Shown piece by piece: positions 1 to 64,000 of a stretch of 64,000 nt of DNA (positions within the stretch are counted from its first letter, which is position 1; every line of letters starts with the position of its first letter). Under the pieces are notes generated by a model. It worked only from the letters and a program-made list of their open reading frames with translations. It did no database searches and was not told the origin of the DNA. The translations under genes and the position numbers were made by a program. The DNA is from Parietichytrium sp. I65-24A. Taxonomy: Eukaryota; Sar; Bigyra; Thraustochytrida; Thraustochytriidae. The stretch lies in contig BLSF01000080.1 in NCBI GenBank assembly GCA_012862575.1, positions 1-64,000 of the forward strand, given 5' to 3'.

Positions 1-840
1 CTCAGTGCGCAAGCAAAACCATCCCTGGCACAATTGTATGTATGTGTCTTTGCAATACCAATAAGCATTTTCATATGTCTTGGCTACTGTGAAGGCAATC
101 AACCGACTTGATCATCCGTGGTGTACAGTACCGGTACCACACACTTTATGGAAAGTCGGACTCGGATAGGAGGAGTTCAACAGCTCTTCGCGGAGCAAGC
201 TATAGCAAGCCCCCCATTTTGAACCCGTAAAATTCCTTGCGCATTTTAGAGACAATCAGACCCACCCAGCAGGCAAGCTTCCACTTTGTCCTTCATTTTG
301 TCCTTGTCTCGCATCCGCAAGCTCATGAGATGCAATGCATGACTTCCAACGGCAAACGCCAAGAAGGTATCGCTCTTGGAGAGTGGCTAAATCTGCGTCG
401 AAACTAAGTGCTCAAGCTTGATATACAAACCTAGGCGACAAACACACACAAACACACATCTTCTTCCCATCTCCATTTCAGTCTCACAGTAGTCTCTCAC
501 ATTCAATCAACTCGTCGTTCTGCCTCCTTCCAAGTTCGACCAAGCGGATTTCCGAGAATCAAAACATGAATTTCGGACACCTTCTCTATCTCAGAGCAGC
601 AATTTGAACTTGGAAAAGCTTCGCGCCAACGAATAACTTTGTTGTGGATTTCACCTCATCAAGGTTTTCTCTTCGATTTCCCAAGTTCGGCGCTAGCAAG
701 AAGGGCCGTGGGGATTTCTCCAGAGCTCCGAACTTAAGTCTGTCCAGAAAAAAGAGAGGATAACATCGCCCAATATATATATCACCCACCTCGCCAGGGG
801 GGTTTATACTAGTACTATGCAAAGAGACATTTGCTTCCAT
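1..840. repeat. Duplicated upstream region of a cysteine-rich gene (left copy)
   Basis: This block aligns by eye, with substitutions and small indels, to about 3770-4530, the DNA upstream of the cysteine-rich gene at 1176-3706. Shared stretches include the run of CAACAGCTCTTCGCG near 178 and 3928, the CACACACAAACACACATCTTCTT run near 440 and 4185, and the ACTAGTACTATGCAAA stretch near 812 and 4518. Because the right copy lies upstream of a minus-strand start codon, the left copy should be the upstream region of a sister gene whose CDS begins some 70 bases left of position 1. Divergence is clearly more than sequencing noise, so this is an old tandem duplication rather than an assembly effect. 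Confidence 0.85.
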
Positions 841-1175
841 AATCCGGATCTTGAGAGCCTAACGCACCCCATTTTTAGGCACAGCTATGGTGTGGAGCCG
901 TTGGGCATCTTTTTCTCAAACCCAGAGGCCGTTCAACTTCGAACAGCTGGTGGAGCAATGAAGCAAAACATGATTGTCGCTTTTCAGAAAAGGCTCTGAA
1001 ATTCAATGTCGCACAAGTATAAACTGAAGGCGCTCCTCGATGAGAAGTGTCAGAAGTTGTTGTTAATTATGTTCGTGAGCTCTTAGTCATATGCATTTCG
1101 TTACTATTTTTGGTGGCCGCATAGCCCTTCGAGAACCAAGACGCGCAAGTCTCGAGTTTGCTTGCTGCGCGAGGA
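841..1175. other. Intergenic DNA, 3' side of the cysteine-rich gene
   Basis: This stretch holds the presumed 3' UTR of the minus-strand cysteine-rich gene and the far end of the sister gene's upstream region. I see no open reading frame with protein-like composition and no RNA gene. Confidence 0.5.
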
Positions 1176-3706
1176 TTAATCTGTGGAGGAATACTCGCTA
1201 TATTCTTGGGAGTATTCATGGGTGGAGTAGTCACCATCGCCACCGTCGCCAGAGGAGTAGTCGCCACCATCATCATCGTCGTCATCGCCGGAGCCAGAGT
1301 AATCGCCTCCGTCATCATCATCATCATCACCAGACGAACTGTACTCTCCACCTTCATCAACGCACTCAGAGTTGCTAGAATCCCAAGAGCAGCCTTCCAC
1401 TTTTCCGCCTTCGCACAATGACTTCGAGGTGAGATCAGCGCATTCCACATCTGCCAGTGCTTTGCATTCCGAGCTGGAAATCGCAAAGCATGGGCCATCG
1501 GAGACCGCTGCAAGGTTCTTGCCGCAGTAGGTAGACGAGGTGTAGTCTGCACAAGTCCACGCGCTCGCATCCTCGCTGGTGACGCAAGTCTTGGCTGTGC
1601 TGTCCAACGGGTACTGGAAGGAGCACTCATCCTTCTTGGTGCAGACAGAGGAAACGGTCCCCACAGCCTCGCAAGAAGCCTCAGTGTACGGCACGCAAAT
1701 ACTGTCCTCGTAGACGCAAGGACCATCGGACAATTTGTAAGAATCTGCGACACAGGTGGCTTTGCTTGGGTAGTCACCGCAAGTCCAAGAATCCACCTCC
1801 TCCTGGCTCATGCAGCGAGTAGTGGATCCGTCGATTGGCTTGATGAACGTGCACTCGCTCTTTTTGGAGCACTTGGACTTATCCGTCCCGATATCATCGC
1901 ACGAAGCTTCGGAAAGCGCTATGCAGCTTCCAGAAGAGCTGTAAAGGCAGGGAGCATCAGTCACCTTGCTGAGATCAGCATTGCAGAAGCCAGAGTTGCT
2001 GTATTGGTCGCATGTCCACTCCGCAACATCGGTGCTGTTGAAGCATGACCCACTCTTGGTGTTGAGCTTGATTCGATAAGAGCACTCATCATCTTTTGCG
2101 CAAGTCTTGCTGCTGGAATAGTCTTCACATTCCAAGTCTGCCGTCGCTTTGCACTCTTTGGAAGGAGTGTAAGAGCATGGCCCGTCCGAAACCTTCAGTT
2201 TGTTCTTCGAACAGTCCGAGCTGGACGCGTATTGCGAGCAAGTCCATGAGTCAACGTCAGCCTTAGTGTAGCATCTGCTGGACTTCTCTCCAATGTATGT
2301 GCCAAAGGTGCACTCGGTTTTGGCGTTGCAGAGATTCTTGTTCTTAGCGAAATCTTCGCAGGTCGCTGAGCCAATAGAAGCACACTCGGACCCGGACACA
2401 AAGCATGGGGCGTCTGGTACGGACGATGGGTCTTTGGTACATGTCTTGGTGGAGTAGCTCGAGCATGTCCAGGTTTCTGGAATCCCTGCGTCCATGCAGA
2501 CTTCAGCTCCGCCATCCACTGGAGCGCTTACNCTATGCAGCTTCCAGAAGAGCTGTAAAGGCAGGGAGCATCAGTCACCTTGCTGAGATCAGCATTGCAG
2601 AAGCCAGAGTTGCTGTATTGGTCGCATGTCCACTCCGCAACATCGGTGCTGTTGAAGCATGACCCACTCTTGGTGTTGAGCTTGATTCGATAAGAGCACT
2701 CATCATCTTTTGCGCAAGTCTTGCTGCTGGAATAGTCTTCACATTCCAAGTCTGCCGTCGCTTTGCACTCTTTGGAAGGAGTGTAAGAGCATGGCCCGTC
2801 CGAAACCTTCAGTTTGTTCTTCGAACAGTCCGAGCTGGACGCGTATTGCGAGCAAGTCCATGAGTCAACGTCAGCCTTAGTGTAGCATCTGCTGGACTTC
2901 TCTCCAATGTATGTGCCAAAGGTGCACTCGGTTTTGGCGTTGCAGAGATTCTTGTTCTTAGCGAAATCTTCGCAGGTCGCTGAGCCAATAGAAGCACACT
3001 CGGACCCGGACACAAAGCATGGGGCGTCTGGTACGGACGATGGGTCTTTGGTACATGTCTTGGTGGAGTAGCTCGAGCATGTCCAGGTTTCTGGAATCCC
3101 TGCGTCCATGCAGACTTCAGCTCCGCCATCCACTGGAGCGCTTACGACGCAGCTACTATCTCCTGCGCAATCACTGGTGGCGAGATCCTCACAGGTCTTT
3201 TCGGCCTCAGCAATGCACTTGCCCAAGGCAGAGTACATGCAAGGCGCATCGGAGATGGTGAACGTTGAGGTGGTGCACAGCGACGATGAAGTGATATCAG
3301 AGCAGGTCCACTCTTTATCTTTCGTAAAGCACACGGCTTTTGTTGGGGAGTACGGGGTCACGTCCAACGTACAGTCATCTCGGTCCGCGCAAGAGCTTGC
3401 GCTGATGGCCTCGCAAGGTGCAGAAGCGACGGAGTAGCAAACGGATTCGGAAGCGTACCACACGCAAGACCTATCTGACACTTTGCTCGCGTCCTTTGAG
3501 CAAGTTTTCGAGCTGGTGTAATCAGCGCATGTATACTCCTGCCAGTCGGAAAGCTCCAAGCAGGAGGACTTTGCGGAGTTGATTGCAGGCAAATACTTGC
3601 AACTGGAGTTCTTCGTGCACTTGGACTTGCTAAGCTTATTGCAGCCATCCGCAGCAGCCTGCTGCAGCAGCAGCGCCATGAGCAAAGCCTCGATCGCAAG
3701 CTTCAT
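1176..3706 (-). CDS. Secreted cysteine-rich repeat protein with acidic Ser/Gly/Tyr tail (split by assembly duplication)
   Basis: The ATG at 3704-3706 opens a signal peptide (MKLAIEALLMALLLQQAAA). About seven tandem units of 75 residues follow, each starting WTC and carrying about eight cysteines in a fixed spacing (WTC-x2-Y, then C, D-x-P-C, C, C, C, C, C). The C-terminus is a low-complexity tail of Asp runs, Gly, Ser and Tyr. The reading frame is broken by the single N at 2532. Bases 1919-2531 and 2533-3145 are identical, which is what unmerged contig ends give. Dropping one copy and the N (614 bases) restores one frame of 638 residues. The unit count assumes this correction. No enzyme domain is recognised; the regular disulphide-type spacing suggests an extracellular matrix, cell-wall or mucilage protein. 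The duplicated upstream region suggests a tandem family. Confidence 0.8.
1919..2531. repeat. Copy 1 of exact 613-bp assembly duplication
   Basis: These bases match 2533-3145 at a constant offset of 614 wherever I compared them, including both ends. The two copies are separated only by the N at 2532. A biological tandem duplication inside a coding region would not be expected to shift the reading frame and abut an ambiguous base, so I read it as an assembly overlap left unmerged. Confidence 0.92.
2533..3145. repeat. Copy 2 of exact 613-bp assembly duplication
   Basis: Second copy of the segment at 1919-2531. It lies within the cysteine-rich CDS and encodes units three to five of the repeat protein. 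Counting it as real would give a false estimate of the repeat number. Confidence 0.92.
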
Positions 3707-3769
3707 TTTTCTATGCTCTTGATGTCGACCAGAGAAAGTTGAATGCCTGATTGGTGACTGCGATCAAAC

Positions 3770-4530
3770 CCAGAGCAGCAAGCAAAAACCAGCTCTGACA
3801 CAGCTGTATGTGTTTGCAATGTGATGAGTATCTCGGCATGTCTTGGCTACTGAGAGGGCAATCGGCCGATTTAGTTATCCGTGCTGTACCACACACTGTA
3901 TGGGAAGGCCGGGTGGGAGGAGTCCAACAGCTCTTCGCGAAGCAAGATTCCCATTTCAAACCCGTAAAAGCCCTCGTGTATTTTCGAAGACAATCAGACC
4001 CACCCGGCAGGCCAACTTCCATTTTGTCCTTCGGCTCACATCCGCAAGCTCATGGGATGGAATGCATGGCCTCTAACGGTGATTGCGAGATATTGCGAGG
4101 AAGGTATCGGTCTTGGAGAGTGGCTAAATCTGCGTCGAAACTGAGTACCGGTACTCAAACTTGATATGCAGACCTAGGCGACAAACACACACAAACACAC
4201 ATCTTCTTTCCATCTCCATTTCAGTCTCACAGTAGCCTCTCACATTCAATCAACTCGTCGTTCTCCCTTCTTCCAAGTTGGACAAAGGGATTTCCTCGGA
4301 TCTCCCTACTTGTGTGTAATATAATATTCGGACACCTTTTCTATCTCGAACAGCAACTTGAGCTTCGAAAAGCTTGGCGCTAGAGAATGACTGTTTCGTG
4401 AATATCACATCCGGCCAAATTTGAGACCTTTCAACGACAAAGATAAATCTTCCCAGAGGGAATGGGGGACAACATCGCCCGATGCTGCCAACCCCGCCAG
4501 GAGGTTGACACTAGTACTAGTACTATGCAA
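3770..4530. repeat. Duplicated upstream region of the cysteine-rich gene (right copy)
   Basis: This is the promoter-side DNA of the cysteine-rich gene, homologous to about 1-840. The conserved blocks are candidates for shared control elements. One is an AGTACTAGTACTATGCAAA stretch near 4513-4531, about 810 bases upstream of the start codon. The copies have diverged by point changes and indels. Confidence 0.8.
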
Positions 4531-7190
4531 AAAAGACATAAGTCAAAGCTATCTCAGCAAAGCTTCGAATATTACAGCGCAGCAAGGTACTCACAGCCAG
4601 TACTGAGTACCGCACTGCCACGAACCTGGAAGACCGTCCAACATCTCAGCATAACTTATCTCAGCAGCTTGCTCCTTGAGTCAACCTACCTTTCGACCAC
4701 ACATTGTTCTTCTTTCTTTGTTTGTTTCTTTCGGGGCAGCAGGTTCATCTGAGGTCCCAGCAGCACTCTGCGCGAATTCCGGGTGTAGGATATACACGGC
4801 AGAGTAGAGCCGATAACATCTGGAAAGACCTCCCTGAGGCTCGGGTGTGCTAGCTAGCAAATTGCGACTCGCTGTCAAGCTATGAATGGTGATGACCAGT
4901 CTGATTCGCGGTTGGCGTGCATTTCTTCCACTTCCACTTCACCCACTTCGATGACCCCATGATACCCCATGGCTGGCACTGCCTGCGAGTAGTGAATCAG
5001 AGCGTTCGAACCTCTCTCTCTTTTTCTTTTTCATTCTCCCTCTTCCCCACCTCCATCCATCAACCTCCCTCGCGTTTACCGATGGCTTCCGATGGCACTT
5101 GAATGCAAAGTATTTCAATCAAGCGATCCGTCTCCGCTGTTGGGCCTGTTGGGCCGTGCCTGTCGTGCAATGCGGTCATTCGGGGCGAGATAAAAGGAGA
5201 TCAAAATGGAGTCTTTGCCTATGCTTTCAAAAGTGACTTGGTAGCCATGGATTGGTCGGATTGGAAGCCGTTTGGTGCGACATATTCATTATTTCGTTGA
5301 TGGAATTGATGGAAAACACGTTTTCGAGGTTGTTCCGATGAACGAATTGCATTGGAAAAATGAACTCACCAACGCTCCTGGCCCGAAGATTCGCTTACTA
5401 ATTGCAAACACAATGCATTAGCGAGTCCGCTGGAGTCGGGACAAAACAAAAAGCCAAATGTTGGGTCTGCAAGTCCACTCGAGCTTTCGTCGCCAACGAC
5501 AACAAATTGCTCAACAATTTGACAATAATACACCTCACGAAACGGGTGTTTCGCATGTAACAAACAGATGATATTTTTTTATCTCTGCACAACGGCACGA
5601 AGAGCTTATGTACACTAAGCCACTGCGTTTTGTTGTAACAGTAAGCTCATGATAAGACCTAGAGTAAAGAGCGACTGGGAAGGAGGGGGTCTAGACTGTC
5701 TAGCTAGACGCAGATGCTTCCTCTCCGACAAAGTTTCTGTTTCCGAATGACAAATCGCCCGCGTCTCTTCTGCCACTTCAACAATAACACTTTCGAGGAC
5801 ACCCTCTTAGCCTGACCGTTGCACCGCCTTTTACTAGTCTTCATTAGCCTGGCCTTACCCCGACGAATTGACTAGATTGGACCCCACCATCGATGCAGTA
5901 CGTTGTTAATACTGCTTTACTCGTAAGAGCTAATAAGACATTTGTAGGTCTTATTAAGCCCGAGTATCCGCATTATTATGTACTATGAGAAGTGCTACGC
6001 CAGCACTTGTAGTGGGCGTTATGGCTAAGCTTTAGCAATGCTGTAACTGTAAGTAATTTTGCATTGCATTGGGTTGTATTTCGATTGATGAACAGTGAAA
6101 TGCATTGAATGTTGAAGAGATTGAGGAAAGTGGTGGGGAAAAGCAAGTTGAAAATCGCGAATTGCGTCTGGTTGCGACTAGTTCACCAGTAAGTTCCACC
6201 AAGAAGATTCAAGCCAAGAAGACTTACTCCTGTCACGGCCCACGTTGCTGGTGCGACCACTGTCTTGTTTTTGACTCCGACGCATTGAGAGCAGAAGACT
6301 CCGACGAGCCGGGATGGTCGGGATGCATCGGAATGGATCAAAGAATTGAAACCGCCTCGGACTGTAAGCCTCCATAGCCTTCATTCGTGTCAGGTCCTGC
6401 TGGCCCTACTTTGCGTCGCCCAAGTGTTTGGTTTCGGTGGTCCGCCGAGAGACCTGGACTTTGCTGTCACTCTGCGTCCTTCTCCATGCTGGTTTAGATG
6501 TGCTCCGTATCCCGTTGCCACTAGAACCGAATCCAACGAGACTGTTTGATCGACTGCGGGACAGCGGAGCAAGTTGTGGTTCAAAGGATCTGGGCTTCCC
6601 TGTTCTCCGTCGATCGCTTTTGATTGACTGTGAATTGATTGAGATTGATTGATGTCAAGATTGACTAGATTGACTGTGGTTGTGAGATTGATGAGATTGA
6701 CCTCCCTGACTAGGCCAGCTAGTAGTACAACGTCACGGTCTAAATAAGTGCAACTATCAATCTTAATACTAAATGGGTGACTATAGAACAAATGAACAGC
6801 TCGCTGGAGAGCACCACCTTTTCGCGGCAAATTGCGCATCATTTTCTGCGACATTTTTTCCCGATTTTCTCGCCATTTTCATTCCATTTTCCCTGACGAG
6901 TGCTACGGCTCATATACCCCCAATCTAGTGAACAACCGAGCAGTTCCTCCCCATAAGACCCACCAGGAACTACCATAGCCCTCGTCCTCCCTTGCCTCTC
7001 CACGTCAATCCACTTAGCCAATCCGCTATCGCACTTCTTACTGACACCTCAAACCTCCAATTAGGCCAATCTGGAACGTAGCAGTCATATCAACCCAATT
7101 ACCGTCTAACTTAGCACGTTACTAGGAGCCTCAGTAGCCAGCGGGAGTCCACAGACATGTGAGAGAGGAAAATGTTCATCGAAATAACAC
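4531..7190. other. Long intergenic region, no gene recognised
   Basis: I see only short frames without protein-like composition. It holds a GTACTGAGTACC motif near 4588-4612, a 9-bp perfect hairpin (TAATAAGAC and its complement, 5931-5939 and 5948-5956, 8-base loop), and a patch of degenerate GATTGA repeats at about 6610-6700. Nothing supports a transposon or RNA gene. Confidence 0.5.
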
Positions 7191-7214
7191 AGAGAGAGAG
7201 AGAGAGAGAGAGAG
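7191..7214 (+). promoter_or_regulatory. (AG)12 tract upstream of PheRS beta
   Basis: An uninterrupted AG dinucleotide run lies about 195 bases upstream of the chosen ATG, on the coding strand. Similar GA tracts lie upstream of several other genes here, so it may be a promoter or 5' UTR element. This is inference from position only. Confidence 0.45.
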
Positions 7215-7409
7215 TGCTCGCGGACCAAAAGTGCGTACGTCTCTTATAGAGAAAGAGATAAGGAGAAGGAAGAAGGTGTGTGTGGGTATATACGTTCTCG
7301 GCTGTGGGTACTCGGTACGCTGTGAGCAGAAGTAGTTGGGCCTAATCGTGTGTCCACGGGCAGAGGAGGAAAAGGAAGAGCGCATAAGAAGGGCGGTAAA
7401 AAAAAGAAA

Positions 7410-9287
7410 ATGCCGACGGTGAGCTTGGACAAGAGTCTGCTGTTCGCAGCATTGGAGCAGGAGTACACGAGGGAGGAGTTTGACCAGCTGTGCTTTGAGT
7501 TCGGCATCGAGCTGGACGATGTGGTAGAAGAGGAAGGTGGAAAGGAGACGTATAAAATCGATATCCCCGCGAACAGATATGATCTGCTGTGTTTGGAGGG
7601 ACTGGCGCGGGCGCTGAGGGTGTACAAGGGAATGGAGCCCGCTCCAGTGTTCAAGACCGTGGATCCGAGCGCCGATGTCAAGGAGAAGACCAAGATGGTG
7701 GTGCGGAAAGAGACTGCGCAGATCAGGCCTTTCGTGGTGTGCGCTATCCTTCGCGGACTCAAGCTTGATGAGAACTCGTACCAGAGCTGCATTGATTTGC
7801 AGGATACTCTGCATCACAACATCTGCAGGCGACGCACGCTCGTGGCGATTGGCACGCACGACCTCGATGCGGTCGAAGGGCCTTTTACTTACGAAGCCCT
7901 GCCACCTGAGCAGATCCGCTTCGAGCACCTGTTCGCCGATAAGGAGATGGACGGCAAGGAGATGATGGAGTGGTTCAGAACGGAGCCTGAAGGAAAGCAC
8001 ATCAAGGAATACACCAACATCATCTACGATTCCCCAGTGTACCCAATTATCTACGACAAAAACAGGACCGTGCTTTCCCTTCCACCCATCATCAATGGCA
8101 AGGTTTCCAAGATCAGCCCAGAGACGAAAAACATGTTCATCGAGTGCACTGCTACGGATATGACCAAGGCCAAGATCGTCTTAAACACATTAGTGGCTAT
8201 GTTCTCAAAGTATTGCTCCGAGCCAGACTCTGTCGAGATCGTGGAGGTCCTCTACGATGAGCCAGTGGTGCCTGGCGGACAGACTGAAGCCATCACATCC
8301 ATGTCCTGCCCAGACCTGTCAACTAGAGAGCACAGCGCTCGCGTGGACGAGATCAATTCTACCGCTGGAATCCAGCTCGAGGCAGAGAAAATGCTTGACC
8401 TTTGCAATCGCATGCAGCTCGGACCTGCTCGCCTAGACGACGAAAAGAAGGTCCTGACCGTCACTGTTCCAGTCACTCGCAGTGACATCTTGCATGAAGT
8501 CGATATTATTGAGGACATTGCGATCGCTTATGGTTACAACAATATTGCGCGCACCGTGCCGGTCAGCCATCGGGCCGGCAAGGAGCTTCCCATCAACCTG
8601 TTGGCGGATCTGCTGCGATATGAAATTAGTCGCCAGGGGTACACCGAGGTTCTTTCTTTGGGACTGTGCTCGCGCGACGAGAACTATACGTTTCTGAAGA
8701 AAGAGGACGACGGACTTGCTGTCTCACTGGCAAACCCTGCAACCTTGGAGTTCCAGGTCGTCCGCACTTCCCTGATCCCAGGGCTACTCAAGACATTGGG
8801 GGAGAACGCTTCCCAAAAGGTCTCTGAGGGTATTCGCCTCTTTGAGATTTCCGACGTGGTGCTAAGAGATCCAAAAACTGTGGAGCAACGCGATGTGGGC
8901 TGCAGGAATGAGAGAAGGTTGGGGGTGTTGCACGCTGGCCTCGCCTCAAGCTTTGAAACTCTGCACGGCCTCATCGATCGGTTGATGCAGGTGCTTGCTG
9001 TGGTGCCTTCGGAGGAGTACTGCCCAGAGGCTGCGAAAACCCCACTGGTAGAAATGCTTGTGTCCACTGGAGCAAGTATTGGGGATTACAAGCTTGTGGA
9101 GAACGACCTTCCAATGTTCTTCCCTCAGCGCGGCGGGAAGCTTATCTGGCGCGCAAACGGGAAGAAGGAGTATGAAGAGATTGGTATCATTGGTGTCTTG
9201 CACCCAGAGGTTTCCAAGGACAATTTCGGCATTCCGTTCCCTTGCACAATCTTGGAAATCAACATCGAGCCTTTTGTTCGGGAGTGA
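7410..9287 (+). CDS. FARSB: Phenylalanine--tRNA ligase beta subunit, cytosolic
   Basis: The product is the beta chain of the alpha2-beta2 enzyme that charges tRNA-Phe. The 625-residue protein starts MPTVSLDKS, matching the usual archaeal/eukaryotic N-terminus, and continues with the family signature KIDIPANRYDLLCLEGLARAL. A B3/4-type editing region follows, then the B5 segment (VTVPVTRSDILHEVDIIEDI) and the catalytic-like core ending LHPEVSKDNFGIPFPCTILEINIEPF. The length is close to the usual 590-610. An in-frame stretch upstream begins with GTG at 7350 and is Lys/Gly-rich; I chose the ATG at 7410 because conserved sequence begins there. Intronless. It converges on RAB2 with a 333-bp spacer. 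Confidence 0.96.
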   Translation: MPTVSLDKSLLFAALEQEYTREEFDQLCFEFGIELDDVVEEEGGKETYKIDIPANRYDLLCLEGLARALRVYKGMEPAPVFKTVDPSADVKEKTKMVVRKETAQIRPFVVCAILRGLKLDENSYQSCIDLQDTLHHNICRRRTLVAIGTHDLDAVEGPFTYEALPPEQIRFEHLFADKEMDGKEMMEWFRTEPEGKHIKEYTNIIYDSPVYPIIYDKNRTVLSLPPIINGKVSKISPETKNMFIECTATDMTKAKIVLNTLVAMFSKYCSEPDSVEIVEVLYDEPVVPGGQTEAITSMSCPDLSTREHSARVDEINSTAGIQLEAEKMLDLCNRMQLGPARLDDEKKVLTVTVPVTRSDILHEVDIIEDIAIAYGYNNIARTVPVSHRAGKELPINLLADLLRYEISRQGYTEVLSLGLCSRDENYTFLKKEDDGLAVSLANPATLEFQVVRTSLIPGLLKTLGENASQKVSEGIRLFEISDVVLRDPKTVEQRDVGCRNERRLGVLHAGLASSFETLHGLIDRLMQVLAVVPSEEYCPEAAKTPLVEMLVSTGASIGDYKLVENDLPMFFPQRGGKLIWRANGKKEYEEIGIIGVLHPEVSKDNFGIPFPCTILEINIEPFVRE

Positions 9288-9620
9288 TTGAATTCTTTCC
9301 CAATGACTTTTTTCCGAGTTGCTTTCAACTAGAAGAGAAACGGACAAAGTAATAAAAGAAAAAAAAAAAGAATTCCAGAGTAGTAGCCTTACTTGGTGAT
9401 AAGTTCTCCTCAGGCGAATTTACCTTATAACATTCCTTCCTGGTCTTTTTTATAAATCGAGCGATCGGGCTACAGCCGTTCGTACAGAAGCACGCAAACA
9501 GAATGACAAAGCCCTCAAAAAGTGAGATTTTTTCTTTAATACTTTTTTTACCTCTCCTCATTTTCGTTTTGATTGCCTTGTGATATATCTGTGTTACAGC
9601 GAACGGCCACTTTCTTCACT
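9288..9620. other. Convergent spacer between PheRS beta and RAB2
   Basis: AT-rich 3' UTR DNA shared by two converging genes. It contains an A-rich run at about 9353-9370 preceded by AATAAAAG, a plausible polyadenylation signal for the plus-strand gene. Confidence 0.5.
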
Positions 9621-12160
<2,540 letters not shown>

Positions 12161-13075
12161 TTAGGCGGCCGTGCTCGAAGCCATGGAGATTCTCTTCATG
12201 AATGTAATGCTTTGTCGTTTGATGGACTCCGCAAGACTCATCATCCTCTGGTTGCGCTTCTTTTGTAGCAATTCAGCGTAGTACCAAAGGCGCTCGACAA
12301 CGACAGGCTCCATTGAGGTGGCAAGAAAGCGAGGCAGCACATCTTTCTCCATCGTCGTGTATGCCTCGTGAGCAGCCTTGAAAAATATCGTCTGGCGGGT
12401 TTTGTGTGGTTCCTTGAGAAGGATGTTGTTGATCTCTTCTAGATGCTTGGGGCTTACGCAGACCCACATTCCAGCCCCGTCTTGCAAAAAGTGGCCATAA
12501 ATCTTGAGAGCGTCCATAATTACGCTGACTTTACTCATAGGCAACTGCAAATTGCGCGCCATATTCATGTGCATTTGGGTGCTTACAACCGTGCTCTTCT
12601 TCTTTCGAGGTATCCTTGCTGCCTCTTCAAGGATGGCTTGCAGCGCACTGTTGGCTTGCGTGTACTTGTGACATCTGAAGCGCTCGGCGGCGAGCCAGAA
12701 GAGCAGGTTTTCGCTAGCATGCTGTTCGCTGCTGAACGCCTTGAATTTTTGAAGGAGAGTGTAGTCGTTGAGGACATACTGCAGCGGAAGGTGCTCTTTG
12801 CTGAAAAACTCCCGGACTTCTCGCTCCTTCTGGCGAAGCGCAAACTGCGAGTCCGTCTCCTCGAGGTCAATGTCAGTCACCTCCGTGAAATCACTAAACT
12901 CTGACATGCTGTAGCCCAGCACAGACGGCACCATTTGCCTCCGCTCGGCGATCCTCGTGGGAGGCGCCGCCTTTGCGCGTCCGTGATACGCTTCTCTGAA
13001 CAGCGTCGTCGGATTCCTCTTCGCTACCCGCAGGTCAGACTCCGTTTGGGACCCACATATAAATTTTCTCAACAT
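12161..13075 (-). CDS. RGS-domain protein (regulator of G-protein signalling)
   Basis: RGS domains accelerate GTP hydrolysis by heterotrimeric G-alpha subunits. The 304-residue protein has a basic N-terminal 50 residues, an acidic linker (EFSDFTEVTDIDLEETD) and an RGS domain at about 90-255. The family hallmarks are ENLLFWLAAERF near 122-133 and TRQTIFFKAAHEAY...MEKDVLPRFLAT near 226-253. An insertion of some 35 residues at about 157-195 makes the domain longer than the usual 120. The C-terminal 50 residues are basic and helical. The frame is open upstream to 13300 but without an earlier ATG, so the ATG at 13073-13075 is the natural start; an unseen upstream exon is possible. No transmembrane segment or GoLoco/DEP domain is visible. 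Confidence 0.88.
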   Translation of the reverse strand: MLRKFICGSQTESDLRVAKRNPTTLFREAYHGRAKAAPPTRIAERRQMVPSVLGYSMSEFSDFTEVTDIDLEETDSQFALRQKEREVREFFSKEHLPLQYVLNDYTLLQKFKAFSSEQHASENLLFWLAAERFRCHKYTQANSALQAILEEAARIPRKKKSTVVSTQMHMNMARNLQLPMSKVSVIMDALKIYGHFLQDGAGMWVCVSPKHLEEINNILLKEPHKTRQTIFFKAAHEAYTTMEKDVLPRFLATSMEPVVVERLWYYAELLQKKRNQRMMSLAESIKRQSITFMKRISMASSTAA

Positions 13076-16000
13076 GATTTCCCACCTTGAGCAGCAAACC
13101 CGCGCCGTCCCTTGCCTCAGCGTGGCTCCTTGAGCTCTGCGAACCCGCAGCAAACCTGCTTTGGCCGTCCCTCTGCTTTTCTCTTCTTCGAGCCGACTGC
13201 AGCCCCGCTTTCCGCTGCCCGGGCTGCTAGGCCAAGCGTTCAAGCAAGTTCGCAGCAGCTCAAGTGCGAAGAGTACTCGACGCTTTGCGTCACCGCGCAA
13301 GATTCACGGCACCTCACGTGAAGGTACGCGTTCAGTACTGGCGGTACAGTACGCCTTCCGAGTCCCGACAGTGGGAAGTGTATTCTCTGCCGAAACAAAA
13401 CAATCAGCTCAGATGCAGACTTCTCGACACATCTGCTGGCGCTAAGACCGCAGGTTTAGCGGACCTCGTCGAGACTGCTGGGGCTCTAAGCACGAGTAAC
13501 TTACCTTGCGAAGTATACTTTCTCTACTCGGAAGGTACGTACGGCAGCAGGTGGTTTGACGTAGTTTACGCAGTTTACGTAGTGCAAGATCGTTCCACGT
13601 CGGTGGTGTTAACGCTGCGCAGCTAAACCCCCAAACCCCCCCTTTCTCTCTGTCTCTCTCTCCCTCCCTTTCTCTCCGTTTCGCTCTTGTTCTGCCTGCG
13701 CACTGGTACGAGCTATTGTGCTGGCAGGAGTCTCGCAAGGCGCCTTTGTGGTCTCCTCTATCTCCCTTCTGGTCGACAAAACAAAGTAAAAGTTTAGATT
13801 TTGGTTTGCCACTGAGCGTGGGAATAAATCTCCAAACACCGTCAGCACTGCTTGGTGAGGTTCGTCGATGGCATTGAAAATGAAAGCACATCATGCTCCT
13901 GTGTCTCGCTGCAAAAGAGACTCCATTCAAGTTGTTCAGAATTTAGACTCCGAGGATTCCGATGTTTGCATCGCACATCATCGCACTCTTCGACGAAATC
14001 AACGAATTCGACGAAGCTGCCTGCTTGCACTGCTCATCACTGCTCGCAAAGTCTTACCTTGTGGACCAGCGCAGCCAAGTGGCGAGCCAAGTCACGGCAC
14101 AGGACCACGATTGTCTGTCTGTACTGATGATACTGAGTACTCAATACCCAGTACCGGTAAAGGCTCCACGCATGCGCCGCTGGCCGCTGTGGCCGGCTCG
14201 TATGGGGCTCACCAGACAGCAGACTGAGTCTCTTGTTGATTGAAACCTTTTCCGGGCGTCAGGACAGTCAGGGCTGCTGGGTGTTGGCGGGAGACTAGGT
14301 TATCAGATTCGAAAACCGCGCATGCCGAAGAGCACAGTCCACTATTTAGATGCGTTGACAAAACAAGAACCTCTCTGAGCAAGAATGTGAAAGAGCCAAA
14401 GTAACAAAACCTCCACGCCATTTCCCTCTTGGGACTTGCACGTCTTTGTTGTGGAACTCGACTTGCCATTGTAAGATTCCCTGACGCCAGCCACTTCATG
14501 ACCGTGAATCAGCCACAGCAAGCCACAAGCCAACGAATGAACGACTTGTCATTCTTTCTTACTAGCTAGCAGAAGTACCGGTAGAACAATTTATCCAAAG
14601 AGACAACTCATCACCAACTCATGTTGAGCTCTTTCAAAATTCAGCAACCCACTTCACTTTCTCCTTTCTCATTCACAGTCAATTTCCATTCACCGCAACG
14701 CTAGTCAGTAAAGTTGCTCTCAACTCTAGCAAAAGGTGTGCACCTTGAGCAATTTTTCATCAGTGAGTTCTATGAGTTAAACATATATGTTTATACCCCC
14801 CTTTTCCTCTCCTTTCGTCGCTATGTGCTATGTGTGCTATGTGTTATTCGCAGCCAAGTTACGATTAGCTCTCCCTCGATGAACGCTTGGTGAGTGTGAG
14901 TAGGAGATGAGTCTGAGTCGGCTCCGAGTTAGTCCCAAGAGGGCTCTCGCCTCGCCTCTCACACCTCTCACACATTCTCACACCTCGCTCTCACACTTTT
15001 CCACTGCACTGACAGCCTGAGCTGACAGGTGAGAGCTGACTTAGCTGACAGCTGAGACAGCTGTCTCGCAGTGGCATTCGGATATTCTGATATATTCTGA
15101 TGCCGCCGTGGATAGCTAACGGTTTGGAGCCATCGCATCGTGACAGAAGACAAGTTACTGCGCCACTCCTTGCAGGATTGCGCGAGAATTGCGCGCCGCG
15201 GTGGCCTTCACCAGTTTCCAATAGCATGCTGACTTCCGACTCTTCCGACACTTTGTGTGGAGTCTTCGGAGCGGTACTTGCAGCTAGCGCGGCACGTGAT
15301 TTAGGGAGTGAGTGAGGAGTAAAGTGGCACGCGACTCTTTTCGACGCATTTTGCACTGCGTAAAGTTAGACGCTCTCGGGGCTAGTCGCGAAGAAGTAGC
15401 CGAGTTGTGTGTAGCAGCCAAGTATAGAAGCGTAGTGCGAACGGGTTCCAATCGCTGATATCTTACGTATTTTATTAGCGACTTTGTGTGTCAAGATCTC
15501 ATTTGAGCTCCAGTTGAGATTGACATGGAAAATGCAGCGTTTGGGTTCCAGCCAATGTTGCGTTGACGGGTTCGTGTCCGGTGCCAAGCTGCCAGCCGCC
15601 ACGGTGGTCCCGACTTGTCTCGTTGACGGAAGATATCTTCCTTGCTGAGCGAGGCTTGTGAAAATACAAATACCTCGTCAAGGCGAAGATGGTTCATGTC
15701 CGGGAGAGTGCAGACGGATGCGGGACTCCGGAAAAGACACCATCGGTCCACGAGCGAGGGACCGACAGGACGAGGCGACAGCGGGATCTGTGCAACCTGC
15801 GCTCGATCAAGACGTTTTAAACACGCGAAGGCTTTGGCGACTTTTGAAAAGCCAAGAGATTTTGCATAGTGAGGCTTGGTTCTCGATGGTCAACGAATAG
15901 CACAGCTCTGGGCCGAGGTCGAGCCCGTCGAAGACTTTGGAAAGCATCATCATCCGAGTCTCCGGCTTATTTTATCAGAGCAAAGCGAAGGAGAGATAGA

Positions 16001-16670
16001 AAGTGTCGGTGGCTGAAAAGCTTGAGCAGCAAACCCTATTCCTCCAAGCTTGGAGCATGTTTTCGATGAAGAATGTCTTCACTGTGAATCAAAAGCCAAC
16101 AGCTCGCTCCAGCGACGTTTCAACTGCGTTTGCAGACGATACGAATTCGAGCATGAAGGTTGTCCATCCAAACAAGCCTCGAATTTCACTTCAAATGATC
16201 GTAACTATTTAGATTGCACATCGCAATACAGCAAAACAGTAGAACATCAAGATTTCAGCTCAAATTTGAACATTGAACACAGCCAGCCAATTGATGAACC
16301 CAAGCTTGACAACATCGAAAGCTCTTCATTCATTCTTTCTCAACAACAAAGAACAATCAATCAATCAATCAATCACTCTCGCAAGCGGAGAACACGAGGG
16401 AGCGCGTTTTGTACACGAACAACGAACTGGCACTCCTTTCGACCACTGGTACCACCCGTCATAGTCCATGTCATACGACTTGCAGCTCCACCTCCAGCGG
16501 CGGCAAGGTTTAACAACACATATCCACTTACTATCCATTGTTACCATCCATGCAAGCCAGCGCGTCGCACAGACGTGAGGCGGGCGAGTGCCGTCAACAA
16601 CTTCAACAACCCAACAACTTACGGAGACGAGCACGGGGAGCGCGATTGTTTGCGAATTTCGTGTCGCGGA
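13076..16670. other. Long divergent intergenic region, no gene recognised
   Basis: No frame here has protein-like composition or family resemblance. Visible features are a CT-rich tract at about 13645-13680, GTAC-rich motifs near 13326-13346, 14131-14159 and 14573-14584, an ATATATGTTTATA AT-rich patch near 14780 and a (AATC)n run near 16358-16374. A 269-codon frame at 16050-16859 overlaps the start of the next gene in another frame and is rejected. Confidence 0.5.
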
Positions 16671-16707
16671 CAGGGAGGAGAGGAGAGAAGTAAGGGGCGA
16701 AGGAAAC
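16671..16707 (+). promoter_or_regulatory. Purine-rich leader upstream of the CHCH gene
   Basis: Almost pure A/G sequence (GGGAGGAGAGGAGAGAAG and onward) lies 46-82 bases upstream of the ATG. It resembles the GA tracts before other genes in the window. Confidence 0.35.
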
Positions 16708-16752
16708 GGACCGGAGATCAATTACGTTTGACTGTGCAAGTTAGTAAGCAGA

Positions 16753-16995
16753 ATGGTGAACCTTTCGGCAGTGCGAGACGGCGGAGACAAGCGGCAGAAG
16801 ACGCTTTGTGCGCGAGAGATTCAGGACTATCTGAATTGCGTGCGCAAAGGAAACTTTGAGAACAACGTGTGCAAGGCCGAGTCTCTGGCAATGGACAGGT
16901 GCTACGACGTTGCGGTGATGAACAGGAAGAAGCTCCACAAGCCAACGACAAACTATCACTTGCAGCGCCTGGCGAAGAAGATGATCAAAAAGTGA
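16753..16995 (+). CDS. Small twin-CX9C (CHCH) protein, probably mitochondrial intermembrane space or mitoribosomal
   Basis: The 80-residue protein carries a perfect twin CX9C motif: C19-x9-C29 and C40-x9-C50. This is the hallmark of proteins folded by the Mia40/Erv relay in the mitochondrial intermembrane space. Members include Cmc1/Cmc4-type cytochrome oxidase assembly factors and the mitoribosomal protein mS37. The basic C-terminus (HKPTTNYHLQRLAKKMIKK) could suit an RNA- or ribosome-bound protein such as mS37, but I cannot choose. The ATG at 16753 follows a purine-rich leader (about 16671-16707). Intronless. It converges on CDT2 across 506 bp. Confidence 0.85.
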   Translation: MVNLSAVRDGGDKRQKTLCAREIQDYLNCVRKGNFENNVCKAESLAMDRCYDVAVMNRKKLHKPTTNYHLQRLAKKMIKK

Positions 16996-17501
16996 GCGAG
17001 CGCCGGAGACTGGAGTAGCCCAGTCGCAGCCGGGACCTGTGAGCCATTTTGACTTCCAGCGCCGCTTTTTGTTGTATAACCCGCCCGTGCAGAAGGAGAA
17101 GAAAGTTCACTTCCTCTTCTGTGCATTTGCCTGACGTTTGCGAGCCCGATCAAATGATTTTTCTTGAAATGAAGGGCAGTCGTATGATGATGAACACCGA
17201 CAGAATAATGAAAAAATTCAATTGCAGCTCTTTGTAAACTTTTTAATTTGGCTTCTGTTTGCTATTGAAGACATCAATATCGATGCTGAATGTGAAATAG
17301 CTTTGGCCGATGAAGAGAATGCATGAAAGCGCTTAAAAACTTGTCCTTCTCGGTGCAAGCGAAGGTGAAGTAAATCGAAATGCAGGCAATCCGAACAGCG
17401 TGAACCTTCCCGCCAAGCCAACAAAGGTGCTTCCACACAAAGCAAATATATGAGATATTGACTTGATCTAGGGGTCTGACGTGCACAGAGAAAAGGTTGA
17501 T
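16996..17501. other. Convergent spacer between CHCH gene and CDT2
   Basis: AT-leaning DNA that should hold both 3' UTRs. I see no gene, repeat or RNA structure I can name. Confidence 0.45.
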
Positions 17502-19198
17502 TTACTTTGCAGGGTCGTTCTCGCAGACACGTTGCCGCTTCGATGGGTCACCCCGCTCGACCCGCCAAAAGTCGAGCAGGGTTAAATTTCGCATGCGCTT
17601 AGGTCTTCCAGGCAGTGATTCGCTTCCATCGGCATCAAGACTTCCTTTGATGCAATCTTCCTCGTCCAGCAGAAGCTCTTGCGCAGCAGGAGGATCTCGC
17701 TTGGAACCGTTGCAGCAGCGCGAACTTGGCGACCTCGAAGGGGTCCAAAGTCTCATTCCACGCCTTTGAAGAATTGTATGCGGATTAGCCTCAATGTCAA
17801 AGTGCTGGGATGCAAAATTTGTGGCGCTCATTATTGGTGTAGAGGTCTCTATTGGAGCTTCGAATTCAGCGTCTGATTCTTCTTCCTCGTCTTCTTCTTC
17901 TGCCCCAGACCCTACTTCCCAAATACGCAACGTTCCGTCGTCGGAGACAGACGCGATTGTGTTTAAATCGGTCGGGTCCCAGTCAACGCTGCCGACCTCT
18001 TCGCCGTGCCCGCTGAGGCAATGGATTGGATCATTGTTGAACATGTCATCAATGTCCCAAATGTATAAATTACCATCCCCTGATCCGCTCACCACAAATT
18101 CGCCGTCATGTGAAAAGCAGCTTTGAACTGCGGATAGTCCAGATGTACGCATTCGTTAGCGGTGATTTTGTTCATGAGAGGGCAATCACGTCACAACTTA
18201 CTGTAAAACGAGGGGCACGTGTACCCAGGAAATTCGGGCGATGGACTTAGAACGCGAGATCTGTCCTGCCACTTCTCGCGAGAATATTGAAGCCAGTCGT
18301 AGACGACCAAATCTGCAGACAAATAATTTACAAGGAGCTTGGTTCCATCAGGATTGAAGGAGATGCAAGATATGCCTGGACTGTCCCGCCCCTGAGTTGC
18401 GATCTCTGGAACTTCTATAGTCTGGACTGGAAATGGCTTTTTCTTTTGGCAGCTTCGCAAGTCCCAAAATTTCACAAGTCCGTCATTAGCGCCGGATGTT
18501 GCGAGCAGGCAGTCGTCTCTTGTAGGCTGAACGCAGGTGATGTTTGGCATCGACCGCTTCGAGCTCTTTTGACCCGCAGAAAAGTGCAAGCCGTCGAGCT
18601 GCAAAGTAGCCTTCTCAGAGGATTCGGTGCCCGAGGTAATACGAGAATCCCAGAGGCAGACCAGCCCGCCACGGCAACAACTCACGAGGAGATTCGGATT
18701 CGAGTTAAACGGCCTCACGCAACGCACACTCGACTTATGTTTGCCAAAGTTGCACAACATCTCACCCGTATTCACGTCAAAGACTCTCACCATACGATCG
18801 CCCGCACCAGTAGCGATCTTCGTGTCAGAATCCAGCCATGTCATATCGAAAACCGCATTACAGTGCGCCGTTATACTGGATAGTTTGCGCGCCCCATCGT
18901 CTTCCGCAGAGTAGAGAGAGACGGCGCCAAACTCGTCCCCGACAGCTACTCTCGCAAACTCCTGCTGTGCCCTTGGTGTCCTTGCAAATTTCACAACGGT
19001 GGGGAGAAACTCGAGTCCCACCAGAGTCTCGCTGCGTTCCCGCATCCGCCGGGCCACCACTCTCTTCGCAAACCTTTCCTCCGTCGGCCTTCTTCGCCAA
19101 GCAGTCACGCTCTCGCGCAATCCAGGAGTTACGCATTGTCTTCCGCGTGATCCATTGCCGCCCACGTACTCCCTGTGTAGCAGCGGACGAAGCAACAT
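17502..19198 (-). CDS. DTL: CDT2/DTL-like WD40 substrate receptor of CRL4 ubiquitin ligase (two exons)
   Basis: CDT2 is the DCAF that recruits PCNA-bound substrates such as Cdt1 to CUL4-DDB1. I join exons 19198-18202 and 18127-17502; the 74-bp intron has donor GTAAGT and acceptor CAG. The product is 540 residues. The WD40 region from about 75 to 440 shows the DTL-like order: AHCNAVFDMTW, GAGDRMVRVFDVNTGE, CLWDSR (183-186), FWDLR (245-248), then across the splice CPSFYIQSCFSHDGEFVVSGSGDG and GHGEEVGSVDWDPTDLNTIASVSDDGTLRIW. The two WDxR motifs fit DDB1 binding. An acidic stretch and a basic C-terminus follow, with a PIP-like motif NLTLLDFW at 513-520. The N-terminal 55 residues are Arg-rich and the exact start is uncertain. 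Confidence 0.86.
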
Positions 19199-19216
19199 CT
19201 CCTCTCGAGTTTATCT

Positions 19217-19240
19217 TTCTCTCTCACTCACTCACTCACT
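19217..19240 (-). promoter_or_regulatory. GAGT/GAGA tract just upstream of CDT2 ATG
   Basis: Read on the coding strand this is AGTGAGTGAGTGAGAGAGAA-type sequence ending about 19 bases before the ATG. Its position in the presumed 5' UTR or core promoter parallels GA tracts of other genes. Confidence 0.4.
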
Positions 19241-20787
19241 GTGTGTGTCTTTTGAACACCCAAAGACTTGATCGCCGAATCGTACGTAATCTGCCTCAAA
19301 TCACCTCAATCCACGACCCTCAATCGTCGCGTCTGCACCTGCGTCCACACCGCTTCTCGTTGTGGATCCCGCTCTCTCAATCTCAGGCGCCGCAACCACA
19401 ATGCAGCAGCTCGCAGACCTCAGCAGTCTCAGCAATCTCGCCACCACAATGCAGCAACTTGAAGAGTCAACTTTCCAGACTTCAGCAGTCTCAGCAATCT
19501 CAGCAGTCAGAGATGTGCCGACCAACATGCACTTCACAACGCCAGCTTCCAACTTGAACTACAATTTGAAAACACCGCAACAACACTGATACAATCGTTC
19601 AAGGCGATAAGAGTATAGCACGCTCTTCGAATCGAACACCTGCACCGACAGCGCTTCGTCTGTGCGCAATGCGCAACGAGGAGAGTGTCTTGCTGCGTTT
19701 CGCCACGGCCAATAATTGTCACTTTCTCCCACGTTGCCACGTTGCCACGTTGCAATGCGATGCGCTGCGCTGTCTTTGCGAGCGATGCTGAGAGCGTGCG
19801 GCGAGTACGGCTTGGACCTGGCGATCGGCGTTCGGTCGACGGCAGGTGGGAGCTCGTGCGATTATTGTGTGCAAGATCCCTCTCCGCGCCTCTACTATTG
19901 GCATCGCAAGCGTACTCTCTCGCTATCTAATTTCCGCGCATCGGAGCATTTATTGGCCTCCACGTCTCTCTTTTCAATTTTTCAAAAATGAACGCACACC
20001 CACTCTTATAAAGCGCCCGTATACTCTTAACAATTGGGAGGACAGGAAACAAAGTTTGAATTGGGTTCCGCAAAGCTTTTGCAGAACGCTTTGTGAGGAA
20101 CGCTTTTCTCCCAGGCCCGGAACGCATTAGTCACATTATGTCACATTACGGCATTATTATGCATTTATTATGATTATTACTAAGTAGTATATGATATTGT
20201 TATTAGTGATGACTATAGCAGTATTAGGGCAGTCGGGAGGGTGTCTTGGTCGGTCCACTTCCAAAAGTTGCAAACACACGCATTCTTCAGATCCACCTAT
20301 TGCGTTCTAACGAAGGCGCTAGAACCCACCGTGGTACCAGTATTCCGTCTATTAGCCTGGTAGTAGTCCTAGTGATTGCGGTTGCCGTCAGTCATTACTA
20401 GTAGTGATGAAATGTATGAAATGATCAAATGTGCGTTTATGCAGTTTATGCAAATCCCTACTAGCCAGCCAGCGTCGCCCAAAGCAACAGAGTCAACAGA
20501 GCAACAGAGCAACAAAGTGCGACGAGATCAGCCATTTTGCGCAAACTGTCGGGCCAATAGGCCAATAGCGCATGCGCAGACTCGTAGAAGCTGAGCGTCG
20601 ACTTGGAAAGTGGAAAGTGGAAAATCCTCAGTCCCGATTCATCAGCGATTGCACAAAGTTGGAGGCTCTTGCCCGTAGTGCAGAAAGACCTCGCACAGTT
20701 CACTAATTCCAACGTCTTGTTCGAGGGTTGCCAGCGCCAGCGTCGTGGAGCGAGTGGTTAATTCAAGGTCACGGTCGTGGGAGCAGG
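19241..20787. other. Divergent intergenic region between CDT2 and SDR gene
   Basis: Bidirectional promoter DNA. It contains a degenerate CAGCAGTCTCAGCAATCTC repeat patch at about 19415-19510, a GCCACGTTGCCACGTTGC triplet repeat near 19733-19754 and an AT-rich island with repeated ATTATTA at about 20130-20225. I see no gene. Confidence 0.5.
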
Positions 20788-21858
20788 ATGAAGGTGGAAG
20801 GCAGAGTGAGTGTGGTGACCGGGGCGGCATCGGGGATGGGGAGGAGTCTGGTGTGCAAGCTTGCCCAGCTCGGATCGCATGTCGCTTGCTGTGATGTGAA
20901 TATGAAAGATTTGGAGGAGACGGTGGCGATGGCGAAAAGGATCAACCCTAAAGTTAGAGTTACGGGCCATCGCTGCGACGTGTCTGATCGTCAGCAGGTG
21001 ATCCAATTTGCGCAACGAGTGCTTGGCGAGAACGGCGGGAAAGTGCACCTGTTGTTCGCCAACGCAGGACTAACGAAGCCAGGGGCCCTCATCCACGACG
21101 AAGGGATGAGTGAGGATGACATCGCGGCATATGAAGCGTCCTGGGACAAGTGCTTTGACATTGATTACTTCGGGGTGCTCTACTGTGTTCGCGCTTTTCT
21201 TCCGCACATCATCAAGCAGGACGAGGGCTTTGTAGTCCTCACTTCGTCTGTGAACGGGTTCTGGACGTGGCCCGACCATGGCTGCTATACCTCGGCAAAA
21301 TTCGCTGTTCGCGGACTTGCCGAGTCTCTTCTCGTGGAAACGTACGTCAAAGCCCCACATGTACACGTGGCATGCGTTCATCCTGGTGGGGTCAAGACTG
21401 GAATCGTCAAAAACTCTTTTGTTGAAAACGAAGGGACGAAAAGTGTCCACTCTGATTTCACCTCGGTCGTGGACCTCAGCTCTGATGAAGCCGCAGATTG
21501 GATTTTGGACGGTGTGAAAAAGAACCACACGCGCATCCTTGTGGGCTACGACGCTATTTGCTTTGACATCATGAACAGGGCGGGCCCACACCAGGCCTAC
21601 AACCTCTGGAAGGCTCTGGGGCAGGAGGGCCTAAACTCGTTCAACCCAGAGAGTATAGAGAAAACGAGGCAGCAAATCATGAGAATTTCTCCTCTTGGGT
21701 GGATTCGCGTGATGTACAATGGCGGCGGTCGTTTTGCATTCTTCATGTGGCCATTTTTACTTGCGAAAATGCGGAGAAATCTGGCCTTTAAGGCAGCTGT
21801 GGGGCTATTGACACTTCAAGCTCTACGCACCGTATACAGGAGATTTTCGAAACTTTGA
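20788..21858 (+). CDS. Short-chain dehydrogenase/reductase with C-terminal membrane-type extension
   Basis: This is a classical NAD(P)-dependent SDR oxidoreductase of 356 residues. The cofactor motif TGAASGMG is at 11-18, NAG at 92-94, the catalytic Ser at 153/154 in LTSSVNGF, and Tyr167-x3-Lys171 in YTSAK. A further 90 residues after the Rossmann core include a hydrophobic patch (RFAFFMWPFLL) and basic C-terminal segment, suggesting membrane association. The substrate cannot be inferred. An upstream in-frame stretch starts with TTG at 20728; the first ATG is at 20788, directly before the Rossmann strand, so it is chosen. Intronless. Its stop lies 175 bp from the convergent FAD oxidoreductase; both are redox enzymes but no shared pathway is evident. 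Confidence 0.93.
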   Translation: MKVEGRVSVVTGAASGMGRSLVCKLAQLGSHVACCDVNMKDLEETVAMAKRINPKVRVTGHRCDVSDRQQVIQFAQRVLGENGGKVHLLFANAGLTKPGALIHDEGMSEDDIAAYEASWDKCFDIDYFGVLYCVRAFLPHIIKQDEGFVVLTSSVNGFWTWPDHGCYTSAKFAVRGLAESLLVETYVKAPHVHVACVHPGGVKTGIVKNSFVENEGTKSVHSDFTSVVDLSSDEAADWILDGVKKNHTRILVGYDAICFDIMNRAGPHQAYNLWKALGQEGLNSFNPESIEKTRQQIMRISPLGWIRVMYNGGGRFAFFMWPFLLAKMRRNLAFKAAVGLLTLQALRTVYRRFSKL

Positions 21859-22033
21859 GCCAGAAACTAATGATGTAACCTCTTCTCAAGTGAGCATGTT
21901 GCGATGTTATGATTTGTTTTGTGGATTGATAAATTGATAAAAAGTCATGCAACACACTAGTACTCCTTCGCTTGCCTTTCTCTTTCTGACATTTTAAATG
22001 TAATTTTGATTGACAAAATTGAGAAGGAGAAAC

Positions 22034-23716
22034 TCATATTTTGCTATGCGAGTCCTTTGCCGAGGCCTTGCCTGAGAGGTACCCGAAGAGAATCGCGTTA
22101 GAAAGAGTTACACCTGAGGCTGGATAACTAAAGTTTGTGGAACTGCGGACGCAATTCCCTGCCCCGTAAAGTCCTGGAACAGGCTTGTCGTATTTGTCCA
22201 AGACTTGACCTTTCCGATTGATGCGCGGTCCGCCTTTGGTATCCAAGGTGCCCAATCCCATGATCACAGCGCAAAGATTCTTGCTATCAAGCGGGAACAT
22301 TGTCTTGTTTGGATATGCGTTGTCTTTCGCTCGAGGAGTGTGCCAGCAGTACTCTGCAGTGTTGTCTCCGCGCCCAAACTCGGCATCTTTTCCTGTCTTG
22401 GCGTACCCGTTGAATCTTTGCAGCTGCTTGTCCAAAGCCTCAGCGAATCCGGAATCCAGCTCGAATGCCGAGTCAATCGAGGCCATGCGTTCCTTGATCT
22501 TTGACGCCAATTCCTCAACCGAGGACCCTTCGATCAAACAATCCTGTCCACCGTCTTTGCCAGGGATTGGACTACCAAGGCTCTTGATCGGCCCTTCATA
22601 CTTGTCGCGCGATCTCTTGTCGAATACGTAGAATACGAACCTTTTCTCTGGTTTGTTAAACATCTGCATTCCTCTTTGCTGATAAAAATTCTTTTCACAT
22701 GCAAACCTTTTTCCTGACTTGTCTACCACGAAAAAGCTGTCCCCATTCAAGAAGAACACACCAATCCGCTCTGGAAACTTCTCAGGCAGCACGACTTGCT
22801 TGAGCCAAGCGCGGTTCATTCCTGACAGAGGTATGCCATGATTCGCGCAAATCATTGCGAAATCGCCAGTGTTGGTTGGAGCAGAGCATGATCCAAACAC
22901 ACCATCACCGAAGTGCGCCTCCATCATCTCTTTGTTTCGAGAGAAACCTCCGGATCCGAAGATGACCCCTTTGCTGGCGCCCACGCGCGACACTTGCCTC
23001 GTTTTGGCGTCCAAAACCTTGCATCCGAGAACCCGCCCACCAGAGGCGTCAAAGATGAGATCGACAACTTGGGCTCCCATTCGTATTTCGCTCTGCGCCC
23101 CAAAGCTTCGGACGGCTTTTTCGAGCTGACGAGAGGTGGTCCCGCCTGAAGGCGCGAGCACTTTGCCGCTTGGGCACAAGTCCAGGGAGTTCTCCGCGCA
23201 GTAGCTCGGCATGAGCCTGGCGAGATTCGGCAAGTTGGACTCATTGATCCCGGTACGCCTACTCATGTCTGCGTTCTGCGCCATTTTCTGTCTGAGAAGT
23301 CCTTCCACTCTCACGGCGTCTTCATCATCGCGAACTCCGACGGCTTGTAAGTTCATAAAACCTTTCTGCTGGATCTCCTCAATCGTGGCTGGCCATTCTT
23401 CCGCAAACGCCTTCATCAGCTCCAGATCCCCTGCGTCAGGCTCTTGGTCTGGATAAGCCAGGTCTTTCAACAGCTCCACAATCTCCTGCGGCGTCTGCTG
23501 GACCCCATTCTCCTTCAGAAATCGGTTGTTCGGGCACCACAGCCAACCGCCTCCTGCAATCTTGGTGGTGCCGCCCACTAGTCTCTTCGACTTTTCGAGT
23601 ACCAGCACTTTCTCCGCACCGTGGACAAGGGCTCCTAGGGCAGCCGCGCAGCCGGCCGCGCCAGTGCCCACGACGAGCACATCAACCTGCTCATCGAACG
23701 CCTCTGTGGAATTCAT
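22034..23716 (-). CDS. FAD-dependent oxidoreductase, fumarate reductase / ketosteroid dehydrogenase-like (FAD_binding_2)
   Basis: The 560-residue flavoprotein begins with the dinucleotide-binding strand VDVLVVGTGAAG (GxGxxG at 17-22), followed by the FAD ribose-binding acidic end in VLVLEKS and the GGTTKIAGGGWLW stretch typical of this family. The C-terminal FAD site is GLYGAGNCVRSSTNFSYPASGVTLSNAILFGYLSG. Such enzymes reduce fumarate or dehydrogenate 3-ketosteroids and related enones. The interior tyrosine and serine content resembles the bacterial KstD/FAD_binding_2 group, but substrate specificity is not readable. No signal or transit peptide is obvious. An in-frame TTG-led extension reaches 23755; the ATG at 23714-23716 is preferred. 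Confidence 0.9.
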   Translation of the reverse strand: MNSTEAFDEQVDVLVVGTGAAGCAAALGALVHGAEKVLVLEKSKRLVGGTTKIAGGGWLWCPNNRFLKENGVQQTPQEIVELLKDLAYPDQEPDAGDLELMKAFAEEWPATIEEIQQKGFMNLQAVGVRDDEDAVRVEGLLRQKMAQNADMSRRTGINESNLPNLARLMPSYCAENSLDLCPSGKVLAPSGGTTSRQLEKAVRSFGAQSEIRMGAQVVDLIFDASGGRVLGCKVLDAKTRQVSRVGASKGVIFGSGGFSRNKEMMEAHFGDGVFGSCSAPTNTGDFAMICANHGIPLSGMNRAWLKQVVLPEKFPERIGVFFLNGDSFFVVDKSGKRFACEKNFYQQRGMQMFNKPEKRFVFYVFDKRSRDKYEGPIKSLGSPIPGKDGGQDCLIEGSSVEELASKIKERMASIDSAFELDSGFAEALDKQLQRFNGYAKTGKDAEFGRGDNTAEYCWHTPRAKDNAYPNKTMFPLDSKNLCAVIMGLGTLDTKGGPRINRKGQVLDKYDKPVPGLYGAGNCVRSSTNFSYPASGVTLSNAILFGYLSGKASAKDSHSKI

Positions 23717-24617
23717 CTTTAGTCGCGCGGTCTTGCCTCCTTTTTCAACCCGCAAGCTGTGTATCTTTGAGTACAGTTTCGAGTCTGTTTGCCAATCAGG
23801 ATGTCATGCGATACCATGCGACTGCTGTATGAGCGGACATATGGATAGTACTCATGTCAGTACACTTCGCATTGGTTATGCTTGTTCTCTTCTAACTTTC
23901 ATGCATTTTAACAAGTAACTTATTTCACTTCACTGCCAGTCAATCCACTCTATCTCAAAGAAATGCGCTATTTGGGTGTTTGCGAAAGCGTCCACTCGCA
24001 GAGATCAGCTGAGTCAACTCAAATTTCAACTCTTCACCCCAGAACCACTCGACGAGCGTGGACCAAGCTGGTACATCCTGCACATCCAACTCCGCACGCC
24101 CTTGTCCTGACAACCGCTTCCCAAGTTACTACGATCTCTCTCGCACATCAACATCAACATCATCGCCATCGCTATCATCAAAACCAACAAAAAAGATCAA
24201 CAAGATCAAATTGTGGTTGACTATGTTCTGTGAAAACATTTGTCCTATCCTCGCAAGGCGTCAGCCATCTTGCGTCACCACGAGGGAACAAAACCGCGTT
24301 CGGTGAAATTGCTATCTTCCTCTCTTTCGCCTTCGACGACTTGGACGACAGCAACTTTGGCCACTTCATTGAACAAGAAAATGGACGAAAGTGAGGCTCA
24401 CGGCGACGGCCCAAAGAGACAAAAGAGACAAAAAGACAAAGAAACAAAGAGACAAAGAGACAAAGGGACGGGATTTCGAGCAGGAAAGATAAAGGTCTGA
24501 GCAGTGTCTGGGATCAAGGCGGCTGTCGGTGAGACGGCCACAACATTGGTGACGGAGTTGTGTGCTGGAAGCAGCTTTGCAAGGCGCAGAGGGACGCTGG
24601 CCGAGCAGAGTTTAGAG
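23717..24617. other. Divergent intergenic region with upstream ORF
   Basis: Promoter DNA for two divergent flavoprotein genes. A 39-codon frame runs from an ATG at 24381 to a stop at 24500. It is very basic because of (AGACAAA)n-type repeats at about 24416-24470, and ends 117 bases before the PNPOx-like start. It could be an upstream ORF or chance coding of the repeat. Confidence 0.45.
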
Positions 24618-25247
24618 ATGGCGATGAGGTCGTGGTGGGAGAGACTGCACAGTGCGATAGCTGCATCGCGGGAAGTGTATGGTGGCAACTTTGTGCAGCT
24701 GGCGACGGTGGGGCTTGACGGGTTGCCGAAAGTGAGGACAGTGGTGTTTAGAGGCTTCGAAGAGAATAAGTTTCTCAAGGTGATTACGAATGCCGACTCG
24801 AGCAAAGTTGGGGAAGTTAGGAAAAATCCGTTTGGGGAGGTGGTCTGGTGGTTTGCCGCAACAAAGGAGCAATTCCGGATATCTTGCAGGGTGCTGTTGG
24901 TCGACGGCTCTTGCGAAGACGGGAGCCTTCTGAAACTACGACAAGAGCAATGGGAGAAGCTCTCCGATCCCGCCAGGGAGCAGTTTTATTGGCCCAAGCC
25001 TGGGTCGCTTGTACCTCATGATGTGGACTCTTTCAAAAAGCTCGCCCCGGCAATTCCGCAAGGGGGACGGGCTCCAGCTGCGGGATCTATCTCACAGGGC
25101 GAATTGCTGCCGCCACCGGCGCCCTTTGTTCTTGTTCTTTTGGAGCCGCAATCTGCACATTATCTGCGCCTTGACGATAACTATGCACAGCGAGACATTT
25201 TCAACTCGAGCTCTGGCACTTGGGAGTCGCAGCATGTTGTCCCCTGA
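24618..25247 (+). CDS. Pyridoxamine 5'-phosphate oxidase-like FMN protein (Alr4036 type)
   Basis: The 209-residue protein follows the pattern of the Alr4036/Pyridox_oxase_2 branch of split-barrel flavoproteins. It has WWERL near the start, FVQLATVGLDGLPKVRTVVFRGF (24-47), TNADSSKVGEVRKNPFGEVVWWF (57-79) and the EQFRISCRVLL core strand (84-94). The ending has LSDPAREQFYWPKPG and a C-terminal strand containing HYLRLDD. The family binds FMN; the reaction is unknown in most members. ATGs at 24618 and 24624 both precede the conserved Trp pair; the frame is open further upstream from a GTG at 24504. It is on the plus strand, divergent from the FAD oxidoreductase and in tandem with the SEC14 gene. 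Confidence 0.88.
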   Translation: MAMRSWWERLHSAIAASREVYGGNFVQLATVGLDGLPKVRTVVFRGFEENKFLKVITNADSSKVGEVRKNPFGEVVWWFAATKEQFRISCRVLLVDGSCEDGSLLKLRQEQWEKLSDPAREQFYWPKPGSLVPHDVDSFKKLAPAIPQGGRAPAAGSISQGELLPPPAPFVLVLLEPQSAHYLRLDDNYAQRDIFNSSSGTWESQHVVP

Positions 25248-26159
25248 TGATCCGTAAACCCCGTTTCGCTGTCGCTTCCTGCGGCTTGAGCCAGCTACGG
25301 TACCTACCTTGCGCAAGATCGAGCACAAATGGCCTTCTCGAACCGGGCCCGGTTCTGTCTGAATTCGACGAAGAGCTTCAAGTTCTACATGCTTGTACAC
25401 GATGGCTGCAATCTGCTAATCAACTAATCGAATAGTTGGTGATGATTGCCACGGCAGTAAGGTTCAACTTTAGCTCTCACTAACACACTACTAGCTAGTG
25501 TGTCAACGCATTGATGACACGAAAATTTTTTATTTCACAGCAGTCAGTCATCGTCATCAATCAATCAGTCAATCAACAATCTATGTTCATTGATTGAAAA
25601 CTTCACAAAATTTGAATTTTGATTGTTAATTCTACCAACACCTGCGACTCTTGAATACCAAAAGCTCAAAATGCATCCTGATGATCCTGATGAAAGATAA
25701 GGTAGCCCCAATAAGTACCTTCACTTCCCTCATTAAAGGCATTACGTGTTGCCGCGGCGTTGCCCACTGTTCTCGCTGTTCTCACCCTCAAAGCTACTCT
25801 TACGGTAGCGGGTTTGAGCTGAAACGCAGCTTTTCCAGCAGTACCACGTGCTACTTGCGTGGCTTGGCGGTGGTATGGTGATGTATGGTGATGTATGGTG
25901 TGACCCATGCGCTCTCCGTACACTGTCAAATTATACCTCAGAACAGACATTCCATGATTTCCATGATAGCAAAACACTCACGCCACTGGCAGGAGCGCTC
26001 GGCTTGGCGTTTGTGTGTGTCGGGGAGTCAGCAGCAGCTCAGGACGAAAGGAAACATTGGCGCGTATCGTTGACGGATGCTCGCGACCCTGCCGGCGGGA
26101 GAGCAGTGACTGAAGGTCCAGCTGGCTACCTCCTCGCCTTTGGTGCGGCGCAGGAAAAT
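25248..26159. other. Intergenic region with possible N-terminal extension of SEC14 gene
   Basis: The left part is AT-rich with (TCAA)-type repeats near 25555-25575 and no gene. From 25875 the SEC14 frame is open with in-frame ATGs, inside an ATGGTGATGT repeat. That extension may be 5' UTR or real N-terminus. Confidence 0.45.
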
Positions 26160-27857
26160 ATGGGCCAGCGGCTGACGTGCTCCAAGTCCGTGCGCGCACA
26201 GGTGAAGCGCGAACTGGAGTTTGACGTCGCGAGCAGAAACCCCGTGCTGGCTTACTCGAAGCTGAGGGATGAGCGGAGGAGTTCGGGCGTAAATCAAAGC
26301 CAGGAAAAGGAGGCCGACCCGCCGCCAGCGGTGGAGAAAGAGAAGAGTCAAGTATGCGAATCTGATTCGCGAAAGACTGCTGACAGGCGTCCTTTAAACC
26401 GGTCTGTGGCTGCCGCTGGGTATGTGCGACAGAAAGAGCGGCTCTTTGATGTGGTCTTTGTGCTGGCCATGATCTTGATCTTGGTCTCCGACTACGGGTT
26501 GTCGAACAAATCCTTGAGAAAGATCGTCGTCGTCGCTCTTTTAATCGGAGTTGCCACTCTTTTCCGTGCTCTTCAAGATCGTGGCGTTGAGTTCTTTAGC
26601 GAAGATGTTGCAAAACTAGAGACGGAATATCGAGCGTTGACGGGGTCTCCGAGTTATATTGCTTCCCAGAAGAAGAGGTTAAAGCTTGAGCGAGATGGCG
26701 AGTCCGATCCTCCGGAGACGATGTCGAGGTCATCTAGATCGCGCCAGTCCGTTCCTACTGCGGAGGTGAGCGCGGTATCCAGCAGCTCCAACAATGCTGC
26801 AGAGCAGATGGAAATGTTGCCTCAAGCGGCGATTGCTATACCCAAAACCGAGTTGTCCGAGCACAACAGTTCGCGAAATCTTGGGGAGCTGCCTGGTCTT
26901 GAGAGCCTAGGAATAGCTGCGGAAGGCAACGGGGACGGCGGCCCTATCTCAGCCCAGCAGTTGGATGTTATCAAAAAGCTATTCTCAATGGTGGAAGAAG
27001 ATCGCTTGAACTTGGTGAACGCTTATCCGGCTGAATCAGAGTTTTGTGATTTCGAGACTTGCCGCAGGTACCTGGTTGCTCGACAATGGAGTCTGCCGAA
27101 AGCGGAGGCTCAATTAAAGTCCACATTGCAGTGGAGGTTGAAACACAATCCGCGAGAGCTCGAGTTCTGGCAGAGTCCGAAAGCTTTGGAGAACCCATAC
27201 GCTCTCTCAATGCGCATCGCTGGGCTTGATCAATTCGGAAGGCCAGTGTGCTACACTTGTTTTGCTGAAGCTCACGATCGGTTCGATGTTGATGCAAATA
27301 TTGAGCATCTAAATTTACTGATGGAGGCGTGTTGCGAGCTATTCAGAAAGCGGAGAAGGTTGGGGCTCAACAAACGAGCGTGTGAGCGGCAGTGGGTGTG
27401 GGTCATTGACTTTGACGGCTTTGGACTGCGCGACCAGAACCCCAAAACTGCCGTACTTGCTGCGCGACTAATGCAGCACCAGCCGGAGATGCTGAGTTCC
27501 GTGGTTTTGTTGAACAGTCCATGGTTATTTTCCGCCACCTGGAAGGTGGTCTCCAAGGTTGTTGACGACAGGGTCAGAGAGAAGGTTCATTTTGTGCGTG
27601 GCTCAGAAGCGGTCGTTTCAGACAAGCTAGTTTCAGTTCTCGGAAGCGAAGCTGGGCGGTGGATCCTCGGCGAATTGAAAGACAACAAATACAAAAGAAA
27701 TCTCAGCAAGGGCGGGATGCGTAAAAAGTACTGGCTTGCCCCAAAGTCTGAGGGGGATCACGACCCTCGAGGAATGGCATCTTACGTGGAGAGCGATTTT
27801 TACGTGACAACGCCTGGCGATGCATTCGAACAAAAGCCCACTCCAGCATCAAGCTGA
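26160..27857 (+). CDS. SEC14-like (CRAL-TRIO) lipid-transfer protein with membrane hairpin
   Basis: SEC14 domains bind and exchange phosphoinositides or other lipids. From the ATG at 26160 the protein has 565 residues. The start MGQRLTCSK fits an N-myristoylation site (Gly2, Thr6) with a nearby Cys7. Two hydrophobic segments at 96-110 and 121-136, joined by a short charged loop, suggest a membrane hairpin. A Ser-rich linker follows, then the CRAL-TRIO N-terminal helices (about 292-330, CRRYLVARQWSLPKAEAQL) and the lipid-binding lobe (about 350-505), with VWVIDFDGFGL and the LLNSPWLFSATWKVV gate-helix region. An earlier in-frame ATG at 25875 would add 95 residues. I prefer 26160 for the acylation motif, but the choice is open. 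Intronless. Confidence 0.85.
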   Translation: MGQRLTCSKSVRAQVKRELEFDVASRNPVLAYSKLRDERRSSGVNQSQEKEADPPPAVEKEKSQVCESDSRKTADRRPLNRSVAAAGYVRQKERLFDVVFVLAMILILVSDYGLSNKSLRKIVVVALLIGVATLFRALQDRGVEFFSEDVAKLETEYRALTGSPSYIASQKKRLKLERDGESDPPETMSRSSRSRQSVPTAEVSAVSSSSNNAAEQMEMLPQAAIAIPKTELSEHNSSRNLGELPGLESLGIAAEGNGDGGPISAQQLDVIKKLFSMVEEDRLNLVNAYPAESEFCDFETCRRYLVARQWSLPKAEAQLKSTLQWRLKHNPRELEFWQSPKALENPYALSMRIAGLDQFGRPVCYTCFAEAHDRFDVDANIEHLNLLMEACCELFRKRRRLGLNKRACERQWVWVIDFDGFGLRDQNPKTAVLAARLMQHQPEMLSSVVLLNSPWLFSATWKVVSKVVDDRVREKVHFVRGSEAVVSDKLVSVLGSEAGRWILGELKDNKYKRNLSKGGMRKKYWLAPKSEGDHDPRGMASYVESDFYVTTPGDAFEQKPTPASS

Positions 27858-28294
27858 CCTTTCTGTACTTTTCTTCTTATAAATCTGAAAAAATATTGTG
27901 CATTCTTCCATGGGATCCAAAAACATCCCTCGAATCTCCTTTTCCCCTCTCCCTGCTTCCAAACTCCTGGCATAGCTACAAGCTACTGCCTTGTACTCTT
28001 CTTCCATGTGTGTTACTTCCTAACAATACCACACTACTAAGTAGATGGCTGCTAATGGCACAGCTACTACTCTCACTGCAGTTGTAGGAAATGTAAAACA
28101 ATACAAAATTTATCCGGTGAGATTTGGTAAAGTGCGAGGACCAGAGAGATGTATGCTGTGGTGGAAGGTGGAAGGCGGAAGAGAGAAGGATTAGAGAGTT
28201 AAAGAGCGAGAGTCGACCAGGCGGCTCGTGTTGGTGACTGGGAGAAAGGAAAGAGCGCGGGCTGGGCTCTGCGAAGGCAACGGGAAAAGTCACG
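27858..28294. other. Spacer between SEC14 gene and FAM227-like gene
   Basis: It contains the SEC14 3' UTR and, at about 28176-28216, a GA-rich leader (GAAGAGAGAAGG, AAGAGCGAGAG) about 80 bases before the next ATG. Confidence 0.45.
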
Positions 28295-30328
28295 ATGGTG
28301 CCCGAAATTGACGAGGATGACTTTGAACTGAATGGAGCAGACGAGGAGCAGGACATCGATCAGAAGGAGATCATGTCCAAGCAGATCACGCAGATGCTGC
28401 TGGACCGGGTGAAAGAGCTCGGATGCTCCTTCGAAGAGGCGAAGACGACCCTCGCCGCGGACGTGGATGCAGGCTCAAGCAACTCGACAGCTAATCTGAT
28501 GAAGGAGAGGTCATATAATCGCTCCAGACAATGGTCTGCATCGGAAGGCAAAAGCGAGGGTGCTTCATCCGCCTACACTCGGCAAACCCCGTCCAGACTC
28601 TTCACGGCGAAGCAGCTTTTCAGAGACCGTAGCATGTCAAATGTTAACAGCACTCCAAACCTGCTTGGGGTTAAAAGGGGTTCAGTGATGGATGGAAGAG
28701 ACGAAAGCGTCTTACTCCGAAATTCGTCCATGGTGGACCTTTCCAACCAAGGCAAGGCAGTGAAACGAGACAAGACACATGCTATATTTGCATCGGCCCA
28801 AGACCAGCGAGAGCGAGTCATGCAAGAGCGTGAGCTTCACAGCATAGCGGATCACAATGTTACGAGATCCATCGAGAATATCACATACCGTTACGGTTCG
28901 CAATCGCCCTTTGACACGGAGAGCAAGTTGATCATGGGATACGTCCACACCCATGCCAGCCTGCCCGAGCGTGAAAATTTGTCCAAGACATTTCGGCTGA
29001 TTGTTCGCTCCGAGTTAGTTGGGAAGGTATACGATCGGATGTTTTGGTATTGTCTTTGCATTCACTTTTTGAAAGCGAGAGGACAGACGGCGTTACGACT
29101 CACCAAAACTCAGGCCAAAGCAGAGCTTCTGAAGCAAGAACTCAAGGTCGTCGAAACCGACGCGTCGAGTCTGAGAGACGACCTCTCTGGGCTTTACATT
29201 CAACTGATACGAAAATTTCAAAAAATCTCCGAGTTGAAAAGGGATCTCATTCACAGGTACGTTCCGTTCGCGGTTGCGCATGGCATTTTGATCGCGCTCC
29301 GTTATCTGTGCCCTGGGTCGCGCCATCTCTACACAAAGACTATCCAAAGCCAAGTGTACGAGACATGCTGCGAGCTTCTGCTGGGAACGCAAGTGAGCAA
29401 GGTGTCTATAAACAAGATTCGCGATACCTTGTTTCCCTACGAGTCAAGATCTGCATTTGTGCAAGACGACGCAGTAGCTGGAGGAGTGGATGACGGAAAC
29501 CAGGAACACGGCCAGGACTTTGCTGACCTGGGCGACGGGGCCGAGGGAGTCAAGACAAGGACAGATGATTCCAATGAGCAAGATGACGCAGATGGGTGGG
29601 AAGACGTCTCTCAGAGCTCATTCTTCCAACCCCGCCAAAAGTTTGATTCAATGGGAGTCGGGTGCCTTCTCACGGACATGATTTCAAAGCATGGCCGGCG
29701 GAAGAAGGAGGACGAAGCGTTTCGCCCAGGCACAGCGCCTTCTCACATGCTCTATCGGACTGTTCCATCTTCCACTGCGCGTGTTGGTGGAACCGAAACA
29801 TTTCGCAACACCCCCTCCAGAGGTCATGTACTCGCAGCGATTAGTAAGAACTACGCCACAAAGAGGGAAGAGTACCAGGCATTTGTCCAGAAAAGCAGGG
29901 CTATTAGTCGTGCAAGAACGCAGACAGTAATTGCTCGCAGAGATGAGATTCTACGCTCTGGCGTCGCACAGGTGGAGCGATTCTGCCTGGATCTGGCTCA
30001 ACGAGACCCAAGGGTGAGTAAAGTCTACGAATCTGGGGAGGTCGACCAGGACTCTGCTTCAAAGTCGGAAGACATCAAGTTGCGCATAATGCGCACCAAG
30101 CGCTCGAAGGCTGCTGAGGGCACCATTAGCGGCGAGAGCAAAGGTGTGCGAAACAAACATCTGCAAGGAGAGCAAAAGCTGGATTGGCACGCAAATCTTG
30201 CGGTACATATTAACCTGCCCCCTGCTGATAGAATTATTGCAGCAACAGAGAAGATCGCAGCGTCTAAGCGATCCGACTGCCAAAAGCCCAGAACTAGGGC
30301 AAGGGTGCTCCTCTGCGGGCTGAAATGA
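28295..30328 (+). CDS. FAM227 / FWWh-domain-like protein
   Basis: The 677-residue protein has an acidic N-terminus, a long Ser-rich disordered region to about 200, and one conserved-looking helical domain at about 205-385. That domain contains YDRMFWYCLCIHF, a coiled stretch, RKFQKISELKRDLIHRY, and FAVAHGILIALRYLCPGSRHLY. The order of an aromatic FW motif, a ...ISxxY segment and an A-x-x-I-x-x-A-L...P-x-S segment resembles the FAM227 (FWWh) family of animals and protists, whose function is poorly known. Residues 395-500 are acidic and the C-terminus is basic and disordered. This assignment is by pattern only. Its stop lies 85 bp from the convergent COMMD4 gene. Confidence 0.6.
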   Translation: MVPEIDEDDFELNGADEEQDIDQKEIMSKQITQMLLDRVKELGCSFEEAKTTLAADVDAGSSNSTANLMKERSYNRSRQWSASEGKSEGASSAYTRQTPSRLFTAKQLFRDRSMSNVNSTPNLLGVKRGSVMDGRDESVLLRNSSMVDLSNQGKAVKRDKTHAIFASAQDQRERVMQERELHSIADHNVTRSIENITYRYGSQSPFDTESKLIMGYVHTHASLPERENLSKTFRLIVRSELVGKVYDRMFWYCLCIHFLKARGQTALRLTKTQAKAELLKQELKVVETDASSLRDDLSGLYIQLIRKFQKISELKRDLIHRYVPFAVAHGILIALRYLCPGSRHLYTKTIQSQVYETCCELLLGTQVSKVSINKIRDTLFPYESRSAFVQDDAVAGGVDDGNQEHGQDFADLGDGAEGVKTRTDDSNEQDDADGWEDVSQSSFFQPRQKFDSMGVGCLLTDMISKHGRRKKEDEAFRPGTAPSHMLYRTVPSSTARVGGTETFRNTPSRGHVLAAISKNYATKREEYQAFVQKSRAISRARTQTVIARRDEILRSGVAQVERFCLDLAQRDPRVSKVYESGEVDQDSASKSEDIKLRIMRTKRSKAAEGTISGESKGVRNKHLQGEQKLDWHANLAVHINLPPADRIIAATEKIAASKRSDCQKPRTRARVLLCGLK

Positions 30329-30413
30329 ACACTACTACGTTAACTTTATTGAACACTACATTACAAATTCGTCAAATTCAACAATGCCTGGGAATTATCT
30401 CTACCCTTTTCAT

Positions 30414-31061
30414 TCACAGTGCCAAAGCGCATGATTCATCCAGAACCTCTTTCGCTCGTAACAGCTGAGCGTAAAGCAACCTAAATTTTCGCTCATCAGC
30501 CTCGAAGGTTATAGTTCGTTTGTCAGATGATCCACTTGAAGATTCAAGGCTGTCACGGATACTCAGCGAAACTTGGGCTGAAGCAGTCACCGCTTGAGGA
30601 GCGTGCCGTGAGGCCATCGTGTACTTTACCTTCCACTGAATCGGGGTCTCTTCGTCCATGCGAGTCAACCTGAGAGACTGTCTGCTCAGTAGCGCTCTGA
30701 TCCTCTCAAACTTTTCATGAATGCAGCTGGAAATTAGCTCTGCTGTCCCGTCCGGGACGCCAAGCTGTGCAAGTTCCAGAGCCAGCGTGCCTTGCTTGAC
30801 TTGATACTTGCAGGCCTTCAACACTATAAACCTCATCACACCCAAGCGCCTGTGCAGATCCGTCAAGCTGCTTATCCCCGCGCTTCCGATCAAGTCTCGG
30901 ACTTGCGGGGTCCCTCCAAAAGCAATGGACTCGTTCTCCAAGCAATCAACACAGTGCTGCACCAGCGGCTTGATCTGACTGACATCAAGCGACGCAAAGC
31001 TTGCGATCTCCTCCACAAACCAGTCCGGCACGCTTGCGTTTCCCGTCAGCTCAAACTCCAT
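30414..31061 (-). CDS. COMMD4: COMM domain-containing protein 4
   Basis: COMMD proteins form the ten-member ring of the Commander complex that recycles endosomal cargo and binds CCDC22/CCDC93. The 215-residue product matches COMMD4 along its length. The N-terminus MEFELTGNASVPDWFVEEIASFASL parallels the family's M-x-F-x-F-x(3)-L-x-x-PDW start. The COMM domain (about 135-213) shows LAQLGVPDGTAELISSCIHEK, LSRQSLRLTRMDEETPIQWKVKY, and a final FEADERKFRLLYAQLLRAKEVLDE. The frame is open upstream to 31184 but from a GTG, so the ATG at 31059-31061 is taken. Intronless. Confidence 0.9.
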   Translation of the reverse strand: MEFELTGNASVPDWFVEEIASFASLDVSQIKPLVQHCVDCLENESIAFGGTPQVRDLIGSAGISSLTDLHRRLGVMRFIVLKACKYQVKQGTLALELAQLGVPDGTAELISSCIHEKFERIRALLSRQSLRLTRMDEETPIQWKVKYTMASRHAPQAVTASAQVSLSIRDSLESSSGSSDKRTITFEADERKFRLLYAQLLRAKEVLDESCALAL

Positions 31062-31535
31062 AGCGTCTATGTTGCTATCCCTCAAGCGTCCGTGTCCGCC
31101 CGCAAGCCCGCTCTTACACCTACACCTGCGTCTTGAGAGAGGGGAGTCCCAATCCTCCGGCCCTTCCAGACGCGATATTCTCACTTGAATATATACTTTC
31201 CGTGCTCGGCCAGGTACGTGTACGTATGTACGTACTCGCGTACTGACTGCGAGGACACCACTGCTGTGCCAAGCGATAGAACAGATAGAACGTCAGAAAG
31301 ACAGCTATTGCTTAACGAAGTCGTAAAACAAGTAATTACTTTTCTCAATAGCTCAGGCAGTCTTTGACTTCGTCCACTTACTAAACTTCCTCGCTCTACG
31401 TACAAACTCGCCAGTGACGAGGCCGAGACAGCAATGAGATCAGCAATGTTCTTTAAGAACACTGACCGAACTAATCAAGTATGAACCAAGTCGAAGAGAC
31501 GAAGGAATTCACTTTTGTTGATGTTTCATTTCTTT
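31062..31535. other. Spacer between COMMD4 and EcsC-like gene
   Basis: COMMD4 upstream DNA with an alternating GTACGTGTACGTATGTACGT stretch near 31214-31233. No gene is seen. Confidence 0.45.
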
Positions 31536-32429
31536 TTAATAGATAAAGTCCTCGGCGCAGTCCAAGACGAGTTTTTTGTCTTTACAGACAGCGGTATATA
31601 TAGAGTGCACAATATCGATTTCGTCTTGCGCGAATCCCCGCGTTCGCAGGTAGTGGTAGGAGAAATTGTCCGACGAGCAGAAGGTCTCCGCATCGAGGCC
31701 GAGGTCTGAGATGACCTTGTGTTTTACGCCAAAGGCGAAGCGGTCGTCAAACACGTCGGCCAGGCAGCGCTGCATCTTTGTCGCTCCCCGAAAGGTGGTC
31801 TTCTCCACGAAAGTTGCAGTCCCCAGGCACATACCCCCGTCCACGGCCGCCGCGACACCCATGCCGATCAGAGGGATGCTCTTCGCGAGGTTCAGCCAAC
31901 CCGTCGTGCCATACTTGGTAATGAGGCGGAATCCGACCGCTTTGTTGATAGCCAAGACGGTCGTGCCACTCAAACTCTTGAGACCCACCTGGATGGCCTG
32001 TTTCGCGCCGATCTCTGCAACGTTCTTCAAGATCTCGGCGGTGATGTCGCCCACGAGAAACATGCCGACCAGGGCGCGACTCTTCTCGCAGGATTGCATA
32101 TTATACCCGCGAAGATTGGCGACTCCGGCCGCCAGTGCGATCTCCGCCTGCATGGAGAGGGCTATGCTTACAGGGATACCGGCGAGAGGGACCATGGACG
32201 CCCCGGCCGCTGTCATCGCCTGAGTGGCACAGACCGATCGGATGAAACGCGTGATTCGGTCCTCGACGGGCACCCCCTTGGTCTTGAACTGTTCCGAAAG
32301 CATCACCCCGGTGTTATGACCTGGGCAATAGACCGCGTCCAGGGCATCTTGCATCAGCTCATTTTCTTGCGCGGCACACGGCGCCACTGCCACCACCGCG
32401 GCCATCACGCAAACGTAGGCAAACTTCAT
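31536..32429 (-). CDS. Secreted EcsC-family-like protein
   Basis: The 297-residue protein has a clear signal peptide (MKFAYVCVMAAVVAVAPCAAQ). Its body carries repeated hydrophobic, Gly/Ala-rich segments: ASMVPLAGIPVSIALSMQAEIALAAGVA, and IPLIGMGVAAAVDGGMCLG preceded by a KYGTTGWLNLAKSIP stretch. This arrangement resembles the EcsC family, named after a protein of a bacterial secretion-linked ABC operon and also found in scattered eukaryotes; function is unknown. Six or more cysteines spaced along the chain fit a secreted, disulphide-bonded protein. Upstream in-frame sequence to 32495 has no ATG before 32427-32429. Family assignment is tentative. Confidence 0.62.
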   Translation of the reverse strand: MKFAYVCVMAAVVAVAPCAAQENELMQDALDAVYCPGHNTGVMLSEQFKTKGVPVEDRITRFIRSVCATQAMTAAGASMVPLAGIPVSIALSMQAEIALAAGVANLRGYNMQSCEKSRALVGMFLVGDITAEILKNVAEIGAKQAIQVGLKSLSGTTVLAINKAVGFRLITKYGTTGWLNLAKSIPLIGMGVAAAVDGGMCLGTATFVEKTTFRGATKMQRCLADVFDDRFAFGVKHKVISDLGLDAETFCSSDNFSYHYLRTRGFAQDEIDIVHSIYTAVCKDKKLVLDCAEDFIY

Positions 32430-32485
32430 CTCCTTCTCTTGTCGTTCGTTTTGGGTCTGGGTGCCGTTCGAGTGCCGCAGGAATT

Positions 32486-32534
32486 GAAATGCCACCGGGT
32501 GGCACTTTTCGATTGGTCAAGCGAAATGCCACCG
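32486..32534. promoter_or_regulatory. Palindrome and direct repeat upstream of EcsC-like gene
   Basis: The 15-base perfect palindrome TGCCACCGGGTGGCA lies at 32490-32504. Its left half recurs within the 13-base direct repeat GAAATGCCACCGG at 32486-32498 and 32522-32534. These sites are 57-105 bases upstream of the start codon on the minus strand, a good position for a transcription-factor site. Confidence 0.5.
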
Positions 32535-32617
32535 GTAACACTCTAGGTGAAATGGGAATGCACCTTGGTGGGCTCTAGTTCATCCATGCCGATTTTCTCC
32601 GGAATGCTTTATTGAAG

Positions 32618-32790
32618 TAGAATCCAAGTTCGGTAGTGCTGCCGGGCCCGAGTCCCTGCGCGGTCACAGGCTACGCAGCGGTTTGATGCTCTTTGCAGAC
32701 ACACTTCAACCAAATTCCATCTCACAGGTAGTTCGTCAGTTCCTCAGTGACAGAGGAAGAAGAGGGATGGAGGCGAACACAGACACATGA
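32618..32790. repeat. Tandem 170-bp intergenic repeat, copy 1
   Basis: It aligns with 32792-32957 at an offset of 174 bases. A 58-base core (from GGTCACAGGCTACGCAGCGG through the CATCTCACA end) appears identical and the rest has scattered changes. It lies between the divergent EcsC-like and small mitochondrial-type genes. Confidence 0.88.
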
Positions 32791-32791
32791 G

Positions 32792-32957
32792 TAGGATCCG
32801 AGTTCGGTGGTGCTTCTGAGCCCGAGTCCCTCGCACGGTCACAGGCTACGCAGCGGTTTGATGCTCTTTGCAGACACACTTCAACCAAATTCCATCTCAC
32901 AAGTATTTTGTCAGTGACAGAGGAAGAAGAGGGACGAAGGCGAACACACACACATGA
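32792..32957. repeat. Tandem 170-bp intergenic repeat, copy 2
   Basis: Second copy of the block at 32618-32790, shorter by a small internal deletion after CATCTCACA. The near-identity of the core suggests recent duplication or selection on it. I see no RNA gene or ORF in either copy. Confidence 0.88.
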
Positions 32958-33860
32958 CTGACTCTCTTCGTGACACGAACAAAACTGCACGTACAGACAG
33001 TGAGTGTCGTACTACTTGGATGGATCATCAGTCTACAATTAGACATCGTCCACACGCACGCGCGCACTCTCGCAGGTGCATGCGCAGTTGTCGACAACAC
33101 ACGCAAACGGCGTGTGTCAAGGGTGGGTTTCCTCGTCGACTATGGCGACGAACGTTGGTCTGTAACTCGCCCCACCACGTTCCAGGTAGTCAACTTATGA
33201 GCGCTGCCTGCGCCGATGCTCTAAGCGGTGGGAGACAGTAGGATACCGACTCTCAAGGATTGAACTCGTCCGAGACTTGAGACTCATTGCGCCCACCACT
33301 GCTGCTACTGCTGCTCATGTCATCTGAGTATTGAAAAGAGAAGTCCTGTGTGTCTTCGTGTCTGCGCTGCAGCTTCGGTGTAACCACTCTTCTATTTAGA
33401 AACCTACGACTCTCGGGTCTCTAGGCCCCCCAACCTCCGTCTCAACTATTGTGTTGTAGTCGCAAACTACCAGACTTGCTAGCCCGAAATGGATAAGTTG
33501 TATCAGTTTCTGCGCATGTGTGGGCTGCCCCCACATACGATGCCACTGCATTCTTACCCTATCAGCTACTCGTGGTATAGCAGACTTCCCAGACGCACAG
33601 ACGCACGTGTGGTAAATTACTGCTATTCCAGCAGCTCTGGTCTTACTACCCATGCTACGACTCCCGCTAGTACCACAGTATTCCCAAGTGCACAGCGATA
33701 AGCCGATCGGGTGTTCGTAGCGGCTAGCTAGTTGAATGGGTAGCACTTTTCTCGTTCCGTCTGCGCAGACTTGTTACACACGCGGGACGGAGGCTGCACA
33801 CACACATTCGGACGTACAAACAAACAAACACACGATCGCTTCACCTAGTTCTCGGGCGGT
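32958..33860. other. Intergenic region, no gene recognised
   Basis: Contains GTGTGGGCTGCCCCCACA-type hairpin DNA near 33518-33537 and an imperfect CTCAAG/CTTGAG hairpin near 33253-33285. No protein-like frame is seen. Confidence 0.45.
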
Positions 33861-33912
33861 AAAGAGCGAGAAAGTGCGAGAAAGTGCGAAAAAGAGCGAG
33901 AAAGGGCGAAGG
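33861..33912 (+). repeat. GCGAGAAAG-type purine repeat upstream of small gene
   Basis: About five degenerate copies of an AGTGCGAGAA/AGAGCGAGAA unit lie immediately before the ATG at 33927. They are another case of a GA-rich leader. Confidence 0.6.
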
Positions 33913-33926
33913 AGGTGCGGAGAGAA

Positions 33927-34199
33927 ATGGTCCCGAACGCACTGCGGAGGTTGGCGCACAGGACAGCGTGCGGGCAGCGCGCTGCGGCGAGCAGGAGCTG
34001 CTCGACGAACGTGAAAGACAAGGCCGGAGAGAAAGTGGAAGTGAGGGAGATGGCCATGGCGGTGGACGCGCAGCGGGCGGCGCAGGCGCAGGCACAGGCA
34101 CAGGCACAGGCGGCCGCTGCAGAGAAGGGGTTTGTGAATAACAAGCTGCTCCGCGTGTACTCGGTGGTGACTGGTATCAACCGCGACATCCTGCTGTGA
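33927..34199 (+). CDS. Small protein with mitochondrial-type presequence, unknown function
   Basis: The 90-residue product starts MVPNALRRLAHRTACGQRAA, an Arg/Ala/Ser-rich, acid-free stretch typical of a mitochondrial presequence. A short charged helix and a run of AlaGln repeats follow, then a C-terminus (GFVNNKLLRVYSVVTGINRDILL) that looks ordered. I do not recognise a family. Support is the composition, a purine-rich leader and a gene-like convergent position 294 bp from the next gene. A 206-codon frame on the opposite strand covers the same DNA, but its composition looks like a shadow. Confidence 0.5.
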   Translation: MVPNALRRLAHRTACGQRAAASRSCSTNVKDKAGEKVEVREMAMAVDAQRAAQAQAQAQAQAAAAEKGFVNNKLLRVYSVVTGINRDILL

Positions 34200-34493
34200 G
34201 CAATCTGTACAAAGTGAAACAGTTTTGATCAAGAGAGAAGGAAGTAAATTATATCTGCTTGAACGTGACGCGCTAGAGTGGGCAGTGCAGCGTTTTTTCT
34301 TCGTTATTTTGTAATCAGCAAGTCTTACAAAGTAATATTTTACCAGAACAGCAAAGTGTGGCTGGCTCTCTAGTATATTCTGCTCTCCACCCAAAAAATA
34401 TCTCAGCTCTTCTTTAAATGGTTGCTCTTTCTCTTGTTGTCACTCTTGACTGCGAGTACTTCTCAATCCTCAATATCATTTGGCTGCCCACAC

Positions 34494-37400
34494 TTACGCA
34501 TAACAATCATCAATGATTGTGGCGTAGGTTGCAAAATTTGCGGGCTCCGGCAGGACGACGGTGAGCGATCTTCTGACTTTCTCGCTGTTTGCGGCTTTCT
34601 CCAAAATTGCTTCAAGTGACTCGAGTGTGATTTCATTGCGCCACAAAGGGCAATCTCCCTCCTTGGTCGTTTCGCCGGGAGCTCGAGCAAACATCAAATA
34701 CCAGTGAGGCGCTGGCGTGCTTGAAAATCTTGCGCCAAGGGTATGCTTGCAAAAATTCTTCACGTCAAGATCGTAAGGGAAGGAGAACGTGACCTTCAGT
34801 GTCCACCCGGCGTCAGAAATCGGAACCGGTTGTATCTTCGTCTTTGGCGTAAGGTCCGGCTGCTGTTGTCTCTCAACCATTACGTTCAAACCCTTGGAAG
34901 CGAAAAAAGTTGAAATTCGATGTAGTTCATCGCGAATTTCGTGGGCGAAGTCTCGAACTTCCTCAGCTGTCGACAGTGATTCCTCACTTATGCTCGCGTA
35001 TTTCTGCTTGTGGTAACAGAGAGGGGAGAATTTGGGGCTCAATAAACGCGCGAGCCAGCCAATTTCTGCCACACCTTGATATTGCGGTCTTTCGTGACCT
35101 TCGTTGACAAAGTGCAACGCAAGATCTTCTCTTCTCATCCACTTTTTGCCGTTGGAAAGTTGCGCAGATGCTTGTGGCAGGTTTACAGTGCGAGTTTCGA
35201 GGATATCGACGAGCTTGGCAAGCAACCTTTCGTCCGCAGCAGAGAGCTTCATACTTTCATCTTCCAAGGTGGACTGTACGTCATAGAACACCAGGGACAC
35301 GTCCTGGAGAGGAAAGTAAGAGACAATGTTGCCTTGATCCAGGCTGCCGATCGCCTCCACATCCTTCGCCAATCTCAGGAGGTGTAAGGGGTTGCCTGTA
35401 GAGGCAGCCCCCCCGCCAAACTTGGGAAACCCGCGCAGAGGTTTGCCGTTTTCACCAATTGCGCACCAATTGTATTTCATAGGCGGCTTTTCCTCGAAAG
35501 CCATAGTTTGCGAAGTGATACGCTTGGTCTCCCTTGACGTTGAAACTTGCAAGGAGAGCAACGTTCCGCTTGGAAAACCCTCGTGATACAAATCTTCTTC
35601 GTCCTCGGACTCCGTGTTCAAAGAATCGGTTTGCGGGGAAGGTCTGGGAGAGTTCAGGAAGGAGTCCATCTCTCGCTCGTTTACGGAGGCACCTAACGGT
35701 AGTTTGAGTTGTTTGCAGGCAAGGTGAACAGCTGCTGTCTTTGCCACTTCCGATATTTTTGGGCCAAGGTCTATGCCTTTTTTCAAAATGATTTTCAAAG
35801 GTTTGTTTCCCTTCATCTTGGCCTGAAGGTGTCTCACCACAGAATCGCGCCGGTAGCTCGAAAGGTTCAAGCCAACAGCGGACCGAAAGCAAGCAAAACT
35901 GGTCTCTGCAAGCTTTTTGCGAAGTGCTGAAGTTTCATCTGGATTTCCTAATGAAGTAATGAGGTCAATGTCGCCACAACCAGAAAAAGACACCACGTCG
36001 CCGTTTCTCGAGAGAACATAGTCCAGAGCCTCTTCAAATTTCTCAAGTGCGAACTTTGGGTCCTGGCCTTTGTCTTCAAGCTCGTCTTTCGTGTAGGCTT
36101 GATAGCCCTGAAGCTCCACATCCCTCCCAGTATTAATCGGCATCGCTTTGTGCCCATTCGTAACAAATTCACCTCGACTATCAACAATGCACCAGGCGAT
36201 CCCGACGAGAGAGCCATCTGATTCCCTCCCGGTACTTGAAAACGCCTGGTACGCGAAAATCAATGGATCTTTCAAGTTTTGGTTTCCATCTCCTATCACC
36301 GCCGCAGGAGTTGCGGACCCTTTTCCTTTGACGACATCTTCAGCTGCACCTTTTTTCTTCTTCGTCTTCTCTGAAGCGGTCTCTTCAGCTTTGGCGGCGG
36401 CGGCGGCGGCAGCAGCCTTTTTCTTCTCCTTGGGAGCAACCGCGGCTGCATCCGCCTTTTCATTGGCGGCGTCTGCTGCTTTTTTTTTCTCCTTTGCAGC
36501 CGCGGGAGCCTTTTTCTTTTCTCCCTCTGCCGCTTCGGCTGCCGAATTGTTCTCTTGGGAAGCGGCGGCAGCAGCCTTTTCCTCAGCTTCCCTTGCAGCA
36601 AGTGCCGCTTTCTTCTTCGCTTTATTCAAAGCAAAAGCCTCAGCTTTCTCCTTAGCCCTGGAGGACTTTTCTTTTTTTGGGGGGGTTACAGGTTCAGCAA
36701 CCGGAGCAGATTCAGCAACTGCTGCTACATGCCTTTCATACGCAAGTGCACCCTCGGCTCGTTTGACAGCCTTACTAGCAGCAGTTCCTTGCGCATCGAG
36801 GTACCGCTGGGTGACACTGCGGATTTCGGGATCGGAAATATAGGTTGGCACTCCGACGGTTTCAGGAAGCTCGTCACCCCGAAAACGATAGTTTATGGTG
36901 AAAGTGTCTGCGGAAAGGAAAGGCCAAGGGTATTGGTCAGGAAAAGCCAAGCGTGGCATGGTTCCTGAAGCCTTTAAGGTTTGCAAAATGAAGGCAGACA
37001 TGAGTGCGTCAGCTCCGCTATGATGCGCCATGTTCATGACCTCCACGGCCTCCGCCATCGAGCAGGGCAGGCCCAGATGCTGGAGTTCTCCACCGTCCCG
37101 CTGACGAAAATTCTTCTCAAAAACAGGGGCGAGGCGGCCTCTGTCCCCCCGGTAGCTGTCGCGAGCCTCTTTGGCTAGATATTGCGCAGTTTCGGTCCAC
37201 GCCTCCTTTTCACTGCTCGTCATTGACTCAGCGAGCCATTTGAAGTCTAACATGAGCAACGTGACGTCCCCTTCAAAATTGTGCCCCCCAACGATCCCAC
37301 CGCTTCTCCTAACCGCATCAATGTCCTCAAGAAGCAATGAATACAGCGGTTTGGCCGGTACTTTAAAGTTTGTCATTTCTTCGTCAGTGACGTCGGAGAA

Positions 37401-38663
37401 TTTTTTCCCCTCCTCGTTTGGTTCGTACGAGTCGCGATTTTCGAGGAGATAATGGTATGGATATCCGGGCAAAAGGTTGCCATCTTGGTCTAGCACCGCC
37501 CAGCCGATGGTGAGCGGGCGAATACCTTCTTCGGTGAAACCTTTAACAGACTTGGGGATCCGACCTGTGGTGTTTACGCGATTGTACTCTACATCGAAGG
37601 AAAGCGTCAGATCTTTCTTGTCCGTGAGGAGTGGTGTATGGTCTTCGATTGCGTCAAATCTCTGCGGCTGTTTCAGTTTGGCTAGAAATGAGGCACTTCC
37701 TTCAGCTGCACCAGCCTCCGCCGAACGTCCTATGGTTTCTTCCGGGAGTGTTTTGCACTCGTTTACTTGCACACTATGCTCCATAGCAAACTCCTTGACA
37801 TTTTCGGTGCTAGCCTCGGCCTCCTGGACCTGTGTGGCGCGCACGTTTTTCTCCGTTTCACTCTCTGCCGCTGACTCGATTTCCTTTGGCTTCTTCGCGC
37901 TTTCTTTGAACTCTGTCGAGATCGTTCTCGTCTGCAACAGGTACGCCGCTTTGAGTGCATCCACGCCAGTGTGCATCTCCACGTCGCAAGCCGCATTGAA
38001 TTCTTTGTCAGAGATCCCATTCCCCAACGATTCTAGCGGCCCACCCGGCGACCTGCTATGAAACGCATCAACGAACGCATTCTTCAAACTATCTCCACTG
38101 GACAGCACCAGCTGCCTCAATTTGCCATCACCGCCATTTCCAATAATCCCCACCGCCACTTCCATTGCCTCTTCCGCTCTCCAAGTACCCAGACAATTCT
38201 CCTCCGATGGTTCCAACAGCACCATGCCGCCATCCTGCACGTAGCTTCCCACTTTCCCGCCGCTCGCCCATGCTCTAGCTACGTCCTCCCGTAGCAATTC
38301 CGCAACATCACTAGCGAATTCCTTTCCGCCAGCCGCAACTTCCCGCCGCGGGTAACCGTCCAAAGCCTTTCCGTCCGCACCCAGCAACGCCCAGCCCACG
38401 GACACTGAGTGCGCGCCTTCCTCCCCCAAAGTGTCCTCGCCGCGGACACTTGGCGAGGACGCCACGCCCAACGTGAGTGGCCCGTCCGCAAACTCAGAGC
38501 CTTTTGTGGTGGTGGTGGTGGTAGTGAGTGTCCGCGCACGTACGCGCTCGATGGAGAATTTCTTGTCCGAGGACACATCGTACGTGGGACACTTGGATTG
38601 CAGGGGTGCGCGTAGCGAAACGCGTCGCAGCGAAACGCGCGCTAGTTGCCTGGACACGGACAT
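34494..38663 (-). CDS. Large organelle-targeted protein with four DEDDh-exonuclease-like repeats
   Basis: The single 1389-residue frame starts with an Arg/Ser-rich presequence (MSVSRQLARVSLRRVSLRAP) fitting a mitochondrion or plastid. A motif of the form GWAxLxxDGxxLxGYP recurs four times: 89-105, 387-402, 822-838 and 1064-1080. The second unit (about 350-565) looks like a complete DEDDh 3'-5' exonuclease: FDVEY (Asp357, Glu359), GGHNFEGD (Asp466) and HHSGADA (His547-x4-Asp552). The other three lack the D-x-E pair (GVA, YQA and QVS at the equivalent place) and look catalytically dead. Residues 665-790 are a Lys/Ala-rich low-complexity linker. The last 150 residues form a separate, unrecognised domain. 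The fold assignment is by motif and inference; substrate may be RNA or DNA. I know of no described protein with this layout. Confidence 0.62.
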   Translation of the reverse strand: MSVSRQLARVSLRRVSLRAPLQSKCPTYDVSSDKKFSIERVRARTLTTTTTTTKGSEFADGPLTLGVASSPSVRGEDTLGEEGAHSVSVGWALLGADGKALDGYPRREVAAGGKEFASDVAELLREDVARAWASGGKVGSYVQDGGMVLLEPSEENCLGTWRAEEAMEVAVGIIGNGGDGKLRQLVLSSGDSLKNAFVDAFHSRSPGGPLESLGNGISDKEFNAACDVEMHTGVDALKAAYLLQTRTISTEFKESAKKPKEIESAAESETEKNVRATQVQEAEASTENVKEFAMEHSVQVNECKTLPEETIGRSAEAGAAEGSASFLAKLKQPQRFDAIEDHTPLLTDKKDLTLSFDVEYNRVNTTGRIPKSVKGFTEEGIRPLTIGWAVLDQDGNLLPGYPYHYLLENRDSYEPNEEGKKFSDVTDEEMTNFKVPAKPLYSLLLEDIDAVRRSGGIVGGHNFEGDVTLLMLDFKWLAESMTSSEKEAWTETAQYLAKEARDSYRGDRGRLAPVFEKNFRQRDGGELQHLGLPCSMAEAVEVMNMAHHSGADALMSAFILQTLKASGTMPRLAFPDQYPWPFLSADTFTINYRFRGDELPETVGVPTYISDPEIRSVTQRYLDAQGTAASKAVKRAEGALAYERHVAAVAESAPVAEPVTPPKKEKSSRAKEKAEAFALNKAKKKAALAAREAEEKAAAAASQENNSAAEAAEGEKKKAPAAAKEKKKAADAANEKADAAAVAPKEKKKAAAAAAAAKAEETASEKTKKKKGAAEDVVKGKGSATPAAVIGDGNQNLKDPLIFAYQAFSSTGRESDGSLVGIAWCIVDSRGEFVTNGHKAMPINTGRDVELQGYQAYTKDELEDKGQDPKFALEKFEEALDYVLSRNGDVVSFSGCGDIDLITSLGNPDETSALRKKLAETSFACFRSAVGLNLSSYRRDSVVRHLQAKMKGNKPLKIILKKGIDLGPKISEVAKTAAVHLACKQLKLPLGASVNEREMDSFLNSPRPSPQTDSLNTESEDEEDLYHEGFPSGTLLSLQVSTSRETKRITSQTMAFEEKPPMKYNWCAIGENGKPLRGFPKFGGGAASTGNPLHLLRLAKDVEAIGSLDQGNIVSYFPLQDVSLVFYDVQSTLEDESMKLSAADERLLAKLVDILETRTVNLPQASAQLSNGKKWMRREDLALHFVNEGHERPQYQGVAEIGWLARLLSPKFSPLCYHKQKYASISEESLSTAEEVRDFAHEIRDELHRISTFFASKGLNVMVERQQQPDLTPKTKIQPVPISDAGWTLKVTFSFPYDLDVKNFCKHTLGARFSSTPAPHWYLMFARAPGETTKEGDCPLWRNEITLESLEAILEKAANSEKVRRSLTVVLPEPANFATYATIIDDCYA

Positions 38664-39202
38664 GAGTACCGACTAACCAGGAATGAGTAATGGGTAGCGG
38701 GGAACTAGGTGCGCGTACCGAGTTGTGCGTCCCAGCGAGAGCGAGTACTGTCTGATAGTACGCGAGGACACTCGCCTTTTTGCCAGTAGTCTTGTGTGGT
38801 AACCTAACCTAATGTTCGAGTAGTGTGACATAGCACTGAATAGCGCCCGCTTACGAGAACCGGTTCTTGGGTCTTTTGCGAGTGACGGCGGGTTCTTGAT
38901 GGGTTCTCAGTGGGTTCTCAGTGGGTTCTCGATGGGTTCTCGGTGGGTTCTCGGAGAGGCGCGCGAATCTCATCCGGTTGTCAAAAAAAAAAATGGCTCA
39001 GAAAGAGAGGAACTGCTGCTTCATAGAGGCCGTCGATGGAAGCGCTCTATATTTTTAAAGCGAATCTTGGTCTGTGAGTCTCGATGCGAGATGACAACAT
39101 TAGCATGCGAAGAATCGGGGACGTGCGAAGAGTATGAGGTATAATTTATTCCTGAAAGCTATGGTACAGTGGGTGCTTAAATATAGAATGACAAGGGAGC
39201 TT
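38664..39202. other. Spacer between exonuclease-like and PA-7TM genes
   Basis: Contains a minisatellite of about six copies of GGGTTCTCAGT/GATG at 38889-38956. No gene is seen. Confidence 0.55.
38889..38956. repeat. 11-12-bp minisatellite GGGTTCTCrGT
   Basis: Six near-perfect tandem units of GGGTTCT-CAGT, CGAT or CGGT type lie 230-290 bases upstream of the exonuclease-like gene's start. Confidence 0.85.
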
Positions 39203-40627
39203 TTACTTTTGCGCTGGTGGGGTGAAGAATCGAGTTTTCACGAAGGCTTGGGCTGCGAGCAGCGTGAAGAGGACCAGAAATGTCAATGCGCGCGGCCAGC
39301 GCTGGAAGAGAATTTGATCGAGAGACGAGAGCCCGATGGTCAGCGTTGTGGCAAACATGAGGATGGCAAGATGGATAACTTTCTCGGTGAGTCTGCGGAC
39401 ATCCTCTCTGACGTCTCGCGCCTTCCCGATGCCCGAAGCGTTGTTCTTCTTTTTCCCAGAGGTGACTTTGGAGCTCTCCGTTAACTTGATACTCATCTGG
39501 CTAGGGTTGGCGCTTTGGGAGACGCGCTCCAAATCCTCGGTAACGTAGTTGCTCACTTCGTACGTTTCTTGATCCGCTTGAGTGACGCGGGATGTCCCGG
39601 AAGCGGCTGATGTATACCTGTTGAGGGTGTATATCAGCCTCCGCCCGTAAACAAAGACTCCGACCGATGTGAGTCCTGAAAACAAAGCCAACCCCATTCC
39701 AGAGTAGAAACTAAGATTTGCGAGTCCAAGGAAAGCGGCGAGAGACGAGAGTATCAAGTCAAAGCCACAGAAGAGACAGGCCAGGAACAAGAGGATGTAT
39801 CTCTTGTTTTTGGTCAAGAAGGTCTTCTTGCTGAACCTGGAAGACATCATGTCGCTCCAGGCTAATATAAGGACAACACTGGCTACGATCTCCAGAGGAA
39901 CAGTCAAAGTGAGCAGAATTCTGCTCGGGGCATATGTAAATACTCCGCGACTCCAAAAAGGGTCGATGGCCACGAACATTAGTCGAATGAAACCGCATAC
40001 GGTTTCGATAAAAATCACGATCACCGCCGTGCGATATTGCCCGCGATCAAGGAGCGCCTTTCCGAAGATGAAAAGTCGCTGGACGCTGAAGCAGAAGGTG
40101 ACAAAGGAGATGATGCACAGTAAAACTTGAACCGCAATCCAAGGCCCAGCATAAAATGCTGTCCATTGATTTGGGCTCTCTTTCAAGTCCATGATGAGCG
40201 CCCCGGGGTTCTCATTCATAGCTTGGGCGAGCAGCTTTGTGTCCTCCTGGCCGACCTCAAACATAGGGTACCCACTTGCTGCATCCCACGCATCAAAATC
40301 GTGAATGACAAGAGCCTCGTGCCCAGCCTCCAAAGTAGAAAATACGAGTACTGCTGCTGCACCTGCTTGTTCCCCCATTTTGGCAACGCTTTCGTAGCCA
40401 CAGTGGAAACAAGTCGTGGAGTACGTGCTCAGAAACAGAGCAAAAGTACCCAAAGCATCAGTCGCATTTGCACCTGGCCCTTGACAGCCGTTGTCACACC
40501 AAGACTCGTCAAAGGCAACCAGTGTTGCGTTGGAAACGTCGTTGTTGCCAGTGCTGAATCCAAATACAGGTGTTTCGATCTCGAGTCCCGCGAGTCGCTC
40601 TGGCGACAATATCATGGAACGAACCAT
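39203..40627 (-). CDS. PA-domain seven-transmembrane protein
   Basis: The 474-residue frame starts with a lumenal or extracellular-type domain (about 12-155) resembling a protease-associated (PA) domain: a Cys-containing loop (CDNGCQGPGANATDALGTFALFLSTY), then AGAAAVLVFSTLEAG and YPMFEVGQEDTKLLAQAM. Seven hydrophobic spans follow, near 162-190, 200-225, 235-258, 275-300, 307-332, 425-450 and 455-472, with a long Ser/Lys-rich loop before helix 6. This is the topology of a sorting receptor or GPCR-like protein. No signal peptide precedes the ATG at 40625-40627. A short frame starting MVTLAAF upstream on the same strand, or an unseen exon, might supply one. No exact family is recognised. Confidence 0.75.
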   Translation of the reverse strand: MVRSMILSPERLAGLEIETPVFGFSTGNNDVSNATLVAFDESWCDNGCQGPGANATDALGTFALFLSTYSTTCFHCGYESVAKMGEQAGAAAVLVFSTLEAGHEALVIHDFDAWDAASGYPMFEVGQEDTKLLAQAMNENPGALIMDLKESPNQWTAFYAGPWIAVQVLLCIISFVTFCFSVQRLFIFGKALLDRGQYRTAVIVIFIETVCGFIRLMFVAIDPFWSRGVFTYAPSRILLTLTVPLEIVASVVLILAWSDMMSSRFSKKTFLTKNKRYILLFLACLFCGFDLILSSLAAFLGLANLSFYSGMGLALFSGLTSVGVFVYGRRLIYTLNRYTSAASGTSRVTQADQETYEVSNYVTEDLERVSQSANPSQMSIKLTESSKVTSGKKKNNASGIGKARDVREDVRRLTEKVIHLAILMFATTLTIGLSSLDQILFQRWPRALTFLVLFTLLAAQAFVKTRFFTPPAQK

Positions 40628-42890
40628 GTTGCGGCTGCCCTCCTCGCTGCTGCCGCTGCGGCGACTGATCTTCTGATGGCGCTTTTACTGGACTGCTTTC
40701 TCAAGATTCCAGTCGGCGACCTCGTTATTGTTAAAAACGTGTGTGTTTACAAACGCAGCAAGAGTCACCATCCCCTTTAGGTTGAATACTCCATGCCTCC
40801 TTCCAAGTTCCGCTCTAGTTTTACATTGTTAACTTAAGCTTTGTACCTTACGTCTTTCTGTCTCTGTCCCTGTCTCGGTCTCTACGATGTTCCGTCGAGG
40901 TCCGTGCTCATTAGGAGGTATTGTTGAATAAGAAAGCCTCCACAGGGCCCCGTGTAGACGTGCCAGTCACTTTTTGTGAGTGCCACGAGGTCTACTGAGC
41001 ACTCAGTACCAGTACCACGAATTGCGTTTGTGAAGTTCCGGTGCAGCGGTTTCGAGCCTCGTCTCCTAACAGCCCTTCCTTTCCTTGACTGACTGTGAGT
41101 CATCGCGGGGCTTTCAAACTCAGTCGCGGAGAGAACAGAAGAGTAAAGTAGGGTGAAAAACTTGACCCATAGTACGGGAGAGGACAGGGGGAGGAGAGGG
41201 GGGGGAGCCACAATTGTTTCGATAGAAGGGAAAGTTCCTTCCCTGTCCGTCACCATCACCACCTCTTGCAAGGGGAAGCTGTGTGCACGGAAAAAAACAT
41301 GGACATTGTTGCTTCTCATCACGCCCAAGCGCCCTCGACAATTGAAACGTACAAGAGTGGTAACTTGCATTTGCATTTGCATTTGCATTTCTCTCTCTCT
41401 CTCTTGCCCTCTTAAGAGTCCGGACATGACATGCACTCACTCCCTCGTGGCTTGTCTATTCTGAGCACTGAATAATGATACCATTTTGAATACGGCACTG
41501 AGTACTGTGTACCGGCACTGAGTACGGGGTGCGTGCTCTGCTCAAGGGTTTGAGTGGTCTGAGTTTGAGGAGATCGAGACCGTGGGCGAGGGCATGTGTA
41601 ACCGACGCTTTTCCTTGCCGCACTCTACTCCTCTGCTAGGCAACCGACCAAGACTCAGAAAGATCCTGGCGTTGTGCTATGTTGTGCTGGCGATTTCGCA
41701 CTAGGGTGAAGAGCTCTGACATTCGTCTCCAACTTGAGCTCCCTGCTCTCTATTTTTGTTGACAGTAAAGCCCATCAAGACGTAGAAAAAACAGAACATG
41801 TTGAATTGGAAAGTGGTCAAGAGGGAGAGCCGCTTGTAAATAGGCTTGTCTTCAAAACAACCAATCTATGTCCTTGACAAGGGAGTCTCGCCGTTTGACA
41901 TTGCTAGGTTGCGTTCACTCTCTCTCGTAAGACGAGCAAAAAATGGTGTGGCAGGTTGGGTTGAGCTTTGAAGCCAGCGCGTTGGTCGATAGTCGAAAGC
42001 TAGGCTTTGGTTTACATCACCTCTTCCTTTTGGGAACTCTACGCGAGAGTTGCGAGAGTGACTCTCTGTCACTTAGCGGAACTTTACAACGCGCTACAGT
42101 GCCTCATGCACTTCAATAGGTGCATTCTGTTCGCTTCTGTTCACAACGAATTCTTTTCACGTTACGTTGGCTAAGTTGGCTATTTATTTCCTACAGTCAA
42201 CCGCAGTCAGCGCTGGTACTATCGTAAGCCACATTGTGCAAAACGTATCATGTCGACACGAAAGAAAGTTCGCAAAGCCGACACATTCACTAATTTACCA
42301 ATCGGTGGGACACCTTGGGTGAGAGTGAGCTTCATGTAATGCATTTTTTACCTGCCAAAGCCCTGGCCCTATCAGTCCTCTCAGTCCTCTCACACCATGG
42401 CTCGCAGTTTTCGCTTTTATAATTTGTGGGCATACGTTTTGGGTCGCTGACTCTTCTTTTATTTTTTCGTTTCACTGAACGCGCAACGCCTTTTCGAGTT
42501 TCACAATGTCTTTTGTGAATTTTGACTTACTCTCCTCTTTTAGGACTATAATAATATTACCACTATTGAAGCGCTACGGAGGGGTTAAAGCGGGTCCAAA
42601 TTGTTCCTTAGAAGTCCTTACCCCTTCCGATATCTCCACCTTACCGTCAACCATAGCACTCCCTAGTGCAACGAGCGAGCTCGTTGTTCTCTCGCGACGA
42701 ACTGCTCTTCGTTCAGTAGGGTAGGGTTTTGGCATGGAGGGCTTGGGGGGCTTTGCACAGAGCGTCTACCGAGGAGCGACCCCGGGGACTCTGGCGCTGG
42801 CCGGCCTCCCGAGCGGGTGGTGGTGAGCGGCAGTAGGAGTGCTCGTGTTGGCGGTAGGAGTGCTGCCATAGTCTGATTGTTTGGTGGAAG
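40628..42890. other. Divergent intergenic region, no gene recognised
   Basis: Contains GTAC-rich motifs near 40999-41018 and 41500-41526, a CATTTG hexamer array running into CT repeats at about 41367-41406, and no protein-like frame. Part must be the promoter of the PA-7TM gene and of eL32. Confidence 0.5.
41367..41406. repeat. (CATTTG)n followed by (CT)n
   Basis: Four to five copies of CATTTG run directly into a CT dinucleotide stretch. Confidence 0.85.
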
Positions 42891-42923
42891 GAGAGAGAGA
42901 GACAGAGAGAGACAGAGAGAGAG
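42891..42923 (+). promoter_or_regulatory. GAGA tract upstream of eL32
   Basis: A run of GAGAGA with GACAGAGA interruptions ends 63 bases before the eL32 start codon. Read on the coding strand it resembles the tracts upstream of PheRS beta, RAB2 and CDT2. Confidence 0.45.
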
Positions 42924-42986
42924 TTGTGTGTGTTGTTGTTGTTGAGTCGGACGTGGTTTGGACGCAACGCGCAGAGATCAGGAACG

Positions 42987-43599
42987 ATGGCTAACCCAAA
43001 GGTGAGTTGCGAGTGCGGAAGATGGCGTGGATGTTGCGTTTGCGAGCTTGTGGAGTGCGCAGCGTGTGTGTTTTGTATGTGGATGGTGGGTGTGGTTGTG
43101 GATGTAGTTGTGATTGTGAAGGGGATGGGAATGGAATGTGGTGCGAACGAGTGCGGGATGCTGACGGATGTGTGTTGCGCGCGATGGTGATGGATTGGTG
43201 ATGTTACAGACCTTGAACAAGATCAAGATCGTCAAGAAGAAGACGAAAAAGATCCACCGATGGCACTCGGACCGCTACATGCGCGTAGGACAGTCCTGGA
43301 GGGCTCCTCGCGGTATTGACTCTTGCTACCGCCGCCGCTTCAGGGGAACCGGACCACACAACAACATTGGTTACGGATCCAACAAAAAGACACGCCACCT
43401 TCTCCCAAACGGCTTCTACAAATTCCAGGTCAGCAACGTTGCTGAAGTCGAGCTTCTTTTGATGCAAAACCAGAAATACTGCGCTGAGATCGCACACAAC
43501 GTGTCTTCCCGCAAGCGCAAGGAGATCCTTGACCGTGCAGAGCAGTTGAACATTCGTGTTATTAACGGAACCGCCAAGTTCAGGGAAGAGGAGCAGTAA
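42987..43599 (+). CDS. RPL32: 60S ribosomal protein eL32 (two exons)
   Basis: eL32 is a large-subunit ribosomal protein. Exon 1 is only 15 nt (42987-43001, MANPK) and exon 2 is 43210-43599, separated by a 208-bp intron with donor GTGAGT and acceptor ACAG. The 134-residue product contains [36 protein letters not shown] and [16 protein letters not shown], all diagnostic of eL32. An intron immediately after the first few codons is common in ribosomal protein genes of intron-poor eukaryotes, where it may have a role in expression. It converges on the RWDD1 gene. Confidence 0.97.
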
Positions 43600-44345
43600 A
43601 GAGTTGTTTCAGTGGTTTTTCATTGATGAGGACTCGGTTTCTGCAGCTTTGTCAGACTACAGTATGTGGGCTGAAATTGTTGACGGGCGGTATGCATGCG
43701 TTGCTGCTGGTGCCTCCCTCTTAGATCTAAACCCTACTTTTTCAATTTCCTTAGAGTAAGCTGACAAGAGTGAATGCGACAGTGTCTTCCTTTTTTTTTT
43801 AATTTGTATAAAGAGCTTGTTCCGATCCAAGAGTGAGCGAGCTCTCCATGGGTGAAACGCAAGATTTAATAAATCATTTTCAAGCATGCCTGCGTTGCAG
43901 CTGGTGCCAGAGCGATTCTCGTTCAATTTCCTTCGAAAATGGGAGTGCGGCAGTGCCTTCATCTTGTCTTCATAGGACTCTTTCGGTCCGCGATCTCATA
44001 CAAGAACCAGGCCCCTTTCTCAAAAGGTGAGGCACGTTACTGGAAGACTTTTGAATCACTTTTGCGCAGAATGGCAGGATTTCGAAGGTGCGGGGGAGGG
44101 AAATAAGGCTTGTGTGCCCTTGGTCCTAAGAGCAAAGCAAATGCGTTCGTTCGTTCTGGCCAGTGACATATAGATTGCTACATTCTTATACGTTTTCGTT
44201 CATTCAGATAATGAAAAGCGAAAGCAAAAGCACGATTAAAAGGAGTCGTACTTTCAAATGCAGGCAAAAGAAGAATTCCTTTCGGCATTACGTGAAATAT
44301 TTTAGTTTAAAAAACAGATCATGACAACTAGAATATTAATCCAAA
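43600..44345. other. Convergent spacer between eL32 and RWDD1
   Basis: AT-leaning 3' DNA, longest of the convergent spacers. AATAAA is present at about 43868. A partial similarity links 43695-43752 and 43889-43945 (GCATGC, GCGTTGC and TTTTTCAATTTCCTT-like strings), suggesting a degraded local duplication. Confidence 0.5.
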
Positions 44346-45182
44346 CTACTCCTCGTCATCATCGTCGTCATCGTCGTCGTCGTCGTCGGAATCCAGATCG
44401 TCGAGGTCATCCATGTCTTGATCGTCCTCCAAAAACAGGTCCTCCTGAATATCTGCATCCCATTCGTCTTCCGCAGCGGCCAGCCCTTGCTGTTCCTGCA
44501 GCAGCTTTTGCAGCGCTCTCTGCTCAAAGTACTCGCGGCCGTTCAAATGCGCGTCTGGCGCCACCCCTTTGCCGCTAATTGTTTTCGAGGGAGCTTCCTC
44601 CTCCTTCTTCTTCCGCAACTCTTCCAAAAAGTCTGCGTACCATTGTTTAAAGTTCTCGGATGTCACAATTGTGCCTTCCACGGGCCGTGGCTTGTCGTCG
44701 TCTGCCTCTCCTTCGGCGCCATCCTCAGCAAACGCCTTTGCCCTCTTCTCCGCAGCCTCGCGCATTTTCTGTTCGCGCTCCTCCGCCTCTGACTTTTGCA
44801 TCATCATTGCGTGCATGCTCTCATCCGTGTGATCTCTATTGTTCTCTGCCAGCCACTCGCGCACCATCTCCGCAAGCGTGAACACCATCGGCGCTCCTAT
44901 ATTCGCCTCCGCTTCTTCCATCATCTTCTCCTTCAACATATCGCACTGCTTTGCAGTGAGCCCTCTCACCGCGTGCACCTGCGCCTCCGGCACCACCTCC
45001 GGGTACGTCTCCGGAAGACGAAATTCTAGTCGCACTTCCACCAGATTCTCCTCCGGCCCGCCGCCTGCCACTGGAACAACGCGCAGAGAGAGACCTTTAC
45101 CATCGTCTTGCGCTTCGTAGTCGTCAAGGAAGATCGCCTCCAAAGCCTCCAGCTCCAGCGCCTGTTCTTCCGCGTGCTCCAT
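44346..45182 (-). CDS. RWDD1: RWD domain protein RWDD1 / GIR2 (DFRP2)
   Basis: RWDD1/Gir2 binds and stabilises the translational GTPase DRG2 and, in yeast, the Gcn2 activator Gcn1. The 278-residue protein starts with an RWD domain (about 5-112): QALELEALEAIFLDDY, the family YP motif in LPETYPEVVPE, and the MVFTLAEMVREWL helix. A charged coiled coil follows, then the DFRP region TIVTSENFKQWYADFLEEL near 170-190. The C-terminus is a long acidic tail of about 20 Asp/Glu residues encoded by a GAC/GAT repeat. Intronless. Length is close to the human 243 plus the longer tail. Confidence 0.93.
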   Translation of the reverse strand: MEHAEEQALELEALEAIFLDDYEAQDDGKGLSLRVVPVAGGGPEENLVEVRLEFRLPETYPEVVPEAQVHAVRGLTAKQCDMLKEKMMEEAEANIGAPMVFTLAEMVREWLAENNRDHTDESMHAMMMQKSEAEEREQKMREAAEKRAKAFAEDGAEGEADDDKPRPVEGTIVTSENFKQWYADFLEELRKKKEEEAPSKTISGKGVAPDAHLNGREYFEQRALQKLLQEQQGLAAAEDEWDADIQEDLFLEDDQDMDDLDDLDSDDDDDDDDDDDEE

Positions 45183-46601
45183 CGCGACACCAGACTGAAT
45201 GATCTACAACCAACAAACTACAAACTACAAACAACAAACTACAAACTACAAACAACAAGCACCTGGCCTGTCCAAAGCGATCGATATACTGAGTACACGC
45301 ACTCTGAACGATCCTTTCGCTACTGCGCCTGCTGCTTTGGTAGGTTGCTTTGGTAGGTTGCACGTGGCTGCCGTGGTGGCTTTCGTCGTTCGTTTGGTTT
45401 GGAACTGGTTGATTGATTGATTGATTATTGATTGATAGATGAGAGTGCCAATGGTGTAATTGCGAATTGCCGAGTGTTGAGTGTTGAGTGTTGAGTGTTG
45501 AGTGTCAATTGCTAGTTGCTAGTTGCGTGCGCTGTGGGCCGTGTGAGAGAGACGGAATGGGCTTGGTTGGTCGGTTTCTATGTTTCTGTGTTTGTTTGTT
45601 TGATTGATTTTTTTCTTTCTTTCTTTCTTGTCCAAATCGATCGAGAGTATGAGAAATTAGAGTGTGGAATTGGGTTCCTGTCTACAAGTAAGGTCCTCCG
45701 CGCCTGGTACTATCTCGCCACCCATGACATGCACGTGCTTGTTTGTGGGTTGATAGGGAAATTGTGTTGGGGTTCGGGTACAAGACCCGGGTGAGTGGTT
45801 GGGAAGGCGAGAGCCTTGGAACCCGGAAGTGGATGGACAGCTACGGTTTATGCTATTATGTGGAACCGGGAACCAAGGGCTTCGAACCGGGCGTCGAGAG
45901 ATGAAGTCAGGGTCTTCTGCCACACTTGTCTCACGCGCCGCTCTTCGGAGGTATTGTCCGATAGAGGACACAATCGCTTGGCACACAGTCTTCTTTCGGC
46001 TCACTGTCCGCTCCATCCCGTTTTTCAAATTTCAATCAATCAATCAATTAAAAGCAAGGAACAAACGAAGGGCTCATAGTACTGGATTTCAAGAGCGTCC
46101 CCCACACGTTCTAGCTAGGATACTATTTACTAAATTCGATAAGATTTTGGGACCGGCACTCTCTGCGAGTTCAAGTGACAACTGCGAGTCGCATACTTTT
46201 GAGGTGCGCGAGGACGGCGCACATAGAAGATTTCTGCTAGCCGTTTAAATAGTAGCGTACTCAGTCGAATTAGCGAACCGGTAGATGTGCGTGCGCAAGA
46301 CGGGTCACAGTGCAAAGTTCGAAAAGAGCCAACAGTCATATAAACGGACGTCGTGTGAGAGAGCTATTGGCACTTGAAGGTGGTTTTCATAATCATAATA
46401 GATATTGGGGTGCTGGAAAGTTTGGAGCATGAACATCGTTGGTCAAATTTGCAGAACAGAAAGCTCTCTAGTGGTGCGGCGTGAAATTGCGCTTGTTTGG
46501 ACGAATTTTGAAGACGACAAAAGAGCAGTCCAACCGGGTACGTATTTGCCGCAAAGACTTTTTGCATGGGCGCAAGAGCTTCTTGAGCTTGGGCGGGCAG
46601 A
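45183..46601. other. Divergent intergenic region with simple repeats
   Basis: Contains two copies of a CAACAAACTACAAACTACAAA unit (about 45208-45257), a GTTGCTTTGGTAG pair near 45340-45360, a (TTGA)n run near 45408-45436, a GAGTGTT array (about 45476-45506) and a (TCAA)n run near 46033-46048. No gene or tRNA is recognised. Confidence 0.5.
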
Positions 46602-47603
46602 ATGTTTGAGCTGGTGTCTGAAGATGCGTTCTGCTGGCTTTGCATGGTGGCAGCAAATCTGTTTGCCGTGGCCGCTACTGTCCCGCTGACACTTTTGAGA
46701 AATAATAATGCAAGAGGAAGCAACGCCCATGCGACTTCTTTTGGCCCGGAAACGGCGCTGGTTGTCGGATTGAGTGTTTTAGGTTTTGTGCCTGTAGTGA
46801 ATATGCCAGACAGCTTTCAAAGAGCTGCAGCTTTCCTTATGCAGGTCGAGATGGTAGCACGCGTAAGCGAGATTGCCGTGGATGACGTTTACATGGAAGA
46901 CGGGTCGCTGGGCGAGCGACTCTTGCACAGCTTAGTTCCACCAGAGGAACTGGTGAAGAGGCGGCCGCTGCGCGAGTCCAAGATGAGTTTTCGTGTGTTG
47001 CTCCTCATACACGTGGTCGAGCTTGTCGCGCTTATAGGGATTTTAAGCTTTTTGGGCTCTTATCCGCCAGAAAGTAATCTAGGCGCTCTTGGACTGAGCA
47101 CTTCAGCCAAATTCGTCGCGAGAACGTGGGCGGCTCTGGCTCTGAATAGTAAGATACTGGAGATTGTCTTTATTGTGTTTGACGGAACGATTCTGTCGGG
47201 AACGACTGACAAGCCCTACCTCTCGTTTTCCGTACGAGAATTCTGGTCTCGGAGGTGGAATCTGTCTGCTCACTATCTTCTCAAGCGACATATTTACATG
47301 CCGCTTCGTAACAGACTCCTCATAGACAGGCAGGCTGCCACAATGATTGTCTTCGTGGTCTCGGGTGTCTATCACACCACTCATTTGGCTATTGCCGGTG
47401 TTTCGACTGGCGACTTGGTTCTCCAAATGGTATATTTTGTATTGCAAGGCGGCGTTGTAGTTGTAGAATCTGTCTACAACCCGATGCACGGGCGATCCCC
47501 CCTTGAAAAATGGCTGTGGACAGCCTTTTGCGTCTTGGCTCCGGTGCACCTCTGCACCATCCCTCACATGCACCTGGAGAGCATGAAAGATCATCACTAT
47601 TGA
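46602..47603 (+). CDS. Wax-synthase-like membrane-bound O-acyltransferase
   Basis: Wax synthases esterify fatty alcohols or diacylglycerol with acyl-CoA in the endoplasmic reticulum. The 333-residue protein has several hydrophobic spans and the diagnostic motif of the wax-synthase domain at about 205-236: PYLSFSVREFWSRRWN, followed by HYLLKRHIYMPLR. A downstream helix VVSGVYHTTHLAI carries His258, the expected position of the catalytic histidine in the MBOAT-like group. It begins with a hydrophobic segment that may act as a signal anchor. The acceptor (fatty alcohol, diacylglycerol, sterol) cannot be read. Intronless. It converges on PEX5 across a 216-bp spacer. Confidence 0.87.
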   Translation: MFELVSEDAFCWLCMVAANLFAVAATVPLTLLRNNNARGSNAHATSFGPETALVVGLSVLGFVPVVNMPDSFQRAAAFLMQVEMVARVSEIAVDDVYMEDGSLGERLLHSLVPPEELVKRRPLRESKMSFRVLLLIHVVELVALIGILSFLGSYPPESNLGALGLSTSAKFVARTWAALALNSKILEIVFIVFDGTILSGTTDKPYLSFSVREFWSRRWNLSAHYLLKRHIYMPLRNRLLIDRQAATMIVFVVSGVYHTTHLAIAGVSTGDLVLQMVYFVLQGGVVVVESVYNPMHGRSPLEKWLWTAFCVLAPVHLCTIPHMHLESMKDHHY

Positions 47604-47819
47604 CGATGTCTCCATTAGGTTGCGGGGCTCGTCTTCGTCTTTGATGAACAAACACAATTCGAGGGGCTCGAGTCGTGCAATCAACCTAGCTCTAGCTCTC
47701 TCTAGAGTAGAGTACAAGCAAGAACTGGAATTGTGGATATTGACCGTGAAAGCTGCGAAGAAATCAAGTACTGAAAAAAAAAATGTTGCTGAATATAAAT
47801 ACATGAAACGTGCAGACAA

Positions 47820-50686
47820 TTAAAAGTTGAACTCTGCGCGGAAAGCGTCAATATTGCGCTTATCGGCGGTTGCAATAAGGTCGACTGGTGCAAGAAAGAA
47901 AGAAAGAAAGGAAAGAGGTAAAAGGGTTAGATCGACACATGACCATCAATTTTTCTAGGCACACAACAACAACAACGAACTTACACCTCTCCATGCATGT
48001 AAAACTGATTCTCAGGTAAGACCAGATGTGAACTGCATCTGGGTTGAGATCAAGAGCCTTAAGGTAGCATCGCGCAGACTCTTTGTAGTTGCCCAAATTT
48101 GAATGCGAGATGCCGAGATTGAGCCAGCCACGGGCGTAGCGCGGCTTGAGCTCCAATGCGCGGTGGTATGCAGGCAGCGCCTCTTCCGAGCGCTGTCCAT
48201 TTGCAAGGGTTGCGCCAAGTTTGTTCCACAAACTATAGTCATCGGGCTTTGCGTCCAAAGCCTTCTTGAAGGCTAGTACGGCGCTATTGTAGTCCCTCGA
48301 GACATTGTACAAAACTCCAAGGACTTGTTGAACTTCTGGGTCGTTGGGAGCCCATTCCTGCGCTTTTAGCATGAGCTGCATGACATCATCCATGAGGCTC
48401 CCATCGCCGTACAGGTCTTGAGAGACTTCGAGACCGTGAAAGTTCGGGTTGTTGACCACCCAGGCTTTCAAGTTTTTCAATGCTTTCTCCTGGTCCAGCT
48501 CGTTGACATAACTCACCCCAAGACCGAGCAAAGCATCTAAATGATAAGCGTCTTGGTCAACTGCGCGCTCCAAACACGCGATTGCTTTTGGATCCTGATC
48601 ATTTTCTTGATGAGCGACACCGAGCATTCTCCAAGCGTCAGCGTGTGAGGAATCCTTCGTAACGGCTGCCTCAAACGACAAGATGGCGTCCCGCAGTTGG
48701 CCCGCGTTGAAGAACTCAAGCCCGCGTTCGTAAGGATTATCGTCTGTGGCATATGGGTTTTCCGATTCAAGCTCGTAAGGCTGGTCAGCAAAGTTGGCAG
48801 TCTGTGTTTCGCTCCATCCCTGTTCCAATGTGCTGGTGTTGGCAGCGCCAGACCATGCCTCGGCGAGGCTTGGGTCCTCCATCATGGCGCTTTCTCTGTA
48901 CAGCTGCTCGTAGTCAACCTCCTTGCCATTCTGGGCGTCCTCCCACGCCTTTGCAAAGGCTGCTTCAAGTTTGCTCATGGCCCCTGCTTCCCACATGTCA
49001 TCCATGGCAGGGGCGGAATCGGCCCAAGCATTGTCCATTGCTTCCTTTGCATGATCCCAAGCCTGATCGAGATTTGGTTGCGCCTGTTGACATGGATTCC
49101 AGACACAAACAAGCACGAGTAACTGTTAGCAATCATTTACCTGGTTTCAAGTCCGCAAAAGTATGCGCCAAAATAATGAAATGAAAAGCGCTGCCCTATG
49201 TGGAGGATGAGAGTCACGCGTCGCCATTCTCCGCAGGTCAATTTGATCGCCTTCCCTGCCACTGCGTCCCACTTTACGCTCTCAATGTACATCTTAAAAA
49301 GGCTGGCTCGCTCTCTTCTCGATCTCTCTTTCTTACCTTGACACCAGTCTCTACAACAGTATTGTTCTCAAACGCCAGCTCGCCGTTGTTGACCTTGCTC
49401 ATAAAGTCAAAAAATTCCGAGTTGCGAAATTTGGAGTTTGATGCCATCACTTTGACAAGGTCGTCGGTTGCCCGGCGAGTTGCCTCCATGTCTGCATTAA
49501 CGGACGGGCCCTACATCGACACGAAAAAGAGGACAGGCAAGAAGCATAACGAGTCAGTCGACCTTGTTCGCCGCGAAAAACTATTGGAAACGGGTCGCAG
49601 TGACGAGGTTTGGTTGCCTTCAGCGTGACGGGTTCCTCTTTTATTTTTTCGGCGGGTCAGTGACTACATCATCGCTTGGCTCGTGTCGTCTCTTTCTGAA
49701 AAGGTAGGCAGGCATCTCTTGGCTGGGGCGGCAAAATCACGTGCCGCAGCCAAGCAGATGGAGCTTGGCAGAGAGAATGTAATACGTGTCGTCCAGAGCG
49801 TGCGAAAGTAGAGAGACAATGAGAATGAGAGTGATTGTATAGAGAGAGGGAGAGAGAGAGCCACACATCCACAACAAACACAAAGAGACAGGCGCAGACA
49901 CAGGGCGAGGGAGGGATAAAAGAAAGAGAAACCCGCCAGGCTACTAGAGAATAAAAATTCCAAAGAGGAACCGGCACGCCGCGGACTCGACCCATCATCA
50001 GAGCAAACAAAATTTACAAAAGTACAAGACAAAACGAAACTCACCTCCTCCTTGGTTGCCTCCTCGGACCACTTCTCTGCGTCTGGAGCCTCGGTTGGGC
50101 CAGCCATCTCCTGCGCCCACTGCTGAGCAGCTGGCGGCGGTTGAGCTGTTTGTGACCAAGCTTGGTCCATCCTGCCTGGCGGCGGGCGGGCGGCCATCTG
50201 GCCGGCCCAACGTTGACCCATCGGTCTTGGCCCATGAAACTGTCTGAAACTATTGCGGTAGGCAGCCTCCATCTGAATATTCGTCTGTGGCGGCCCGCCA
50301 AGTTGCATACGCTCAAAGTCGTGCACCCACTGATCAGGCATGGGCCCGCGAGCCATTGGTCCGCGCGGGCCATGCATGACTGGGCCGTGGCCATTGGACC
50401 TTTGCATCTGCTCAAACTCTGCCGCAAACGATGGCGCCGCCGCAGGTCCGGCCATCACTGGGCCCCTGGGTCCCTGCATGACGCCCATGCCTTGTGCGAA
50501 GCCTTGGTCCACATCGCTCGCATTCTTCTGCGCCCCGGGGCCGTTCATCTGCATGCCCCCTTGCGGCCGGGCACCTTGCGGCGCTCCCATGGCCTGGTGC
50601 ACGAACTGCGACAGTGGGTTTCTCTGTGCAGCAGTCCCATCTGCAGTGCACCCTTGCTGCCCCGCCAGAGCTTTCAAAGCGTCCAT
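47820..50686 (-). CDS. PEX5: Peroxisomal targeting signal 1 receptor PEX5 (four exons)
   Basis: PEX5 carries PTS1 proteins to the peroxisome and recycles by ubiquitination. I join exons 50686-50045, 49510-49337, 49083-47985 and 47884-47820 (642+174+1099+65 nt), giving 659 residues. Introns of 534, 253 and 100 bp have GTGAGT, GTAAGA and GTAAGT donors with AG acceptors. The N-terminus has the conserved cysteine (Cys13) followed by NPLSQFV, as at the animal ubiquitination site. A Gly/Pro/Met/Gln-rich natively unfolded half contains many Trp-based motifs, including WVHDF (WxxxF) and several Wxxx[AMQ]. Seven TPRs follow, from NPYERGLEFFNAGQLRDAILSFEAAV to the last full TPR ARGWLNLGISHSNLGNYKESARCYLKALDLNP. 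The tail reads IWSYLRISFTCMERFDLIATADKRNIDAF, close to plant PEX5. The last splice is chosen because it restores this tail. Confidence 0.94.
49845..49862. repeat. GA run inside PEX5 intron 1
   Basis: A short GAGAGAGGGAGAGAGAGAG stretch lies within the first PEX5 intron (50044-49511). On the coding strand it is pyrimidine-rich. Confidence 0.7.
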
Positions 50687-50698
50687 CGTCGCTGCTCC

Positions 50699-50737
50699 AC
50701 CACTGTACCACTGCACCACTGCACCACTGCACCAATG
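50699..50737. repeat. CCACTGCA array at the PEX5 start
   Basis: Five near-perfect octamer units (ACCACTGC) abut the PEX5 start codon. They would lie in its 5' leader. Confidence 0.85.
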
Positions 50738-51003
50738 CACTATACTCCGTCCAATGACGTCAACTCCAGCGTCTCAAACCTTCGACCTCAGGTCAAACCG
50801 TCTCGAGACTGCACAGTGACCACGACTTTCACCCCAAGATGTCCTCTCCCGCGCTCACTCACTCACTCACTCAATCACGCGATGGTGTCCTCGTATTCGT
50901 TCTTGCACAATCGCTTTCACTCACTCTCTCTCTCACTCACTCTCCTGTGTCTGTTGTATCTCTCTCTTTGCCTTTGTTTGTCTCTGTGTCTACTGTGTCT
51001 ACT

Positions 51004-51072
51004 GTGTCTTCCAATGTCTTCCAATGTCTTCCCAAGTCTTCTAATGTCTTCCAATGTTTTCCAATGTCTTCC
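51004..51072. repeat. GTCTTCCAAT minisatellite
   Basis: About seven degenerate copies of a ten-base unit GTCTTCCAAT, with variants in the middle units. Confidence 0.85.
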
Positions 51073-51860
51073 AGTCTACCCCGCCCCTCTCTTCCCACTC
51101 GCTCGCTAGTGTAGTGTTTGAATAGAAGTTTCTATGGGTTAATTTGAGGTGCCTACTGGGGGATAGAGCCACTCGCGCTAGCGTGACTCTGGGAGGATAG
51201 GAAATCGCGAAATCCCAATTTGGCTGGGCGAGCTGGGTAGGGGTTTGGGTAGGGTGGCGTAGGGGTGCGGAACGCATCGGGAATGGTTCCGCGGGGGAGA
51301 TGGGCGGGGATGGGAGTGGTGGGGGTGGGAGAATTGGTAGGACTAACTCTCCATTTCCCGATCGGGGGAGGAGATGGGTTCCGGAGACGTTGGCCGCGCT
51401 ATGATTATTTTAGCTTGTTTTTTCCATTTCATTTGAGAATTTGAGAATTTGAGAATTTGAATTCACGACGATGCAGCATTCTCGGAATGCTCAGGTCAGA
51501 AGGAAAGGAAATGGGACTGTTGGAATGATGAAATACTGCTCACGAGGCTGAGTTTTCAAGCAGTTCTCTCTCGTGAAAAGAAATTAGAGTTCGCAACTCA
51601 TCAGCATACTTCAGAGAGAACATCAACGTCGACAAGGCCTGCGCGTCCACGCCGCCGTCGGCACGAGCGAGCAAAGGAGAGGAGGCTTTGTAAAAGATGG
51701 TCGGAGAGTGAAGGTGGAAATTTGGAAATTGAAAAGGGGTAACACATTATGACCAAGGTTTATTTCAGATCGGGGGTACATACACTACATTTCAATGATC
51801 TTTTTCATTCAGGGAAGGGGGTTCAGGAGTGCAACAGCAGGTTCAAGCAAACACACGGGC

Positions 51861-52916
51861 TTACATAGCAGGGCGCAGCAGAGCCGCGGAGAGCGCATGC
51901 TGAAGCATTGGGTTGGAGGCAGACAAACTACTGGATCCCAAGAATGGCTGCTGCTGAGGCGCAGCAAACAAACTAGAGGTGGCTAAAAAGTCCTTGCTGG
52001 ACAGTGATGGCGGTGGCATCGAGCTCTGCTGCTGAGGGGCGCTAAGCAGCTGCTTGACCATTGCCATGTTGAGACCTTGCTGGAGCTGCGCAAAGTGAGT
52101 CTGGAGCTCCTTGGTCTGCTGCAGCTGCTCCTGGAGCAGAGCAGTAATAGGGGCCAGAAGTGCGCAGGCAGCTTGAGAAGACATTTGGGAGTTTTGCGCA
52201 GGCATGGAGGCTGGCATGCTCGAAGGAGTGAGCATCTTAATAGCTTCGGAAAGAACGCCGAGGACGACTTCGTTGCCGAATTGAGGGACCGGGGAGGAGG
52301 AAATAGGAGCCATGTGGTCGACGACGCAACCAGCCATAGGAGCCTGTTCCATTGCTGGCTCGTTCTGGGAGTGTGCCTTCTCGGCTGCTGCGTTGACAAC
52401 TGCGCGAGTGCAGCAGCCGCCCTCAGGTCCGTACCGGAGCTCGCACTTGTCCAGGCAGATCGACTCAGAGTGGTCGATGCTGATCTTTTGTGCGATGCGG
52501 TTGCGGCTGGAAGAGTATCCGATGGACTCCAAAGTGACCTTGTCGCCCATGTGGAAGACCGTGCGCTTGTAAGCTGCTGGTGGCTTGAAAAATCCGGTGT
52601 CCTTTGGGTTTTCGATGCTCTGGAGGAAGATGGCTAGCTTCTCGCCCCACTTGGCCACTCTTGTGACCCTGTACGGCGAGCCGACCTTGAGCCTCTTCAT
52701 GTCCCTTGGCGGGCACTTGCCCACAGAGTGTGAAGAGAGCTCGGCAGGGATCTCACCAGAGCGCTGTCTCTTTGCAGAGCGGTGGCCGAGGGACGACTGG
52801 GTCGATGGCAAGCTCTCCTCGCTGCAAGACCGCTTCTTGGAGAGCAGCGCCGCAGAGCAGGTTGAGCCGCAGTCGGTGGAAGAGCCAGAAGGCTCGCGAG
52901 AGACCGGAGTGGACAT
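51861..52916 (-). CDS. Unrecognised Ser/Gln-rich nuclear-type protein
   Basis: The 351-residue intronless frame has a clean ATG and protein-like composition, but I recognise no family. Residues 1-75 are Ser-rich with nuclear-localisation-like basic clusters (KKRSCSEES, RSAKRQRSG). Residues 78-175 look like a folded core: YRVTRVAKWGEKLAIFLQSIENP, then VFHMGDKVTLESIGYSSSR and a pair of cysteines in EGGCCTRAVV. Residues 200-351 are Gln/Ser/Pro/Met-rich with a helical QLQQTKELQTHFAQLQQGLN segment, similar to transactivation or co-regulator tails. I infer a transcription or chromatin protein, with low certainty. Confidence 0.75.
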   Translation of the reverse strand: MSTPVSREPSGSSTDCGSTCSAALLSKKRSCSEESLPSTQSSLGHRSAKRQRSGEIPAELSSHSVGKCPPRDMKRLKVGSPYRVTRVAKWGEKLAIFLQSIENPKDTGFFKPPAAYKRTVFHMGDKVTLESIGYSSSRNRIAQKISIDHSESICLDKCELRYGPEGGCCTRAVVNAAAEKAHSQNEPAMEQAPMAGCVVDHMAPISSSPVPQFGNEVVLGVLSEAIKMLTPSSMPASMPAQNSQMSSQAACALLAPITALLQEQLQQTKELQTHFAQLQQGLNMAMVKQLLSAPQQQSSMPPPSLSSKDFLATSSLFAAPQQQPFLGSSSLSASNPMLQHALSAALLRPAM

Positions 52917-53502
52917 TCTAACAGGTGGTGGTTTGCTTGATTGTTTCCTCTTTCGTTGCTGCTTTGCTGCTTTGCTGCGTGCAGAGCGAGTTGCAAGTCC
53001 GTGTTTTGGTACTGGTACTGTTGGAGATTTGAAGTGCTTGCAGGCCTGCTCGTTTGCCAGTCATCAACTTGTGAGTTGACATTAGCGCCTGGGTACGTAG
53101 AGCTCACCTCTAGGTAAGCCAAGTGCAATGTGTCCGTCCTGCGTCACAGATTCTGCAAGCGAGGTAGTACCAAGGTACCTCGTGGCTAAAGTCGCGGCCA
53201 GTGTCGCGCTGTACTATTCGACAGCCGTAGCACTCACACGGCGAGACGAGACAAACATAGACAAACCGTGGCAGTGTCAGAGAAAAAGAAGAACGAAGGA
53301 AATTATAAGAGAGAAGGAAGGAAAGAAAAAAGGAAAGAAGGAAGGAAGGAGGAGGCCCACACAACGCGCAACACATATAACGCGCGCAAGCCGCCGTTGC
53401 TTGCTTCGTAATAGGTTGGCTGGCAATGCGAAATGAAGGAAAATGCAAGCGGCAATTCCTGGACAAAGTCCTGAAAGACTTGGCTCAAAGTACGTCTGGC
53501 GC

Positions 53503-53552
53503 CAACTCACTCATTCACTCATTCATTCACTCATTCACTCACTCACTCACCC
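53503..53552. repeat. (CTCACTCATTCA)n tract
   Basis: Alternating ACTC and ATTC tetramers form a long simple repeat followed by a CT-rich tail to about 53590. Confidence 0.85.
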
Positions 53553-53735
53553 ACCCATCCCTCTCTCTCTCTTGCTCTCTCACTTTCACCCTCCGTTCTA
53601 CGTTCTTCGTTCTACGTTCTACATTCTACATTCTTTTGCAGAGCCAAAGACACCGAAGACGCGCGTTTTCCCATTACCCATTACACATTTCCCATTTTCG
53701 TTTCTTTCGCGAAACAAACGATCGCAAATGAAAAC

Positions 53736-53779
53736 ATGAGAGAATGAGAGAATGAGAGAATGAGAGAATGAGAGAATGA
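53736..53779. repeat. GAGAATGA octamer array
   Basis: Five near-perfect copies of the octamer GAGAATGA. It is 820 bases upstream of the unrecognised gene at 51861-52916. Confidence 0.9.
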
Positions 53780-56700
53780 AAACCCGTCCGTAGTGATTTC
53801 ACCGCGGTTTATTTTCTCCAACGCTTGCTTCTTGAAACCCTGTTACCTTCCGCTACGCAACGTCACAGCTCCCATACTGCGAGCCAACTCAAACGACCAC
53901 GCACATCGCTACGCCCCCTGATAGCCTATCCCTTCCTACGCGTTTCGCTAAGCCAAACCCGGGCGACGCTCTCCTTTTGCCATCAAACGGGAGAACGAAA
54001 AGTCCGCTAATGCATTTTAAAGGGTCCTACCTGGCACTCGGCAGGCGCGCGGCCGGCTAGAGGAAACAGTAGTCCGGGAGGAGGAAGGAGGTGTCGGGAG
54101 AATAGGTGAGCACTGCTTGGAGATGGCCGGTCGCGACACTGTGCACATGCTCTTGTGGAGGGTAAACACCGTTGGCCGGGCCCACGTTCAGCTTTCTTCC
54201 GAATTCCGCTCCTCTCAAAGCGAGGTGATTTCTTGCACATGACGTCTTTGATGATTTCTGGTTTCGGATTTCTGAACTGATTTTTGAATGAATGGTATAC
54301 TAAAAGTGTAATCAGTACATCTGAATTCTGTGTGCGAGACATTGGACACATGGAGTGGGGATTTCGTGTGACTTGCTCTTTCTTAAGCAACTCGAACGAT
54401 AGTGGCTGTCCCTTACTCTTACCCACTAACTACTAGTCCTGCAAATTCATCGGAAATCGGACAAAGGTCACTCTTACTTGCGGAGGAAGTTACCCCGATT
54501 ACTCCGACTACAGTGTTTTGCACCATCCAGTAACGAGCACTATTACGACTTACTGGCCTTGCTGGGTAGGCCTACACAAACAGTTGTTCGAAAGTAAGAT
54601 TGCTTAACGTGGCAGAGATGGCGGACTAGAAGGGACCGTGAACTCGCAGACTGTGTCCATGACGCTGCTATAAGGCCGCTAGAGACCTACGATAATCCAG
54701 TGCGCCGTACTGTGGCCCAACCCTTTGCAAGACGCGGCTAGCTGTTCGTTAAGCCGAGACCAAGCAGGAAACGGGATTGGCTGAGAAGGAGCGCCTGGAG
54801 GGCTCTCGTTCCGTCCTTTTCCATCTCTTTTGGCGGCTAGAGCAATAGAGCAAACGCAGTCGCAGGCAGCAGGGAAATGTATTTGCTTTCTTTTTTTTAA
54901 TTCTTCTTTCAACTGATTGATTGATGAACAGCAACGTTGCTGACGACACGGTCGCTTCCGAACTTGAGACTGACTGTTCACTGTTCTGTTCTGCATTCTG
55001 ACAGTGAATTGGATTTACACATAAGTAGACCACCTCCACCAAACTTGCTAATTTACCGTTTTACAGGATTCACAATGAATCAACTCCGCGAAGAATCTTC
55101 TGAGTAGCGCGCCGTTCTAATTAAGGAAGAAATGTTCCGAGCTGGTCTCATCCCATCGACCTCGTTCAGTTTTCAGAATATAGAATACAGGATTCAGAAC
55201 AGAAAACAAAACCATTGCGCATCACAAACGCCAGCCACAAATCACTTCGTCACAGGTTGCAACCAGCAGGCTTACTGGTCGTATGCGTTTCGAGCGAAAG
55301 AAAGGCTGGCGCATGAGCAAACTACGTCTCCGGCGATAATTAATTCATTGTTTCATTCCCGCTTTCCCTGTTTCACCACGTTCCGGTGAAATGTGGTTGC
55401 ACACGGCTACCGCCTGCTAGAGTACTCGCTGGCAAGGATGGCGAGAGCCCTAGTACTCCGTACATGTGCTTTGTTTCATTGGTCACAATGCGAATGCGAT
55501 TTTAATTTAGTGTTTTCAATTAATCAGTTCATTCAACTCATCCAGGATTTGAAGACCGCGAGCGAGTATGAAAGGAGAGTGAATTCCTTCCCAGCCGCCA
55601 ATCACAAGAGACGGGCGCATTTCAGACAGTCTCTGCTGCGATTACTCTGCTGCGGTGACACAGCCACTCACGAGAGACCCATTCTTTGCACAAGGATGAA
55701 CGCAGGAACGTAAGTAAAAGTTATTTGAACAAAATTACAAATTGGGAATTAGGGAATCCCGAAAAAATAACGCCATCAATCGCATCGTGGCGGAATCTGT
55801 CCACCTCGAGACTACGCTGCTCACTATACATCCTTACCGGGAAAGGGCAGGAGATTGGCCCTCTCTTACGCATCGACGCGACGATGCTCACGAAGCACAA
55901 CGTAGTAATTACACACAAAGATATATAGCTGTGAGGAGAGGAAAGTTCGTTCAACTAATTTGATCTTCGTGGCACTAAAATCAACACCCAGCAAGGTCGC
56001 GCGAATGCCCACCAGACTCCTTCATCGCGCGCGTCACCGAGGCCTACCTACCACTATCCATAGGGCTTGATGGCACGCACTGTGCGAATAAACCGGACCC
56101 TCCCAGTTGTGGAATCTCTCTCGCCAATACGACCTCTTACTCGAAACGGTATTGAATCAGAAAAACGAATCTCTCTCTTCCCTTTCCTCCTGTTACTAAA
56201 AGTAAGGAAGTACTAGTACTATGTATCCATGCCCCTTGCTCGCAAAGCGATGAACGAACATGCAAAGAGCGGAACGACATCCTGCTCGTCTTCCTTTCGC
56301 ATTATTCAATCAATGAATGTATTGTTGAATGATGTTGAATGTGCAAGAGCTCTTGCAACGCATTTCACCTATTTCACCGCGGTCTACATTCGTTCATTCG
56401 TTCATTCGTTCGCACATTGACATTCGCGATCTGACATTGACATTGACAGTCGCGTCGAATGAACGCGTGAACTGAAGGAAAGTGAGCGGGGTCGAGATGT
56501 CACCGCCGAGCTCACACTTGGCAGAGCTGTGTGCGCCTGTGTCCCCCCTCGCTTGCACCGCAATTCGTTCACAGTCATTCCGTCATCCTGGTCAGCGATC
56601 GCTCGATTTCACAACCTTTTCATCTTCCATTTCAGTCTTGATTGAAATGAACATTTGTTTTCGTAAACACCGCCGCGATTCGACTTTCTTGTTCTTTACA

Positions 56701-59700
56701 CATACATAACTTCATTGAACAAACGGACGATTGAATTTTGTTGATTTTGTTAACTGTGTCGTCGGTGAAATCCCCGAGATGCGAATGAATAGTAACGAAG
56801 AAGTTAACTCGCACGAAAGTGTGACAATCTCCGCCCCAATTTCGAACCTTCCCAGGATCGGAGATTCCTCGCCCCCACTCAGCAAAACCATCCAAGTGCG
56901 CGTCTTCCTGGCGTGGAATCTCGGCTCGCGTTCGTAGTGCGTATCAAAGCGGTAGGGACGCTTAGCGCAAAACGCCTTTGCGAAGGAGGAAAAGGAAGGG
57001 GCAGAAAAAGCTGGTGCATCGATGGACAGCCGCGTTTCTTTTTCTCTCTTCTCATCTCTTTCCAACTGACACTTTCTGGGGCGACTCCGGAGTCTCCTGA
57101 AGCGAGCTTCTGGAACGAGCTTTCTGGGCCAGCTACCCGCTGTCCGGTACGACTCGTATCACCACACGTCTAGGCTTTCTCCTACCTTAAAGTATTCATT
57201 GCTCTAGCTCTGGAGCCCAAGGTCTTTTGGGACCGGATGTGCGGACATCAACAGACCTGCAAGTCTGTGTCCAGGAAAGGGCTGGAAACTCACAAAGTGC
57301 GCGCTGCTAGCCACTGTCAGGCGTTATCATAGTGTTAGTGTGAGCAAGAAGGCTACAATAGAACCAATTCATGGCATCTGTTGACAAATTTCCTGCAGCC
57401 TCGGGGAAAACACTCTTCCAATGGGAAATTTCAATGCTACATTTCACCTCATGCCTCGAGCTACTGCACATGTACGAGTAGCGGCTGGCTAGGCTTGCTA
57501 GGCTGGCTAGGCTAGCTGGTGTGTTCGGAAGGAGAGGGCTTGCTGTCTACTACTAGCTAGCTCTCTGCAAGTAGAGTGTAGGAAAAATACCGGAGAAATG
57601 CATTTCGTTTGACATTTGGACTTGTACTTTCAAGGATGAGCTGTAGATGAGTTAGACGGTGGTACTCGAGTAATCAGGACGGGCCAGATGAAAGTGCAGC
57701 GTTGGACCGAACGTTCGAGCAAGAAGGGTCGACTCTAGGTGGCACAAACGGAAGCTGTGCGAACACATCACCAAAAGTCAGTCCACCTCTTGCAGGTTGT
57801 TTGTGGGCTGACTTGGAATGATTTTGGAAAGGCGTGACGATCAGGGACCTAGCACCACACACGACGTCTCACGCGTCTGTGCAAGCAGCCAAGCAAACGT
57901 GAAATGTGCGAACATACTTTCCAGCTTACGCAAAGGCATTCTTGAATGACAGGCCTGCAAGCTTGCCTTCCGGAAGGTCTGCAAGGGACCGACCTGCCGA
58001 CACGGTGAAATGCGAGTCACAGCCTTTCTCCCATCCGTCCAGACTGATCGCAACATCAGATCAGAACAGAATTTTTTAGATGGCCTCCTTCTCCTGCATC
58101 TCCTCCACTGTGGTACTAGTACCGTCAGTACTCAGCACATCCCAGCGCTCACAGTCAGTAAAAGCCCGAGAGCAACGAAAAGTGGCGGACGACACCACCA
58201 AACACACGATAAAGTGCTCTCCGCCTCCTCCTTTTGCAATCTGCACTCTGTACTCTGTACCTCTGGCAATTGACATGTAATAATCCAGCAATTCCCCTCC
58301 TTCAATCGTCTATTTGTGTGCGACTGTGTGGCGTAGAAGTTATGGAATCTTGGTGGTAGTTGGCAGTAGCCGGGACAGTCGAGGGAGCTCTACGGGTTTG
58401 TCCGCCTGTTTAATTTAATTCCGTAGTCCAGTTCCGTCGGTTCAATCTTTCGTGTTGCCTCGTTGTTGACGAGTTGGACGTGCGCACCGCTGGCGCTCTT
58501 ATCGCCCAGCTAGAAAGGACCAATGTATGCGTTCCTGGCACGACCAGCCTCTTGAATTTAATTAGGGTTTCGAGAGTGTTATGTGAGACTCTTCAATCTT
58601 TTCAATCTTGCTGCCTAGAAGTCCCGTCTTTGTGACGTCTGGCGCTAAACTTAGTACCTCTCTCCATGTCTTACCCCACATTACTGATACTACTAGCACA
58701 CGTTTTGGACCTATGAAAAACGGAGAGCAGGTCGCCTCCGATATCCGGCACTTGAGGTACTCAGTACCGGTATTGGCTGTGAGTGTACGTACAGTACTCT
58801 GTACTCTGCAATTGTTGTGGCAGATCGCGTAGCGCTACTCACTCTGTGAGCAAGTTTACCTGGTTCCACTCGGGAGAACTGGACTGATTGTGAGACCGCG
58901 CGCGGGAAACGATAGGACTCTATGGTACAGACTAATTCGCTCTTATACGACACTGTCACGAGTCAGCTTTCGCAAAACCCTCAAAATCAAAGCCTACTCC
59001 TTGGCTTACAGTCCCGAATTTTCGCCTAAAAGAGCTCGTTACTTGTTTTTGTTAGACATGAGAACTAACCTCTCGAGTGCGTCATTCCGCTCATTGCGAC
59101 ACTATCCTGGTAAAGAGGCAAAATCGTAAGAGTTCTTTTTGAATCGGTATGAAACGTTTGAGAAGGTATTACTGTAGCGCACTCCGTGGCACATAGATTT
59201 GCCGACCATGTCCTAGGCAAACTGATCATTGTTAGTACCGGCTGTACTGCTGCGGAAGAGTTTCGGCTTGACCAATGAAAGCCCTGCGTTTTACACCTCT
59301 TATTACAGCCCCTGACCAAAACTCTTTGTGAGGCAAAGCCACGCGAGGAGAGAGCGAAGAGCAGCCTTTCGGGAAAACTCATTGACTTTTTCGGAAGGTA
59401 GAAACAAAACATTCACATGTCCTCCTTGTCCATTTCGATGACACCAAAAAATCATAAAAATCTATCTTTCCTATTTCCTATTTCCTATTTCTCCGGGCCA
59501 GAACGCGTCACAGCACTTTGCACTTGTGGGATCGACTCGGTTCAGCATTTGGCTCTAATGGCAGATACATTAAAGCGTAATCAAAATGTCGGAAAGAAGG
59601 TGGATGATAGAGCCAGCAGATCCTTACTAAATTGAATATCTCCTCCTAGGACCAAGTGTCCGACGACTATGATAGTGATAATCCATGGGAAGTTTACAGT

Positions 59701-61654
59701 GCTACGATAAATGCTTATAGACACAGCGCGCCACCAGTAAGACCTTGCCTTGCCGAGCTACTGTGATGACTAGTTATTTGCATAGTGTGAAAGGCATTTC
59801 ACAACGTTGCGTTTTCCTTCTACTCGCCAGCTACTCAAAAGGTCTATAAGAAATTTCGATGAATGCTAGTGGCATCATATCCACATCTTAGCGGGGCATT
59901 AAGTGTTACTCCACCGCAGTGAAAGCGGTAGAGAGGGATAGAGAGAAGATGGCTGCCATGTCTGTCGTGTCTGTCGTGTGTTTGTTTCATTTCGTTCACT
60001 TCCTGTCAATCAATCAATTACTCGCTCTCTCACTCACGCCACTCACGCCGCCAAAAGTTCCATCCACAATGCCAATTTCGGTCCTGTTAATGTGGAGGGT
60101 AGAATGGACTCAGATTCGAGCTGGCCAAAATTGGCGTTCAGGGAGATTCCAACAGAGAGAGAGAGAGAAAGAGAGTGATTGAGGAAGAGAGGGAGTCAAG
60201 GGAGCGGTGCAAGAGGCGCAACCTGTGTGGTGATCATGATGACGCATGATGCGCAGAATGGGAACACTTGACACACTTGACTGTGAATTTGATTGATCTG
60301 CGCGTGAGTGCTTTGCAGGGATAACGCCACTACCCACGGGTGCTTGCGTCATACTACACCTGGACTTGGAGACCGTCAACACGATGGCCGCGTGCGCACT
60401 CACAGAAGAGGCGAAGAAAGGGCTTTCTGCAGCTACTAATAACTTCCTCCCAGTCAGTACTGTCTCATTTTGGCCAGCTTCGACGGGCTGGCCGAACTGG
60501 CCGAACGGATTAAGTTCAACTTTTTCTTGTTGTTGAACGAAAGGGGAGTCATGGCCGTGTATGAGCAGAGTATCGCATTCCATGACGGCTGCGACTTGCG
60601 TCGTCTGGACGGTCTGTCGGAAACCCGTAGAACGCCAGATTCACTGCGTCGAAATCAATCATGCCATTGATTGAGGCCCGTTCGACTGGGTTCCTCCTGC
60701 ATTCGCCTGCGTTCTTAACATTCGAAAGCGTACAACTCCTCACTGCAACTCTGAGTTCTTTCTCCCCAACTAGCAGCCGCAGAGCCACTTGAGGCGCGAG
60801 AAAATTTAAAGACTAGGTCGACGCGTCCACTCCCAAGCTGGCTCTAAGGGCGCTACGCGGAGAAATAGTTTGACTGTGAATCTTGCACATCGCCAGCACA
60901 ATTTGGTTTCTCTGAACATTGACACCCGCCGCGTCATGCATGAATTTCCACAATGCTTGCAACGTTTCAATTCGTTTGTCATGACACCGCCGCGGCGGTC
61001 CGCTGCATCCCCGGCCCCTCGGACGTCATGAGTTTCAGGGCGTGACACCGGCACTGACATACACCGACAAATCCTTTTGAAGCACTGCGTAATCGCCGAG
61101 TACTGGCCGTGAGTACTCTTAGTGCAGTGTTTTTCTGTCGACGGAACTGACTGTCTGCGATGTCTGCGAAGACAGTACTGAGAGTTCATACCGCCGGCGG
61201 AACGCACTGTCGGCGCAACAGACCGCGTGAAATCGCGTTTCTGGCACTGCTCTGCGGTCACTGCGGTCCACCATGATAACAGTGCAAGCCGCAATGCTCA
61301 AAGAATTAATTCGAAATTCTGGGCGCGCTATTTCAGCAACGGGCAACCAAACTGGCTTGTGTGGCGCTTTAAAGTGCTCTTGACTGTATTTTAAGCCAGG
61401 GTTGGGAACTCGGCATCGTTATTTCAGCCGAATGCTGCTGTTACGGCATTCCGCCTCTGCGCTCAAGTCGCGGTACGAGCATGGCCGAAAGGCCACAAAT
61501 CATCATGAGACTAGCATCAAATAGCAACGAAGAGTTTTGCCTTCGTCGCCGAAAATTTATAGGCCAATCATTCGATCTCTAACTTTGTTGGCACTCCTCA
61601 TTAGGGAAACAGCAAAATGGGGTACTCACACAGTACCAGTGGTACTTTGGAGTC

Positions 61655-63400
61655 TCAATTCTTCGTTCCCGGGCGAATAATGTAAACGGCACTGCCACTC
61701 CGAACTCCAACAGCCAGCAGATTACGAGTGGGGTGATGGGCCAACGCGTGCGTGCATCCAGCAACTCCTGCCAGCGGCCTTCCAAACGCAATGTCAGTGC
61801 TGCTTGGAGAGGTGTATAGCGACCCCTTTTCGTCGACTCCGTACAAAGAATCCAACTGCGAGGAAGAAGACGCCGTCATGGCTGTGAACTTGATTCCAGG
61901 CGCAGCTTCGTGGCGCGAGAATTCGCCGTCGGCGGCAGCTTGAGCTATCGCTACGTCTCCTCCCCGAGCCATCATCAGGAGTCTGCAGCATTCGTTCAAG
62001 TTTTGCAGAGGCATGATGCAGCTGATTGGCCCATTCAGAGTGAAAGTCGCAAGGACCTGCCCGGATTTTGCGTCCCAGATCCGTGCAGAGTGATCGCTGG
62101 ACCCCGTGGCGACCATGGAGTCCCCGCCGCCGAGAAACGTGACAGCAGTGACTTGGGACTGGTGACCGCTAAACTGTACCATGGCGCTCCCCGACTCGAT
62201 GCCAAAGATCCGCGCGTAGCAGTCATCTCCACCACTTAAAATGCGACTCTTGTCGCTAGACAGTTTGACGCTTCCGACCGCCTTTCCACCATGCGCCTTA
62301 CGGATCTTGGTTCTGCATTCCCCGGTGCTGACGACCCAAACCTTGACTGTTCCGTCGACACTGCTGCTGACCAAAAGCTCCTCGTCGGAAGAGAACGCCA
62401 GACCCAGCACGGCTTTGCGGTGCATCATAATATCGTCCTTGGCCTGGTACTCCAAATCCGTGCGCAGCTTACCAGTTCCCCAGTCCCAAAGCTCCACGAA
62501 TCCGTCGCCGGTTCCCGTCGCGAAGGTCCGCGTGCTCTCACTGGCTCCGAACGCCACTGCCTGCACCTGGCTCTTGCTCCCAAGCTTGATCTTTGCCACC
62601 AGCTCGACCTTGTCCGGCTCGTTGCTCTTCTCAACCTCGACGCGTCTCCGCTTCGCCTTCGGATCGTTCTCTTCTCCATCGCCACCGGCCCCGATGTCAA
62701 CCCCATCTTTCCCGCCCCCTTCTTCTACTTCTTCTTCTTCACGTCCCATGCCTTTCTCCGTCGAACCGGCGGTCCTTGCCTCGCCGTCGCCACGCCGTTT
62801 CCCACCGTTCTGCGCGCGCCACTTGAGCGCCTGGCCCACGATCTTGAGCAACGCGCCCGGGCCCATCTCCGACTCCATCTGCGGCGCCTGCAACCCGCCG
62901 CCACGTTCACTCGTCACCGACGTCTCCCCATGCTCAAGCTTTCGAGCCAGCGCCTCCTTGGCCTTGTCCACGTTGCGCAGCATGTCCTCTCTCGCTCGCG
63001 ACGATGGCAGCATCACCGCGTCGCTGAGTCGTTCCATCCTCTCGCCATCTGCCTCTGCCAGCTGGCGCAGTTCGCCTTCCGAGCGCATGTTCCTCAGCAC
63101 CTTGCCCGCGCGTTCGCCGTCTCCGCGAGCCACCAAGTCTGCCAGCATGGCCTCGTACACCTGCCACGCGGACTCTTCGCTCAACCGCGTGCCCGCCAGC
63201 GCTCGCAGCACGCCAGCCCAGTCCCCGCCGCGGACCAGCGCCGCCGCCTCTGGTGCGGGGAGCGCTGGACATGACCAGGATTGAGAGATGGAGGGAACTT
63301 GGCTGGCAAGAGACGCCGCAGAGGAGGACAGCCCGCTCTCCGACAGGAACTGGTGCACCATACGCAGAAGAGTGTCCGCGCGCACCTCCAGCGAGGACAT
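61655..63400 (-). CDS. SMU1: SMU1-like spliceosomal WD40 protein
   Basis: SMU1 joins the B complex of the spliceosome with RED (IK) and helps activation. The 581-residue intronless frame starts with a LisH-type helix (LLRMVHQFLSESGLSSSAASLASQ) and a CTLH-like region to about 115 containing LRALAGTRLSEESAWQVYEAML. The diagnostic stretch LLKIVGQALKWRAQNGG follows near 184-200. An acidic insertion of about 60 residues with a basic KAKRRRVEVEKS end is unusual. The WD40 half starts near 275 with GSKSQVQAVAFGASES, and contains DGFVELWDWGTGKLRTDLEYQAKDDIMMHRKAVLGLAF, matching SMU1, and ends ALAHHPTRNLLAVGVRSGS. The start at 63398-63400 fits the family N-terminus. Confidence 0.92.
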   Translation of the reverse strand: MSSLEVRADTLLRMVHQFLSESGLSSSAASLASQVPSISQSWSCPALPAPEAAALVRGGDWAGVLRALAGTRLSEESAWQVYEAMLADLVARGDGERAGKVLRNMRSEGELRQLAEADGERMERLSDAVMLPSSRAREDMLRNVDKAKEALARKLEHGETSVTSERGGGLQAPQMESEMGPGALLKIVGQALKWRAQNGGKRRGDGEARTAGSTEKGMGREEEEVEEGGGKDGVDIGAGGDGEENDPKAKRRRVEVEKSNEPDKVELVAKIKLGSKSQVQAVAFGASESTRTFATGTGDGFVELWDWGTGKLRTDLEYQAKDDIMMHRKAVLGLAFSSDEELLVSSSVDGTVKVWVVSTGECRTKIRKAHGGKAVGSVKLSSDKSRILSGGDDCYARIFGIESGSAMVQFSGHQSQVTAVTFLGGGDSMVATGSSDHSARIWDAKSGQVLATFTLNGPISCIMPLQNLNECCRLLMMARGGDVAIAQAAADGEFSRHEAAPGIKFTAMTASSSSQLDSLYGVDEKGSLYTSPSSTDIAFGRPLAGVAGCTHALAHHPTRNLLAVGVRSGSAVYIIRPGTKN

Positions 63401-64000
63401 CTCCCTTCGCCTCTGATTCTATGGTGCTCTGATTCTCGTGCGGTGACTCGCTAAAGCAGGATGAACGCTTGCAAGATGGAGCAGATTTCAATCGATGGAA
63501 AGATGATCGCGACGAGTGGCGCCAGGAATGAAGTGGCGCCTGACTGCGTGCTGCTCCGACGGCCTTGGGCGCGAGCTTTGCGTCTGTGCAGATGCCAATG
63601 CCAAACAATGCCAATGCCAATGCGTGCTGTGTGCTGTGAGTTTGGGTGTTTGGGTGTTTGGGTGTTTGCTTCTTGTGTGTTGTGTGTTGTGTGTTGTGTG
63701 TTTTTATGAAACGCGAGAGAGGACAAGTGGCGGAGGGTTATGCGTTTGTTTGAGATTGTTTGTTTGAGGAGCAAAGGAAGGGCTGAGCAAGTGATGCGAT
63801 GAGATGAGCTGAGCTGAGTTGAGGATGCATTTGATTGATAGATGGAGAGGTTATTGGGTTCGAGGACTTCGTATTGGTCAAAAAGCTGCTGTCTTGGCAA
63901 GACGGTAAGACGGCGTGAGAAGAACAGCACAGCTGCAGAGAAGGAGATGGTGATGGAGATGGACCGTTCATGGAAGGAGAATGTTGGAGCGGTTGCCTTC
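63401..64000. other. SMU1 upstream region to window end
   Basis: Contains a GCCAATGCC/GCCAAACAAT repeat near 63594-63622, GTGTTTGG units and TGTGTGT runs at about 63646-63701, and a GAGCTGA repeat near 63803-63822. No gene is recognised. Confidence 0.5.
63646..63701. repeat. GTGTTTGG and TGTGTTG simple repeats
   Basis: Three copies of GTGTTTGG followed by four TTGTGTG-type units, about 250 bases upstream of the SMU1 start. Confidence 0.85.

Follow-up and report, generated by a model that had tools for sequence, protein, structure and literature searches.

A 1389-residue thraustochytrid protein with four exonuclease-like units, one of which carries a complete DEDDh-type residue set

Exonucleases of the DnaQ type (PF00929), including ExoX, RNase T, epsilon and oligoribonuclease, are defined by an ordered set of D-x-E, HN..D and H-x4-D motifs. 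Some pseudo-exonucleases have turned into binders of nucleic acid, and the known cases are single or paired domains. For Maelstrom, the accessible portion of one study gives the residue set as EHHCHC and describes one Entamoeba protein carrying a pair of MAEL domains, the DnaQ-H residues having been lost from the N-terminal member (PMC2628886). The PXL of PML-1 is described in the accessible part of a preprint as having no activity and binding G-rich RNA and DNA (PMC12934764). Here, we describe an open reading frame of Parietichytrium sp. I65-24A that may join an active unit of this kind to three degenerate copies in a single chain. The window, meaning the whole stretch of DNA analyzed, spans 64,000 nucleotides. 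The frame is real, its 1389 codons are uninterrupted by a stop, and the sequence around it is eukaryotic and apparently intron-poor (Table 1). The original prediction, an organelle-targeted chain with one live and three dead exonuclease-fold copies, is partly supported; the Lys/Ala linker that it placed within the chain is present.

Table 1 Features of the open reading frame (nucleotide positions are those of the window).
Feature	Residues	Positions	Strand	Remarks
Single open reading frame, four exonuclease-like units		34494..38663	-	1389 aa, ATG to TAA
Basic N-terminus, possible mitochondrial presequence	1-52	38508..38663	-	
Unit 1	about 61-245	37929..38483	-	
Unit 2, complete DEDDh-type set	about 352-563	36975..37610	-	
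Motif I, D357-V-E359		37587..37595	-	Aligns with D-T-E of DEDDh enzymes
Motif II, H461-N-F-E-G-D466		37266..37283	-	Residue positions and profile alignment
Motif III, H547-H-S-G-A-D552		37008..37025	-	H548 is an alternative base
Ala/Lys/Glu-rich linker	640-792	36288..36746	-	A 35%, K 20%, E 13%
Unit 3, least sure unit	about 799-985	35709..36269	-	Ordered cores, <=2/400 shuffles
Unit 4	about 1034-1250	34914..35564	-	Ordered cores (0/400 shuffles) and alignment
C-terminal region	1257-1389	34497..34895	-	

The five residues originally proposed as the active site of unit 2 (Asp357, Glu359, Asp466, His547 and Asp552) are exactly in place, with GHNFEG beginning at residue 460, and the ordered D-x-E, D and H-x4-D set that marks DEDDh exonucleases is confined to this unit, as had been claimed. 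A strict version of the ordered pattern has a single occurrence in the protein, within unit 2, and none in shuffled sequences (0/2000 for the unit, 0/2000 for the whole protein). Stripped of the HN context and spacing, the letters D-x-E..D..H-x4-D prove little because shuffling produces them often (99/2000 for the unit and 890/2000 for the whole protein). Units 1, 3 and 4 lack D-x-E, and it is this loss of motif I for which they are called dead. Unit 1 has G146 at the place of the motif-II Asp and EMHTGVDA at motif III. The claim of three dead copies holds in this respect, but the motif-II Asp may survive in units 3 and 4, where D898 and D1121 stand at its place.

All four units could instead be non-catalytic, with the protein serving as a pseudo-exonuclease scaffold for RNA, DNA or protein and the acidic residues of unit 2 being relics or a non-cutting metal site. 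Motif I is missing from three of the four units, and inactive nucleic-acid-binding folds of the DEDDh type exist, going by the accessible portions of the reports on the PXL of PML-1 (PMC12934764) and on MAEL domains without exonuclease residues (PMC2628886). Drift would be expected to erode such a site, however, and all five unit-2 residues are kept in order with their local context; we regard a wholly inactive scaffold as rather unlikely.

Searches of Pfam, NCBIfam, PHROG and PDB sequences gave no significant match. With the HMMER filters on, PF00929 (RNase_T) matched neither the whole protein (E<=1) nor any of the four units (E<=10). Matches to seven Kemp eliminases and one other designed protein, and two further rows of another search, were set aside as chance. 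In unfiltered hmmsearch, unit 2 scored 4.5 bits against 38 bacterial DEDDh exonucleases and 9.9 bits against a 79-sequence DEDDh profile, a level reached in each case by 0/500 shuffles and 0/67 other frames; units 1, 3 and 4 alone gave no score against these profiles. The hhalign score of unit 2 against the 38-sequence bacterial alignment was 28.58 (0/80 shuffles as high, maximum 24.9), in register across the GWA and HN..D motifs, and against an earlier DEDDh alignment 25.3 (0/60 shuffles as high). The profile-profile comparison suggested with the original prediction thus put unit 2 above all shuffles but with a probability of only 17.8% (bacterial alignment) or 22.9% (79-sequence alignment), and in the earlier alignment units 1, 3 and 4 were null (their scores were reached by 60, 52 and 40 of 60 shuffles). 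A profile of units 2 and 1 together had a probability of 0.44%. Pairwise scores of unit 2 were not significant against ExoX (262/500 shuffles as high) or an epsilon-type protein (61/500). Among the four comparisons of unit 3 other than that with a phage protein, L161, the lowest value was 5/500, with one epsilon-type protein. Two lines of evidence support the assignment of unit 2 to the DEDDh group: profile scores, weak but controlled, and a predicted structure that needed DEDDh rows as input.

That structure was modeled with AlphaFold2. Given only the protein's own units, the prediction failed (pLDDT 33.4), and none of the 50 PDB matches listed for it had an RNase H-like title. With 28 DEDDh rows supplied, unit 2 gave a model of middling confidence (pLDDT 55.7, pTM 0.53), whose fold is partly imposed because those rows were the input. 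The 20 highest-ranking PDB matches of this model all fall on DEDDh or Maelstrom structures, those to Maelstrom being weak, and none reaches E<=0.001. The top match was 4gmj_F (E 8e-3), which belongs to the NOT1-CAF1 entry 4gmj and is probably CAF1, judging by its place and length. Of the RNase H-like folds anticipated for all four units, one is tentatively suggested, for unit 2, by the model with external rows; the unaided model fails.

Scans of viral and genome contig collections with the protein, its units or their alignment returned 7, 200, 3 and 15 pattern matches and no confirmed relative. A tblastn search of the whole protein in phages had no match at E<=0.01, and the GHNFEGDV pattern was found in 0 stretches of the contigs. 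The hairpin pattern GWAxxDxDG, searched at the DNA level, reached 34 stretches, for which the best tblastn of the four units was E 0.079. Open reading frames were read for nine of these: one is a phage protein with the motif order of DEDDh exonucleases, and five, three of them near-identical, look RuvC-like by inspection. Further contig scans were seeded with ExoX and with the phage protein L002, which scores 16.2 of 24 bits against PF00929, below the cut-off, and has a relative in Enterococcus phage H1 annotated as an exodeoxyribonuclease. During iterations the L002 group may have been drawn into its own profile, and the E-values of that search are not independent. Likeness to this group in the hairpin is selected, since it was found with a pattern built from the same motif. 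For the same reason we do not count as evidence the scores against six hairpin-selected phage proteins (unit 2, 0/60; unit 1, 2/60; unit 3, 0/60 over 11 columns; unit 4, 26/60) or against L161, likewise hairpin-selected (0/500, 2/500, 18/500 and 23/500 for units 2, 1, 3 and 4).

The RuvC-like proteins reached by the pattern, the failure of the unaided model and the low bit scores would all fit a hairpin of some other RNase H-like fold, such as a RuvC-like one, or of an unrelated alpha/beta fold, with the DEDDh set of unit 2 arising by chance. Motif order, spacing and register nevertheless match DEDDh enzymes, and the strict pattern is absent from the shuffles; such a coincidence seems to us quite unlikely.

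The motif GWAxLxxDGxxLxGYP was originally placed at residues 89, 387, 822 and 1064. We find its starts at 90, 387, 821 (GIAWC) and 1065 (NWCAI), all within one residue, but the consensus fits well only in units 1 and 2; the match is partial in unit 4 (NWCAIGENGKPLRGFP) and poor in unit 3 (GIAWCIVDSRGEFVTNG). The homology of units 1 and 2 is clear from sequence (local score 137, shuffle maximum 55, 0/300). Unit 4 also aligns with unit 1 (62, shuffle maximum 54, 0/300) and unit 2 (53, shuffle maximum 49, 0/300), and the scores of unit 3 with units 1, 2 and 4 do not stand out from chance (reached by 268, 85 and 147 of 300 shuffles). Searching for the cores in order, with a matrix built from units 1 and 2 and against 400 shuffles, recovered unit 4 (0/400) and unit 3 (2/400, or 0/400 with the two central cores). 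The motif-III cores of both units are weak and the ends of the units uncertain: the core of unit 3 scored -1.0, and the last core of unit 4 lies at 1211 in the core search and near 1240 in the alignment. The C-terminal tail served as the negative control; in residues 1230-1389 the search gave 346, 133 and 178 of 400 shuffles as high, so that a fifth unit, of which there is no sign there, was rejected, and residues 1240-1389 have no Pfam match. A domain common to the regions after units 2 and 4 was rejected (score 25, 204/500 shuffles as high).

If units 1 and 2 were the sole true repeats, units 3 and 4 would be other domains with a chance likeness. The pairwise scores of unit 3, the lack of a match of units 3 and 4 to DEDDh profiles and their weak motif-III cores lean that way, but the ordered, collinear cores, controlled by the tail, and the alignments of unit 4 with units 1 and 2 point to further repeat copies; two repeats alone are very unlikely. 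A divergent CAF1/PARN-like deadenylase with pseudo-units is highly improbable: 4gmj_F was the best structure match although no CAF1 row had been supplied, and H-x-x-G-x-D at motif III resembles HQAGSD of CNOT7, but membership of CAF1 (PF04857) was rejected on the scores of unit 2 against CNOT7 (33, 194/500 shuffles as high) and CNOT8 (36, 84/500), on an hhalign probability of 0.09% and in the absence of a Pfam CAF1 match, and a CAF1-type motif scan of contigs reached 12 stretches with CAF1 in 0/12 open reading frames by inspection.

Organelle targeting, possibly mitochondrial, is weakly supported. The first 45 residues hold 11 K/R against 3 D/E and no hydrophobic segment, for which reason a secretory or plastid signal was rejected, but the helical moment of the N-terminus is unremarkable, being equaled by 34% of the other windows of the protein.

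Our preferred reading, to which we give a probability of about 0.5, is a divergent 3'-5' exonuclease with four DEDDh units, of which unit 2 is potentially active and units 1, 3 and 4 are non-catalytic binders. The chain would have arisen by internal duplication, its four units being divergent copies of a DEDDh (DnaQ/RNase H-like) domain. Two divalent metals would be held in unit 2 by D357, E359, D466 and D552, with H547 (or H548) as the general base, and nucleic acid would be trimmed from its 3' end. No cutting is expected of the units that lost motif I; as they share a chain with the active unit and the Ala/Lys linker, their most likely role would be to hold a substrate or partner. The sequence itself shows one frame, repeated collinear cores, the residue set and a profile signal in unit 2, whereas the fold (most of all that of units 1, 3 and 4), activity, substrate, compartment and binding role are inferred. 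It is a tentative and somewhat doubtful extension that the protein represents a new eukaryotic family, in which a live DEDDh unit would work in a covalent array with three binding units derived from exonucleases, perhaps maintaining mitochondrial RNA or DNA. If this extension is true, the protein would be an exonuclease carrying its own pseudo-enzyme clamp. With live and degenerate copies, one and three, in the same chain, it could be tested directly whether dead copies turn into clamps for the substrate or into partners of the live one, and a nucleic-acid processing factor of protists that has gone unrecognised might come to light.

Among known systems, the DnaQ-type enzymes share with unit 2 the order and spacing of the three motifs, the profile register and the strand and helix order of the model given DEDDh rows, whereas the protein as a whole has no Pfam match and carries four units per chain, three without D-x-E. 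CAF1/POP2 shares H-x-x-G-x-D at motif III and the top structure match, but its sequence likeness to unit 2 is not above that of shuffles. The L002-type phage exonucleases have D-T-E, a GWAVxDxxG-type hairpin, HN..FD and H-x-G-L-x-D-V in the same order as unit 2, but are single units of about 210 aa. Maelstrom domains and the PXL of PML-1, as portrayed in the accessible parts of their sources, resemble what is proposed for this protein in having an exonuclease fold whose active site has been lost or switched; none of the sequence searches connected them with it, and it differs in having four units, one of which keeps a complete set.

The uninterrupted 1389-codon minus-strand frame at 34494-38663 (from the ORF reading of the window) encodes a protein that, judged from its sequence, is better read as four repeat units, with unit 3 the least certain. 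Units 1 and 2 align locally with a score of 137, against a maximum of 55 in 300 shuffles, and the margins are narrower for units 1 and 4 (62, shuffle maximum 54) and units 2 and 4 (53, shuffle maximum 49; 300 shuffles each); pairs 1-3, 2-3 and 3-4 scored within the noise of 300 shuffles. A core matrix made from units 1 and 2 only (first strand, GWA hairpin, HN..D strand and HxD helix, sought in order) recovered units 3 and 4 where the original prediction, which claimed four exonuclease-fold repeats with one apparently live and three dead, had placed them. Unit 4 scored 54.0 (0 of 400 shuffles as high), although its HN core (0.5) and its last core (3.0) are weak. The score of unit 3 was 31.0 (2/400 shuffles; 0/400 with two central cores), and its first and last cores were weak (1.5 and -1.0). 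The same search gave nothing in the tail, the C-terminal region after unit 4.

Repeat units of the protein and their residues at the DEDDh motif positions
Unit	Residues	GWA-type motif start	Motif I in core register	Motif II Asp place	Motif III
1	~61-245	90	LGVAS	G146	EMHTGVDA
2	~352-563	387	FDVEY	D466	AHHSGADA
3	~799-985	821	FAYQA	D898	
4	~1034-1250	1065	LQVST	D1121	

From the residues in core register, unit 2 therefore holds the one complete set, and units 1, 3 and 4 are without motif I. All five residues originally named for unit 2 (D357, E359, D466, H547 and D552) are exact in the translated frame. The protein has a single match to the strict ordered pattern (hydrophobic-D-x-E, HN-xxx-D, H-x4-D), which lies in unit 2, and none of 2000 shuffles of either unit 2 or the whole protein has one. 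For a medium form the counts were 0/2000 and 2/2000, respectively, and for the bare letters 99/2000 and 890/2000; the first bare-letter match in the real protein is elsewhere, at 219-466. There are two candidates for the general base in unit 2: H547 fits the x4 spacing and H548 aligns under the invariant His.

The protein has no significant match in Pfam, NCBIfam, PHROGs or PDB sequences. Aligned by hhalign to a bacterial DEDDh alignment (E. coli ExoX plus the domains taken at 37 of 39 bacterial RNase_T loci), unit 2 scored 28.58 at a probability of 17.8%, a score reached by 0 of 80 shuffles (maximum 24.9), and the register was correct, with the GWA hairpin placed on strand two and GHNFEGD on HNa.fD; with an earlier DEDDh alignment it scored 25.3 (0/60 shuffles as high). 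Unfiltered hmmsearch gave unit 2 4.5 bits with 38 bacterial sequences and 9.9 bits with 79 sequences, both exceeding 500/500 shuffles and 67/67 other stop-to-stop window frames of at least 150 codons, and 3.0 bits with 41 phage sequences (1/500 shuffles as high). Units 1, 3 and 4 gave no signal with DEDDh profiles in this search. Two results speak against a DEDDh assignment of unit 2: its plain pairwise alignments to ExoX and to an epsilon-type protein did not score significantly, and the hhalign probability fell to 0.44% when unit 1 was added to the unit 2 profile.

An AlphaFold2 model of unit 2 with only units 1 and 2 as rows had a pLDDT of 33.4, and none of the 50 PDB matches listed for it was RNase H-like by title. 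Adding 28 DEDDh-type rows (24/49 phage loci, 4/80 ExoX loci) gave a pLDDT of 55.7 and a pTM of 0.53. For this second model, 311 Foldseek matches lay at E<=10. The best was to one chain in the NOT1-CAF1 entry 4gmj (E 8e-3), and none of the best 50 of 311 was at E<=0.001. By title, all of the first 20, and 41 of these 50 in total, are DEDDh enzymes or Maelstrom, and the other nine are Argonaute, RuvC, SPT6 and KEOPS entries and a mitochondrial elongation-factor entry; query-length TM-scores are <=0.42 among the matches listed. Because the added DEDDh rows suggest the fold, the model indicates that a DEDDh fold is compatible with unit 2 and is not proof of it.

Scanning viral contigs with a DNA pattern for GWAxxDxDG gave 34 stretches, and nine ORFs were read and labelled by reading: one, at phage locus L002, has the DEDDh exonuclease order, five look RuvC-like (three near-identical) and three are others. 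This mix therefore places the hairpin in several kinds of RNase H-like protein, at least two, and the search pattern itself selected for the resemblance to L002. The L002 match to Pfam RNase_T is under the cut-off, and one of its ten phage relatives is annotated as an exodeoxyribonuclease. L002 (5311-6009, minus) and phage loci L036-L041 and L161-L209 encode divergent DEDDh-type exonucleases with a GWAVxDxxG-type hairpin; a profile of six group members matched none of the PDB sequences at E<=0.1.

We read the window as intron-poor eukaryotic nuclear DNA, perhaps of a thraustochytrid-like protist, because neighbouring frames match families including FWWh, CRAL-TRIO, MBOAT, PheRS beta, RGS and WD40, and several near the gene appear complete without frame change. 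No tRNA genes, and no Rfam families at gathering score, were found in the window. The FWWh match (PF14922, a Pfam family of unknown function; 2.5e-9) is in a 677-aa frame at 28295-30328 (+). Upstream of the start codon, 38664-38960 holds a period-11 tandem repeat (38886-38954) and a short basic upstream frame. Further upstream, a 474-aa frame (39203-40627, minus) has several hydrophobic stretches by eye and, as its sole match, a weak PA-domain under the cut-off.

Unit 2 would be a 3'-5' exonuclease that works with two metals, units 1, 3 and 4 may be modules that do not cut, and the Ala/Lys/Glu linker (residues 640-792) could be a basic tether. The N-terminus is basic with no clear amphipathicity.

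For proteins with repeated exonuclease domains (two, four, several or in tandem), the open-access literature searched gave one paper, on viral DNA polymerases, and the titles and abstract openings of the matches listed for inactive, tandem or pseudo-enzyme DEDDh or DEDD proteins include no four-unit protein. Precedents for an exonuclease fold put to other use are the PXL of PML-1 (PMC12934764) and Maelstrom, and in an Entamoeba protein one of two MAEL domains is described as having lost the DnaQ-H residues (PMC2628886). The fold is already known; the four-unit array is unusual.
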